Positions 1 to 49,170 of a stretch of DNA of 49,170 nt are shown here, one piece after another. The notes below the pieces were generated by a model. The model had not been told where the DNA came from and did no database searches. It worked only from the letters and a program-made list of their open reading frames with translations. The stretch lies in NCBI GenBank assembly GCA_016870915.1, contig VFZY01000016.1:1-49170 (forward strand). Direction: 5' to 3'. The stretch is from Acidobacteriota bacterium (GTDB taxonomy: Bacteria > Acidobacteriota > Terriglobia > Bryobacterales > Bryobacteraceae). How positions within the stretch are numbered: position 1 is the stretch's first letter; the number at the start of each line of letters is the position of its first letter. The translations under genes were made by a program, and so were the position numbers.

Positions 1-128
1 CGGGCGACAACGTGTCGCTTGAGATTGAACTGATCACTCCGGTGGCCATGGACAAGGGGCTCCGGTTCGCCATCCGCGAGGGTGGCCGTACCGTGGGCGC
101 CGGCACCGTCACCGAGATTATCGCGTAG
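1..128 (+). CDS. tuf: Elongation factor Tu, C-terminal end (partial)
   Basis: The reading frame starting at base 3 gives about 41 residues ending in [10 protein letters not shown] before a TAG stop at 126-128. The segment [23 protein letters not shown] is split here as [14 protein letters not shown] and [11 protein letters not shown], the hallmark end of the third beta-barrel domain of EF-Tu, which delivers aminoacyl-tRNA to the ribosome. The 5' part lies outside the window. Its place 24 bases before rpsJ is the usual str-to-S10 operon junction, so the ribosomal genes that follow are probably cotranscribed with it. Confidence 0.95.
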
Positions 129-152
129 GACCGGCAGACGGAACGAGGTCGC

Positions 153-473
153 ATGAATAAGGAACGCATTCGAATTCGGCTGAAGGCGTACGATCACCGG
201 GTCCTGGACCAGTCGACGACGGACATTGTCGACACGGCCAAGCGGACCGGCGCCGTGATCGCGGGTCCCATCCCGCTGCCCACGGTGAGGAACCGCTACA
301 CGGTGAACCGTTCGCCGCACGTGGACAAGAAGTCCCGTGAGCAGTTCGAGATCCGGACCCACAAGCGCCTGCTCGACATTCTCGAGCCGACGCAGGAGAC
401 GGTGGATGCGCTCATGAAGCTCGATCTGCCGGCCGGTGTGGACGTCGAGATCAAGGCGTTCGGGAAGAAGTAA
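153..473 (+). CDS. rpsJ: 30S ribosomal protein S10
   Basis: The product is 106 residues, normal for S10, a small-subunit head protein that also acts as the NusE transcription factor. The N-terminal [13 protein letters not shown] strand, the GPIPLPT turn (residues 38-44) and the [17 protein letters not shown] segment (56-71) are all family signatures. It is the first gene of the S10 cluster, 24 bases after tuf. A gap of 129 bases with a hairpin separates it from rplC, which is long for this otherwise tightly packed operon. Confidence 0.98.
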
Positions 474-507
474 ACAGGAGGGGGGCGGCGAGTCCGCTCC
501 TTTCCGG

Positions 508-535
508 CTCTCTCCGGGCTTGCGAACGGAGAGAG
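508..535 (+). promoter_or_regulatory. Hairpin between rpsJ and rplC
   Basis: A perfect 9-bp stem (508-516 with 527-535, CTCTCTCCG with CGGAGAGAG) closes a 10-base loop in the 129-base rpsJ-rplC gap. No T run follows it, so it is a poor intrinsic terminator. Its place in front of rplC-rplD suggests an mRNA control site or processing point. The E. coli L4-responsive leader lies upstream of rpsJ instead, so the role here is inferred. Confidence 0.4.
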
Positions 536-602
536 AGTCCGGGCCGGTGGCGGCGCGAGGCGCTCCGGGGTCCGGGAAAAGGTTGAGTAAGAGGGATTTC
601 GT

Positions 603-1235
603 ATGAGCCCAGGAATTCTAGGCAAGAAGATCGGCATGACGCAGGTGTTCCGGCCCAATGGTGAAGTGGTGCCGGTGACGCTGCTCAAGGCGGGTCCGTG
701 CGTGGTGACCCAGCGGAAGACCGCGACGACCGACGGCTACGAGGCGGTGCAGTTGGGTCTGGTGGAGTTCGCCAAGACGAAGAACATCACCAAGCCGGCG
801 GCGGGGCATCTCAAGAAGTCGGGCGCCGACGGCGTCCGCTTCCAGCGTGAACTGCGGCTGGACGGCGGGAGCGGCGACATGAAGGCCGGCGACCGGGTGC
901 TGGTGGGCGAGTTCAAGCCGGCCGACAAAGTGGATGTGATCGGTGTGAGCAAGGGCCGCGGCTTTGCGGGTCTTGTGAAGCGGCATCACTTCCGCGGCGG
1001 CGAAAACACTCACGGTTCGATGTTCCATCGCGCGCCCGGTTCGATTGGCGCGTCGAGCTTTCCCTCGCGGGTATTCCCCGGCATGCGCATGGCGGGCCAT
1101 ATGGGCCACCAGCGGGTGACGGTGCGGAACCTGGAAGTGATCGAAGTGAACGCCGAGGACAACGTGCTGGCGGTGAAGGGCGCGGTGCCGGGCCCGGCGG
1201 GCAGCTACGTGCTGGTGCGGCGGGCGAGGAGCTAA
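603..1235 (+). CDS. rplC: 50S ribosomal protein L3
   Basis: The product is 210 residues, the usual size for L3, an early-assembly protein that reaches the peptidyl transferase centre. It opens with [10 protein letters not shown] (residues 7-16) and contains the long central extension segment [18 protein letters not shown] followed by APGSIGASS, both characteristic. The ATG follows an AAGAGGGA ribosome site at about 590-597. It is 13 bases ahead of rplD, so the two are translated from one message. Confidence 0.98.
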
Positions 1236-1248
1236 CCGGAGAAAGACG

Positions 1249-1875
1249 ATGCCGACTGTCGACGTTTTCAATCTCAGCAACGAGAAAGTGGGTCAGATCG
1301 ACCTGAGCGACGCCGTCTTCGCGGCTCCGGTCAATCAGGCCCTGCTCTATGAATCGGTGCGCAATCACCGCGCCAACCAGCGCGGCGGCCACCACAAGAC
1401 CAAGACCCGCCATGAGGTGTCGGGTTCGGGCAAGAAGCTGTGGCGGCAGAAGGGAACCGGCCGGGCCCGCATGGGCTCCATCCGTTCGCCGCTGTGGCGC
1501 CATGGCGGCACGGTGCACGGGCCGCAACCGCGCAGTTATGCCTACAAGCTGCCGCGCAAGATGCTGTTGGGCGCTCTTCGCTCGGCGCTGACGGCGAAGC
1601 TGAACGACGGCGAACTCCGCGTGGTGAGAGACTTCAACCTGGCCGACCACAAGGCCAAGTCGATGCGGGGTGTTCTCAACGGCCTGGACGTGAAGAAGAC
1701 CGTGCTGCTGGTGAGCAACGGAGAGAACCGCAACCTCGAGCTGGGCTCGCGCAATCTGGAGGGTGTGACGCTGGTGGCTTCGAAGGATGTCACCACGTAC
1801 GACCTTCTGGCTCACCGCCAGGTGCTGGTGAGTGAAGAGGCGGCGCGCAAGCTTTCGGAGGGTTTGGCGAAATGA
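1249..1875 (+). CDS. rplD: 50S ribosomal protein L4
   Basis: The product is 208 residues, typical of L4, which lines the peptide exit tunnel. The conserved tunnel loop is visible as WRQKGTGRARMGSIRSPLWR (residues 65-84) followed by HGG. The ATG is preceded by GGAGAAAG. Its last 4 bases overlap the rplW start (ATGA), indicating translational coupling. In gamma-proteobacteria L4 represses this operon; no equivalent leader can be identified here with certainty. Confidence 0.98.
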   Translation: MPTVDVFNLSNEKVGQIDLSDAVFAAPVNQALLYESVRNHRANQRGGHHKTKTRHEVSGSGKKLWRQKGTGRARMGSIRSPLWRHGGTVHGPQPRSYAYKLPRKMLLGALRSALTAKLNDGELRVVRDFNLADHKAKSMRGVLNGLDVKKTVLLVSNGENRNLELGSRNLEGVTLVASKDVTTYDLLAHRQVLVSEEAARKLSEGLAK

Positions 1876-2159
1876 ATCTGACGGATGTGCTCCTGGGCCC
1901 GGTGATCACCGAAAAGGGCCACGACAAGCGCGAAAGCGAAGCGACGCTCTGTTTCAAGGTGGCCCTTGATGCGAACAAGACCGAGATCAAGGCCGCGGTG
2001 CAGAAGCTGTTCAAGGTGAAAGTGGCCGACGTTCGGACCACGACGCAGGAAGGCAAGCTCCGCCGCCGGGGCCGGTTCGCCGGCTACCGCAGCGACTGGA
2101 AGAAGGCCTACGTGCGGTTGAAGGCGGGCGAGAAGATGCCCGAGTACACGGATATTTAA
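1872..2159 (+). CDS. rplW: 50S ribosomal protein L23
   Basis: The product is 95 residues, the normal size of bacterial L23, which sits at the tunnel exit and docks trigger factor and SRP. The start LTDVLLGPVITEKGHDKRE and the KTEIKAAVQKLFKVKVADV segment are family signatures, and the loop GKLRRRGRFAGYRSDWKKA binds 23S rRNA. The ATG overlaps the rplD stop by 4 bases, so translation is likely coupled. Confidence 0.98.
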   Translation: MNLTDVLLGPVITEKGHDKRESEATLCFKVALDANKTEIKAAVQKLFKVKVADVRTTTQEGKLRRRGRFAGYRSDWKKAYVRLKAGEKMPEYTDI

Positions 2160-2177
2160 GGCGGGAGCGAGCAAACG

Positions 2178-3005
2178 ATGCCGATCAAGTCCTATCGTCC
2201 CACCACGCCGACGCGGCGGTTCCAGACCGTAGCGTCGCGGGAGGACATCACCAAGCAAACGCCCGAAAAGTCCCTTACCAGCGGCAAGCTCCGGTCGGGC
2301 GGCCGGAATAACCTGGGCCAGGTCTCCTCGCGGTTTCGCGGGGGCGGCCACAAGCGGTCCTACCGGGTGATCGATTTCAAGCGCGACAAGCAGGGTGTTC
2401 CGGCGAAAGTCGCGGCGATTGAGTACGACCCGAACCGTTCGGCGCGCATCGCGCTGCTGCACTACGTGGACGGCGAGAAGCGCTACATTCTGGCCCCGGA
2501 CGGGTTGGAGGTGGGCCGCACGGTGCTTTCCGGTCCCACGGCGGACATTCTGGCGGGCAACTCTCTGCCGCTGAAGAACATCCCGGCCGGCACGACGGTG
2601 CATGCCATCGAGCTGCGGCCCGGCAAGGGCGCCCAGATGGCGCGCGCGGCCGGTGCGCAGGCCCAGTTGATTTCGAGGGAAGGCGGGCTGGCTCTGCTGA
2701 AGCTTCCTTCCGGTGAGGTGCGCCGTGTGAATTCGGACTGCGCCGCCACCATCGGCCAGGTGGGCAATCTGGATCATGAGAACGTGTCGCTGGGCAAGGC
2801 GGGCCGCACGCGGTGGCTGGGCAAGCGCCCGCACAATCGCGGCGTGTCGATGAACCCGGTGGATCACCCGCACGGCGGCGGCGAGGGCCGCACCTCCGGC
2901 GGACGGCACCCGGTGACGCCGTGGGGCCAGCCCACGCGCGGGTTCAAGACGCGGAACAACAAGCGCACGGACAGCATGATCGTGAGCCGGAGAAAGGGTA
3001 AGTAA
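2178..3005 (+). CDS. rplB: 50S ribosomal protein L2
   Basis: The product is 275 residues, full length for L2, needed for subunit association and peptidyl transfer. It opens with [14 protein letters not shown], has the [20 protein letters not shown] region, and carries the conserved [12 protein letters not shown] motif (residues 226-237) whose histidines lie at 230 and 232. The C-terminal TRGFKTR and MIVSRRKGK ends are intact. It lies 18 bases after rplW and 3 before rpsS. Confidence 0.98.
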
Positions 3006-3008
3006 GCG

Positions 3009-3287
3009 ATGAGCCGGTCACTGAAAAAGGGCCCATTTACCGACCTCCACTTGAGCGTGAAGGTGGAAGCCCTGAATGCCAAGAACGAAAAGAAAGTGGT
3101 GAAGACCTGGTCCCGCCGCTCGACCATCCTGCCGGAGTTCATCGGGCACACCTTCGCTGTTCACAACGGCAAGAAGTTCATCCCGGTCTACGTCACCGAG
3201 AACATGGTGGGCCACAAGCTGGGCGAGTTTTCACCGACGCGGACCTTCAAGGGCCATGCCGCCAAGTCGGCGGAGAAGTCGAAGTAG
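3009..3287 (+). CDS. rpsS: 30S ribosomal protein S19
   Basis: The product is 92 residues, the usual length of S19, a head protein that forms a complex with S13. It begins [12 protein letters not shown] and contains the diagnostic run [19 protein letters not shown] followed by [18 protein letters not shown] and PTRTFKGH. Only three bases separate it from rplB, so translation is probably coupled. Nothing unusual was seen. Confidence 0.98.
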
Positions 3288-3305
3288 TCCGGGGAGAGTA
3301 AGCCA

Positions 3306-3644
3306 ATGGAAGCAAGAGCCGAAGCCAGATACGTTCGAATCTCAGCGCAGAAAGCCAGGCTGGTGGTGGATCTGATCCGCGGCCGCAAGGCCGGCGAGGC
3401 GATCACCATCCTGCGCCAGACCAACAAGCGGATTGCGCCGACGGTTGAAAAGGTGCTGCGGAGCGCGATCGCCAATGCCGAGGACCGGTCCTCGGATGTG
3501 GATGTGGACAAGCTGTATGTGTCGGAAGCCTACGTGAACGAGGGGCCGCGCATGAAGCGCATCCGGCCGGCGCCCATGGGCCGCGCCTACCGCTATCAGC
3601 GGCGGATCGCGCACATCGCGGTGACCGTGAAGGAAAAGGAATAG
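3306..3644 (+). CDS. rplV: 50S ribosomal protein L22
   Basis: The product is 112 residues, normal for L22, which helps build the exit tunnel. The start ARYVRISAQKARLVVDLIRG matches the conserved first helix. The beta-hairpin that reaches into the tunnel is PRMKRIRPAPMGRAYRYQRR, followed by the closing strand HIAVTVKEKE. It lies 18 bases after rpsS and 9 before rpsC, inside the S10 operon. Confidence 0.98.
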   Translation: MEARAEARYVRISAQKARLVVDLIRGRKAGEAITILRQTNKRIAPTVEKVLRSAIANAEDRSSDVDVDKLYVSEAYVNEGPRMKRIRPAPMGRAYRYQRRIAHIAVTVKEKE

Positions 3645-3653
3645 GGAGAGAGA

Positions 3654-4613
3654 ATGGGCCAGAAAGTACATCCCTTTGGCTTCCGGCTGGGCGTCACCCG
3701 CACATGGAAGTCGCGCTGGTTCGCCAAGAACGGCTATTCGAAGCTGTTGCATGAGGACCTGGAGCTGAAGAAGTCGCTGGGTGAGCGGCTGAAATCGGCG
3801 GGCGTGAGCGCCATTGAAGTGGACCGCCCCGGCAACAAGCTGCGGATCACGATCCGGACCTCGCGGCCCGGGATCATCATCGGCAAGCGCGGCGCCGAGA
3901 TCGAGAAGCTGAAGCAGGATCTGGCCAAGAAGACGAAGCGGGAAGTCTTCATCGACATTCAGGAAGTTCACAAGCCGGAGCTGGATGCGCAGCTTGTGGC
4001 CGAATCCATTGCGCTGCAGCTTGAGAAGCGCGTGGCGTTCCGGCGGGCGATGCGCAAGGCGGTGGACAGCGCGCTGCGGTTCGGTTGCAAGGGCATCAAG
4101 GTGCGTGTGTCGGGCCGGTTGAACGGCGCCGAGATTGCGCGCAGCGAATGGTATCTTCAGGGCCAGCTTCCGCTGCACACGCTGCGCGCCGATGTGGAGT
4201 ACGGTTTTGCCGAGGCGAATACAACGTACGGCGTGATCGGCGTCAAGGCGTGGATCTACAAGGGCGAGATTCTTGAGGGCGGCCAGCGCCGGACACGGTC
4301 CGATGAGCCGCGCAAGAATGCTCCGCGCGGGGACCGGGAGCGGCGGCGTGACCGTGGCGACCGGCCGGATCACCGCGGGGATCGCGGCGACCGGGGGCCG
4401 CGGCCTCAGGCTCAGGGTCACGGACAGGTTCATGGCCAGGTTCATGCGGCGATTCATGCGCCGGTGGCCGACAGCGGTCCGGTGGTTCAGGCCCTTCCGG
4501 CCGACATGCCGCAACCGGTCCGGCAGGCAGCCAACCCGATTTTGCCGCCCATGGCGCCCCCTCAACCTTCCTGGAAGCAGGAGATCAAGGGCGGCGAGGG
4601 CGAGAATAGCTAA
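3654..4613 (+). CDS. rpsC: 30S ribosomal protein S3 with long C-terminal tail
   Basis: S3 lies at the mRNA entry site and has helicase-like activity. Residues 1-210 are a complete S3: [18 protein letters not shown] start, KH domain with GKRG loop at 77-80, and the closing [16 protein letters not shown] tail of about 109 residues follows (211-319). It is first rich in R, D and G with RGD-like steps (226-250), then His/Gln/Ala/Pro-rich. Most S3 proteins are 210-240 residues, so the tail is an unusual, probably disordered addition. The frame stays open and base composition matches its neighbours, so it is not a misread stop. Confidence 0.97.
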
Positions 4614-4677
4614 AGGTTTATGGACTTTCCCGCGTCGAGCAATCGATAGTTAGGGGAATCGAGGAGAAACAACAGCC

Positions 4678-5088
4678 ATGTTGATGCCAAAGAAAGTCAA
4701 GTACCGTAAGCAGCAGCGCGGCCGGATGACCGGCAAGGCGTGGCGCGGCTCCTCGGTGGCGTTCGGCGAGTTTGGCTTGAAGGCGCTGCGGTGCGGCTGG
4801 ATCACGGACCGGCAGATTGAAGCGGCCCGCGTGGCGATGACGCGATTCATCAAGCGCGGCGGCAAGGTGTGGATCCGGCTGTTCCCGGACAAGCCGATCA
4901 CGAAGAAGCCCGCCGAGACTCGTATGGGTAAGGGCAAGGGCGCACCCGAGCAGTGGGTGGCGGTGATTCGCCCGGGCAAGATCCTGTTTGAGATGGAAGG
5001 TGTTCCGTACGACATCGCTCTGGAGGCGATGCGGCTGGCGGCGCAGAAGCTGCCGCTGCCCACCAAGATGGTGACCCGCGACCAGTAG
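4678..5088 (+). CDS. rplP: 50S ribosomal protein L16
   Basis: The product is 136 residues, as expected for L16, which positions A-site tRNA in the large subunit. The start [19 protein letters not shown] is the family consensus, and [19 protein letters not shown] with [13 protein letters not shown] is the conserved core. GAGGAGAAAC upstream provides the ribosome site. The 64-base gap after rpsC is slightly longer than most gaps in this operon and holds no clear structure. Confidence 0.98.
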
Positions 5089-5119
5089 GGCCGCCGCCAG
5101 GACGTAGAAGAGGATAGCT

Positions 5120-5317
5120 ATGAAAGCAAGCAAGATTCGGGAAATAGAGGCGGCCGAGATGAAGACCAAGCTCTCCGACGCCAACGAGCAGATTTTCCGG
5201 CTTCGGTTTCAGCTCTCGATGGGGCAGACCGACGGCGTCAAGAAGTATCGCGAACTGCGCAAGGACCGGGCGCGGATGCTGACCATCGCGGCCGAGCGCG
5301 CCAAGGGAGGCAAATAG
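5120..5317 (+). CDS. rpmC: 50S ribosomal protein L29
   Basis: The product is 65 residues, standard for L29, a two-helix protein near the tunnel exit that contacts L23. It shows the typical IREIEAAEMKTKLSDANEQ helix, the FRLRFQLSMGQ turn and the KKYRELRKDRARMLTIAAER second helix. It is separated from rpsQ by 3 bases. Small but unambiguous from sequence and context between L16 and S17. Confidence 0.97.
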   Translation: MKASKIREIEAAEMKTKLSDANEQIFRLRFQLSMGQTDGVKKYRELRKDRARMLTIAAERAKGGK

Positions 5318-5320
5318 TCC

Positions 5321-5617
5321 ATGGCTCAGGAAGCCAAGCAGGCACACAAGAACGAGAAAGTCGGCCAGGTGCTGGCTTCGAAGATGGCGAAAACCATCGT
5401 GGTGGTGGTGGAGCGCCGGGTGCAGCATCCGGTGTACAAGCGGATCATCACCAAGCGGAAGAAGTTTTACGCGCATGACGAGAAGGGCCTTGCCAAGCCT
5501 GGCGACGTGGTGCGGATCATCGAATGCCGGCCCATGAGCCGCCTGAAGCGCTGGACGCTGGGCGAGATTGTGCGGAAGGCCGTGCAGGTGGGTGTGGAGC
5601 CGTCCGAGGTCGCATAA
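5321..5617 (+). CDS. rpsQ: 30S ribosomal protein S17
   Basis: The product is 98 residues. S17 is an OB-fold protein that binds 16S rRNA early in assembly. The core GQVLASKMAKTIVVVVERR, the VYKRIITKRKKFYAHDE strand and GDVVRIIECRPMSRLKRW are the family signatures. About 10 residues at the N terminus (AQEAKQAHKN) precede the conserved core, a minor extension. It lies between L29 and L14 as in most bacteria. Confidence 0.97.
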   Translation: MAQEAKQAHKNEKVGQVLASKMAKTIVVVVERRVQHPVYKRIITKRKKFYAHDEKGLAKPGDVVRIIECRPMSRLKRWTLGEIVRKAVQVGVEPSEVA

Positions 5618-5658
5618 GCGGCTCTGGGTTTTAGGAAGCGAATGAGAGGGATAACGCA

Positions 5659-6027
5659 ATGATTGGAATGCGCACAATCCTCGAGGTGGCGGACAACTCC
5701 GGCGCCCGGAAGCTGCAGTGCATCCTGCCGCGCGGCGGAGACCTGGGGCTGCGCGCCGGTTTGGGCGACATCGTGACGGCGGCGGTGAAGGAAGCCGCGC
5801 CGGATTCGAATGTGAAAAAGGGCAAGGTGGTGCGGTGCGTGATCGTCCGGATGCGCAAGGAGACCCGCCGCAAGGATGGCACCTACATCCGTTTCGACTC
5901 GAACGCGGCGGTGCTGGTGAATGACTTGGGCGAGCCGATCGGCACGCGTGTCTTCGGGCCGGTGGCGCGTGAGCTGCGCGACAAGCGGTTCATGAAGATT
6001 GTGTCGCTGGCTCCGGAGGTGATCTGA
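5659..6027 (+). CDS. rplN: 50S ribosomal protein L14
   Basis: The product is 122 residues, exactly the common size of L14, a protein at the subunit interface. The start [20 protein letters not shown] is near-consensus, and the rest ([51 protein letters not shown]) is collinear with the family. It is 3 bases from rplX. Nothing unusual. Confidence 0.98.
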
Positions 6028-6030
6028 ACC

Positions 6031-6399
6031 ATGGGCGTGATGAAACTGAGCGGCAGCCGGTTGAAGGGCGCGCCGGCTCGTATCCGAATCAAGAAGAACG
6101 ACACGGTCCGGGTGATCACGGGGCGTGACAAGGGGAAGACGGGCCGGGTTCTGGAAGTGGATCACGAGCGTGGCCGGCTGCTGGTGGAGGGCGTGATGCT
6201 GGTGAAGCGCCACACGCGCGCCAATCCGCAACGGCAGATCAAGGGCGGCATCGCCGAGCGCGAGGCTTCCATCCACGTGTCGAACGTCATGCTGCTCACC
6301 TCGGGCGGCGTTGCTACCCGCATCGGAACCAAAGTGGAGACCGAAGGCGGCAAGACCCGCCGGACGCGGATTGCCCGGAAGACGGGTGAGACGGTCTAG
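6031..6399 (+). CDS. rplX: 50S ribosomal protein L24
   Basis: The product is 122 residues, longer than the common 100-105 because of about 10 extra residues before and a short basic tail after the core. The KOW motif is seen as [19 protein letters not shown], followed by [20 protein letters not shown], both diagnostic. L24 starts large-subunit assembly. The ATG is 3 bases after rplN; an alternative ATG three codons in (6040) is possible. Confidence 0.96.
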
Positions 6400-6417
6400 C
6401 GGCTGAAGGATTGCACA

Positions 6418-6963
6418 ATGGCTAAGGCGAGACTGAGAGAACAGTATCTGAAGAACGTGGCCCCGGCGCTGCGCAAGGAGTTCGGCTACGCCAACATCAT
6501 GGCCGTGCCGAAGATCGAGAAGATTTCGATCAACATCGGCATGGGTGAAGCGACGCAGAACTCGAAGCTGATGGACCCGGCGGTGACTGAACTGGGCGCG
6601 ATTGCCGGCCAGAAGCCGGTGGTGACCAAGGCCAAGAAGTCGATTGCGGCGTTCAAGCTGCGCGAGGGCATGCCGATCGGGTGCATGGTCACTCTGCGGG
6701 GCGACCGGATGTTCGAGTTTCTCGACCGGTTGATCAACGTGGCTCTGCCGCGTGTGCGCGACTTCCGGGGTGTGTCGCCGAAGGCCTTTGACGGCCGCGG
6801 CAACTACACGCTGGGGTTGAAGGACCAGTTGATCTTTCCGGAGATCGACTACAACAAGGTTGAAAAGACCAAGGGCATGAACATCTGCATCACCACCTCG
6901 GCCAAGAGCGACAAGGAAGGACACGCTTTGTTGCGGCTGATGGGGATGCCGTTCCGGCAGTAA
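6418..6963 (+). CDS. rplE: 50S ribosomal protein L5
   Basis: The product is 181 residues, standard for L5, which binds 5S rRNA and contacts P-site tRNA. Visible family blocks are [73 protein letters not shown] and [17 protein letters not shown], ending with [12 protein letters not shown]. It lies between L24 and S14 in the spc segment. Confidence 0.98.
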
Positions 6964-6996
6964 TCCGGCGACGGAAAAGGACAAAGGATTTAGAGC

Positions 6997-7221
6997 ATGG
7001 CAACCACCGCGAAGGAAGCAAAAGACAGGCAGTTGAACGAGAAGATTGTCCGCGCCAAGGGCACCGGGAAGAAAGTTCCGATGGCGTGCCGGCTGCGGAA
7101 CCGGTGTCTGCGCTGCGGCCGCCCGCGGGGCTATCTGCGCAAGTTCGCGCTGTGCCGGATCTGTTTCCGGCAGTTGGCCCTGGCCGGTGAGATTCCGGGC
7201 GTGGTCAAGTCGAGCTGGTAA
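6997..7221 (+). CDS. rpsN: 30S ribosomal protein S14, zinc-binding form
   Basis: The product is 74 residues. Two Cys pairs (C37/C40 and C53/C56, in CLRCGRP and CRICFRQLA) form the zinc site of the C+ (type Z) S14, and the end [11 protein letters not shown] is the classic type Z terminus. Type Z S14 is normally about 61 residues; here the N terminus is longer by some 13 residues and diverges ([15 protein letters not shown]). S14 binds in the small-subunit head. The position between L5 and S8 is conserved. Confidence 0.95.
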
Positions 7222-7274
7222 GCAGGAACTAGGAACACAGGAAGCAGCAACTCAGGAAGAAGGTAGCGAGAACG

Positions 7275-7670
7275 ATGGTTTCCGATCCCATTGCCGACAT
7301 GCTGACGCGGTTGCGGAACGCTCTCAAGGCGCGCCACCCGAAAGTGGATGTCCCGGCGTCGAAGCTGAAGGCCGAGATCGCCCGAATCCTCAAGGAAGAG
7401 GGCTATATCATGAACTACAAGCTGGCCGAGGAAGGCTCCCGCCGCGTCATCAAGATCTACCTCAAGTACACGCCCGGCAACGAGCCTGTCATCTCGAAGA
7501 TTGAGCGCGTGTCGCGGCCCGGCTGCCGGGTCTACGTGGGCACGGGTGAGATTCCCAAGGTACTGGGCGGCCTGGGTGTGAACATCATGACCACTCCGCG
7601 CGGTGTGATGACCGGCGCCAGCGCCAAGAAGCAGGGCGTGGGCGGCGAAGTGCTCTGTCAGGTCTACTAG
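7275..7670 (+). CDS. rpsH: 30S ribosomal protein S8
   Basis: The product is 131 residues, normal for S8, which binds the central domain of 16S rRNA and in E. coli represses the spc operon. It begins [18 protein letters not shown] and ends with the conserved [19 protein letters not shown] block. The 53-base gap before it carries short direct repeats (CAGGAA, ACTAGGAACACAGGAAG) with multiple AGGAA ribosome-site-like words. Confidence 0.97.
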
Positions 7671-7702
7671 GGGAAGGCGAACGAGGTCTACGAGGGAACG
7701 AA

Positions 7703-8236
7703 ATGTCACGAATTGGAAAAAAGCCGATTTCAATCCCCGCCGGCGTCAAGCTGAAGATCGACGGCGATCTGACGGTGGAAGGGCCCAAGGGCAAGTTGAG
7801 TGTGCCCATCCCGGCCGGGATCAGTCTTGAGCAGCAGGGTAAGGAGCTGGTGGTGAACCGGGCGAGCGACAAGCTGGCCGCGCTGCATGGGCTGACGCGG
7901 GCGCTGGCCGCCAACGCGGTGACCGGGGTTTCGAAGGGCTTCACCCGGGAACTTGACATCGTCGGTGTCGGCTATCGCGCCGACGTGAAGCAGAACATCG
8001 TCAATTTTTCGCTTGGCTACTCGCACGGCATCGAGTTTGTCCTGCCTGCCGGGATCGAGTGCAAGATCGAGAAGCTGACTCACCTGGTGCTGACCAGCCA
8101 CGACAAGCAGGCGCTGGGCCAAGTGGCGGCGAACATGCGTGCGCTGCGTCCGCCGGATCCCTACAAGAACAAGGGTGTGCGTTTCACGGGTGAAATGCTG
8201 CGCAAGAAGGCCGGCAAGACGGCGGGAGGCAAGTAA
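7703..8236 (+). CDS. rplF: 50S ribosomal protein L6
   Basis: The product is 177 residues, full length for L6, close to the factor-binding site. It opens [15 protein letters not shown], has the inter-repeat helix [19 protein letters not shown] followed by [12 protein letters not shown], and ends with the signature [22 protein letters not shown] (written here in two parts). It is followed by rplR after 6 bases. Confidence 0.98.
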
Positions 8237-8242
8237 TCTCCA

Positions 8243-8602
8243 ATGCTTGGTAAGACTTCGAAAAACGAGATCCGGCTGCGGGTTCACAAGCGGATTCGAA
8301 AGCATCTGTTCGGTGAGCCGGACCGTCCGCGTCTGGCGGTCTATCGCAGCCTGAAGCACATCTACGCGCAGGTGATCGACGACCGCAAGGGTGCGACGCT
8401 GGCGGCCGCGTCCTCGGGCGAAAAGAATTCGACGGCCAGCGGCGGCAACATCGCCGGCGCCAAGGCGATCGGCCAACTGCTGGCCGAGCGGGCCAAGGCC
8501 AAGGGTGTGACCAAGGTGGTCTTTGACCGCGGCGGGTATCTCTATCACGGGCGGATCAAGGCGCTGGCCGAAGCGGCGCGCGAAGCGGGATTGGAGTTCT
8601 AA
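8243..8602 (+). CDS. rplR: 50S ribosomal protein L18
   Basis: The product is 119 residues, standard for L18, which together with L5 anchors 5S rRNA. The N-terminal basic [20 protein letters not shown] is followed by [17 protein letters not shown], and the end [20 protein letters not shown] is the family signature. Six bases separate it from rplF and three from rpsE, so the three are tightly coupled. Confidence 0.97.
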
Positions 8603-8605
8603 ACG

Positions 8606-9115
8606 ATGGCTGGCAACGGCAGACGTGTGGACGGCGGGTCGCTCAACCTCAAGGAGCAGGTGGTGACCATCAACCGCGTGACCAAGGTGGTCAAGGGCGG
8701 CAAGAACATGAGCTTCTCCGCGCTTGTGGTGGTGGGTGACCCCGCCGCCAAAGTGGTGGGCTACGGAACGGGCAAGGCCAAGGAAGTGCCTTCGGCGATC
8801 AAGAAGGGCATCGAATCGGCGAAGAAGAATCTGCGCAAGATCAATACGCATCTGGGCACCATTTATCATCCGGTGCTGGGGCGTTTTGGCAGCGGCCTGG
8901 TGCTGTTGAAACCCGCTCCGGACGGCACCGGCGTGATTGCCGGCGGCCCGGTGCGCGCGGTGATTCAGGCGGTGGGGATTCCCAACGTGCTGACCAAGTC
9001 AATCGGGTCGCACAACCCGCACAACGTGGTGAAGGCAACCATCAATGCCCTTGAGCAGCTGCGCGACAAGGCGGCCGTGGCCGACCTGCGCGGTCTGTCC
9101 CAGGACAAGGTGTAA
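8606..9115 (+). CDS. rpsE: 30S ribosomal protein S5
   Basis: The product is 169 residues. S5 lies at the mRNA channel and affects decoding accuracy. The double-stranded-RNA-binding-like half shows [20 protein letters not shown], and the second half shows [39 protein letters not shown] and [14 protein letters not shown]. All family blocks are in order. It lies 22 bases before the true rpmD start. Confidence 0.98.
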
Positions 9116-9137
9116 GAGAGTTCTAGCGGAGCAAGCG

Positions 9138-9320
9138 ATGGCTGAAGGTAAAATCAAAATCAAGCTGGTGCGCAGCCCCATCTGCACGCCGGAAAAGCAC
9201 AAAGCCGTGGTCCGGGCGCTGGGCCTGAAGACGCTCAACCGTGTGGTGGAGCGGCCCGACACGCCCGCGTTTCGCGGCATGGTCAAGAAGGTGCCGCACC
9301 TTCTTGAGATTGTGGACTAG
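9138..9320 (+). CDS. rpmD: 50S ribosomal protein L30
   Basis: The product is 60 residues from the ATG at 9138, which follows a GGAGCAAGC ribosome site. The open frame extends upstream to 9045 but that part overlaps rpsE and has no L30 similarity. KIKLVRSPICTPEKHKAVVR, LGLKTLNRVVERPDTPAFRG and MVKKVPHLLEIVD are the family blocks. L30 is a small large-subunit protein found in many but not all bacteria. Confidence 0.95.
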   Translation: MAEGKIKIKLVRSPICTPEKHKAVVRALGLKTLNRVVERPDTPAFRGMVKKVPHLLEIVD

Positions 9321-9359
9321 CCCGGCGGAGACCGTAGACCGCATCGTAAGGTAAACGAA

Positions 9360-9800
9360 ATGGACCTCAGTAATCTCAAACCACCGGCCGGACAGAAGAA
9401 GTCCCAGCGGCGCATCGGGCGCGGCATGGGCACCGGCCGAGGCAAGTACTCCGGCCGCGGCGCCAAGGGCCAGCGTTCGATCAGCGGTTTCTCGCTGATG
9501 CGCGGGTTCGAGGGCGGCCAGATGCCGCTGCACCGCCGGCTGCCCAAGCGGGGTTTCACGAACATTTTCCGCAAGGAATACGCCATCGTCAACGTCGGGA
9601 CCCTGGACAAGCTGGCGGGCGACACCTTCGACCCCGGCAAGCTGCTTGAGCTGGGCGTGATCAACAAGCTGGGCAAGGGCCTGAAAATCCTGGCCCACGG
9701 CGATCTGACGCGCCGCATCACCGTCAAGGCGCACGTGTTTTCGGGTGCAGCCAAGAGCAAGATCGAAGCCGCCGGCGGCGCCGCCGAAGTGGTGGCCTAA
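9360..9800 (+). CDS. rplO: 50S ribosomal protein L15
   Basis: The product is 146 residues, typical for L15, a late assembly protein. The Gly/Arg-rich start LKPPAGQKKSQRRIGRGMG continues with GRGKYSGRGAKGQRS, and the body has MPLHRRLPKRGFTNIFRKEY and VFSGAAKSKIEAAGG. It directly precedes secY (18 bases), as in nearly all bacteria. Confidence 0.98.
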   Translation: MDLSNLKPPAGQKKSQRRIGRGMGTGRGKYSGRGAKGQRSISGFSLMRGFEGGQMPLHRRLPKRGFTNIFRKEYAIVNVGTLDKLAGDTFDPGKLLELGVINKLGKGLKILAHGDLTRRITVKAHVFSGAAKSKIEAAGGAAEVVA

Positions 9801-9818
9801 CCCGGTAGTGAGTCGCCC

Positions 9819-11231
9819 ATGAACAAGTTTTTCGAGGCTGTTGCCAACGTCTTTCGAATCCCGGACCTGAGGAAGCGGGTCCTGTTCACATTGGGCCTGC
9901 TCGCCGTGTACCGGTTGGGCGCGCACATTCCCACTCCGGGTATCGACGCCAACCGGCTGGAAGAGTTCTTCCGCCAGAACCAGGGAACCTTCTTCGGGTT
10001 CCTCGATCTGTTTTCGGGCGGCCAGTTCCGCCGTCTCACCGTTTTTGCCCTGGGCATCATGCCCTACATCACTTCGTCGATCATCCTGCAGTTGATGACC
10101 ATTGTGGTGCCGACGCTCGAGAAACTCCAGAAGGAAGGCGAACTCGGGCGGCGCAAGATCACGCAGTGGACCCGGTATCTCACGGTGGGCCTGGCCCTGC
10201 TGCAGTCCTTCTTCATCGCGCAGACGCTGCAATCGCAGGGATCTTCGGCGGGCGGCGCTTTTGTGCACAATCCCGGCATCGGCTTCTCGCTGATGACGAT
10301 GATTTCGCTCACGACGGGCACCGCGTTCATCATGTGGCTTGGCGAGCAGATCACGGAGCGCGGCATCGGCAACGGCATGTCGCTGATCATCTTCACCGGC
10401 ATTGTGATCGGGCTGCCGAACGCCATTCAGAACATCTACACCAACGTCTTTGAGACCCGGCAGTGGAATCCGTTCCAGTTGCTGGTCATCATCGCGATGA
10501 TGATCGTGGTGGTGGGGCTGATCGTCCTGGTGGAGCGCGGCGAACGCCGCATTCCGGTACAGTACGCCAAGCGTATGGTAGGCCGGAAGCAGATGGGCGG
10601 CCAGCAGACTCACCTGCCGCTCAAGGTGAATGCCGGCGGCGTTATTCCGGTGATCTTCGCCCAGAGCCTTCTGACGATGCCCCAGTCGCTACTGACGATG
10701 GACTGGGCCAAGAACAATACCTGGGTGAGCGGCACGCTTGGCGCCATCGCCAGCACCCAGCCGCTGTATTTCATCCTCTATACGGCGTTGATCGTCTTCT
10801 TCTGCTTCTTCTACGTGTCGTTGATCTTCAACCCGAACGAAGCGGCGGACAATATGCGTAAGCACGGCGGCTTCATTCCGGGCATCCGTCCGGGGAAGAA
10901 CACGGCCGACTACATGAACAGGATTCTCACCAAGATCACGGTGGTGGGCGGTTTGTATCTGGCGGTGCTGTCGCTGCTGCCGGAAATCATGATCGCGGGC
11001 ATCAAGCTGCAGCGGCTGCCTCTGATCGGGAATTGGATTGACAACGTTTTTCCGCGGTTCCTGTTGGACGGCCTGGGCGTCAACTTCTACTTCGGCGGCA
11101 CTTCGCTGCTGATTGTGGTGGGTGTGGCGATGGACACGGTGAATCAGGTGGAGGCGCAGTTGATCATGCGCCATTATGAAGGATTTACGCCGCGCGCGGG
11201 CCGTATTCGGGGCCGGCGCAGCAGCGTGTAG
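9819..11231 (+). CDS. secY: Protein translocase subunit SecY
   Basis: The product is 470 residues, slightly above the usual 430-440. SecY is the ten-helix channel through which preproteins cross the inner membrane with SecE, SecG and SecA. The plug-region start FRIPDLRKRVLFTLGLLAVYR, the conserved helix block LGIMPYITSSIILQLMT, the cytosolic loop RRIPVQYAKRMVGRK and the closing MDTVNQVEAQLIMRHYEGF all fit. It ends the spc part; adk, map and infA follow. Confidence 0.98.
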   Translation: MNKFFEAVANVFRIPDLRKRVLFTLGLLAVYRLGAHIPTPGIDANRLEEFFRQNQGTFFGFLDLFSGGQFRRLTVFALGIMPYITSSIILQLMTIVVPTLEKLQKEGELGRRKITQWTRYLTVGLALLQSFFIAQTLQSQGSSAGGAFVHNPGIGFSLMTMISLTTGTAFIMWLGEQITERGIGNGMSLIIFTGIVIGLPNAIQNIYTNVFETRQWNPFQLLVIIAMMIVVVGLIVLVERGERRIPVQYAKRMVGRKQMGGQQTHLPLKVNAGGVIPVIFAQSLLTMPQSLLTMDWAKNNTWVSGTLGAIASTQPLYFILYTALIVFFCFFYVSLIFNPNEAADNMRKHGGFIPGIRPGKNTADYMNRILTKITVVGGLYLAVLSLLPEIMIAGIKLQRLPLIGNWIDNVFPRFLLDGLGVNFYFGGTSLLIVVGVAMDTVNQVEAQLIMRHYEGFTPRAGRIRGRRSSV

Positions 11232-11254
11232 AGAGTGGATCTGGCACTCTTTAC

Positions 11255-11305
11255 CAGAGTGTCCGGAGGGCCGGAGTGTCCGAAGGGTCAGAGTGTCCGA
11301 AGGGG
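11255..11305 (+). repeat. Three 17-bp direct repeats upstream of adk
   Basis: Three adjacent 17-bp units (11255-11271, 11272-11288, 11289-11305) of the form C(A/G)GAGTGTCCG(A/G)AGGG plus one variable base. Each ends in a purine-rich GGAGGG or GAAGGG word, and the last lies 3-8 bases before the chosen adk ATG. The array therefore repeats a ribosome-binding-like site. Unit number could change by slippage. Confidence 0.85.
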
Positions 11306-11308
11306 TTG

Positions 11309-11995
11309 ATGAACGGATTGGGAAACCCTGCGGGGTGCGGACCCGTTTCCGCGATCGTGCTTTTTGGGCCCCCAGGTTCGGGGAAAGGGACGCAGGCGCA
11401 GTTCCTGAGAGAGGCGCTGGCGATTCCTCATATTTCCACGGGGGATATGCTCAGGGAGCATATCCAGGCCGAGGACGACCTGGGCCGTGAGATCAAGGCC
11501 GTGATGGCGGCCGGTCAGTTGGTGTCGGATGCGCTGGTCATTCGGATGGTCGAGGAACGGATCGACCGGCCGGACTGCCAGCATGGGTTCATTCTGGATG
11601 GATTTCCGCGGACTTTACCGCAGGCCGTTGAACTGGACGGTTTGCTCGGTCCGCGAGGGATCGGCCAGAAGGTGATCCATTTGAAGGTGGATTATAATAA
11701 AATTGTGAACCGTCTGACCGGACGGCGCCAGTGTCCGCAATGCGGGACATTGTACAACATCCGGTTGAAGCCGCCGATCATCCCCGGACGCTGTGACATG
11801 GAGGGGGCGCGGTTGATGGTTCGCGACGACGACAAGGAACAGGTGATCCGGCAGCGTCTGGCTGCGTACGATGCGCAGACGAAGCCGGTTCTGGACCACT
11901 TCCGGTCGTTGGGGCGGTTGAACGATATTGAGGGGAGCGAGGCGTCCCCGAAGGTTTTGGCGGAACAGATTATTCAGGTTGTGCGGGCGCGATGA
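11309..11995 (+). CDS. adk: Adenylate kinase with zinc-type lid
   Basis: Adk catalyses ATP + AMP = 2 ADP. From the ATG at 11309, just after an AAGGGG word, the product is 228 residues; an in-frame ATG at 11276 lies inside the 17-bp repeats and is less likely. The P-loop GPPGSGKGT is at residues 20-28, the AMP site follows as HISTGDMLR and LDGFPRT, and the lid has C142, C145, C162 with Glu at 165, a zinc-lid layout in which the fourth ligand is Glu rather than Cys or Asp. About 13 residues precede the conserved core. It overlaps map by 4 bases (ATGA). Confidence 0.95.
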   Translation: MNGLGNPAGCGPVSAIVLFGPPGSGKGTQAQFLREALAIPHISTGDMLREHIQAEDDLGREIKAVMAAGQLVSDALVIRMVEERIDRPDCQHGFILDGFPRTLPQAVELDGLLGPRGIGQKVIHLKVDYNKIVNRLTGRRQCPQCGTLYNIRLKPPIIPGRCDMEGARLMVRDDDKEQVIRQRLAAYDAQTKPVLDHFRSLGRLNDIEGSEASPKVLAEQIIQVVRAR

Positions 11996-12762
11996 TCATC
12001 CGGAAGAGCCAGTCGGAGCTTGATAAGATGCGCGCCTCGGGCGTCCTGGTGGCGTCGGTGCTTTCGAAGCTGGCCGAGATGGCCACCGAGGGTGTGACGA
12101 CGCTCGATCTGGAAGTGGCGGCGGAGAAGATGATTCGCGATGCCGGGGCGAAGCCGGCCTTCAAGGGCTACTTCGTGCAGGCCGCGGGAGCGAAGTATCA
12201 GTTTGTGTTGTGTACGTCGATCAATGAGGAGATCGTCCATGGGATGCCTTCGGCGCGAAGGAAGCTCAAGAGTGGCGACATCATTTCGATCGACACCGGC
12301 GTGCAGTTGAACGGCTACTACGGCGATTCGGCCGTCACCGTTCCGGTCGGCAAGGTTTCAAGCGATGTGGAGAAGCTGCTCCGGGTGACCCAGGAGTCAC
12401 TGGAGCTGGCGATCGAGAAGGCCCGGCCGGGCAACCGGCTGTTCGATATCTGCGGGACGGTGGAAGACCACGTCACCGGCAACGGCTTCTCGGTGGTGCG
12501 CGAGTTTGTGGGACACGGAATCGGGACGCAGCTCCACGAAGAGCCGCAGATTCCCAACTACGTGGACCGGAAGAATGAGAACCCGCGGCTCAAGGAGGGC
12601 ATGGTGCTCGCCATTGAGCCGATGGTCAATGCCGGTGGCCCGGAGAGCCGGGTGCTGCCGGACCGGTGGACGGCGGTGAGCCGGGATGGGTCCTTTTCGG
12701 CCCATTTCGAACACTGTGTCGCCATCACCCAGGATGGCCCCTGGGTATTGACCCGGGTTTAG
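11992..12762 (+). CDS. map: Methionine aminopeptidase, type I
   Basis: The product is 256 residues and removes the initiator Met from new proteins. All five metal ligands are present: D101 (SIDTGVQ), D112 (YGDSAV), H175 (FVGHGIG), E209 (AIEPM) and E240 (HFEHCV); H83 matches the substrate-side His. There is no SH3 or zinc-finger extension, so it is the short bacterial type Ia. The ATG overlaps the adk stop by 4 bases, and the AGGA at its stop probably serves infA. Confidence 0.97.
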   Translation: MIIRKSQSELDKMRASGVLVASVLSKLAEMATEGVTTLDLEVAAEKMIRDAGAKPAFKGYFVQAAGAKYQFVLCTSINEEIVHGMPSARRKLKSGDIISIDTGVQLNGYYGDSAVTVPVGKVSSDVEKLLRVTQESLELAIEKARPGNRLFDICGTVEDHVTGNGFSVVREFVGHGIGTQLHEEPQIPNYVDRKNENPRLKEGMVLAIEPMVNAGGPESRVLPDRWTAVSRDGSFSAHFEHCVAITQDGPWVLTRV

Positions 12763-12771
12763 GATTTCGAG

Positions 12772-12999
12772 TTGGTTGTGAGCCGGGCGGAAGACAGGAA
12801 GAGCGTGGAGGCGACGGTGCTTGAAGTGCTTCCTCAGGCCGCCTACCGGGTGGAGTTGGCGAACCTGGACCAGGTGATCGCGCATGCGGCGGGTCCGGGG
12901 CGCGTGAACTTCGTCCGGCTGCGGCCGAACGACCGGGTGCTGGTGGAGCTTGCGCCGCGCGATGGCCGGCGGGGCCGGATTGTCGAGTTGTTGAAGTGA
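12772..12999 (+). CDS. infA: Translation initiation factor IF-1
   Basis: The product is 75 residues if it starts at TTG 12772, or 73 from GTG 12778. An AGGA at 12761-12764 is 7 bases from the TTG, which favours it. The S1/OB fold is clear: VEATVLEVLPQAAYRVEL, VNFVRLRPNDRVLVELAPRD and RGRIVELLK match IF-1, which blocks the A site during initiation. The N terminus differs from the usual MAKE start. The place between map and rpmJ is standard. Confidence 0.93.
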   Translation: MVVSRAEDRKSVEATVLEVLPQAAYRVELANLDQVIAHAAGPGRVNFVRLRPNDRVLVELAPRDGRRGRIVELLK

Positions 13000-13037
13000 G
13001 ACGGATCGCCCAGGCGGTCCGGTGGGAGTGAACTACA

Positions 13038-13151
13038 ATGAAAGTACGGGCATCCGTCAAGAAGATGTGCGATAAGTGCAAGGTGATTCACCGCGAAGGC
13101 GTGGTGCGGGTCATCTGTGTCAACCCCAAGCACAAGCAGCGGCAGGGCTAA
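13038..13151 (+). CDS. rpmJ: 50S ribosomal protein L36
   Basis: The product is 37 residues from the ATG at 13038, too short for most ORF cut-offs. [20 protein letters not shown] is near-consensus, and the zinc ribbon ligands are C11, C14, C27 and H32, so this is the zinc-binding form. It lies between infA and rpsM, its usual place. GGGAGTG upstream is the likely ribosome site. Confidence 0.95.
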
Positions 13152-13189
13152 GCCGCCAAGGTTTCAAAAAGGACTGGAGCAAGCATCAC

Positions 13190-13576
13190 ATGGCACGTAT
13201 CGCGGGCGTTGATCTTCCGGCGAAGAAGAGGGCCGAAATCGGCCTGACTTATATTTATGGCGTGGGGCGTACGCGCTCCAAATCCATTCTGTACCGCTGC
13301 GGCATCGACTTCAATAAGAAGGTTTCAGACCTCACGGAAGAGGAAGTGAACCGGATCAGGACCATCCTTGAGTCCGAAGGTTCCATTGAGGGCGATCTGC
13401 GCAAGGAGATCTCGCTCAACATCAAGCGGCTGATCGAAATGGGCTCCTACCGCGGTCTGCGCCACCGCCGCAGCCTGCCTGCCCGCGGCCAGCGCACGCA
13501 CACCAATGCCCGCACCCGCAAGGGTCCGCGCCGCGGCACCGTCGCCAATAAGAAGAAGGCCACGTCGAAGACCTAG
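13190..13576 (+). CDS. rpsM: 30S ribosomal protein S13
   Basis: The product is 128 residues from the ATG at 13190, which follows GGACTGGAGC. The same frame stays open upstream to 13076, but that region is rpmJ read out of frame. [20 protein letters not shown], the helix-two-turn-helix [14 protein letters not shown], and the basic tail [20 protein letters not shown] are diagnostic. S13 contacts P-site tRNA and S19 and opens the alpha-operon part. Confidence 0.97.
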
Positions 13577-13607
13577 GCCCGCGGCGAGAAAGAGTTAACA
13601 ACCACCC

Positions 13608-14015
13608 ATGGCGAAAGCACAGGCAAAATCTTCGAAGAAGAAGACCTTCAAGAAGAAGGAAAAGAAGAACGTACCGAGCGGTCTGGTCCACGTCCAGGCC
13701 ACGTTCAACAACACCATCATCACGTTCACGGATCCGCTGGGTAATGTCCTGGCGTGGTCCAGTTCCGGATCGCTCGGCTTCCGCGGTTCCCGCAAAGGTA
13801 CGCCGTTTGCCGCGCAGCAGGCATCGCTCACCGCCGCCAACAAAGCCAAGGAATCGGGACTCCGCTCCGTCGAAGTGCATGTCAGCGGTCCGGGCGCGGG
13901 ACGCGAATCCGCGGTCCGCGCGCTGGCGACGGCCGGCATCGATGTCCGCTGCATCAAGGACACAACACCCATTCCGCACAACGGGTGCCGCCCGCCCAAG
14001 CGGAGGCGTGTGTAG
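13608..14015 (+). CDS. rpsK: 30S ribosomal protein S11
   Basis: The product is 135 residues. S11 lies on the platform near the E site. After a Lys-rich N terminus ([19 protein letters not shown]) come [33 protein letters not shown] and the closing [18 protein letters not shown], all classic. The stop codon TAG (14013-14015) lies inside the first unit of an 18-bp tandem repeat that continues beyond the gene. Confidence 0.97.
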
Positions 14016-14058
14016 CAGCGAAGGCGTGTGTAGCAGCGAAGGCGTGTGTCGACGCGAA
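14005..14058 (+). repeat. 18-bp tandem repeat across the rpsK stop codon
   Basis: Units at 14005-14022 and 14023-14040 are identical (GGCGTGTGTAGCAGCGAA). The third (14041-14058) differs in the middle, and a partial GGCG follows. The unit holds the rpsK stop TAG, and since 18 is a multiple of three the second unit places another TAG in the same frame. Gain or loss of units would therefore leave the S11 protein unchanged but vary the rpsK-rpsD spacing. Confidence 0.9.
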
Positions 14059-14114
14059 GGCGTTCACACCCGCCGGGCGCGAGACAGAAGTTTTTTGAAG
14101 CAGGACGAAGGCCC

Positions 14115-14136
14115 CAGTTTGCCGGGCTGTAAACTG
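14115..14136 (+). promoter_or_regulatory. Small hairpin upstream of rpsD
   Basis: CAGTTT (14115-14120) pairs with AAACTG (14131-14136) around a 10-base loop, 31 bases before the rpsD ATG. S4 is the autoregulator of the alpha operon in several bacteria, and the 152-base rpsK-rpsD gap is the longest in this part of the operon, so a control role is conceivable. The stem is short, so confidence is low. Confidence 0.25.
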
Positions 14137-14167
14137 CACCTGAAGCAAGACTAGGTAAGGAGAGTCA

Positions 14168-14800
14168 ATGGCAAGAAATCTGGCACCCTCGTGCCGGCAA
14201 TGCCGCCGCGAGGCCATGAAGCTGTTCCTCAAAGGGGAACGCTGCCACACCGAGAAGTGCGCCATCGAGAAGCGCAACTTCGTTCCCGGACAGCACGGTA
14301 AGGACCGCAAGGCGAAGATTCAGGGCTACGGCCTCCAGCTTCGCGAAAAACAGAAGGCCCGCCGCTACTACGGCCTGCTTGAGCGCCAGTTCCGGAATCT
14401 GTTCGAGAAGGCCGCCCAGATGAAGGGCGTCACCGGCGAGAACCTGATCAACATGCTGGAACGCCGGCTGGACAACGTGATCTACCGGCTGGGGTTCGGC
14501 ACCAGCCGTTCCCAGGCCCGCCAGGTGGTCCGCCACGGCCACATCACGGTCAACGGCCGCAAGGTCAACATCCCGTCCTTCCAGGTGAAGCTGAACGACG
14601 TCATTGAGGTGGCTGAGAAGAGCCGCCAGAACCCCGCGATTCTCGCTGCCCGCGACGCCACGGCTCACCAGCCGACGCCGGCGTGGCTGGAGGTGGATCG
14701 CGATAACCTCCGCGCGAAGGTGCTCACCCAGCCCAAGCGCTCCGACCTGGTTCAGATTCAACTGAACGAGCAGCTTATCGTCGAACTGTACTCGAAGTAG
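14168..14800 (+). CDS. rpsD: 30S ribosomal protein S4, zinc-binding form
   Basis: The product is 210 residues. Cysteines at 9, 12, 26 and 31 (SCRQC, RCHTEKC) make the zinc knuckle of C+ S4 proteins. The core shows [32 protein letters not shown], the S4 RNA-binding domain [20 protein letters not shown] and [16 protein letters not shown], ending [11 protein letters not shown]4 nucleates 30S assembly. A GGAGAG ribosome site precedes the ATG. Confidence 0.98.
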
Positions 14801-14817
14801 GGAAAGGAGCGTCCAGC

Positions 14818-15858
14818 TTGTTCAAAGGATTCCAGAAGCCCAAGCGGCTTGTCGCCAATACCGAGACTCTCACCGAGCGCTATGGATCGTTCTCGGCGAG
14901 TCCGTTCGAACGCGGGTTCGGCACCACCATCGGCACCGGCCTGCGCCGCGTCCTGCTGAGTTCGATTGACGGCGCTGCCATCACCGCCGTGCGCATCGAG
15001 GGTGTACCCCACGAGTTCATGCCCATTCCCGGTGTCACCGAGGATGCAACCGACATCATTCTGAACCTGAAGCAGGTTCCGTTCAAGATGATGGCGGACG
15101 GCGTCAGCACGATCCGGCTGCGTGTGGAGGAGCCCGGCGAGGTTCTCTCCGGCCAGATTGAAACCGATGCGAATGTCGAAGTGCTGGACCGGCACATGCA
15201 CATTGCCACGATCGGCGAGGGCGGGCGTCTCGATATCGAGATGCGTCTGAAACTCGGCCGGGGCTATGTCGCCGCCGACCGGAACTTCGATGAGGATCTG
15301 CCGCTTGGATACATCCCCATCGATTCCGTGCACTCACCCGTCCGCAAGGTGAACTTCGCCGTCGAAGGCGCCCGTCTGGGCCAGATGACGGACTACGACA
15401 AGCTCACCATCGAAGTCTGGACGAACGGCGCCATCTCGCCGCAGGACGCGATTGGCCAGGCGGCCAAGCTGCTCAAGGATCACCTGACGATCTTCGTCAA
15501 TTTCGAAGAGCTGCCCGAAGCCGTGGAAGAGCCCGCCGAGCGCGGCCAGACGCAGGCCCAGGAAGTGCTCAACCGCTCGGTGGAAGAGCTGGAGCTTTCG
15601 GTCCGCTCCTACAACTGCCTCAAGAACGCCAACATTCAGACCATCGGCGACCTGGTGCAGAAGAGCGAAGCCGAAATGCTTCGCACCAAGAATTTCGGCC
15701 GCAAGTCGCTCAACGAGATCAAGGAGATCCTGGGCGGCCTGGGCCTGAGCTTCGGCATGAAGCCGGATGGCTCGGGTGGCCTTACCCTGCCGGCGGGCGT
15801 TGTGCCCGGGTCTTATTCCGGCGGGGATACGTTCGATGACGGCAACGACAACGCATAA
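14818..15858 (+). CDS. rpoA: RNA polymerase alpha subunit
   Basis: The product is 346 residues, within the usual range. It starts at TTG 14818, eight bases after AAGGAG (14804-14809), and no ATG fits the family start. The N-terminal dimerisation domain shows [20 protein letters not shown] and [20 protein letters not shown]. The C-terminal domain that binds UP elements and activators lies at about 255-315 ([36 protein letters not shown]). A Gly/Ser-rich acidic tail follows. It sits between rpsD and rplQ as usual. Confidence 0.98.
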
Positions 15859-15879
15859 CCGTGAAGGATACGCAATCCC

Positions 15880-16338
15880 ATGAGACACAGAAACGGAAGC
15901 TACAAACTCAAACGCGATAAGGGAGCGCGTAACTCGCTGCTCAAGGGGCTGGTTACCAGCGTCATTGAGCACGAGCGCATCATCACCACGGTCCCCAAGG
16001 CCAAGGCCGCCAAACCCATCGTCGAAAAAATGATCACCCTGGCCAAGGAAGGCACTCTGCACTCCCGCCGCCAGGCCGCCGCGTTCCTTGAAACTCCGGC
16101 CAGCGTGAAGAAGCTGTTCGACAAGCTGGGCTCGCGGTTCGGCCAGCGCAACGGCGGCTACACCCGCATCGTCCGCCTGGGCCCCCGCAAGGGCGATGGC
16201 GCCGAGCAGGTGATGCTGGAACTGGTGGGCAGCGAACTGGTCCGCCGCGCCGAAGATCGCGCCAAGCGCCGTGAGGAACGCCTCAAAGCGATGCGCGAGG
16301 GCCGCGGAAAGGGCGAAGAGGGCGGCGCGGAAGCCTAA
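15880..16338 (+). CDS. rplQ: 50S ribosomal protein L17
   Basis: The product is 152 residues, longer than the 116-130 common in many bacteria because of a charged tail after residue 130 (RREERLKAMREGRGKGEEGG). The core MRHRNGSYKLKRDKGARNSL followed by LKGLVTSVIEHERIITTVPKAK is diagnostic. L17 lies near the tunnel exit. It is the last gene of the superoperon; a strong hairpin follows 24 bases later. Confidence 0.97.
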   Translation: MRHRNGSYKLKRDKGARNSLLKGLVTSVIEHERIITTVPKAKAAKPIVEKMITLAKEGTLHSRRQAAAFLETPASVKKLFDKLGSRFGQRNGGYTRIVRLGPRKGDGAEQVMLELVGSELVRRAEDRAKRREERLKAMREGRGKGEEGGAEA

Positions 16339-16361
16339 CCACTTCATTGAAAGCAGCGTCC

Positions 16362-16394
16362 GGGCCGGTCCTTCGCAAGGGGCCGGCCCTTCGC
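16362..16394 (+). terminator. Putative terminator of the ribosomal operon
   Basis: GGGCCGG (16362-16368) pairs perfectly with CCGGCCC (16383-16389), and the stem continues inward through TCCTT/AAGGGG with G-U pairs to a loop of about 4 bases. TTCGCTTT follows, a weak U-rich tract. The position right after rplQ and before an unrelated gene supports a terminator. Confidence 0.7.
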
Positions 16395-16404
16395 TTTCCG
16401 GGCC

Positions 16405-17421
16405 ATGCTGAGTTTCTCCGCCCACTACTTTGACGGCCGTCTGACGGACCCTGTGCCCGCCCGCGCCACCCCGCAGGCCGGCGGCGTCAGCATCGAGATC
16501 CCGTCCGGGACACTGTTCTGGCCGGGCGATTCATTCCGGGTGGCCGGGGCGGGTCCTCCGGTTTCGCTGGCCACCCTGGCTCAGCCGGTTCAATCGCTGG
16601 TGGTGCAGGACCGGCGGTTCCTCGATCAGATCGTCTATCACCACCCGGCCCATGCTCAGCCCCGGCGGCGGAATCCGGCGCTGACGGCGGCTTTCTCGCT
16701 GTTGGGCGCGCTTGCCCTGCTTGCCATCAGCTTGCCGTTTCTGGCCGGGTTCCTGGTGATCCTCATTCCCAACTCCTGGGAAGAGCGCCTGGGGCGGCTT
16801 GCCTTCGAGGCGCACACGCAGGGCACGCCGGTCTGCGCGACGCCTCCGATCATCGAGACCATCGTCGAGCGGCTGGATCGCGGCGGGGAGTTCAGTTTCC
16901 GGGTGACTGTGCTTGATGACCTCCAGGTGAACGCTTTCGCCCTGCCCGGCGGCCGGATCGGTGTCTACCGCGGTCTGCTTGAGCGCCTCCGGTCGCCCGA
17001 AGAACTGGCCGCCGTGCTCGCCCATGAGATTGAACACGTGACGCAGCGCCACTCCACGTCCGCGCTGCTGCGAACGCTGTCGCTGGGCGCTCTGATTACC
17101 CTGGTGACGGGGGAGCCTGGCGCCGCGACGGAGATTGGGCGGCAATTGGCTTCGCTCCACTTTTCGCGCCAGGCCGAGGAGCAGGCCGACCGTGCCGGCG
17201 CCCGCCGTCTGGCTCGTGCCGGAATCCACCCCGAGGCGATGATCCGGGTGTTTGAACTGCTGGAGAGTCTGGCCGCCGCGGCGCCGCCGGCTTATCTTTC
17301 GACGCACCCGCCGGCCGCGGCGAGGCGTGAAATCATTCGGGACGAAGTGGCGGGGCTTAAGGTGTTCTCGCGGCCCCTGCCCGATGCGGCCTGGCCGCCG
17401 CCACGGCAGAGCTGCCGTTGA
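16405..17421 (+). CDS. M48-family membrane metalloprotease
   Basis: This 338-residue protein has the zinc motif HEIEH (H207, E208, H211) inside AVLAHEIEHVTQRH, with the downstream glutamate ligand in RQAEEQADRAG (about 258-259), as in M48 peptidases related to HtpX and BepA. Residues 92-121 form a membrane segment, and the N-terminal 90 residues look like a small separate beta-rich domain. The protease part would face the periplasm or membrane surface. It follows the rplQ terminator, so it is probably transcribed alone. The substrate is unknown; quality control of membrane proteins is the family theme. The ATG at 16405 is the first in frame. Confidence 0.85.
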   Translation: MLSFSAHYFDGRLTDPVPARATPQAGGVSIEIPSGTLFWPGDSFRVAGAGPPVSLATLAQPVQSLVVQDRRFLDQIVYHHPAHAQPRRRNPALTAAFSLLGALALLAISLPFLAGFLVILIPNSWEERLGRLAFEAHTQGTPVCATPPIIETIVERLDRGGEFSFRVTVLDDLQVNAFALPGGRIGVYRGLLERLRSPEELAAVLAHEIEHVTQRHSTSALLRTLSLGALITLVTGEPGAATEIGRQLASLHFSRQAEEQADRAGARRLARAGIHPEAMIRVFELLESLAAAAPPAYLSTHPPAAARREIIRDEVAGLKVFSRPLPDAAWPPPRQSCR

Positions 17422-17440
17422 TTCCCGCCAGATGATCAGG

Positions 17441-18373
17441 CTACGCGGCGGCGCGCTCGATCGTCACTTCGGGAAGCATCGCCCGCGCCTGATCGAGTGA
17501 CGCGAAGGCCGTTCCCGGCAGCCGGGCCGTGGCCGTCCCCGTCGCGACGCCCCAGCGCATCGCCTCCTCGAACGGCGCACCCTTATCGAGCGCCCAGACA
17601 ACGGCTGCCGCCAGCGCGTCGCCCGCGCCGATGGGGCACACCGCGTCGATGCGCGGCGGCACGGCTTCGTAGACGCCGCGGCCATCGGTGCCCACGGCGC
17701 CCCGGCTGCCAAGCGAGATCACGACGCTCCGCGCGCCCATCTGCCGGATTCGCAGCGCGGCTTCGATGAACTGCGTGCGGGTGAGCAGCGCCCGGTTCAA
17801 CAGCCTCTCGGCCTCCTGTTGATTGGGGATCACCAGCGCCGGGCCCGCCTCCGTGCCGTCGATCAGCGCTTCGCCATCCGTATCCAGCATCACTGGCACC
17901 TTCCGCTCTTCCGCCAGCCGCACCAGCCGGGCGTAGAAGTCGCGGGGCACGCCGGGGGGCAGGCTTCCGCACAGCAGAAGCCACCGGACATCCGAGAGCT
18001 GACTCACGACGCGAGCTTCGATCAGCGCCACTTCTTCGGCGCTGACAGCCGGGCCGCGCTCATTCAACTTCACCGTCAGGCCCTGGCGATCGGTGATGGT
18101 GAGGTTGACCCGGACATCATTGGCAATGGGCACGATGTCCACCCCATAGCCGCAGCACTGGAGATACGAGGCCAGCCGGTGCCCGTGTTCGCCACCCGCG
18201 GCGATGATAGCGCGCGTCGGGCCGCCGAAGGAGTGGATGACGCAGGAGCAGTTGATGCCGCGTCCCCCCGCCGTCTCGCGCGTGGCGAGGATGTAGGCGC
18301 GGTCCTCGAACACCAGGCGGTCCGCGTCGACATTCCGGTCAATGGCCGGGTTCACTGTGAGTGTGAGCAGCAA
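17441..18373 (-). CDS. PfkB-family sugar kinase, 1-phosphofructokinase-like
   Basis: The product is 310 residues. The start LLTLTVNPAIDRNV and the motif AGGRGINCSCVIHSFGG (35-51) are those of the 1-phosphofructokinase/tagatose-6-phosphate kinase branch of PfkB. The second signature CPIGAGDALAAAVVWALDKG contains the catalytic Asp at 252. It should phosphorylate a phosphorylated hexose using ATP; which sugar cannot be told. No PTS genes are nearby. The start is TTG at 18373, supported by the family N terminus. It follows the dGTPase-like gene by 15 bases and ends 19 bases from the convergent M48 gene. Confidence 0.85.
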   Translation of the reverse strand: MLLTLTVNPAIDRNVDADRLVFEDRAYILATRETAGGRGINCSCVIHSFGGPTRAIIAAGGEHGHRLASYLQCCGYGVDIVPIANDVRVNLTITDRQGLTVKLNERGPAVSAEEVALIEARVVSQLSDVRWLLLCGSLPPGVPRDFYARLVRLAEERKVPVMLDTDGEALIDGTEAGPALVIPNQQEAERLLNRALLTRTQFIEAALRIRQMGARSVVISLGSRGAVGTDGRGVYEAVPPRIDAVCPIGAGDALAAAVVWALDKGAPFEEAMRWGVATGTATARLPGTAFASLDQARAMLPEVTIERAAA

Positions 18374-18388
18374 TCGTGGTTATTCTAG

Positions 18389-19501
18389 CTAGCCCGCCGC
18401 CAGTTCCTCATGCACGCGGAGGAAGTAGGAGTCGGTCATGCCGGCAATGTAGTCGCATGCCACGCGATGCGGCGCCTCGCCGGCCGCGATCTGTTCGCGG
18501 TACGACTCCGGCAGGTCGCCGGGGCGCGCCAGGAAGTGCCGGAACAGCTCTTGCACCGCGACCCGGGACTGCTCCCGTTCGGCATGCAGGTCGGCCGATT
18601 CGTACACCCGATCATGCAGAAATCGCTTCACGGCCGCGTTCACCGTCCCCGTTTCCTCCGTGAACCTTGCCACCCTGGCGTTGTGTTCCCGCACTTCGCG
18701 CCACCCGGCGAGCCCGGTGCAGGCCGCGGCCGTGCCTTCGAGAAGGCCGGTCACCAGGGCGTCCAACAGCCGCCGGATCATCTCGAGAAACTGGACGCGT
18801 CCGGATGCCGCGGGGAACTGGGCGGCGATGGCCTCCAGCGCTTCGGCGCACCAGGGAATCGCCTCGCTCAGGTCATCCGCCGTGACGAACCCGGCGGAAA
18901 AGCCGTCGTCGAGGTCCGCGGTGTTGTAGGCGATTTCGTCCGCGACATCGATCAACTGGCCCTCCACCGGAAGCATCCACTCCGGGTGGTACGCATCGGC
19001 CACCGGCGATTCGCCCGCGCGGTAATCCCGCGAGTGCTTGACGATTCCTTCGCGCACCTCGAAGGTGAGGTTCAAGCCGGGAAACAACGGATACGGCTGC
19101 TCGAACGATTCAACGATGCGCAGGGCGTGCAGATTGTGGTCGAAGCTATCGCCATGCCCGCGCATCTCGGCATCCAGAGCCGACTCTCCGGCGTGCCCAA
19201 ACGGAGGATGTCCGATGTCGTGCACCAGCGCCAGCGCTTCGGTAAGGTCCTGGTTCAGTCCCAGGGCTCCGGCCAGAGTGCGTGCCACCTGGGCCACCTC
19301 CAGCGTGTGTGTGAGCCGGTTCCGGAAATGGTCCGACAGGGCGGGTGTAAAGACCTGGGTCTTGTCTTCCAGACGGCGGAAGGCGCGGGAGTGAATGATG
19401 CGGTCGCGGTCGCGCTGGAATGCGGGCCGGTAGGCATGAGCGAGTTCGGGGTAGCGCCGGCCTCGCGATTCGTTGTCCGGAAATCGAAGGTGCGCGAGCA
19501 A
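18389..19501 (-). CDS. Deoxyguanosinetriphosphate triphosphohydrolase-like protein
   Basis: This is a 370-residue HD-superfamily hydrolase. The dGTPase signature RDRDRIIHSRAFRRLEDKTQ is followed by QVF, then H65 in RNRLTHTLEVAQVAR and the metal pair H94-D95 in LVHDIGHPPFGHAGE. Such enzymes cut dNTPs to nucleosides and tripolyphosphate and help control dNTP pools. The length and HHxxE-like context match the shorter bacterial dGTPase-like branch. The start appears to be TTG at 19501, as the conserved N terminus begins there and no ATG precedes it. It follows the TPR gene by 5 bases. Confidence 0.9.
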   Translation of the reverse strand: MLAHLRFPDNESRGRRYPELAHAYRPAFQRDRDRIIHSRAFRRLEDKTQVFTPALSDHFRNRLTHTLEVAQVARTLAGALGLNQDLTEALALVHDIGHPPFGHAGESALDAEMRGHGDSFDHNLHALRIVESFEQPYPLFPGLNLTFEVREGIVKHSRDYRAGESPVADAYHPEWMLPVEGQLIDVADEIAYNTADLDDGFSAGFVTADDLSEAIPWCAEALEAIAAQFPAASGRVQFLEMIRRLLDALVTGLLEGTAAACTGLAGWREVREHNARVARFTEETGTVNAAVKRFLHDRVYESADLHAEREQSRVAVQELFRHFLARPGDLPESYREQIAAGEAPHRVACDYIAGMTDSYFLRVHEELAAG

Positions 19502-19506
19502 TCCGG

Positions 19507-20220
19507 TTACGGCTTGGACGCCGGCGCCGCGGGCAGTTCGCCCGACAGGCCGGTGGCGACGCGGGTCACCGGCGGCCGGGGGCTTTTCAGAAGCTCATCC
19601 ACCAGTTTGCGGCTCTCCTGGGGTTGCGTGCGCGCCAGCATCTTGGCGAGCGCGTAGGTGGCCTGCTCCTTTGAAACGAAGACGCTGGGGCTGGCCGCAA
19701 GTTCCTTGTACGTGGCCGCGGCCTGATCCGTTTTTCCCTGGCTGGCGTAGAGTTGAGCCAGTGCGAACTTGGCCAGGGAGACCGTGGAATCGTGGCCGTC
19801 GGACACCACCGCCTTGAACCGCCGCTCCGCTTCATCATTCCTGCCGGCTGAAACCGCCTGCGTGGCCAGAAGATAGTTCGCCATGGTGCCTTCTTCGCTT
19901 CCCGCGTGCTTCTTCGCCACCTCTTCCAACCCCGCCAACACGGCCTTGTCCTTCTCGGCTTGCGTGGGATAGGCAAGGGGCGCCGATCCGGTGGCGCTCA
20001 CCTGGGCATCCAGCGGCTTAATCGCGCTCACCAGATCCGCCCGGCGCGCCTCGCGCTGGCTGCTCATGAACCACCAGCCGCCCACAGCCACCACCAGAAC
20101 GGCGGCGCCAATGGTGCCGTACTTCGTGACTTCGCTCTTGTGATCGGCGATGTACTCGACGCTGTGGCCCACCTCTTCGACAAACTTATCGTGCTTCAGG
20201 TTCTTGCGGTTGATTTCCAT
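19507..20220 (-). CDS. Membrane-anchored TPR protein (YfgM-like)
   Basis: The product is 237 residues. A short cytoplasmic head (1-33, with the acidic-basic EINRKNLKHDKFVEEVGH) is followed by one membrane helix (35-52) and a periplasmic helical domain with TPR-like units, e.g. ANYLLATQAVSAGRNDEAER and ALAQLYASQGKTDQAAATYK. This matches YfgM/TPR_21-type proteins that work near the Sec translocon as chaperone partners. It is first in a minus-strand run with the dGTPase-like and PfkB genes. A dispersed palindromic repeat lies upstream (20370-20449). Confidence 0.8.
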   Translation of the reverse strand: MEINRKNLKHDKFVEEVGHSVEYIADHKSEVTKYGTIGAAVLVVAVGGWWFMSSQREARRADLVSAIKPLDAQVSATGSAPLAYPTQAEKDKAVLAGLEEVAKKHAGSEEGTMANYLLATQAVSAGRNDEAERRFKAVVSDGHDSTVSLAKFALAQLYASQGKTDQAAATYKELAASPSVFVSKEQATYALAKMLARTQPQESRKLVDELLKSPRPPVTRVATGLSGELPAAPASKP

Positions 20221-20369
20221 CGGGGTACGTTCTCCAGGATAGCAAAATGGGGCTTTCGAACGAACGAACAGCCCGGTGCGGCGGAGCAGAACGGTTCCTG
20301 CCCCGGCGGCCGGGCTGTGATGACTGCTTAGACTTGTGCTCGAACGCGGCTGCTGCTCTTGAAGAAAAC

Positions 20370-20449
20370 GCGCAAAAAGGACTCGCTCCGGCCTTGCTTA
20401 AGCCGCTTGTTTCCCGATGCTTGGAGCCGCGCCGGAGCTGCTTTTGCGC
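20370..20449 (-). repeat. Dispersed palindromic element, copy A
   Basis: Read on the minus strand this 80-bp segment matches the units of the array at 45915-46463 in the blocks GCGCAAA, GCTCCGGCGCGGCTCCAA, GGGAAACAAGC, GGCCGGAGCGAGTCC and TTGCGC. The ends are inverted, so it can fold into a long hairpin. It begins 3 bases after the stop of the STAS gene and lies 150 bases upstream of the TPR gene, so it may act as a terminator for the STAS transcript. Confidence 0.85.
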
Positions 20450-20452
20450 TTA

Positions 20453-20794
20453 CTAGTAGCTGGCCACTGCCTCGGCTTCATTCTCGTGCATTTCGAACAC
20501 AGTGGACAGCTTGGTGATCTGCAGCAGATCCTTCACTCGCTTGGTGAGGTTGAGCAGCTTCAGCACCCCGCCGACGTTGGTCACCGTGGTGTACGCTGAG
20601 ACGAGCTCGCCGATGCCCGAGCTGTCGATATAGGAGACCTCGCCCAGATTGAGCAGGATCTTCTTTTCTCCCTTGGCGGCCAAGTCGCGGATGGTGTCGC
20701 GGAAAACGCTGGATCCTTCGCCCAGCGTGATGCGGCCGGCCGCGTCGATCACGGTCACGTCGCCAACCGGCCGTGTTGTCAGTTTAACGCTCAC
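20453..20794 (-). CDS. STAS-domain anti-anti-sigma factor (SpoIIAA/RsbV-like)
   Basis: The product is 113 residues, a single STAS domain. The phosphorylation loop SYIDSSGIGELVSAY places serines at 58-59, the position phosphorylated in SpoIIAA. In the dephosphorylated state such proteins bind the kinase anti-sigma factor and free the sigma factor. The GTG start at 20794 follows GGGGAGG. It lies 22 bases downstream of the HATPase gene in the same direction, forming a partner-switch pair; no sigma factor gene is adjacent. The Lys/Leu-rich KLLNLTKRVKDLL helix is typical. Confidence 0.92.
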   Translation of the reverse strand: MSVKLTTRPVGDVTVIDAAGRITLGEGSSVFRDTIRDLAAKGEKKILLNLGEVSYIDSSGIGELVSAYTTVTNVGGVLKLLNLTKRVKDLLQITKLSTVFEMHENEAEAVASY

Positions 20795-20816
20795 TTTGTG
20801 TGGAACCTCCCCAAAA

Positions 20817-21245
20817 CTATTTCGGTGCGAACTTTACCATCCGGACTTCGGTGCCCTGTGGCTGCCGCCGCCGGACTTCAAACTCATCCATGAAGGAGCG
20901 GATCAGTAATATGCCCCGCCCGGACTGCCGCAGCAGATTCTCTTCCGCCAGCGGATCCGGCACATCCTTCAACTCAAAACCTTCACCTTCATCGCCGATG
21001 GTTACCTCGAGCCGGCCGGGGGTCAAATGCCACTCCACCCGGACTTTCTTGTGGCTGCTGTAGCGATTGCCATGCACAACCGCATTTACCATCGACTCCC
21101 GGATCGCCATGCCGATCCAGGGTAAATCGTCTTCGCTAAAACCGAACCCCGCGGCCGCCTCCAGGATGGCTGCCTCGACCACATCGACGGCCTCAAGCGA
21201 TGAGTCGTAGTCGCGGACGTCGCTTTTCTGTTCGAGTTCTGCCAT
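20817..21245 (-). CDS. Anti-sigma factor / serine kinase (RsbW/SpoIIAB-like HATPase)
   Basis: The product is 142 residues with a GHKL ATPase fold. The N box is IRESMVNAVVHGN (E50, N54), the G1 box is GDEGEGF (84-90, D85), and the G2 box is GRGILLIRSFMDEF (109-122). These are the features of kinases that phosphorylate STAS partners and sequester sigma factors. The ATG at 21245 begins the conserved region. It is upstream of its STAS partner, the reverse of the Bacillus spoIIA gene order. It could instead serve a response such as biofilm or stress control. Confidence 0.9.
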   Translation of the reverse strand: MAELEQKSDVRDYDSSLEAVDVVEAAILEAAAGFGFSEDDLPWIGMAIRESMVNAVVHGNRYSSHKKVRVEWHLTPGRLEVTIGDEGEGFELKDVPDPLAEENLLRQSGRGILLIRSFMDEFEVRRRQPQGTEVRMVKFAPK

Positions 21246-21339
21246 CGCGGCCCGGTGTCCCGCCGAATCGTCACCTTAATCCAGTGTCCGGTGAGAAGTC
21301 AAGTAGCCGTAGCCTTACGACACGGTAGCGGCGGCGGTG

Positions 21340-21696
21340 CTAATGCGCCGGCCGCCGGCCATCTTCGAGTTTGGCGACCCGGTCCTGCAGCGCATGAATC
21401 TCCAACTCCAGGGCGTGAAGCGCGGCGGCATGAGTGCGCTGACGGGCCTCGTTCGGCGAAGCCCATTTGTGGAACTCCGTCAGGAGACTCGTTTCGACGC
21501 GCTCAATCTCGCCACGGACTTGCGCGACCTCGCCACGGACTTGCGCGACCTCGCCACGGACTTGTGTGATCTCGCCACGGACTTGTCCGATCTCGCCCTG
21601 AAACTGCCCGATTACGCCACGGATTTGCCCGATCTCGTCCCCGACTTGGCCGATCAGCCCCTCAATCCATTTTTTGTCAACTTGGGTTAGGCTCAT
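21340..21696 (-). CDS. Coiled-coil hypothetical protein with heptad repeats
   Basis: The product is 118 residues from the ATG at 21696 (127 from the ATG at 21723, which lacks a ribosome site). After SLTQVDKKWIEGLIGQ come about seven 7-residue units of the form GEVAQVR, encoded by 21-bp DNA repeats. The C-terminal half ETSLLTEFHKWASPNEARQR and LHALELEIHALQDRVAKLE resembles a hypothetical family I recall from Acidobacteria. A long parallel coiled coil is expected. No signal peptide or membrane segment is seen. The plus strand is also open, but only the minus frame has family-like ends. Function unknown. Confidence 0.75.
   Translation of the reverse strand: MSLTQVDKKWIEGLIGQVGDEIGQIRGVIGQFQGEIGQVRGEITQVRGEVAQVRGEVAQVRGEIERVETSLLTEFHKWASPNEARQRTHAAALHALELEIHALQDRVAKLEDGRRPAH
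21508..21654. repeat. Seven 21-bp tandem repeats inside the coiled-coil gene
   Basis: Seven consecutive 21-bp units start at 21508, 21529, 21550, 21571, 21592, 21613 and 21634 with a plus-strand consensus CTCGCCACGGACTTG followed by a variable GCGCGAC or GTCCGAT end. The first two are identical. Each codes one heptad on the minus strand. The identical outer units suggest recent duplication. Confidence 0.92.
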
Positions 21697-21770
21697 GGAT
21701 CTCTCACTTCGCATCTCGATCATAACCCGAATCGAACCTACCGCGAGGGGGTCCGTTGAGCCTCGGCGGA

Positions 21771-23003
21771 TCAGGCGAACTTCACGCTGTGGTCGCCAAT
21801 CACGGCGAAGGTTTGGCGCGGCGATTCCAGGGTGAAGTAGCTCCAGGGGCCGGGAATCCAGGGATACCGGTCAATGACTGCGGGGTCCACATCCATGCCC
21901 AGTCCCGGGGCGGATGGCACCCGCAACCGGCCATCCTGAATGTCCAGCGGATCGCGCAGCACTTCCCGGGCCGTGGGCCACTCGTACATGCTGCGAACCC
22001 CGGCGGTGGTGTAGACGGGATACTCCAGCCATTCCACGACGTTGTCCGGCCAGCAGACGCCCAGGTGAGCCGCCGCCAGCACTTCCAGATCGGTGCCCCA
22101 GCTATGGAACGCGAAGCGCAATCCGGCTCGCTGCACTTCGCCGAACAGACGGCGCCCCATGGCGAAACCGCCCTGACAGACAATGTCCATCTGGACATAG
22201 TCCACCGCGGGGCGATAGATCAGATCGAGGAAGCCGGCCTCGTTCCGCTCATGTTCGCCGCTGGCCAGCGGCACGATGTTCATTTCGTGCAGGCGCTGGT
22301 AGGCGTCGTGATCGTCCGGCGGCAGCGGTTCCTCAAGCCACGCGATGCCGTGTTCGGACATCGCCTCCGCCAGCCGGGTGACCTCGCTTTCCGGGTAGCT
22401 TTTGTCGCCCATTCGCCACCAGCTATGGGCATCGATCATCAATTCCACCCCGGTGCCCACGGCCTGGCGCATCAGCGCCACCGTGCGAAGGTCTTCCCCG
22501 GGTCCCAGCGCGGGCCGCATCTTGTAGGCGGGAAACCCCAGCCCGGCGATGGCCTCGGCCTCGCGCGCGTAGCCCTCGGGCGTCATGTACATGCCGGCGC
22601 TTCCGTAAAGGGCGATGGAATCGCGGATGCGGCCGCCCACCAGTTCGGCCACAGGCAAGCCGTGCATTTTCCCCAGCAGGTCATAGAGGGCGATCTCCAC
22701 GGCCGAATACGCATTGAGCAGCGCCGGATCGCCGCCGCGGCTTTCAACAAAGGCGGCCCGAAGGGCGTCCGGATCGGCCAGCCGGCGTCCGGCGAGCCAC
22801 GGGGCCACCTCATCGGCAATCGCCGCCCGGGCCGCTTCCGATCCCTGGCCGGGCGCCCAGCCGTAGAGACCATGGTCGCCTTCCACGCGAATCAACATCG
22901 CGTCGCGCTTGACGATGCGCCGGTGGCCCCCGTGGTATGGCAACTCGAGCGGGGCGGGGAAGGGATAAGAGAGCAGGTACGCTTCTACGCTGTGGATCCG
23001 CAT
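21771..23003 (-). CDS. Mandelate racemase/muconate-lactonizing-family enzyme
   Basis: The product is 410 residues from the ATG at 23003, which has GGAGG 8 bases upstream; the frame is open further upstream but that part overlaps the divergent gene. It is an enolase-superfamily sugar-acid dehydratase or racemase. Catalytic candidates are the K161-M-R163 motif, D191 with H193 (MIDAHSWW), E224 (WLEEPLPPDD), E250 (ASGEHE) and H300 (FAFHSWGT). Asp, Glu and Glu would bind Mg and His300 would be an acid/base. The KxR plus DxH pattern suggests an acid sugar dehydratase, but the substrate cannot be assigned. No sugar transporter is adjacent. Confidence 0.88.
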   Translation of the reverse strand: MRIHSVEAYLLSYPFPAPLELPYHGGHRRIVKRDAMLIRVEGDHGLYGWAPGQGSEAARAAIADEVAPWLAGRRLADPDALRAAFVESRGGDPALLNAYSAVEIALYDLLGKMHGLPVAELVGGRIRDSIALYGSAGMYMTPEGYAREAEAIAGLGFPAYKMRPALGPGEDLRTVALMRQAVGTGVELMIDAHSWWRMGDKSYPESEVTRLAEAMSEHGIAWLEEPLPPDDHDAYQRLHEMNIVPLASGEHERNEAGFLDLIYRPAVDYVQMDIVCQGGFAMGRRLFGEVQRAGLRFAFHSWGTDLEVLAAAHLGVCWPDNVVEWLEYPVYTTAGVRSMYEWPTAREVLRDPLDIQDGRLRVPSAPGLGMDVDPAVIDRYPWIPGPWSYFTLESPRQTFAVIGDHSVKFA

Positions 23004-23069
23004 CTTGACTGCCTCCAGCATACCGCCGGGGCCGGCACCGCCCGGAGGTATACTGAAGCCAACCCGCCG

Positions 23070-23768
23070 ATGCACCGCAATCAGATCGTCGTCGCGCTCG
23101 GCCTGGCATGGTGGCCAGCCGCCGCCGCGGCACAGGAACTGCCCCTGGGCATCGTTCACGGGGTTCTTGTGGATGCGGATCTGCGTCCCCCGGAACAGAA
23201 CTCCAAACTGCTGGGCAGCATGATTCTGCGGCGTGAAGACGGCGGAACCTTCCTTTGCGGATTCGATGGCCGCACCTATTTCGAGCGCGAACGAATGCGT
23301 GTGCAGCCCGCCGCGCTCAAGGCGGGCGACCGCGTGGAGGCGGTTACGGAACGCGGAATCGCCCCCATCACGGTCTGTTACGTTCGCATGCTGAGCATCA
23401 CCGGTGCGATGCAGCCGAAGTTCGAAGCGTACCGCAGCCGCACGCACATGCCGCGAGCCACCGAATCGTTCGCGCCCCGCGGCACACTGACTCTGGCGGG
23501 GACACTGGCCGGCGTGGTGGCGAGCACGGAAGACGGCAGTCTGCTGGTGCGGCAGCGGGGCGGCGCCCGGCGGACCATCCGGCTGCGGCCCGATACCCGC
23601 TTCCTGGAAGGCGGTACGGCGGGATCGCTTTCCCGGCTTTCTCTGGACGACCGGATCTTCATTCGAGGCAGCGCCACCTACGATGGCCACATTGAAGCCT
23701 ATGAGATCGTCTGGGGGAGCATCCCGGGCCCGCGCCGCCCGGAATCGCCCGCAACCTCACGGCGGTAA
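23070..23768 (+). CDS. Exported hypothetical protein
   Basis: The product is 232 residues from the ATG at 23070; upstream open frame overlaps the divergent enolase-family gene. A likely signal peptide (QIVVALGLAWWPAAAAAQE, cut after about residue 21) is followed by a beta-rich region with two similar halves: KAGDRVEAVTERGIAPITVC and LSLDDRIFIRGSATYDGHIE, each like small OB or DUF5666-type folds that carry strands TLAGTLAGVVASTEDGSLLV. I do not recognise a named family. A TATACT word at 23049-23054 may be a -10 box. It lies 50 bases before the large NHL protein in the same direction. Confidence 0.7.
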   Translation: MHRNQIVVALGLAWWPAAAAAQELPLGIVHGVLVDADLRPPEQNSKLLGSMILRREDGGTFLCGFDGRTYFERERMRVQPAALKAGDRVEAVTERGIAPITVCYVRMLSITGAMQPKFEAYRSRTHMPRATESFAPRGTLTLAGTLAGVVASTEDGSLLVRQRGGARRTIRLRPDTRFLEGGTAGSLSRLSLDDRIFIRGSATYDGHIEAYEIVWGSIPGPRRPESPATSRR

Positions 23769-23818
23769 CAGGCGTCTCACCCTTGGTATACTGATCTGAG
23801 ACCCTCTCCGAACTCCCG

Positions 23819-26530
23819 ATGAAGTATTGTGCTTACCTAGTGTTGAGCGCGGGCCTCGCGTGCGCTCAGGAATTCCATACCGGCCAGGCCGCGCGTCTGG
23901 TCATCGGCCAGCCGAACTTCACCGCCCAGCGCCCGGGCGCGTCCCAGGTGTTGCTGGGGGCGTGCAGCGGCATCGCCTTCGGCGGCGACACTCTCATTGT
24001 TGCCGATTCCAGCCGGATTGGCGCGGCGCCGGATAACCACCGTGTGCTCGTGTTCCGGAATGCCGGCTCGCAGTTCCCGTCACCCCTGGCGGAGATCCAG
24101 CCGGATATCGCGCGATGCCCGGTCTGTGTTGGGTCCGCGAGTGTCGTGCTGGGCCAGCCGGACTTCATTAAGAACGAGGTAGGGTTGACAGCGAGCGGCC
24201 TCCGGTCGCCCACCGCGGTGGCCACCGATGGCCGCGTGGTGGTGGTCGCGGACACCGATAACAATCGAGTCCTGATCTGGAACTCAATCCCCACGCGCAA
24301 CGGACAACCGGCCGATGTGGTGCTGGGCCAGGACAGCTTCACCAGCCTGCGCCGCATCACCATCGACAACAAGTCTTTCCGCGGCCCCCAGGGTGTCTGG
24401 GTGCACAATGGGAAGCTTTTCGTCGCTGATACGCAGAATCACCGGGTGCTGATCTGGAATTCGATTCCCTCCCGCAACGATCAGCCGGCCGATACGGTTC
24501 TTGGCCAGCCCAACTTCACCACGGCTCCGGAGCCGGATCTCACACGCCAGACCCTGAACGCGAAGAACAACACGATGCTGAACCCGGTCTCGGTGAGTAC
24601 GGACGGCATCCGGCTCTTCGTCAGCGACTTGGGCTATAACCGGGTCCTGATCTGGAATTCGATTCCCACCCAGAATCAGGCGCCTGCCGATATCGTGCTG
24701 GGACAGCCCGACTTCGAAAGCATCGCCGCCAACAACGCCCCCAAGATGTGCGCGGCCACCGGCAAGGATTCCGCTGGGAAGGATACGTTTCCCCGGCGCT
24801 GCGCCTCCACGCTGGACTTTCCCCGGTTCGCTCTCTCCGACGGGCGCCGGTTGTTCGTGGCGGACGGCGGCAATGACCGCGTTCTGGTCTGGACCAGCCT
24901 GCCCACACGCAACGGCCAGCCCGCCGATGTCATTCTGGGCCAGTACAGAGACGATATCAACCTGATCTCCGACAGCACCGACGCCAACCGCATCGCGGCG
25001 GCGGACTCGCTGCGCACGCCGATGTCGCTGGCGTTTGACGGCACGAACCTCTACGTGAGCGAGCCTTTCAACCGCCGCGTCATGGTCTTCACGCCGGGCG
25101 AACGGACCATCGCCTTTACAGGCGTCCGCAATGCGGCCAGCCGCGAAATCTTCGCCATCGGTGAAGTCCGCCTGGCAGGCACGCCCAAGGAGAACGACGA
25201 GATCACCATCAAGATCGGCGGCAAGGACTACAAGTACAAACTGCTCAAGGACGAGAAATTTACAGCCGCTTCACGGAAGCTCGCCGACCTGATCAATGCC
25301 GGTGCTGGTGATCCGAACGTCCTGGCGACTCTGAACGTCACCTCCGAGAACGTGGCCATCATCCTGACAGCGCGTGTGGCGGGCGAACCCGGAAACAAGA
25401 TTGAGTACTCGACATCGGTCTCAGACGGCGCGACAGTGCAGGCCTCCACGGCGGGCGCGACGCTTGCCGGAGGCCAGGAAGCGGCCAAGATCGCCCCCGG
25501 GACCATTGTTTCAATCCTCGGCGACAAGCTGGCGGACCGAACCGCCTCAGCCGTCAGCGATACCCAGATTCTGCCCAAGGAACTGGCCGACACCCAGGTC
25601 TACTTTGACGGCATCCGCGCCCCGCTACTCCATGTTTCGCCGAATCAGATCAACGCCCAGATCCCGTTTGAAGTGCAGGATTCGCAGGGTATCAACGCAT
25701 ACGTGCGCACCCGCCGCGCCAATGGCCAGGTGACCATTTCCAGCGCCGCCGCGGTGCCCATCATTCCGCAGAACCCGGGCATCTTCGCCGAGGAAGGCGA
25801 CGACCCACGGCCGGGCGTGGTCCTGCACGGGTCCAGTTTTGCCCAGGGCACAGTTTCAGTCGACGGTTCGGCCAACGCCAACGATGTCGCAACGGTTGTG
25901 ATCAACCAGCGTGAGTATGCGTATACCGTGAAGACCGGCGATACGCTTGAGGCCATTCGCGACGGGCTCATCGCTAAGATCAACGAAGGCCAGGGTGACC
26001 CGCAGGTGTTCGCGTTCGCGGCCGGCGTGTTCACTCGTATCCGGCTGCGCGCGAAGGTGGAAGGGCCTGCCGGGAACGGTATCCCGATTTCCGGCAAGAC
26101 CAACGATGGCGCGCAGGTGATTCTCACCGCCACGGTTCCCGAACTCTGTTGCGCCAACAAGGCCCAGGAACGGATCACCGAGGCCAACCCCGCCGTGCCG
26201 GGCGAGACGATCATCGTCTATGCCACCGGGCTGGGGCTGGTGAAGCCAACGGCGGCCCGTCTGGCGATTGAAACCGGCAAGCCCTACACGGGTCCCGAGG
26301 TCAACGAGCCGGAAGAGTTCGTCTCCTCGCTGGCCGGTGGCAAGACGGCCAACGTGATCTTCGCGCGACTGCTTCCGGGCCGGGTGGGGATCTACGAAGT
26401 GCAGTTGGAATTGAACTCCGACATCCCGACCAACCCGCGCACGCAGCTCACCATTGCGCAGAGCTTCTTTGTGAGCAACATCATCACGTTCCCGGTGAAG
26501 AACCCGCGTGACGATGCGCCCGCGCCCTAA
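23819..26530 (+). CDS. Exported NHL-repeat protein with Solibacter-type C-terminal domain
   Basis: The product is 903 residues with a signal peptide (about 1-16). Residues 20-440 hold five or six beta-propeller-like units with the repeated phrase [19 protein letters not shown] followed by VLGQ. The C-terminal region has [35 protein letters not shown] and IPFEVQ, the uncharacterised TIGR03437-type module frequent in Solibacter. That module is interrupted by two related inserts of about 100 residues (about 448-554 and 677-777) with the theme [10 protein letters not shown] and [11 protein letters not shown]. The likely location is the cell surface or outside. The stop overlaps the convergent larB stop by 4 bases. 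Function unknown. Confidence 0.9.
25161..26150 (+). repeat. Duplicated protein module inside the NHL-repeat gene
   Basis: Two diverged copies of a module of about 100 residues lie at about 25161-25480 and 25848-26150. Shared features in order are a (D/N)D-x-(I/A)T-(I/V)-x-I-x-x-(K/R)-(D/E)-Y start, a helix ending LI-x-(A/K)IN-like then GxGDP, a strand (I/R)-x-L-x-A-(R/K)-V-(A/E)-G, and an (G)-N-(K/G)-I end. They flank the TIGR03437-like core, so one probably arose from the other. Confidence 0.7.
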
Positions 26531-27279
26531 CCGGGCTGCCGGTTGATCAGGCTCGCCACGTAGCCGGCGCCAAAGCCGTTGTCGATATTGACCACGGTCA
26601 CATTGCTCGCGCAGCTATTCAGCATCCCCAGTAGCGCCGCCAGACCATTGAAGCTGGCGCCGTAACCCACGCTGGTGGGGACAGCAATCACCGGACAGGA
26701 CACCAGGCCTCCCACCGCGCTGGGAAGCGCGCCCTCCATGCCCGCGCAGCAGATGATCACGCGGGCATCGGTGAGCCGTTCCCGGTTGTTCATCAACCGG
26801 TGAATGCCCGCCACGCCCACGTCGGTGATCGATTCCACGCGGTTCCCCATCACTTCACAGGTCACCGTGGCCTCCTCGGCCACCGGGATGTCACTGGTGC
26901 CCGCGCACACCACCGCGATCTTGCCCGATCCGCGGACGGCACGATCCCGCCACACGCGAATGGCGCGCGACTGCGGAAAGTACTCGGCGTCCGGAATCCG
27001 TGTGCGCACGGCGTCCGCGGTCTCTTCGGCAGCGCGCGTCGCCAGCACGTTGGGCACGCGCTCCAGAAGGCGGCTGGCGATCTCCGCCACCTGCCCCGGG
27101 GTCTTGCCCTGGGAAAAGATCACCTCGGGCATCCCGTGTCGCAGGGCCCGGTGATGGTCCACCTTGGCGAAGCCCAGATCTTCAAACGGCATGTGGCGCA
27201 GGCGTTCAAGGGCAGCGTCGACTCCAGAAGACCCATCCTTGACCTGCTCAAGGAGCTTGCGTAGTTGATGTTGATCCAA
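26527..27279 (-). CDS. larB: LarB, nickel-pincer cofactor biosynthesis carboxylase/hydrolase
   Basis: The product is 250 residues. LarB makes pyridinium-3,5-biscarboxylic acid mononucleotide from nicotinic acid adenine dinucleotide for the nickel-pincer cofactor of lactate racemase-type enzymes. The family N half ([39 protein letters not shown]) and the PurE-like C half ([52 protein letters not shown]) are complete, so it is not PurE. The start is TTG at 27279. It lies 36 bases after the Smr gene at the end of a heme operon; larC, larE and larA are not in the window. The stop overlaps the convergent gene by CTAA. Confidence 0.93.
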
Positions 27280-27315
27280 TTTCCAGAGTAAACCAAGTTT
27301 CAGTGGATGGGCTCA

Positions 27316-27609
27316 TCATTCGATGAGGAAATGCTCCGCCAGGTCCACAATCGTCGCGCCCCAGCCGCCGGCTTCCATCGGCGCATCGCGAAACGCGGCA
27401 ACGAACGGGGTCCGTGCAAGAACTCGCCGCACCATCTCCCTTTGAACACCCACTCCTCGCCCGTGAATGATTCGCACCGCGCGATACCCTCGCTCGCGCA
27501 CGGCTTCCAGGTAGGCTTCCACGGCCGCCTGGGCGTCGCGTGGATGGAACATGTGCAGGTCGAACACGTCCGTGATGGGAATCTCCACCGGCTCTTCGCC
27601 GGGGCTCAT
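27316..27609 (-). CDS. Smr-domain protein
   Basis: This 97-residue protein is a nearly bare Smr domain: VFDLHMFHPRDAQAAVEAYL, VRIIHGRGVGVQREMVRRVL and a GATIVDLA end are the DLH and HGRG motifs typical of the family found at the end of MutS2, with nuclease or RNA/DNA-binding activity. Its ATG overlaps the cobA-hemD stop (ATGA, 27606-27609), so translation is coupled to tetrapyrrole genes. The substrate is unknown. Confidence 0.88.
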   Translation of the reverse strand: MSPGEEPVEIPITDVFDLHMFHPRDAQAAVEAYLEAVRERGYRAVRIIHGRGVGVQREMVRRVLARTPFVAAFRDAPMEAGGWGATIVDLAEHFLIE

Positions 27610-29081
27610 GGCTGCTCCGCGGCGAGGATCGCCGCCACCAACCCCTCCATGGTGTACACGCGGGCCTCGGCATCCACGCGCACACCGTGGCGCCGCGCGG
27701 TTTCCGAGGTGACCGGGCCGATGCTCGCCACCCGGACTCCTTCCAGCGCAGCATGTCCAGCCAGAGCCAGAAAGTTCTTCACCGTCGAGGAACTGGTGAA
27801 CGTCGCCCAGTGGGGCCGCTCGCGCGGGAACACAGGCGCCGGATCCGGCACCACGGTGCGGTACGTTTCCACCACATCCACCACGGCGCCCATTTCGCGC
27901 AGCGTTTCGGGGATCACGTCACGGGCCACCGCCGCACGGGGCAGCAGCACGCGCTTGCCCGCCATGCCCTGCCGGGCCAACGCATCGGCCACCGCTTCGC
28001 CGATGTACTCCGCCGGCATCGCGTCCACCTTCAGGTGCAGCTTCCCGACCGCCGCGCCCGTCGCCGGTCCAATCGCGCAGATCCGCGCCCGGAGCGAACG
28101 CAGGTCCGCATCGGATTCATCCAGCCGGGCCATGAACCGCCGCACGCCATTGACGCTGGTGAACACAACCCAGTCATACGACGCCAGCCGTCCGATCGCT
28201 TCATCCAGCGGGGCGTAGGATGCCGGCGGCTCAATCGAGATCACAGGATACGATAGCGGGTCGGCGCCCAGGCTCCGAAGAGCGGCCGCGAGATCCTCCG
28301 ATTGTGCCGCGCCTCGGGTCAACAGCACACGGCGTCCGAACAGCGGCAGCCGCTCGAACCAGTTGAACCGGTGGCGCAGGTTGACGACGGGCCCGATCAC
28401 AATGGTGGCGGGCGGCGTGAGCGCGGCCTGCGCGGCCAGTTCCGGCAGCGTGGCCAGCGTTCCCGCGATGGTCTCCTGGTCCGGCCGTGTTGCCCAGCGA
28501 ACCGCCACCGCGGGTGTGTCCGGCGGGCGGCCGCGTTCGAGAATGCGCTGGCAGATGGTGCCCAACTGGTTCAAGCCCATGAACACCACCAGCGTCTCCG
28601 AGGGCCCCACGCGATCCCAGTCGATCGAATCGGGATCGTGCCCCGTGATCAGAGTGACTACCGAGGTATGGGAGCGATGGGTGAGCGGAATTCCACAATA
28701 GGCCGCGATCCCATTGGGAGTGGTTACACCGGGCACCACCTCGAACGCGATGCCGGCATCGGCCAGCACTTCCAGCTCTTCCCCGCCTCGCCCGAAGATA
28801 AACGGATCGCCACCCTTCAGGCGCACCACCACGCGGCCCATTCGGGCATGTTCCACCAGCAGCGCCGAGATCTCGTCCTGCGTCGCGTGATGCGCGGCTC
28901 GCTTCTTGCCGACGTAGACGCGTATGGCGGCCGGCGGCGCCAGCGCGAGCAGCGCCGGATTGGCCAGATTGTCGTAGAGCACCACGTCGGCCATGCCGAG
29001 GACACGGGCCCCCTTGCGGGTGATCAGTTCCGGGTCCCCGGGGCCCGCCCCCACCAGATAGACCTTGCCCGGGCGGTTCAA
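27606..29081 (-). CDS. cobA-hemD: Uroporphyrinogen-III C-methyltransferase / uroporphyrinogen-III synthase fusion
   Basis: The product is 491 residues from a TTG at 29081 that overlaps the hemC stop (TTGA), with GGGAG eight bases ahead; the frame is open further upstream but runs inside hemC. Residues 1-240 are a SUMT: GAGPGDPELITRKGARVL (11-28), VRLKGGDPFIFGRGGEE (86-102) and GVTTPNGIAAYCGIPLTHR. Residues 255-491 are a HemD: VLLTRGAAQSEDLAAALRSL, VFTSVNGVRRFMARL, ATFTSSSTVKNFLAL. So one chain closes the ring to uroporphyrinogen III and methylates it to precorrin-2. The dehydrogenase/ferrochelatase domain of CysG is missing. Fusions of this type occur in several phyla. Confidence 0.95.
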   Translation of the reverse strand: MNRPGKVYLVGAGPGDPELITRKGARVLGMADVVLYDNLANPALLALAPPAAIRVYVGKKRAAHHATQDEISALLVEHARMGRVVVRLKGGDPFIFGRGGEELEVLADAGIAFEVVPGVTTPNGIAAYCGIPLTHRSHTSVVTLITGHDPDSIDWDRVGPSETLVVFMGLNQLGTICQRILERGRPPDTPAVAVRWATRPDQETIAGTLATLPELAAQAALTPPATIVIGPVVNLRHRFNWFERLPLFGRRVLLTRGAAQSEDLAAALRSLGADPLSYPVISIEPPASYAPLDEAIGRLASYDWVVFTSVNGVRRFMARLDESDADLRSLRARICAIGPATGAAVGKLHLKVDAMPAEYIGEAVADALARQGMAGKRVLLPRAAVARDVIPETLREMGAVVDVVETYRTVVPDPAPVFPRERPHWATFTSSSTVKNFLALAGHAALEGVRVASIGPVTSETARRHGVRVDAEARVYTMEGLVAAILAAEQP

Positions 29082-29965
29082 GCCAGCAACTCCCGTGCAC
29101 CCGCATCCAGCAAAGCTTGAGCTACCCGCTGGCCCAACAGCTCCGGCGACCCGGTCTCTCCCGAACCAGTCTGCCGTAAGATCCGGCGCCCGTCCGGCGC
29201 GATCACCGCCGCGTCCACGCGCAGCGCCCCGTCCAACACCAGGGCATGCGCGCCAATCGGCACCTGGCATCCGCCGCCCAGGGCTCGCAGTACCGCCCGC
29301 TCGCAATCCACCGCCGCACGCGATGCCGCGTGATTCAGAAAAGCGAACCGCTCATCCCCCAACCGGGCCTCAATGGCCAGCGCGCCTTGCCCGGCCGCGG
29401 GGCACATCACCGAGGCCGGCAGCACCTCGGCGATTCGCGCATCCCACCCCAACCGCCGCAAGCCCGCCTGCGCCAGAATGATCGATTCGTACTGGCCCTC
29501 ATCCAGCTTCCGCAGCCGCGTGTCGAGGTTGCCGCGCACCGGCTGCACGTCCAGGTCCGCGCGCACGGCCAGCAACTGCGCCTGCCGCCGCAAGGCGCTT
29601 GTGCCGACGCGTGCACCGGCCGGCAATTCAGCGAGACGCCGGCCAATCACCGCATCGAACGGAGCCTCCCGCTCCGGCACCGCCGCCAGAGCCAGCCCCG
29701 CGGGCAGCTCGGTGGGCATGTCCTTCAGGCTGTGCACCGCCAGATCCACCGTGCGCGCCAACAGGGCTTCCTCAAGTTCCTTGGTGAACAGCCCCTTGGT
29801 GGACGTCTCCGCTCCCAGGCGCGCCAGCGATACACCGGTGATTCTATCGCCGGTGGTCTGGATCACTTCAATGCGCGACTCCAGCCCTTGCGCCGCCAGC
29901 AACTGTTGCACATGCCGCGCCTGCCACAGCGCCAACTGCGACCCGCGCGATCCGATCACCACCAT
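29078..29965 (-). CDS. hemC: Porphobilinogen deaminase (hydroxymethylbilane synthase)
   Basis: The product is 295 residues from the ATG at 29965, which has GGAGG a few bases before it and lies 2 bases after the hemA stop. HemC joins four porphobilinogens into hydroxymethylbilane. MVVIGSRGSQLALWQARHVQ, HSLKDMPTELP with the catalytic D82, RRQAQLLAVRADLDVQPVRG with LDTRLRKLDEGQY, and C233 in LGGGCQVPIGAH, which carries the dipyrromethane cofactor, are all present. The end overlaps cobA-hemD. Confidence 0.97.
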   Translation of the reverse strand: MVVIGSRGSQLALWQARHVQQLLAAQGLESRIEVIQTTGDRITGVSLARLGAETSTKGLFTKELEEALLARTVDLAVHSLKDMPTELPAGLALAAVPEREAPFDAVIGRRLAELPAGARVGTSALRRQAQLLAVRADLDVQPVRGNLDTRLRKLDEGQYESIILAQAGLRRLGWDARIAEVLPASVMCPAAGQGALAIEARLGDERFAFLNHAASRAAVDCERAVLRALGGGCQVPIGAHALVLDGALRVDAAVIAPDGRRILRQTGSGETGSPELLGQRVAQALLDAGARELLA

Positions 29966-29967
29966 GT

Positions 29968-31233
29968 TCACCCTCCCAGGCGGAACATCCGCCGGATGGC
30001 TTCCGTGATCGCGCCGCCGTGCGTGTGCCCGGCGTGCTTGCGCAGCTCCGTGATAGGGCCGTGCGCTACTTTGTTCACCAGGCCCTGGGTGAGGATCTCG
30101 ATGGCCTCCTCCTGCTGGGGTGTAAGCGGCCCAAGCTTGCCCCGCACACGCGCGATCTCGCCCAGGCGCCACTGCTCCAGTTGCGCCTTGAGATCGGTGA
30201 TGGTGGGCGCCACCTCGCGCTCCCGCATGCGATCTTCCAGCCGCGCCACCTCTTCGTCGATGATCCGCTCGGCCTGCTCGGCGGCCGAGCGGCGCTGCAC
30301 GCGGTTGGTCTCGACGACGCGCTGCAGGTCGTCGATGTCGTAGAGGAAGACGTTGTCCAGCGTGTTCACCGCCGGCTCCACGTTGCGCGGCACCGCGATG
30401 TCGATGATGAACACGGGCCGGTTGCGCCGGGCTCGAATGACGCGCGCCATCTGCTCCCGGTTCAGGATGTAGTGCGGCGCGCCGCTCGAGGTGATGACGA
30501 TATCCACCTGCGGCAGATAGTCCGTGAAGGCGGCATAGTCGATGATCATACCGCCGAACAGAGCGGCCATCTCTTCAGCGCGCTCCCGGGTGCGATTCGT
30601 CACGGCGATCGAGGAGACACCCGCGTTTCTCAGGTGCCGCGCCGCCAGGTCGGACATCTTGCCTGCCCCCACCAGTAGCACCGATCGCCCGGCCAGGGAT
30701 CCGAAGATCTCCCGGGCCAGTTCCACCGCCGCAAAACTGATCGACACCGCGCTCTGGCCGATCTCGGTCTCCGTCCGCACGCGCTTGGCCACCGTGAAGG
30801 CCCGCGTCAGCGTGGTGTCCAGGAACCCGCTCACCGTGCCCTCCGCCTTGGCCGCGGCGTAGGCATCTTTCAACTGGCCCAGAATCTGTGGCTCACCCAC
30901 CACCATGGAATCGAGGCTTGACGCCACGCGGAACAGATGCCGGACGGCGTCGCGCCCTTCATAGTCGTAGAGGTAAGGCCGCAGCCAGTCCGGGCTCACC
31001 TGCCGCACCCGGGCCAGGAACGCCGCGGCGAAGGCTCGCGCATCGGCCGCCCCGTCGGCCGTGACGGCCAGCTCAACCCGGTTGCAGGTGGAAAGGATGA
31101 TGCCTTCGCGGATGCCGGGCTCCTGCTTCAACACCCGCAGGCTGGCCTCCACTTCGCCGGTGGGAAACGCCAGCCGCTCCCGCACATCGACGGGCGCCGT
31201 CCGATGGCTCAGACCGGTGAGAAAGAACCGCAT
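29968..31233 (-). CDS. hemA: Glutamyl-tRNA reductase
   Basis: The product is 421 residues from the ATG at 31233 (MRFFLTGLSHRTAPVDVRER), one base after the ccsA-like stop; the frame is open a little further upstream. HemA reduces glutamyl-tRNA to glutamate-1-semialdehyde with NADPH, the first step of C5 heme synthesis. The catalytic Cys50 is in GIILSTCNRVELAV, the substrate motif is HLFRVASSLDSMVVGEPQIL, and the NADPH site is VLLVGAGKMSDLAARHL. The dimerisation helix is complete. hemL and hemB are not in the window. Confidence 0.97.
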   Translation of the reverse strand: MRFFLTGLSHRTAPVDVRERLAFPTGEVEASLRVLKQEPGIREGIILSTCNRVELAVTADGAADARAFAAAFLARVRQVSPDWLRPYLYDYEGRDAVRHLFRVASSLDSMVVGEPQILGQLKDAYAAAKAEGTVSGFLDTTLTRAFTVAKRVRTETEIGQSAVSISFAAVELAREIFGSLAGRSVLLVGAGKMSDLAARHLRNAGVSSIAVTNRTRERAEEMAALFGGMIIDYAAFTDYLPQVDIVITSSGAPHYILNREQMARVIRARRNRPVFIIDIAVPRNVEPAVNTLDNVFLYDIDDLQRVVETNRVQRRSAAEQAERIIDEEVARLEDRMREREVAPTITDLKAQLEQWRLGEIARVRGKLGPLTPQQEEAIEILTQGLVNKVAHGPITELRKHAGHTHGGAITEAIRRMFRLGG

Positions 31234-31234
31234 G

Positions 31235-32053
31235 CTACCGCGCGATCGCTCCAAGCAGGCCCGCGTGCGCCACCCACGTCAACGCCAGGCAGCCCAGAAC
31301 ACCCACGGCCATCACGGCCGCCTTCCGGCCGCGCCAGCCCGCGATGGTGCGCAGAAATACCATCACCAGACAGAAGGCCCAGGTGAAAATCGAGATCGCG
31401 ATCTTGGCATCGCCAAGCCACCCCGTGCCGGTTTCAATGAACGCCCAGGCGCTGCCCACCACCATGCCGGCCGTGAGGAACACAAAGCCGAAGGCCATCG
31501 ACCGTGTCATCAACTCGTCCAACGTTCCAAGCGGCGGCAGCCTATGCAGCAGCCCCCCCTGCGACTTGCGCTTCAACTGGCGCTCCTGGGCCAGATAAAA
31601 GATGGAGGCCGCCGCGGTCAACAGCAGCGCGACGTAACCGGCAAGGATGGTCAGCACGTGAACCAGCAGCAGGGCGTTGCGCACGCGAGCATCGGCGAAC
31701 GGCGTCACCGGAGCTTCCGTCGCGGCGATGGCCGTCATCAGAAAGGCCAGCGGGAACAGAATCACGCCCAGCGACGAGAACCGGTACCGCCAATCGATGA
31801 AAAGGAACACCAGCGCCACCAGAACGCCGCACAGCGATAGCGTTTCATAAAAGTTGGCGGCCGGCAGATGGCCCACCCGGATCGAGCGGTCGACAATGGC
31901 CACCAGATGCAGAACCGCGGCGATCAGCACGCAAATGCGAGCCGGTTGGAACAGATTCTTCTCGCGCCCCAGTACGTGAAGAATGGTGTGCAGGACTCCG
32001 ATGGAATAGAAGACGGTCGCGACGCGCAACCAGAAAATGCTCATTTCAAGCAT
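31235..32053 (-). CDS. Cytochrome c assembly / HemX-like membrane protein
   Basis: The product is 272 residues with about eight membrane segments, e.g. WLRVATVFYSIGVLHTILH, ARICVLIAAVLHLVAIVD, VRNALLLVHVLTILAGYVAL and FIETGTGWLGDAKIAISIFT. The family is the CcsA/HemX-type cytochrome c assembly domain. Such proteins either help heme export to c-type cytochromes or adjust HemA levels. Being directly upstream of hemA with one base between them fits HemX. The ATG at 32053 follows GGGA; an alternative ATG lies at 32044. Divergent from the SDR gene across 69 bases. Confidence 0.88.
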   Translation of the reverse strand: MLEMSIFWLRVATVFYSIGVLHTILHVLGREKNLFQPARICVLIAAVLHLVAIVDRSIRVGHLPAANFYETLSLCGVLVALVFLFIDWRYRFSSLGVILFPLAFLMTAIAATEAPVTPFADARVRNALLLVHVLTILAGYVALLLTAAASIFYLAQERQLKRKSQGGLLHRLPPLGTLDELMTRSMAFGFVFLTAGMVVGSAWAFIETGTGWLGDAKIAISIFTWAFCLVMVFLRTIAGWRGRKAAVMAVGVLGCLALTWVAHAGLLGAIAR

Positions 32054-32122
32054 AAGGGCGTCCCACGGCTTCAGTATATCGCGCGTATTCCGGCGGCCAC
32101 CCGGCCCCTGTATGATCTCGAA

Positions 32123-32875
32123 ATGAGTCTATTTCTCGAAGGCAAGACAGCCATTGTGACCGGCGGAACCCGCGGCATCGGTTTTGAGACTGCGCGCGAA
32201 CTTCTCGCCCACGGAGCGCGTGTGGTGATTTGTGGGCGAAGCGAAAGCTCGGTGGCCGCGGCGCTTGCGCGTCTGTCTCCGGCGGACCGCGTAGCGGGCT
32301 GCGCGGCGGACGTCTCGGATCCCGTTCAGGTGGAGCGTCTGTTTCAACTTGGGGCAGAGCGTTTCGGCGCGATCCACATCCTGGTCAATAACGCAGGTGT
32401 GGGCTGGTCCGCTTCCGTGGGCTCCATGACACTTGATGACTGGAAGCGCGTTCTCGACGTCAACCTGACGGGCTCCTTTCTCTGCAGCGGGCAAGCCGTG
32501 CGGCATTTTCTCAAGACGGGCGGCGGCCACATCATCAACATCAGCAGCCTGGCGGGAAAGAACGTTTTTGCCGGTGGCGCGGTCTATAACGCGTCAAAAT
32601 TCGGCTTGAACGCCCTGGGGGAAGCCACGATGCTCGATCACCGCCACGAAGGTGTTCGCGTGACGAATATTCTCCCGGGTTCGGTCGATACGGAATTTAG
32701 CCTCCGGTCAAGGACAGACAACCGCACGGAGGCGGGCGCGGCGGTTTCGCCGAAGTCCGATTGGAAAATCGCGCCAGAGGATGTGGCGCGGGTGGTCCTT
32801 GACGTGCTATCGATGCCGTCCAGGACGTTGATCAGCAGTATTGAGATGCGGCCATCGATGCCGCCCAGGCGGTGA
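32123..32875 (+). CDS. Short-chain dehydrogenase/reductase
   Basis: The product is 250 residues from the ATG at 32123. The Rossmann motif TGGTRGIGFETA (about 14-25), the NNAG motif (ILVNNAGVGWSAS), the catalytic Ser in INISSLAGK and the YxxxK pair in YNASKFGLNAL form a classical SDR. NADP or NAD is used; the substrate is unknown. The upstream part of the frame belongs to the divergent promoter region. Four bases overlap an extended frame of the following AAA gene, whose true start is later, so no real overlap is needed. Confidence 0.92.
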   Translation: MSLFLEGKTAIVTGGTRGIGFETARELLAHGARVVICGRSESSVAAALARLSPADRVAGCAADVSDPVQVERLFQLGAERFGAIHILVNNAGVGWSASVGSMTLDDWKRVLDVNLTGSFLCSGQAVRHFLKTGGGHIINISSLAGKNVFAGGAVYNASKFGLNALGEATMLDHRHEGVRVTNILPGSVDTEFSLRSRTDNRTEAGAAVSPKSDWKIAPEDVARVVLDVLSMPSRTLISSIEMRPSMPPRR

Positions 32876-33063
32876 TCGAAGGGCAATGGGGCGCCGCTCC
32901 CCATGGCCAAACGTTCCGGCGCGCAGCCGCCGGCGAGGAGAGCGGGCCAAATCGGGACATGCTGAAATTCAAGGGTCGAATTGCCGATGGACTATTTGGT
33001 CCGGTGGCGAGGGGGACTGCCAGGAACCGGGAGCTCAGTTTGAAAAGGGGACTCAATCAATTT

Positions 33064-34245
33064 ATGATGCGGTGCAACGTCGCCCTGGATCCGAACCGGA
33101 CCGGTCACGAAGCCGAAGGGCTCGACCGGAGCCTCCGGCAGATGATCGTCGGCCAGGATGAGGCCATTCAGGAAATCGTCAACATCTATCAGATGCATCT
33201 CACCGGGCTTAACGCTCCCGGCCGGCCCATCGGCAACTTTCTATTTCTCGGCCCCACCGGTTCCGGCAAAACGCGGATCGTTGAAGCCACCGCCGAAAGC
33301 CTGGTGAAGACATCCAAGGCAGTGATCAAAATCGATTGCGCCGAGTTCCAGCACAGCCACGAAATCGCCAAGCTGATCGGGTCGCCGCCCGGCTACCTGG
33401 GCCATCGCGAAACCCACCCGCTGCTCAGCCAGGAAGTGCTCAACCAGTACCACTCGGAGACCATCAAGGTCAGCTTCGTCCTCTTCGACGAAATTGAAAA
33501 GGCCAGCGACGCTCTCTGGAACCTGCTGCTGGGCATTCTGGACAAGGCGACACTCACCCTGGGCGATAACCGCAAGGTGGACTTCTCGCGCGCCCTCATC
33601 TACATGACCTCAAACCTGGGCGCCGGCGAGATGAGTTCCATCATGAGCCCCAAGCTCGGCTTCTCATTCAACGCGCAGGCCCAGGCCTCGGGTGAAATCC
33701 GCTCCGACGAGAAGATGGTCTCCAAGCTCAATCGCAGCGGGATCGAGGCCGCCCGGCGCAAGTTCACGCCGGAATTCATGAACCGGCTCGACAAAGTGGT
33801 GGTCTTCAAGCCCCTGGGCGATGGTGAACTGCGCCGCATCCTCGACCTGGAACTCAACCAGGTGCAGCACCGCGTCTTCAGTTCGTCGCCCGAACGCAGC
33901 TTCGTCTTCACCGCCACCGACAACGCCAAGAACTTTCTTCTGGAGCAGGGGACCGACGTCAAGTACGGCGCCCGCCACCTGAAGCGCGCCATCGAGCGGC
34001 TGGTGGTGCAGCCCATCTCAAACCTCATCGCCACCGAGCAGGTGCGCGGCGGCGACTACATCCGCATGGACTATCAGGCCGGGTCCGCCACGCTCAGCTT
34101 CAGCAAGGAAGCCGAAGGCCTGCCCGTGCACGCCATGGCGGAACTGGTGGACAACTCCCTGGCGCCTTCGCTCACCGCGCTCGCCAACGCGGTCATGATG
34201 GAAACCTCGCGGATTCAGACGGCCAAATCCAGCCGCCGCAGCTAA
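33064..34245 (+). CDS. Stand-alone Clp-like AAA+ ATPase
   Basis: The product is 393 residues from the ATG at 33064 (AAGGGGA lies 12 bases upstream); the frame is open to 32872, and ATG 32959 is an alternative. Only one AAA+ domain of the ClpA/B/C D2 type is present: QMIVGQDEAIQEIVNIYQMH, Walker A GPTGSGKT (63-70), pore loop GSPPGYLGH (106-114), Walker B FVLFDEIEKA (138-147), then KFTPEFMNRLDKVVVFKPL and a D2 small domain with YGARHLKRAIERLVVQPIS. The N domain, first ATPase domain, M-domain and ClpP loop are absent. It is probably an unfoldase or a regulator. The stop overlaps that of the convergent TPR gene by CTAA. Confidence 0.85.
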   Translation: MMRCNVALDPNRTGHEAEGLDRSLRQMIVGQDEAIQEIVNIYQMHLTGLNAPGRPIGNFLFLGPTGSGKTRIVEATAESLVKTSKAVIKIDCAEFQHSHEIAKLIGSPPGYLGHRETHPLLSQEVLNQYHSETIKVSFVLFDEIEKASDALWNLLLGILDKATLTLGDNRKVDFSRALIYMTSNLGAGEMSSIMSPKLGFSFNAQAQASGEIRSDEKMVSKLNRSGIEAARRKFTPEFMNRLDKVVVFKPLGDGELRRILDLELNQVQHRVFSSSPERSFVFTATDNAKNFLLEQGTDVKYGARHLKRAIERLVVQPISNLIATEQVRGGDYIRMDYQAGSATLSFSKEAEGLPVHAMAELVDNSLAPSLTALANAVMMETSRIQTAKSSRRS

Positions 34246-35507
34246 CGCGAGCCTGGACGGGATCGCGCCCGGCGCACCTCATCCAGCGCGCGCCGGGCAT
34301 CCGCCGCCTTCGAATCGAGCGACACCGCCACCGCGAACGCGGCTTCCGCTTCCGCCAAACGCCCCAACCGCTGCCCGGCCAGGCCCAGCAGGTAGTGATG
34401 CTCCCACGCGGTGGGCGCAAGGCTCACCGCCTCCTGCGCGTAGCTGCTGGCCTCCTCCAACCGGCCCAGATCCAACTGCAGGCCCCCCAGCCGGAACAGC
34501 ACCCCCGCGTCGCCGGGCTGCAACTGGCGCGCCTCCTCCATCTTCACCACCGCCCCCGCCAGATCGCCTGCCTTCACCAGCGCCGCCGCCTCCTCCGAAC
34601 AACGCTGCGCCTGCCTGCGAGCCTCCGCGCTCGCCCGGGCCTCGCCGGTCAACTCCGCAAACCGGGCCAGTTCGCGCCGCCGCTCCTCCCCCCGTCCCGC
34701 GCCGCCATAGGCCCGCGCCAGATGATAATGCACCTCCGCCGACCCCTCGCCCCCCAACGCCACAGCCTCCCCTAGCGCCCGGATGGCGTCGTCGAACCGG
34801 CCCAATCGGTTGTATGCCATCCCCAGCAGCACACGTGGCTCATGCGCCCCCGGCGCGGCCTTCACCGCCCGCAGCAGCAGCTCCAGCGGATTCCCGTTCG
34901 CCTCCTTGAGACGCAGGTTCGCCAAACCCACCAGCGCGGATGCGTCGGCCGGATTCACGCGCAGCACCTGCTCATAGTGGCGCACCGCCTCAGCGCGCCG
35001 CCCTGATACCGCCAGCGCCGCCGCAAGATCCGTGCGTGCCCGCGCATTCCCCGGCGCCGCCGCCACCAGCCGTTCAAGCAGGGGAATCGCCTGGGCGTTC
35101 CGCTCCCCGCGCAGGTAAAGCGAAGCCGCGCCGTGCAGCGCGTCGACATTCCCCGGCGCCACGCGCAGCACCTTCTCGAACGCGGTCAAAGCACCGGCCT
35201 CGTTGCCTCGCTCCAGGTATGCTTCAGCCAAAGCCAGGTGCGCCGCCGCCAGCTTCGGGTCGCAAGCGCCGGCCGCCTGAAACGCCACCAGGGCCGCGTC
35301 CACCTGCCCCAGCCGGTACCGGGCTATCCCCAGGAAGAACCGCACATCGCATCTTCCGGTGGCCCGATGAACCTGCTCGAACAACCGCGCGGCTTCCTCA
35401 TACCGCCCCGCGTCAAAAGCCCGCTTGGCGTTCTCCACGCTCTGCCCCGCCGCCGCCGAAACAAGCGGCAACGCCACGCAGATGAGCCTCAACCTCACGC
35501 AACTCAT
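34242..35507 (-). CDS. Exported TPR-repeat protein
   Basis: The product is 421 residues from the ATG at 35507; a signal peptide ([20 protein letters not shown]) leads to a cleaved exported protein. It then holds about ten TPR units, such as [60 protein letters not shown] and [20 protein letters not shown]. It lies between two plus-strand genes and is divergently arranged from the symporter with 81 bases between them. No catalytic domain is seen; it probably scaffolds protein complexes in the periplasm. Confidence 0.87.
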
Positions 35508-35588
35508 TCTACGAAAGCGTCTTGCCCCGCGGCGCCACTCGAAGTGCACTCGCCCCGGCCTTTGTGGCATGATGCAGAAACCGCCCAC

Positions 35589-36839
35589 ATGCTCCGCCGC
35601 TTTGTCTCAGGCTCTCTCTATGTCCAGGTGCTCACCGCCATCGCCGCCGGAGTGATCCTTGGAGCCCTCTGGCCCAAAGCCGGCGAAGCCATGAAACCCC
35701 TGGGCGACGGCTTCATCAAGCTCATCAAGATGATCATCGCCCCGGTGATCTTCTGCACCATCGTGCAGGGCATTGCCGGCGCCGGCGACATGAAAAAGGT
35801 GGGCCGAACCGGCGGCCTCGCTCTGCTCTACTTCGAAATCGTCAGCACGCTCGCCCTGGTCATCGGCCTCATCGTGGTGAACACCGTCCAGCCCGGCGCC
35901 GGCATGAACGTCGACGCCTCCAAACTCAACGCCAAGTCTGTCGAGGCCTATGCCGGGCCCGGCAAGATGAAGTCCACCACCGCCTTCGTGCTCGATATCA
36001 TCCCCGCGTCGTTCTTCGACGCCTTCGCCCGCGGCGAGATCCTCCAGGTGCTGCTATTGGCCCTTCTCACCGGCTTCGCCCTGCAGCGCCTCGGCGAGCA
36101 CGGCCACACCCTCTTCCACTGGATCGGCAAATGCAGCGAGGTGCTCTTCCAGATCGTCTCCATGATCATGCGCCTGGCGCCCCTTGGCGCATTCGGAGCC
36201 ATGGCCTTCACCGTCGGCGCCTATGGCGTGGCATCGCTGCTGTCGCTGGCGAAGCTGATGGGCACCTTCTATGCCACCTGCATCGCCTTCGTCGTCATCG
36301 TGCTGGGCCTCATCGCGCGGCTGCACGGCTTCAGCATCTGGCGATTCCTCAAGAACATCCGTGAGGAACTCCTCATCGTCCTGGGAACCTCCTCCTCGGA
36401 AGCCGCGCTCCTCCCCCTGATGACCCGCCTTGAGGGCCTCGGCGCCGGCCGCCAGACCGTCGGCCTCGTCGTTCCCACCGGCTACTCGTTCAACCTCGAC
36501 GGCACGTCCATTTACCTGACGCTGGCCGCCGTTTTCATCGCCCAGGCCACCAACACCCCGCTCAACTTCCGCGACCAGCTCACGCTCCTTGCCGTGCTGC
36601 TGATCACCTCAAAGGGCGCCGCCGGAGTCACCGGCAGCGGCTTCGTGGTGCTGGCTGCCACGCTCTCCGCCGTCGGCAACGTTCCCGTCGCCGGGCTGGC
36701 CCTGATTCTCGGCATCGACCGCTTCATGTCGGAAGCGCGCGCCCTCACGAACCTGGTGGGCAATGCCGTCGCCACCATCGTCGTCGCCAAATGGACCGGC
36801 GATCTCGACGAAGACCGCCTGAAGACCGCTTTGCGCTGA
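35589..36839 (+). CDS. Dicarboxylate/amino acid:cation symporter (DctA/GltP family)
   Basis: The product is 416 residues from the ATG at 35589; the upstream open frame is the divergent TPR gene read backwards. The DAACS signatures are complete: [20 protein letters not shown], the serine-rich [10 protein letters not shown] (267-276), [20 protein letters not shown], and [20 protein letters not shown]. Such proteins bring in C4-dicarboxylates or glutamate/aspartate with H+ or Na+. SSSEAALP followed by NLDGTSIY resembles DctA most closely. It is followed by the DUF3857 gene after 59 bases. Confidence 0.93.
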
Positions 36840-36898
36840 CCCGTCCATGTCCCGCCGCGGCCCTGGCCGTCGCTCATTCAATTGGACAGGACATCTCC

Positions 36899-38854
36899 AT
36901 GACCCGGCTCTCCTTGCTCTATTGCCTTTCGTGCGCCCTTGTCGTGGCGGCCAGCGACGCTCCGGTCTGGCTCAAGGAACTCGCCACCGCCAAACATCCC
37001 GCCTACCCGCCCAAGGTGGACGCCGTCGTGCTCCTCGACGAAGAGCGGCTGGTGGTGGAAGAAGGCGGCAAACAGGTCACCAGCCGCCGCTATGCCGTGA
37101 AGACCCTGACGCGGGAAGGCACCGGCCACGCCATCGCCCGCGAGTACTATCACAACGTAGATGGCAAGCTGCGCGAGCTCAAGGCCTGGACCATCCAGCC
37201 CAACGGCCGTGTCGTCCGCTACGAAAAAGGTGATGTCATTGATGCCGCTGTAGCCGGCGAGTACGACCTCTACTCTACCCTCCGAGTCCGTTCCATCAGC
37301 GGCCGCGGGGACGCCGAACCCGGCAGCGTCTTCGGATTTGAAAGCGTCTCCGAACGCAAGACCATCTTCACCACCGACGAATTCAGGTTCCAGGGCTCGG
37401 CGCCGGTCCTGGCTGCCCGCTACATCCTCACTCTGCCCGAGGGCTGGAAGTCCGAGGCCGTCACCTTCAACCACGCCCCCATTGAGGCCATTGCCCAGGG
37501 CAACACCCGCATCTGGCAACTCGACAATCTGCCCTTCATCGAAGCCGAACCCGCCGGACCCGGCTACGCCAGCCTAGCCCCCGCCATCGGCATCAACTTC
37601 CTGCCCCCTGACACGGCCCGGACCCCTGGCCGCGGGCTGAGCAACTGGGCCGAAGTCTCGCGCTGGCTCCACGACCTGCAATCAGGCCGCGCCGCGCCCA
37701 CCGGCGCCATCGCCGCCCAGGCGCGCTCCCTGGCCGATGCCGCCGCCAGCCCCCTCGACAAAATCCGAGCCTTGGCTCGCTTCGCCCAGGACGTCAAGTA
37801 CGTCAGCATTCAGATCAACCTGAACCGCGGCGGCGGCTACGTGCCCAACCCCGCCTCTGAGGTCCTCCGCCGCAACTACGGTGACTGCAAGGACAAGGCG
37901 AACCTGCTCAAGTCGCTGCTGCAGGTGATCGGCATCGAATCCTACCTGGTCACCATCTACTCAGGCGACCGGCTTCACGTCAAGGACCAGTGGCCTTCGC
38001 CCAGCCAGTTCAACCACGCGATCCTCGCGATCGCCGCGCCGCCCGGCGCCGAAGGGCCCGCCATCATTCAGACCGCGAAGCTCGGCCGTCTGCTCCTGTT
38101 CGATCCCACCGACCAGTCCACGCCGTTCGGCGTTCTGCCCGTCACCGAGCAGAACAGCCTGGCCCTCATCGTCGCTCCCGAAGGCGGAGAGCTCATCCGC
38201 GTGCCCGCCGCCCCACAGGCCGCCGCCGATTTCTCGCGCCAGGTGGACGCCGAAATCAAGGAAGACGGCTCCATCACCGGCTCCCTCACCGAACGCCGCG
38301 TCCGCGAGGCCTCCGCCGACGCTCGCGCCCGTCTCCAGACCCTCACCCGCACCGAATTCGATCGAACCATCGAGAAGATCGTCGCCGCCAGCGTTCCCAG
38401 TTCCACCGTCTCCGCCGTCGCCCCGGAAGACGACCCCGCAACGGGCGTCTACCGCCTGAAAGCCTCCTTCGCCTCGCCCCGCTATGCCCACGTGCCGCGG
38501 GCCAGGCTCATGATGTTCCGCGCCGCCATCCTTCGCTTCGACCCCGGCATCGAGCTCCGCGAAAAGACCCGCACCCAGCCCGTCATGCTCGACGCCGAAG
38601 GTTTCGAGGAGACGGTCAAGGTCCGGATCCCCGCCGGCTTTCGTGTCGATGAACTGCCGGACCCGGTCAAACTGCAATCGCCCTACGGGCGTTTCGAAGC
38701 CCGCTGGGATCACAAGGACGGCGCCGTCACACTGCAGCGCCACTGGGAGATTCCCCTGCTCCTGGTTCCGGCCTCCGAATACCCGCAACTGAAGAAGTTC
38801 ATGGACACCATCCAGGCCGCCTCCAATCAGCCCGTGGTCCTGGTGAAGCCGTAG
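36899..38854 (+). CDS. DUF3857 / transglutaminase-like exported protein
   Basis: The product is 651 residues from the ATG at 36899, with a signal-like start (MTRLSLLYCLSCALVVAASD). Residues 40-230 form a DUF3857-type beta domain (VVLLDEERLVVEEGGKQVTS). A transglutaminase-like core follows with the probable triad C330 (RRNYGDCKDKANLLKSLLQ), H373 (QFNHAILAI) and D402 (LLLFDPTDQ). The rest (410-651) is a beta-rich DUF2569-like tail of unknown role. These proteins are common in Bacteroidetes and Acidobacteria; no activity is established. A decayed 3' fragment of this gene lies at 45766-46533. Confidence 0.85.
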   Translation: MTRLSLLYCLSCALVVAASDAPVWLKELATAKHPAYPPKVDAVVLLDEERLVVEEGGKQVTSRRYAVKTLTREGTGHAIAREYYHNVDGKLRELKAWTIQPNGRVVRYEKGDVIDAAVAGEYDLYSTLRVRSISGRGDAEPGSVFGFESVSERKTIFTTDEFRFQGSAPVLAARYILTLPEGWKSEAVTFNHAPIEAIAQGNTRIWQLDNLPFIEAEPAGPGYASLAPAIGINFLPPDTARTPGRGLSNWAEVSRWLHDLQSGRAAPTGAIAAQARSLADAAASPLDKIRALARFAQDVKYVSIQINLNRGGGYVPNPASEVLRRNYGDCKDKANLLKSLLQVIGIESYLVTIYSGDRLHVKDQWPSPSQFNHAILAIAAPPGAEGPAIIQTAKLGRLLLFDPTDQSTPFGVLPVTEQNSLALIVAPEGGELIRVPAAPQAAADFSRQVDAEIKEDGSITGSLTERRVREASADARARLQTLTRTEFDRTIEKIVAASVPSSTVSAVAPEDDPATGVYRLKASFASPRYAHVPRARLMMFRAAILRFDPGIELREKTRTQPVMLDAEGFEETVKVRIPAGFRVDELPDPVKLQSPYGRFEARWDHKDGAVTLQRHWEIPLLLVPASEYPQLKKFMDTIQAASNQPVVLVKP

Positions 38855-39060
38855 TTCGGGGAACTGGGCGCTACCCCTGGGTGGACTCGTTGTCGCCGCC
38901 GCGTTGCTCTATCCTCTCGCTCAGGTGACGTAGCCCACCATGTGCACGGCGTGACATCAGACCTCGATCAGCGAAAGAAACCTTGCACTTCGCGCGCGGC
39001 TCGGGCGCCATCAGGCGCAGGTGGGGGTGAGGTGTGGCGGTATTGAGATCTACGGGTGTA

Positions 39061-39082
39061 GGGCGGGCCTTACGGCCCGCCC
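39061..39082. terminator. Putative bidirectional terminator
   Basis: GGGCGGGCC (39061-39069) pairs perfectly with GGCCCGCCC (39074-39082) around a TTAC loop. It lies between the convergent DUF3857 gene and the surface protein gene, 207 bases after the former and 28 after the latter. T runs on either side are weak, so the terminator call is moderate. The rest of the 255-base gap shows nothing else. Confidence 0.6.
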
Positions 39083-39109
39083 CCTTGGGGAACTTCGGAG
39101 GAACAGCGG

Positions 39110-41329
39110 CTACTGGAGGTAGCCGTTGTTCGTGGTACCGTTGTCGAAGTTGTTGTTGATCGCGTCCACGATGGAGTTCAGCTCGGAGATCGTCAAGCCC
39201 GGGGGCAGGGCCGCGGTGTTGCCACCCAGGACCTGGTTCGCCAGGTTGAGGACTTGAGCAACCGTGTAGCCCGTCAACTCACCGGATCGGACGGTGAGAG
39301 CCGCCAGGCCGGAGCGCGTGACACCCGCCGCGGAGAAGTTCACACTCAGTTGCAGAGCGAGGACCTGACCCGCGAACACACCCGCCGAGGTGCGGCTGGT
39401 GGGATTGGTGGCCGAGGACGTCAGAGCGCCCGGCGTGCTTCCCTGCGGTAGGAAGACCTCGATGGCCGAGGCGGACGTGAAGGTGAGACGGAAGGTGCCG
39501 CCCACCGCAACTCCGGTCGGGTAAACCTGGGCGAAGTTGCTCGCCAGGAACGCACCGGGGTTGTTGCCTTTCGGGCGAGCATCCCAGCCTCCCTGGGTAT
39601 AGGTGGTGAAGTTGCCCGAAGTGTTGGTGGCCGCACGGTAGCCGAAGTCGACATCGGTGCGGCTCTGCCCGGTCGTCAGAGTGACGCTCGCGCAGTTGGC
39701 GGTCGAGATGCCGTCCCGATCGTAGGTCGGGTTGTAGCCGGTGGCCGGACTGACGCACACCGTGTAGCTGCCCGCTGTCAAGCCGGAGAAGGAGTAGGCC
39801 CCGTCAGCGCCCGTGGTGGTGGTCCGGTTGACGCCGTTTCCAGTGATGGAGACCTTCCAGCCGACCAGGCCGCTCTCCCCGGTTTCCTGGACACCGTCGC
39901 CGTCCGCATCGTTCCAGACGCGGTCACCGATCGACCCTGTGGTCACGGTGCGGTAACCGAAGTCGACGTCCGTCCGGTTCATGCGAGCCGTGAGAACAGC
40001 GGTGGCGCAGTTGGCGGTGGCTAAACCGTCCAGGTCATACGTTTGCGCGTAGCCCACCTGCGGCGTCACGCAAACGGTGTAGGAACCGGGCGCCAGGAAG
40101 CTGAAGCCGTAGATACCGTTGCTTCCCGTAGCCATCGAAGCACTGTAGCCGCTGGGGCCACTGATGCTGACCACCCAGCCGGTGAGGCCCGCCTCACCGC
40201 TGGCGGCCTGCACTGTGTCGCCGTTGACGTCATTCCAGACACGGTCGCCGAGGGAAGCGGTGCCACGGTAGCCGAAGTCGACATCGGTTCGGACCTGACC
40301 CGATGACAGGCTGACCGTGGCGCAGTTGGCCGTGGCCAACCCGTCCCGGTCATACGTCTGCGTGTAGCCTGCCTGCGGGGTCACGCACACGGTGTACGTA
40401 CCGGACGGCAGGTTGGTGAACGAGTACTTGCCATCTCCACTGGTGATGAGGCTGGCGGTGTAGCCGCCAGGCCCGTTGATCGTGACGGTGAAGCCGTTCA
40501 GCCCGTTTTCGTTGGTCTGCTGGCTGCCGTCACCGTTCCGATCAAGCCACACACGGTTGCCGATGGCGCCGCGATTACCGCCGACGCCGCCTTCGCCGCC
40601 CGTGCAACCCGACGGCGAGCTGTTGTTGAAGGCGTCCAGCGAACTGGCTACGGACACCATCTGCGCACCGGTGGTGCTGGCCGAGTCGACGTGGTACGGC
40701 AGTTTGCCCGCGTAGGCGGCGAGCAACTGATCCGCGGACACGATGGCCGCCATGATCGAGGCGCCGTTGGAGCCATTCGCCAGGTTCAGCTTCGCCGCGA
40801 TCAGCTGGTGGGCGAGGTTGATGCTCGCATCACCGCTCACCGGGCGGGAGAAGATGGCCAGGAGCTCATCCTTGCTGTAGGTCTCGGAACCCAGAACAAG
40901 GCTGGTAACCGTCCAGCGCTCGGGGTGGTTCTTCCAGTACCCCTGAGTCGCCGGGCAGGGACCGGGGTTGACCACGGGCGGGATCCGGTAGCCGAAGTCC
41001 ACATCCACCCGGTTCTGGCCGGCGGTGATGGTCGCCGTAGCGCAGTTGGCGCTGACGAGGCCGTCCAGGTCGTAGGTCTGGGCGTAGGTCGCCATGGGCG
41101 TCACACAGACCGTGTACGTGCCGGCCGGCAGGCCGGAGAAGTTGTAGTTCCCGTCGCCCGTCGTCGTCTGGGTGTTGATGTAGCCCGTCGGCAAGTTGGC
41201 GCCGGTGATGCTCACAGTCCAGCCGTTCAGACCGGGTTCGCCGGCCGCCGCCTGGACGCCGTTGGCATCCACGTCGTTCCACACACGATCACCAATCGAG
41301 CCGAGCGGCTGCCGGTAACCGAAGTCCAC
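39110..41329 (-). CDS. Surface protein, segment 4 (B modules 9-12, TQGYWKNHPE domain, C-terminal region)
   Basis: The open segment is 739 residues. After one B module comes an inserted domain with CPATQGYWKNHPERW and IMAAIVSADQLLAAYAGKLP, a motif seen in many secreted proteins. Then three more modules (AIGNRVWLDRNGDGSQQTNE, ASLGDRVWNDVNGDTVQAAS, SIGDRVWNDADGDGVQETGE) and a C-terminal domain (YTQGGWDARPKGNNPGAFLA, IEVFLPQGSTPGALT, LAALTVRSGELTGYTVAQVL) like those following TQGGWG-type surface sequences. No LPXTG or PEP-CTERM anchor is seen. The start is arbitrary. Confidence 0.75.
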   Translation of the reverse strand: MDFGYRQPLGSIGDRVWNDVDANGVQAAAGEPGLNGWTVSITGANLPTGYINTQTTTGDGNYNFSGLPAGTYTVCVTPMATYAQTYDLDGLVSANCATATITAGQNRVDVDFGYRIPPVVNPGPCPATQGYWKNHPERWTVTSLVLGSETYSKDELLAIFSRPVSGDASINLAHQLIAAKLNLANGSNGASIMAAIVSADQLLAAYAGKLPYHVDSASTTGAQMVSVASSLDAFNNSSPSGCTGGEGGVGGNRGAIGNRVWLDRNGDGSQQTNENGLNGFTVTINGPGGYTASLITSGDGKYSFTNLPSGTYTVCVTPQAGYTQTYDRDGLATANCATVSLSSGQVRTDVDFGYRGTASLGDRVWNDVNGDTVQAASGEAGLTGWVVSISGPSGYSASMATGSNGIYGFSFLAPGSYTVCVTPQVGYAQTYDLDGLATANCATAVLTARMNRTDVDFGYRTVTTGSIGDRVWNDADGDGVQETGESGLVGWKVSITGNGVNRTTTTGADGAYSFSGLTAGSYTVCVSPATGYNPTYDRDGISTANCASVTLTTGQSRTDVDFGYRAATNTSGNFTTYTQGGWDARPKGNNPGAFLASNFAQVYPTGVAVGGTFRLTFTSASAIEVFLPQGSTPGALTSSATNPTSRTSAGVFAGQVLALQLSVNFSAAGVTRSGLAALTVRSGELTGYTVAQVLNLANQVLGGNTAALPPGLTISELNSIVDAINNNFDNGTTNNGYLQ

Positions 41330-43077
41330 GTCGGTCCGATTCTGGCCGGCGTGGCGCAGTTCGCCGTCGCCAGACCATCCAGGTCGTAGGTCTGAGCGAA
41401 GCCCGTCATCGGGGTGATGCAGACGGTATAAGTGCCCGCCGGCAGGTTGCTGAACGTATAGATGCCGTTCGCCCCCGTCGTCTGAGTGGTCGTGTAGCCC
41501 GTAGGCAGGTTGGCGCCGCTGATGGTCGCCGTCCAGCCCGTCAGGCCAGGCTCACCGGAATCCTGAATGCCGTTACCGTTGGTATCGTTCCAGACCCGGT
41601 CGCCAATCGAACCGTTCGGACGGTAGCCGAAGTCGACATCCGTCGCGTTCTCACCCGCTGTGATGGTGCGCGTGGCGCAGTTCGCCGTCGCCAGACCATC
41701 CAGGTCGTAGGTCTGAGCGAAGCCCATCATCGGGGTGATGCAGACGGTATAAGTGCCCGCCGGCAGGTTGCTGAACGTATAGATGCCGTTCGCCCCCGTC
41801 GTCTGAGTGGTCGTGTAGCCCGTAGGCAGGTTGGCGCCACTGATAGTGGCCGTCCAGCCCGTCAGCCCAGGCTCACCGGAGTCCTGAATGCCGTTCCCGT
41901 TGGTGTCATTCCAAACCCGGTCGCCGATGGAACCGTTCAGACGGTAGCCGAAGTCGACATCCGTCGCGTTCTCGCCCGCCGTGATGGTGCGCGAGGCGCA
42001 GTTCGCCGTCGCCAGACCGTCCAGGTCATAGGTCTGGGTGTAGCTCGTCATCGGGGTGATGCAAACCGTGTAAGTGCCCGCCGGCAGGTTACTGAACGTA
42101 TAGATGCCGTTCGCCCCCGTCGTCTGAGTGGTCGTGTAGCCCGAAGGCAGGTTGGCGCCACTGATGGTCGCCGTCCAACCCGTCAGCCCAGGCTCACCGG
42201 AATCCTGGATGCCGTTCCCGTTGGTGTCGTTCCAGACCCGGTCGCCGATGGAAGCGTTCGGACGGTAGCCGAAGTCGACATCCGTCGCATTCTCACCCGC
42301 TGTGATGGTGCGCGTGGCGCAGTTCGCCGTCGCCAGACCATCCAGGTCGTAGGTCTGAGCGAAGCCCGTCATCGGGGTGATGCAGACCGTATAAGTGCCC
42401 GCCGGCAGGTCGCTGAACGTGTAGATACCGTTCGTCCCCGTCGTCTGCGTCGTCGTGTAGCCCGTTGGCAGGTTGGCGCCGCTGATGGTTGCCGTCCAGC
42501 CGGTCAGTCCAGGCTCACCGGAATCCTGAATGCCGTTCCCGTTGGTGTCGTTCCACACCCGGTCGCCAATCGAACCCAACGCAACGAACCCGAAATCGAT
42601 CGTCAGGTCCGAACTGTTGTCCAGCGGCAGCGTCACCACGAACAGGTTCGGATTGCTGTCGTTGCCGGCATTGCTCCCAGGAGCGTTGGCAATCGTCGGC
42701 ACAAACCCGGTGGGCGTAATCACTTCCACCTTGTAGGAACCCGGGCACAGCCCGCCGAAACCGTAAATCCCCGTGCCGGCGGCCGTGGTGGTCGTCTGCA
42801 ACACGGAATTGTCCATCGCATTCCGCAAGTTCAGCGTGACGTTGCCCAGCGGCAGTTCCAGCACATCCTGGATGCCATTCCCGTTGGCGTCATTCCAGAC
42901 GTAATTCCCAACTGAACCCGAGCACGGCGCCTTGTATCCGAAGTCGATCGTCAGGTTCGCTTCTCCCTCGGCCAGGATCACCGTCGCCGGCAACCCGTTG
43001 CTGTCGTTGCCCGCGTTGCTCCCCGGGGCATTCACCGTGGTGGGCGTGTAGCCCGGCGGCACGGTGGAGGCGTCCAC
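41227..43077 (-). CDS. Surface protein, segment 3 (B modules 4-8, near-identical repeats)
   Basis: After a first diverged module (GSVGNYVWNDANGNGIQDVL) this segment contains four almost identical 107-residue modules beginning SIGDRVWNDTNGNGIQDSGE and ending TAGENATDVDFGYR. They are 321-bp DNA repeats. The last module loses 13 bases before its ENATDVDFGYR-like end, so the frame changes to nonsense (PARIGPTWTSV). It is a fragment, not an independent protein. Confidence 0.7.
   Translation of the reverse strand: MDASTVPPGYTPTTVNAPGSNAGNDSNGLPATVILAEGEANLTIDFGYKAPCSGSVGNYVWNDANGNGIQDVLELPLGNVTLNLRNAMDNSVLQTTTTAAGTGIYGFGGLCPGSYKVEVITPTGFVPTIANAPGSNAGNDSNPNLFVVTLPLDNSSDLTIDFGFVALGSIGDRVWNDTNGNGIQDSGEPGLTGWTATISGANLPTGYTTTQTTGTNGIYTFSDLPAGTYTVCITPMTGFAQTYDLDGLATANCATRTITAGENATDVDFGYRPNASIGDRVWNDTNGNGIQDSGEPGLTGWTATISGANLPSGYTTTQTTGANGIYTFSNLPAGTYTVCITPMTSYTQTYDLDGLATANCASRTITAGENATDVDFGYRLNGSIGDRVWNDTNGNGIQDSGEPGLTGWTATISGANLPTGYTTTQTTGANGIYTFSNLPAGTYTVCITPMMGFAQTYDLDGLATANCATRTITAGENATDVDFGYRPNGSIGDRVWNDTNGNGIQDSGEPGLTGWTATISGANLPTGYTTTQTTGANGIYTFSNLPAGTYTVCITPMTGFAQTYDLDGLATANCATPARIGPTWTSVTGSRSARLVIVCGTTWMPTASRRRPANPV
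41330..42582. repeat. Four tandem 321-bp units in the surface protein gene
   Basis: The same GGTCGCC word (plus strand) recurs at 41598, 41919, 42240 and 42561, a strict period of 321 bp (107 codons). The units differ at only a few positions, mainly third codon positions and single residues such as Thr/Ala and Ser/Asn. The fourth (41287 end) is shortened by the 13-bp loss. Such identity among otherwise diverged modules indicates recent tandem duplication. Confidence 0.92.
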
Positions 43078-44006
43078 CTGGACGAAGTACGTGCCCGGGC
43101 AAACGCCCTGGAAAGGAAAATGTACTGGCCCCCGTTGACGGTGGAGTCCATCTGGATCTGGTTCATCCCCAGATCGAACAACTTCACCACCACGCCGTTC
43201 AGCCCCGGCTCGAAGCCGTCCTGAATGCCGTTCTGATTCTGGTCGTGCCAGACAAAATTGCCGATGCTGCCCGTGCAGGGCGGCTGGTAACCAAAGTCGA
43301 TGGTGTCGTCGTTCGCGTTAAAGGCCGGCAGCGTCACCAGCGCCGGACTGCCATTGCTGTCGTTGGCGGCATTGGTTCCCGGCGCGTTCGAAATCGTCGG
43401 GGTATAGCCGGGCGGCAGCGTCGTCGGGTCGACTTCCACCCGGTAGGTCTGCGCGCACAGGCCCGTGAAGCCGTACGCTCCGCCATTCATCGTCATCGTC
43501 GTCTGGATAATCGTGCCGCCGGGCGATTTCAGCCACACCCGCACGCCGTCGATGCCCTGCTCGGACGGGTCCTGACGGCCGTTGCGGTCGGCATCCGTCC
43601 ACACGTAGTTCCCCAGGCTGGCGCTGCACAGCGCCACGAAACCAAAGTCCACGGTCTGATCGGAGGTGTTGTTGCTCTGAAGCGTCACGCTCGTCGGGCT
43701 GCCGTTGCTGTCGATCGTGCGGTCTGCACCCACCAGCGAGTTGGTGGGCGCGAACCCTACCGGAGTATCAATCTCAACGGTATAGGTCCCCAAACAGAGA
43801 CCGGGGAATTGATAATACCCATGCTGGTTCGCCGGGCCCAGCCCTGTGAACGTCGTTCGCACGACATTGTTGCTGTCCCGCAGCCGCACCTGCAGCCCGT
43901 CGATGCCCGGCTCGCCGGAGTTCTGCAGACCGTCGGAGTTCAGGTCATGGAAGGCAACGTCGCCGATGGACCCGGTACACGTGCCCGGCATCGGCCCGAT
44001 CTGCAA
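43032..44006 (-). CDS. Surface protein, segment 2 (B modules 1-3)
   Basis: The open segment contains three SdrD B-like modules beginning GSIGDVAFHDLNSDGLQNSG, ASLGNYVWTDADRNGRQDPS and GSIGNFVWHDQNQNGIQDGF. Between them are linkers with TPTISNAPGTNAANDSNGSP and similar, and the strand signature TVDFGFVALC. The modules are diverged from each other. After GGQYIF the frame fails; one extra C would restore PFQGVCPGTYFVQVD and join it to segment 3. It has no start of its own; the listed first codon is an internal ATG. Confidence 0.7.
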   Translation of the reverse strand: MQIGPMPGTCTGSIGDVAFHDLNSDGLQNSGEPGIDGLQVRLRDSNNVVRTTFTGLGPANQHGYYQFPGLCLGTYTVEIDTPVGFAPTNSLVGADRTIDSNGSPTSVTLQSNNTSDQTVDFGFVALCSASLGNYVWTDADRNGRQDPSEQGIDGVRVWLKSPGGTIIQTTMTMNGGAYGFTGLCAQTYRVEVDPTTLPPGYTPTISNAPGTNAANDSNGSPALVTLPAFNANDDTIDFGYQPPCTGSIGNFVWHDQNQNGIQDGFEPGLNGVVVKLFDLGMNQIQMDSTVNGGQYIFLSRAFARARTSSRWTPPPCRRATRPPR

Positions 44007-44587
44007 CTTCGCCCCGCGACGAACGAGGTTGTGAACCGCGCCGGCGAAGAGAACGTGGAATTTTCCGCCGTCAGCGTCACGGCGATGTCATTGCCGGCGT
44101 AGAACGGTGCCAGCGAGCCGCCTGTAATCTGGAACTTGAAGTCAAACTGGTCGGTCGTGGTGCCGGTCTCGTTGTACCCGAAGGCAATCACCTCGCCGGT
44201 GAGCAGCGGCGCGGCGTAGTTGTTCGCGCCCAGGGTGGCGGTCGCATTCACCACTAGATCGTGACCGGGCTGGCGGCCGATGAGCACCCCGGTGTTCGAC
44301 ACCTGGATGCGGATGGACACGTTGGGTACCGGCGCCACTGGGTTGCTGATGGTGCCAAAGACACCCATGCTGGTCTCAATCGAACTGGTGTTCGAATCCA
44401 CCGCGAAGATCTGCGTGGCGGCATCGTAGCGGGCCGGCGAAGACGCAAACGGAGGATTGCCGATCAGGGGCCGGTTCGTGGTGATCCTGGGATAGCCAGG
44501 ATTTACTCCCAGCAACTGCGCGGAAGCAGGGATCGAGAATCCGGCGGCGACGGCGCCGAGAACCACCAGCGGGGCAACTTTGAACAT
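43940..44587 (-). CDS. Surface protein, segment 1 (signal peptide and N-terminal domain)
   Basis: The open segment is 215 residues. A signal peptide (KVAPLVVLGAVAAGFSIPAS) precedes an N-terminal beta domain (NRPLIGNPPFASSP, VSIRIQVSNTGVLIGRQPG, FDFKFQITGGSLAPFYAG) that does not resemble a B module. After residue 190 (TTSFVAG) it reads out of frame: one extra G in the GGGG run would continue into AKLQIGPMPGTCTGSIGD of the next segment. AAGGA precedes the ATG. The promoter region toward 44690 also holds copy B of the palindromic element. Confidence 0.75.
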   Translation of the reverse strand: MFKVAPLVVLGAVAAGFSIPASAQLLGVNPGYPRITTNRPLIGNPPFASSPARYDAATQIFAVDSNTSSIETSMGVFGTISNPVAPVPNVSIRIQVSNTGVLIGRQPGHDLVVNATATLGANNYAAPLLTGEVIAFGYNETGTTTDQFDFKFQITGGSLAPFYAGNDIAVTLTAENSTFSSPARFTTSFVAGRSCRSGRCRARVPGPSATLPSMT

Positions 44588-44689
44588 AGCCGATATTCCT
44601 TAAAGTTTAAAATTCACGAGTGACGGGAAACCTGGACCATACAACAGCGAACCGCCGGGAAAAACGGCTTCCCCAGCGTCGCCTCAAAA

Positions 44690-44770
44690 GCACAAAGGCC
44701 GCTCCGGCCCGGCTCCAAAACAGCCGGAAACACCCAGCTGAGCAAGAACCGGAGCGAGTCCGTTTTGCGC
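44690..44770 (+). repeat. Dispersed palindromic element, copy B
   Basis: This 81-bp segment begins GCACAAAGGCCGCTCCGGCC and ends CCGGAGCGAGTCC then GTTTTGCGC, matching the array units; the middle (GGCTCCAAAACAGCCGGAAAC) is diverged. It lies 60 bases beyond the stop of the PEP-CTERM-like gene and about 100 bases upstream of the surface protein start, on the same transcription path. It may act as a terminator between them. Confidence 0.85.
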
Positions 44771-44830
44771 TCGTACCTCAGGAAAACAGAACTAACTTGA
44801 AACGCTGCCAGCCCACACGGTGCTGAAGGG

Positions 44831-45442
44831 CTACCGCGCGAACCGGCGCAGAGCCACCAGCGAACCGGCAGCCAGCACCAGGAACGCCGTGCCCGGCTCG
44901 GAGACGCCCGTGCTGGCAACGTCGATGGTCACGCCGCTAAAGCTGAAATCGTCCCCGAAATGGGCAGCGAAACCCGGACCGGCGATCACGATGCCGACCT
45001 GCGGGACGAACAGGCTCTGGAGACTGCCGCCCGTGGCGGTCCCGCGGAACTCAAAGGGCGCGGAGGGGCTTGGGCCATCCACAAACCCGAACGCGGTCAC
45101 GATACCGGACAGCAGCGTCGTGAAACCGGCTCCCACATCACCCGATATCGAGAAAGTGCCGCCGCTCGCGTGCAGAGCGCCCGTTCCCGTCAGAGAAGCA
45201 TTCAGGACGAACGACGCTCCCATGCCGGTGACCGGGATGAAATTGAACATCGGGTCAATATATAGGACGGGTGTGCCGGTGACGCTCAAAGGGTTCGGAC
45301 CCGCCGGGTCCACAAAACTGTAGCTCGCCGAGACTGCGGCGATCTGGATGTCCGGCAGCCCCAAGGTCAGGTTGAGCGGGGTAGCAGACGCTCCAATGGC
45401 GCCAAGAACCACGCCGACGGTGATTGGAATAATGCGTTTCAT
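44831..45442 (-). CDS. Exported protein with PEP-CTERM-like anchor
   Basis: The product is 203 residues from the ATG at 45442; the open frame extends upstream into AT-rich promoter DNA. A signal peptide (KRIIPITVGVVLGAIGASAT) precedes a beta-rich body (SVTGTPVLYIDPMFNFIPV, LSGIVTAFGFVDGPSPSAPF). The C terminus VSEPGTAFLVLAAGSLVAL followed by RRFAR resembles the PEP-CTERM sorting tail, with SEPG in place of PEP. Such tails are cleaved by exosortase on the way to the surface; no exosortase gene is in the window. Body function is unknown. Confidence 0.8.
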   Translation of the reverse strand: MKRIIPITVGVVLGAIGASATPLNLTLGLPDIQIAAVSASYSFVDPAGPNPLSVTGTPVLYIDPMFNFIPVTGMGASFVLNASLTGTGALHASGGTFSISGDVGAGFTTLLSGIVTAFGFVDGPSPSAPFEFRGTATGGSLQSLFVPQVGIVIAGPGFAAHFGDDFSFSGVTIDVASTGVSEPGTAFLVLAAGSLVALRRFAR

Positions 45443-45765
45443 GTGCGTAACAAGCCTCTTTTCTGTCGAGCGCCAGGATCTGAATTTAAAAGTATTGAAT
45501 TCCTTGGCGTGCTCAACATCGTAAGATTGGCACGCGCCGTTTCCTGGCAGCAAGAGAATGTTGACCGCCAAACGCGATATGAGAGATCTAGTACTTTCTG
45601 GCTGTTAATTCGGAAAGACGACACCTAAGCCATTCCCCGTCAATGAGATGGACGGATATCTGGATGTGTGTTGACGGGTGCGGCTGTGGTCTCTGTTCCG
45701 CTTTCAGGGAAAAATATACTCGGGTTGCGGCGTTACGCCCCCTGCAACCGCGTGCCACGGCCATA
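45443..45765. other. Intergenic region upstream of the PEP-CTERM-like gene
   Basis: This 323-base stretch is richer in A and T than its surroundings at 45470-45720 and probably holds the promoter of the minus-strand gene. No clear protein frame, tRNA or known RNA was seen. Short open frames on both strands have no family-like features. It ends where the DUF3857 pseudogene fragment begins. Confidence 0.5.
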
Positions 45766-46533
45766 TCGATGAACTGCCTGACGCAGTCAAACTGCAATCG
45801 CCCTACGGCGCTTCGTAGCCCGCTGGGATCACAAGGACGGCGCCGTCACGCCGTGGCGCAACTGGCACTTCCCCCGCTCCTGGTTCCGGCCTCCGAATGC
45901 CCGCAACTGAAGAAGCGCAAAGGCCGCTCCGGCGCGGCTCCAAACGTCTAGGAACAAGCGACTTAACGGAGAGCCGGAGCGAGTCCGTCTTGCGCGGTTC
46001 CTCAACAGCGCAAAGGCCGCTCCGGCGCGGCTCCAAACGTCCAGTAAACAAGCGACTCAACGGAGAGCCGGAGCGAGTCCGTCTTGCGCGGTTCCTCAAC
46101 AGCGCAAAGGCCGCAACCGGCGCGGCTCCAAACGTCCAGAAACAAGCGACTTAACGGAGAGCCGGAGCGAGTCCGTCTTGCGCGGTTCGTCAACAGCGCA
46201 AAGGCCGCTCCGGCGCGGCTCCAAACGTCCAGGAACAAGCGACTTAACGGAGAGCCGGAGCGAGTCCGTCTTGCGCGGTTCGTCAACAGCGCAAAGGCCG
46301 CTCCGGCGCGGCTCCAAACGTCCAGAAACAAGCGACTTAACGGAGAGCCGGAGCGAGTCCGTCTTGCGCGGTTCCTCAACAGCGCAAAGGCCGCTCCGGC
46401 GCGGCTCCAAACGTCCAGAAACAAGCGACTTAACGGAGGAGCCGGAGCGAGTCCGTCTTGCGCGGTTCGTCAACAGCTCATGGACATCATCCCGGCCGCC
46501 TTCAGGCAGCCCGTGGTCCTGATGGTACCGTAG
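45766..46533 (+). pseudogene. Decayed 3' fragment of the DUF3857 gene, split by the repeat array
   Basis: 45766-45914 matches 38646-38797 nearly base for base (e.g. TCGATGAACTGCC, AAACTGCAATCGCCCTACGG, GATCACAAGGACGGCGCCGT), with a lost base and an in-frame TAG at the segment GGCGCTTCGTAGCCCGC. It stops at CTGAAGAAG. 46477-46533 resumes exactly where the parent continues (TCATGGACA, CAGCCCGTGGTCCTG, ending in TAG) and runs to the parental stop. The six-unit array lies between. It is a broken duplicate, not expressed as a full protein. Confidence 0.88.
45915..46476 (+). repeat. Tandem array of six palindromic repeat units
   Basis: Six units start at 45915, 46008, 46102, 46196, 46289 and 46382, with spacing of 93-94 bases. 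Each has an element of about 81 bp (GCGCAAAGGCCGCTCCGGCG at one end, GCCGGAGCGAGTCCGTCTTG then CGC at the other) and a spacer of about 12 bp, GGTTC(C/G)TCAACA. The ends are imperfect inverted repeats: GCGCAA and GCTCCGGC pair with TTGCGC and GCCGGAGC, with a central region ending GACTTAACGGAGA. Units are nearly identical. Single copies occur at 20370-20449 and 44690-44770. Confidence 0.95.
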
Positions 46534-46598
46534 CGCCCGGAATTTTTCGAACAACAAGTCAACGAATTGGCCACCGGAGCCGTTTCTAAGGATAGACA

Positions 46599-47117
46599 AT
46601 GTTTACGGTGGCACTCAGTCCGGGTTTGGGGCTGACGCGGGAAGCGGACTTCGATGCCCTGTTCCGTGCCCATGAGCGGGCCGTGCTGCGCACCGCCTAC
46701 CGTGTCCTCGGCAACTGGGCCGATGCCGAAGATGTCGCCCAGGAGGCCTTTGTCCGGCTTCACCGCCAGGCGCGGCACCTGGAAGGCCCCGCCGTCGCGG
46801 CCTGGCTGTATCGTGTGACCGTGAACCTGTGCCTTGACCGTGTCCGCTCCCCATGGCGGCCCGCCGAACTGGTCGAAACCCCGAGTGGCGAGCCTGGCGC
46901 CGAAGCCGAGTCCATCCGGCTCGACCAGCAACGCCGGCTCATGGGCGCCCTCGGCAAACTCGCCCCGCGCGAACGCGCCGCCATCGTGCTTCGCGAGATC
47001 GAAGGTCTCACAACGGCCGAAGTGGCGGCCGCGCTCGGCTCCTCGGAATCCACGGTTCGCAGCCAGATCTCGAAGGCGATGGACAAACTGGCAGCCATCC
47101 TGAAAGGCCGCGTATGA
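46599..47117 (+). CDS. ECF sigma-70-family RNA polymerase sigma factor
   Basis: The product is 172 residues, standard for an ECF sigma. Region 2 covers about 18-85, with DAEDVAQEAFVRLHR (42-56) and VAAWLYRVTVNLCLD; region 4 covers about 115-168, with KLAPRERAAIVLREIEGLTT and the helix-turn-helix AEVAAALGSSESTVRSQISK. Regions 1 and 3 are absent. The stop overlaps the start of the anti-sigma gene (ATGA). A short gap with GGATAGACA before the ATG provides a weak ribosome site. It is probably autoregulated with its partner. Confidence 0.93.
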   Translation: MFTVALSPGLGLTREADFDALFRAHERAVLRTAYRVLGNWADAEDVAQEAFVRLHRQARHLEGPAVAAWLYRVTVNLCLDRVRSPWRPAELVETPSGEPGAEAESIRLDQQRRLMGALGKLAPRERAAIVLREIEGLTTAEVAAALGSSESTVRSQISKAMDKLAAILKGRV

Positions 47118-47572
47118 CGCTGGAAGAAAGGACCCCGGAACACATGCAAGAGAACCAACTCCGAGACGCCCTCCGCGGCCTGCGCGATCACCCGCCGCCG
47201 CCCGATTCACTGGCCCGTGTCCGGCTGAGTGTCGCCCGGCGCACCGCGCCCGCTCCCATCCCATGGCGCGTCGCCGCGGTGTTGGCAGCCCTTGCCCTCA
47301 TCGCGTTGCTCGTTACCGTACGCCTGCCTGAGGCCCAAACGCTCACGCTAACGGCTCAAGCTCCGCCGCTCATCGTTTCCCCGCTCATTATTTCCAAAGC
47401 CCCGCCGCTTGTCGCTCCCGTGGCCGGCAAGGCCGCTCGCTCCATCCCGATGCGCCCCACCCTCGCGCCCCGCGCGGCCGGAACGGTCCGCATAGAGACG
47501 CCCCATGCGGCCGGAACGGTCCGCATTGAGACTGAAGACCCGGAAGTTGTGATCTATCTCATCGGTGACTGA
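47114..47572 (+). CDS. Putative single-pass anti-sigma factor
   Basis: The product is 152 residues from the ATG at 47114, overlapping the sigma gene stop. Residues 1-45 are charged and cytoplasmic (QLRDALRGLRDHPPPPDSLA), 51-69 form a membrane helix (WRVAAVLAALALIALLVTV), and the remainder is an Ala/Pro-rich outside part. No zinc ZAS motif is visible. The C-terminal AAGTVRIET segment is repeated (33-bp DNA repeat at 47474-47539) before EDPEVVIYLIGD. The role as an anti-sigma is inferred from the position and single-helix layout. Confidence 0.7.
   Translation: MTLEERTPEHMQENQLRDALRGLRDHPPPPDSLARVRLSVARRTAPAPIPWRVAAVLAALALIALLVTVRLPEAQTLTLTAQAPPLIVSPLIISKAPPLVAPVAGKAARSIPMRPTLAPRAAGTVRIETPHAAGTVRIETEDPEVVIYLIGD
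47474..47539 (+). repeat. 33-bp direct repeat in the anti-sigma gene
   Basis: Two adjacent units (47474-47506, 47507-47539) share GCGGCCGGAACGGTCCGCAT and a following (A/T)GAGAC, then diverge to CCCC or TGAA. Each codes AAGTVRIET in the periplasmic tail of the preceding feature. The 33-bp period keeps frame. Confidence 0.9.
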
Positions 47573-47594
47573 ACTTAAGGAGATCCAAACCATC

Positions 47595-48386
47595 ATGCTG
47601 AAACCACTCGCCGCCACTCTCGCCCTCGCCGCTCTCGCCCTGGCCCAGCAGAATTCGCCGCTCAACCCCGCGCAGCCGGAAGCGGTCCTCATCCCGATCA
47701 AGACCCTCAACGGAGACTCATTCGACCGCCTAGTGCGCCTGATCAGCGTCTTCAACGCGCGAGTCACCGCGGATGAACGGCTCCGCACCATCCTGGTTTA
47801 CGCGCCGCCGGAAGTCACCGGCCAGATCCGCCGCGTCATCGACCAGCTCGACCGCCCCGGCAGCGAAGCCGCCATCGGCCGCAACATCGATCTCACCCTC
47901 ACCTTCCTGCGGTGTTCCGCGAAGCCCCAGGCCGGTACCCTTCCACCCGAAATCGAACAGGTGGCGAAACAGCTCCGCTCTGTCACTCAGTTCAAGGACA
48001 TCCAAGTCTGGGACACCGTGCCGCTCCGTCTCCAGGAGGGCCGGGAATCTGACTACACGACGCGCATTGCCGGGGCGAACGCCCTCACCGCGAACGGCGC
48101 CTTCGTCACCGCCACCATCGCCATCCGCCCCCAGGTTGTGTCCACCCGCGGCAATGAACGCACGGTGCGTTTTGACAAAGTGCGTGTCGACTTCCGGCTG
48201 CCCTACGCCACCGGAGGCAGCGTCGCCAACGGCGTGATGGTCAATACTCAGTTCCAGTTCTTCAACGCCGGCTTCAACACCGCCGGCGAGTTCAAGGAAG
48301 GGCAGAAGGCCGTGCTTGGCAAGGTCACCGGGATGGAAGACGACACGGCGATCTTCGTCGTCCTCTCCCTCAAGGTGCTCGACTAA
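47595..48386 (+). CDS. Exported protein with secretin-N-like domain
   Basis: The product is 263 residues from the ATG at 47595, 11 bases after AAGGAG. A signal peptide (MLKPLAATLALAALALAQQN) leads to a domain at 31-88 (VLIPIKTLNGDSFDRLVRLI, RTILVYAPPEVTGQIRRVID followed by QLDRP) that matches the N1-type ring domain of secretins and PilQ/GspD. No pore domain follows; residues 90-263 are beta-rich (ATIAIRPQVVSTRGNERTVR). It follows the sigma and anti-sigma genes by 22 bases, so it is probably part of the same operon. A regulator-linked periplasmic assembly role is plausible. Confidence 0.75.
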   Translation: MLKPLAATLALAALALAQQNSPLNPAQPEAVLIPIKTLNGDSFDRLVRLISVFNARVTADERLRTILVYAPPEVTGQIRRVIDQLDRPGSEAAIGRNIDLTLTFLRCSAKPQAGTLPPEIEQVAKQLRSVTQFKDIQVWDTVPLRLQEGRESDYTTRIAGANALTANGAFVTATIAIRPQVVSTRGNERTVRFDKVRVDFRLPYATGGSVANGVMVNTQFQFFNAGFNTAGEFKEGQKAVLGKVTGMEDDTAIFVVLSLKVLD

Positions 48387-48790
48387 CCGCCGAGGAACTT
48401 CGACGCCACGTCCGCGCCGTTCCGGAGATCGTCGTCGCGCCGGTCCTGCACCTGTTGCAATCCGCCGGCTTCGCCACAGCCCTCGCAGCTTTGACGACAA
48501 AGGTAGTACGGTGCGCAGAGGGCAATGAACGCGATGACACCAATCCAGACCCACACGGGCGGGTCGATCAACAGAACCATAAGGATCCCCCCCGCCCGGC
48601 ACCAGAAGGCAAGGGCCGCTTCAGACCCTACCGGATTCCAGTGGAAACGGTAGGAAAGCCTGCCCCCGCACTGCGTGCACGTTTCCGCGAATCGCCTCAA
48701 CTCCGCGGCGCGGTCCCCGGGTGTCCGCAAAGAGCCGTCATTGACGTTCCCGGCCGGATCCACCAGAAATCGAGCGGACATCGCAGACAC
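48383..48790 (-). CDS. Small Cys-rich membrane protein (hypothetical)
   Basis: The product is 135 residues (ATG 48790 or 48781). Pairs of cysteines at 38/41 (TCTQCGG) and 98/102/105 (LCRQSCEGCG) lie on each side of two membrane helices (about 59-75 and 78-97, VWVWIGVIAFIALCAPYYL). This suggests a small zinc-binding or redox membrane protein. No family was recognised. It is convergent with the secretin-N gene, sharing CTAA at the stop codons. Confidence is moderate because the opposite strand is also partly open. Confidence 0.5.
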   Translation of the reverse strand: MSAMSARFLVDPAGNVNDGSLRTPGDRAAELRRFAETCTQCGGRLSYRFHWNPVGSEAALAFWCRAGGILMVLLIDPPVWVWIGVIAFIALCAPYYLCRQSCEGCGEAGGLQQVQDRRDDDLRNGADVASKFLGG

Positions 48791-48971
48791 CTCTGCTCAG
48801 TGGACGCTCCAGCCGCCCCAACGGTTGCGCCTGCGGGTTTGCCTACCAGCCGAAAGGGAAATCGCCCTTCCGGGGGGGAGTAGCCCGCCGCAACGCCCAC
48901 AATTTTGCCAAGACCCAGGACGCTCCCGATCAAGCCATTCCCTAGCCCGTTTTTCTCACGGGAAGTGTAGC

Positions 48972-49040
48972 GGAAAGCCGCATTCTCTGGCATAACTGAT
49001 TTTTCTAGTAAAAGTTGTGCGAAGAGAGGAGCGGCTTTCC
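48972..49040 (+). promoter_or_regulatory. Inverted repeat in front of the transposase start
   Basis: GGAAAGCCGC (48972-48981) pairs perfectly with GCGGCTTTCC (49031-49040) across 49 bases. The second arm lies between the GAGAGGA ribosome-like site and the transposase ATG at 49044. A transcript entering from outside would fold and may hide the start; one starting inside the loop would not. Confidence 0.55.
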
Positions 49041-49043
49041 CCT

Positions 49044-49170
49044 ATGACAGAGTGTAGCCAATCAGAGTTCGAGTTTGGCCAACAGGGACGGCGCCAGGTG
49101 AAGGCGGGATTCGACGGCGGGACGATCAGTAGCGACGGTGGCGCGTTGCTGCTGCGCGAAGTGAACCGCA
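49044..49170 (+). CDS. IS1380-family transposase, N-terminal part (partial)
   Basis: The first 42 residues run to the window end. The opening MTECSQSEFEFGQQGRRQVK is followed by AGFDGGTISSDGGALLLREV, the conserved N-terminal motif of IS1380-type DDE transposases, in which the SDGGALLL segment carries a catalytic-region Asp. The rest is outside. The ribosome site (AGAGGAG) lies at about 49024-49031. The insertion probably marks a rearranged, accessory end of the region. Confidence 0.85.
   Translation, partial: MTECSQSEFEFGQQGRRQVKAGFDGGTISSDGGALLLREVNR

Follow-up and report, generated by a model that had tools for sequence, protein, structure and literature searches.

A 93-nucleotide palindromic unit stacked head to tail in a Bryobacterales genome is probably a non-autonomous mobile element

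We found a six-unit tandem array of a bulged palindrome in a 49,170-nucleotide stretch of DNA from an Acidobacteriota bacterium of the Bryobacterales (contig VFZY01000016.1, hereafter the window). We read it, with a probability of about 0.7, as copies of a palindromic, non-autonomous mobile element that have stacked locally. The best reading of the copies in this and related genomes is that they form a new non-autonomous family resembling REPs, MITEs and Rickettsia palindromic elements (RPE) in behaviour.

Tandem Repeats Finder places the array at 45914-46477 (period 93, 6.0 copies, 96 % matches, 1 % indels, score 1045), which corresponds to a 93-94 bp unit repeated six times head to tail at 45915-46475, the unit lengths being, in ascending coordinates, 93, 94, 94, 93, 93 and about 94 nt. 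The six unit starts given by the first-pass annotation are correct. The informative strand is the minus strand, GCGCAAGACGG...CCTTTGCGC, and in that orientation unit 1 (46382..46475) consists of the core hairpin (46382-46463/4) and the left 12 nt (46464-46475), followed on the same strand by units 2 (46289..46381, 93 nt), 3 (46196..46288, 93 nt), 4 (46102..46195, 94 nt), 5 (46008..46101, 94 nt) and 6 (45915..46007, 93 nt). Unit 4 has CCGGTTGCGG as its right arm, not CCGGAGCGG, and a weaker hairpin, and the right end of unit 6 adjoins unrelated DNA (GCGC|TTCTTCAG, minus strand). The window also holds two diverged solo copies, one on the minus strand about 1.1 kb from the array (44690..44770, 77.3 bits with our mixed model, R2) and one on the plus strand (20370..20449, 62.4 bits).

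The array is flanked by a minus-strand ORF at 44831-45571, for which Pfam gave nothing and whose product, judged by eye, looks like a PEP-CTERM protein, and by an ECF sigma factor gene at 46599-47117 with Pfam matches to Sigma70_r2 and r4. Two other tandem repeats were observed in the window, one of 321 bp (3.8 copies, 41349-42576) within a large minus-strand ORF that is SdrD-B-like by eye, and one of 21 bp (7.1 copies, 21506-21655). A transposase-like ORF, which we take to be IS1380-like, runs off the window end. Contigs C27 and C40 share about 400 starting bases and C12 starts with part of them; this shared contig-start sequence, present in the window at 49017-49169, is a multi-copy element that seems to break the assembly.

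On the minus strand the array core, GCGCAAGACGGACTCGCTCCGGC...GCCGGAGCGGCCTTTGCGC, forms a single long bulged hairpin, with RNA folding energies of -38.5 to -39.9 kcal/mol in five of the six units and -33.0 kcal/mol in the unit at 46102. Every core folds into one imperfect hairpin, and the unit that we compared with shuffles has an RNA z-score of -2.38 (3 of 200 shuffles equally good). Folding with DNA parameters and flanks gave no advantage over shuffles (z -0.64, 47/200), so that folding energy by itself lends little weight, and the strong, main support for the structure is covariation. An inverted-repeat search (9-base seeds, at most 120 bases between arms) returned no pair; the arms are bulged.

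Across 30 copies one hairpin architecture is kept through compensatory changes, running from an outer stem of 7 bp through an AC bulge and GG/CC to an inner stem, also of 7 bp, that is lineage-specific. Of 480 cells, 93.5 % are paired, whereas shuffles reach 78.7 % and slid controls 38-56 %; the first percentage leans towards the named structure, which was taken from folds of the same 30 copies. Two-sided changes do not depend on how the structure was named; they occur at 10 of 16 pairs, and the covariation score was attained by none of 500 shuffles. By one measure of covariation out of five, the count of further pair types, the copies were not unusual (19 against 17.1 in shuffles, with 93 of 500 shuffles reaching 19). 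The outer pair turns from G-C to C-G in 5/30 rows and position 6 from A-U to C-G in 11/30, in a count that retains the rows of genome G049 and some of G013 in which the inner stem is out of register. When both inner arms come from one copy they pair at -23.7 kcal/mol (n=41); a left arm set against a right arm from a different genome gives -18.1 kcal/mol (n=369), and 9 % of such mixed combinations reach the same-copy median. The outer covarying stem amounts to terminal inverted repeats of the kind by which a MITE is recognised.

The extent of the mobile unit comes from empty sites. We joined the 140-nt flanks of 23 copies from genomes G131, G127 and G155 and searched them in the same-genus genomes G031, G023 and G011. 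Junction-spanning alignments were obtained at four loci, L260 (91 % identity), L259 (80 %), L228 (70 % in G031, 68 % in G023) and L250 (70 %); locus L261 gave a two-piece match with a readable left junction, and the other 18 of the 23 flanks had no spanning match and were uninformative. At L260 (G155:C10 against G011:C207) the query measures 281 and the subject 268, the occupied site thus being longer by the core plus 13 nt, and L228, in the xseA gene of G131, gives the same difference (282 against 269) with both G031 and G023. The net insertion at these two loci is the 80-nt core plus 13 nt, or 93 nt. L259 and L250 depart from 93 by a further 2-3 nt, which we take for ordinary indels, exact edges at 68-80 % identity being less certain than at L260. 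Since 93 is also the commonest array period (21/36, with 94 in 7/36), the 12-nt "spacer" belongs to the mobile unit, which consists of about 12 nt (consensus YTTRAGGAAC.C), the 80-81 nt bulged hairpin and 1 nt. The description of the array as a core of about 81 bp separated by a 12-bp spacer was thus right about the spacing and wrong in leaving the spacer outside the element. A CRISPR array had been excluded, and we likewise reject it on anatomy, as the spacers are near-constant parts of the unit and are not unique.

Insertion occurs at sites like 5'-CT|TC-3'. The junction is CT|TC at L260, L228, L236 and L261, TT|TC at L259 and CA|CG at L250, so this motif reflects six junctions, of which two depart from it and two (L236 and L261) come without a full empty-site alignment, the one at L236 being deduced from the reading frame of the gene. 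In G131, CT directly precedes the unit at 16 of 22 outer left ends. The six junctions permit a direct repeat of 0-4 nt, and no deletion was resolved at them. A target-site duplication of 8-12 nt, hinted at by TGATAAAC on both sides of locus L012, found no support at the empty sites and was discarded. We infer the transposition step itself from insertion polymorphism because no enzyme was found.

Copies lie in frame in five genes: xseA (L228, Exonuc_VII_L), a reverse transcriptase gene (L250, G127:C254, RVT_1) and a gene for a DPPIV_N-type protein (L260), each with an empty site, and a hicB-like gene (L236, HicB_lk_antitox) and a long unnamed ORF (L136), both without one. Our automatic in-gene filter, based on a detector (150 copies) that admitted some false ones, returned L136, L250 and the array at L256 together with some false or antisense cases; L228, L236 and L260 were found by reading. 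Compared with PDB 8txr, the XseA protein has 35 query residues opposite 4 chain residues, a 31-residue insertion. The number of open frames per unit is 3.83-5.00 compared to 3.21-4.87 in dinucleotide shuffles and is the higher of the two in each of the six genomes that carry five copies or more. This excess is small, and we therefore rejected a "designed" coding element; with open frames barely above shuffles, the in-frame copies look like survivors of harmless insertion. Most copies look intergenic according to an ORF caller that was trained on the window only, is rough for other genomes and whose gene calls are not annotation.

A coding-like sense ORF stops 4-6 nt before the core in 7 of 29 own-genome arrays and solo copies, a raw count on the sense frame alone. 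At L110 (G000:C22:41329-41409) the N-terminus of a CarboxypepD_reg protein resembles a signal peptide (MFPGVWSRAGAALALLALSVAAQD), and both its ATG and its hydrophobic stretch come from a diverged copy, and similar read-through was seen by eye at L105, L029 and L095. Donation of signal peptides as a rule was rejected since few copies show it.

The first-pass annotation had envisaged copies beyond the array, and the possibility that the host genome holds only these six is excluded. A 186-base query matched 43 places in the genome by BLAST, and at E<=0.01 a covariance model built from 25 copies (R1) gave 49 matches, including the two solo copies of the window; the matches are solo or in arrays, on both strands and on many contigs. 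R1 matched 11 of 101 genomes, own included, and the copies in relatives keep the ends and have a different inner stem. The search of related genomes that had been proposed for the unit was also productive: with R2, and the best 23 matches per genome, 32 of 201 genomes (own and relatives) matched, namely the host, 30 members of its family and G100 of the same class. For comparison, a phylum-wide even draw with stricter filters and the best 11 matches per genome gave two of 396 genomes, the host and one of its family. Within the reach of R2, the element is mainly a trait of the host's taxonomic family (Bryobacterales/Acidobacteriota). In G131 an identical 80-nt core is present in 9 of 20 distinct copies, taken from the best of the R2 list, which suggests a recent burst.

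The array of the window had no match in plasmids and phages. Viral contigs yielded nothing to one exact pattern, which fits the left-end versions of relatives and not the host's own. Rfam returned nothing for the window or for five sample loci, and the element is not named in the titles and abstract openings of the literature that we searched, a scope that stops short of subscription journals and supplements. Both results agree with the view that the sequence belongs to no named family.

All 39 pairs of neighbouring copies within 300 bp of each other share a strand (both strands scanned), those pairs that arose by duplication not being independent. We counted arrays, polarity and loop features with a detector that demands exact 4-nt end complementarity and so drops diverged copies. 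Among the 26 distinct arrays at the loci collected, 9 are heterotypic, with neighbours less than 75 % identical, and yet 31 of the 36 spacers measure 12 or 13 nt. Subtypes stacked in register cannot result from one-unit slippage and require insertion beside an existing copy. On the other hand, the units of the window array and of those on C40, C322 and C325 of the same genome are 95-99 % identical, with spacers that are near-identical within an array and differ between arrays, so that local duplication is likely too. Arrays thus grow by insertion beside copies and, likely, by local duplication. The near-homotypic window array could have arisen by tandem duplication alone. The earlier suggestion of a REP/MITE-type element that amplifies in place holds for the palindromic type and for the near-identical arrays; it fails for the heterotypic ones.

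Variation in the left 12 nt is about tenfold that in the core (22/240 against 15/1600 positions, P 2e-11, in 20 G131 copies that are related and hence not independent), and the outcome was the same whether copies were picked by their exact first 29 core bases or by a loose finder. Simply cutting and joining a fixed 93-mer would leave this variability unexplained. Except in G155, the loop tends to carry the left end's reverse complement: AACTC occurs with GAGT 12 times and never with GTGT, while AACAC occurs with GTGT 26 times and with GAGT 9 times (P 6e-6), in a table that takes in 47 of 169 related copies and leaves 122 outside. The longest complementary run is 5.2 within a copy, compared to 4.6 when the left end comes from a different genome and 3.7 when the loop is shuffled. 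The complementarity is suggestive only, and may be linked to the variability of the left end, as a guide-like pairing or a second helix.

We hypothesize that the folded single-stranded hairpin, with its fixed AC bulge, would be recognised by a trans-acting cleavage and joining enzyme encoded away from the copies read, single-strand recognition being suggested by the hairpin alone. The junction beside each copy (GCGCT|TTT) would recreate the preferred target, so that new copies would stack beside old ones in the same orientation, and near-identical arrays would then lengthen through ordinary tandem duplication of the 93-bp unit. It is conceivable, as a tentative elaboration, that the gene-less 93-nt unit is a self-addressing hairpin of single-stranded DNA, excised as a folded strand or circle by an enzyme other than the known Y1, Y2 or IS110 ones and integrated at CT|T with its own ends as preferred targets. 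Such a unit would build polar multi-subtype arrays comparable to empty integron cassettes. Cleavage may be guided by the loop, and the higher variability of the left end would follow from its being made anew with every insertion.

No enzyme that could be the mover was found in searches for Y1, IS91-type Y2 and IS110 transposases or among the neighbour genes of the copies read. An all-against-all comparison of 535 ORF pieces gave a TonB-receptor-like group as the only neighbour recurrent in many genomes (9), which we took for an abundant paralogue group and rejected as a helper. IS91-type Y2_Tnp is present in 5 of 14 genomes and has no match in the host; IS110 (PF02371) is present in 3 of 7, with one match in the host and none in G155, G127, G148 and G123. 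Of 21 distinct element-bearing genomes, 18 have a Y1 match (10/11 and 9/11, with G034 in both sets); the three without one are G031 (98 % complete), G148 (92 %) and G123 (71 %). Any single absence is weak because several genomes are incomplete; taken together, the Y1, Y2 and IS110 absences argue against any one of these families as the common mover.

One explanation for the missing enzyme is that the unit is the MITE of an insertion sequence with another transposase (IS91-type Y2, IS110 or DDE) whose full-length copy was lost or went unrecognised, which we regard as possible though doubtful. IS91 targets GAAC and IS110/IS621 have a CT core; the clean insertion with GAAC beside the hairpin recalls the former, CT at both junctions the latter, and the host does have its one IS110-type match. 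The patchy presence of Y2 and IS110 speaks against this explanation, as do the 37 exact GCGCAARACGGA sites in the host genome: those viewed by eye, which were not all of them, contained no longer gene-bearing element, one site, on C200, being an odd variant.

Alternatively, a resident Y1 HUH enzyme (RAYT/TnpA-REP) may move the unit, which would then be an atypical REP of unusual length, in the manner of class 3 TnpA_Y1; we consider this rather unlikely. The imperfect bulged hairpin, the short target and the absence of a resolved target-site duplication would fit, as would the wide occurrence of Y1. Class 3 TnpA_Y1 is the nearest published lead: in the part of the source that concerns Acidobacteria, some 600 associated hairpins are described in Solibacter usitatus, high in copy number and outside the GTAG type (PMC6006769), and the likeness extends to the phylum, the copy number and the atypical hairpin. 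However, three genomes hold copies without a Y1 match, and the REP-associated helper that the first-pass annotation had suggested looking for did not emerge. The single Y1_Tnp gene of the host has no element copy in the surrounding 2.1 kb, and of 74 Y1 loci read 73 showed none, the exception being L189 (G041:C20), where a variant copy lies 58 bp upstream of the Y1 gene; reversed sequences, used as a control, produced 3 chance hits among the first 53 loci, and the detector, which recovers 7 of the 8 window copies, can miss some. These loci comprise 53 (own, 13 database relatives and 39 of 41 other places) and 21 from 22 places, some overlapping. Several Y1 genes carry another flanking palindrome instead: at L031 (G000:C320) and L032-L036, from Acidobacteria and a Verrucomicrobiia MAG, CTCCCTTACGGTCGCGGCTC or something near it flanks the gene and is probably its own REP. 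At L189:1870-2500, downstream of the Y1 gene, we observed a repeat series with the palindrome CGCACGTCAGGATGACGTGCG, perhaps the own REP of that gene.

It is unlikely, in our view, that no dedicated enzyme exists and that errors of host replication and repair (template switching at hairpins, gene conversion, tandem slippage) produced the copies. The lack of a helper, the near-identical local arrays with array-specific spacers and a left end more variable than the core would be consistent with it; a net gain of 93 nt at sites that are unrelated and lie in separate genes, and in-register heterotypic arrays of strict polarity, are unexpected of slippage. A structured RNA or terminator with a host function, multiplied by duplication, is very improbable, since the covarying hairpin and the sense ORFs that end just before the core in its favour are set against an Rfam search without match, the absence of a long T-run behind the hairpin in those copies that were read, insertions within xseA and other genes, and a patchy presence with bursts.

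Like MITEs, such as those of IS200/IS605 or IS91, the element is short, non-autonomous and cleanly inserted; it differs in having no autonomous partner found, no clear target-site duplication and a habit of inserting beside copies of its own family. Integron attC sites, which are folded and bear unpaired bases on one arm, are likewise arrayed head to tail, and they have paired AAC/GTT R boxes at the base of the hairpin. We rejected this identity as there are no cassette genes and the left AAC faces a right flank of TTYTGA or variable sequence, so that no AAC/GTT pair exists. With REPs, REPINs and BIMEs it shares dispersed, mostly intergenic palindromes near gene ends that are sometimes clustered, whereas its consensus unit lacks GTAG/CTAC and a terminal CGTC, its hairpin measures 80-81 nt and is not a 20-40 bp palindrome, and, unlike in a REPtron, no RAYT linkage was found (1/74 Y1 loci, none seen at the host's own Y1 gene). 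REPs are, in the relevant part of one account, mainly head-to-head dimers (PMC3733652), whereas all 39 neighbour pairs here are head to tail. In the Solibacter genome most identified repeats are below 50-100 nt, and none is named like the element in the relevant passages of that report (PMC3174227).

Rickettsia palindromic elements are, in the part of the source that describes them, palindromes of roughly 100-150 bp spread through a lineage and in frame inside protein genes (PMC10969869). By this description our element is alike in being palindromic and in frame in protein genes; it differs in that most of its copies look intergenic, its arrays are polar and in register, its open frames barely exceed shuffles and its hosts belong to another bacterial group.

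If the reading as a mobile element is true, the Bryobacterales would harbour a miniature element that has no known mover, whose 93-nt unit is defined, for which genomes of the same genus offer empty sites, and which shows recent bursts of identical copies and the stacking of different subtypes in register. It would thus be a tractable case for finding a new transposition enzyme or mechanism. In-frame insertion of a palindrome into conserved genes such as xseA would then occur far from Rickettsia, and protein change driven by palindromes would not be a rickettsial curiosity.
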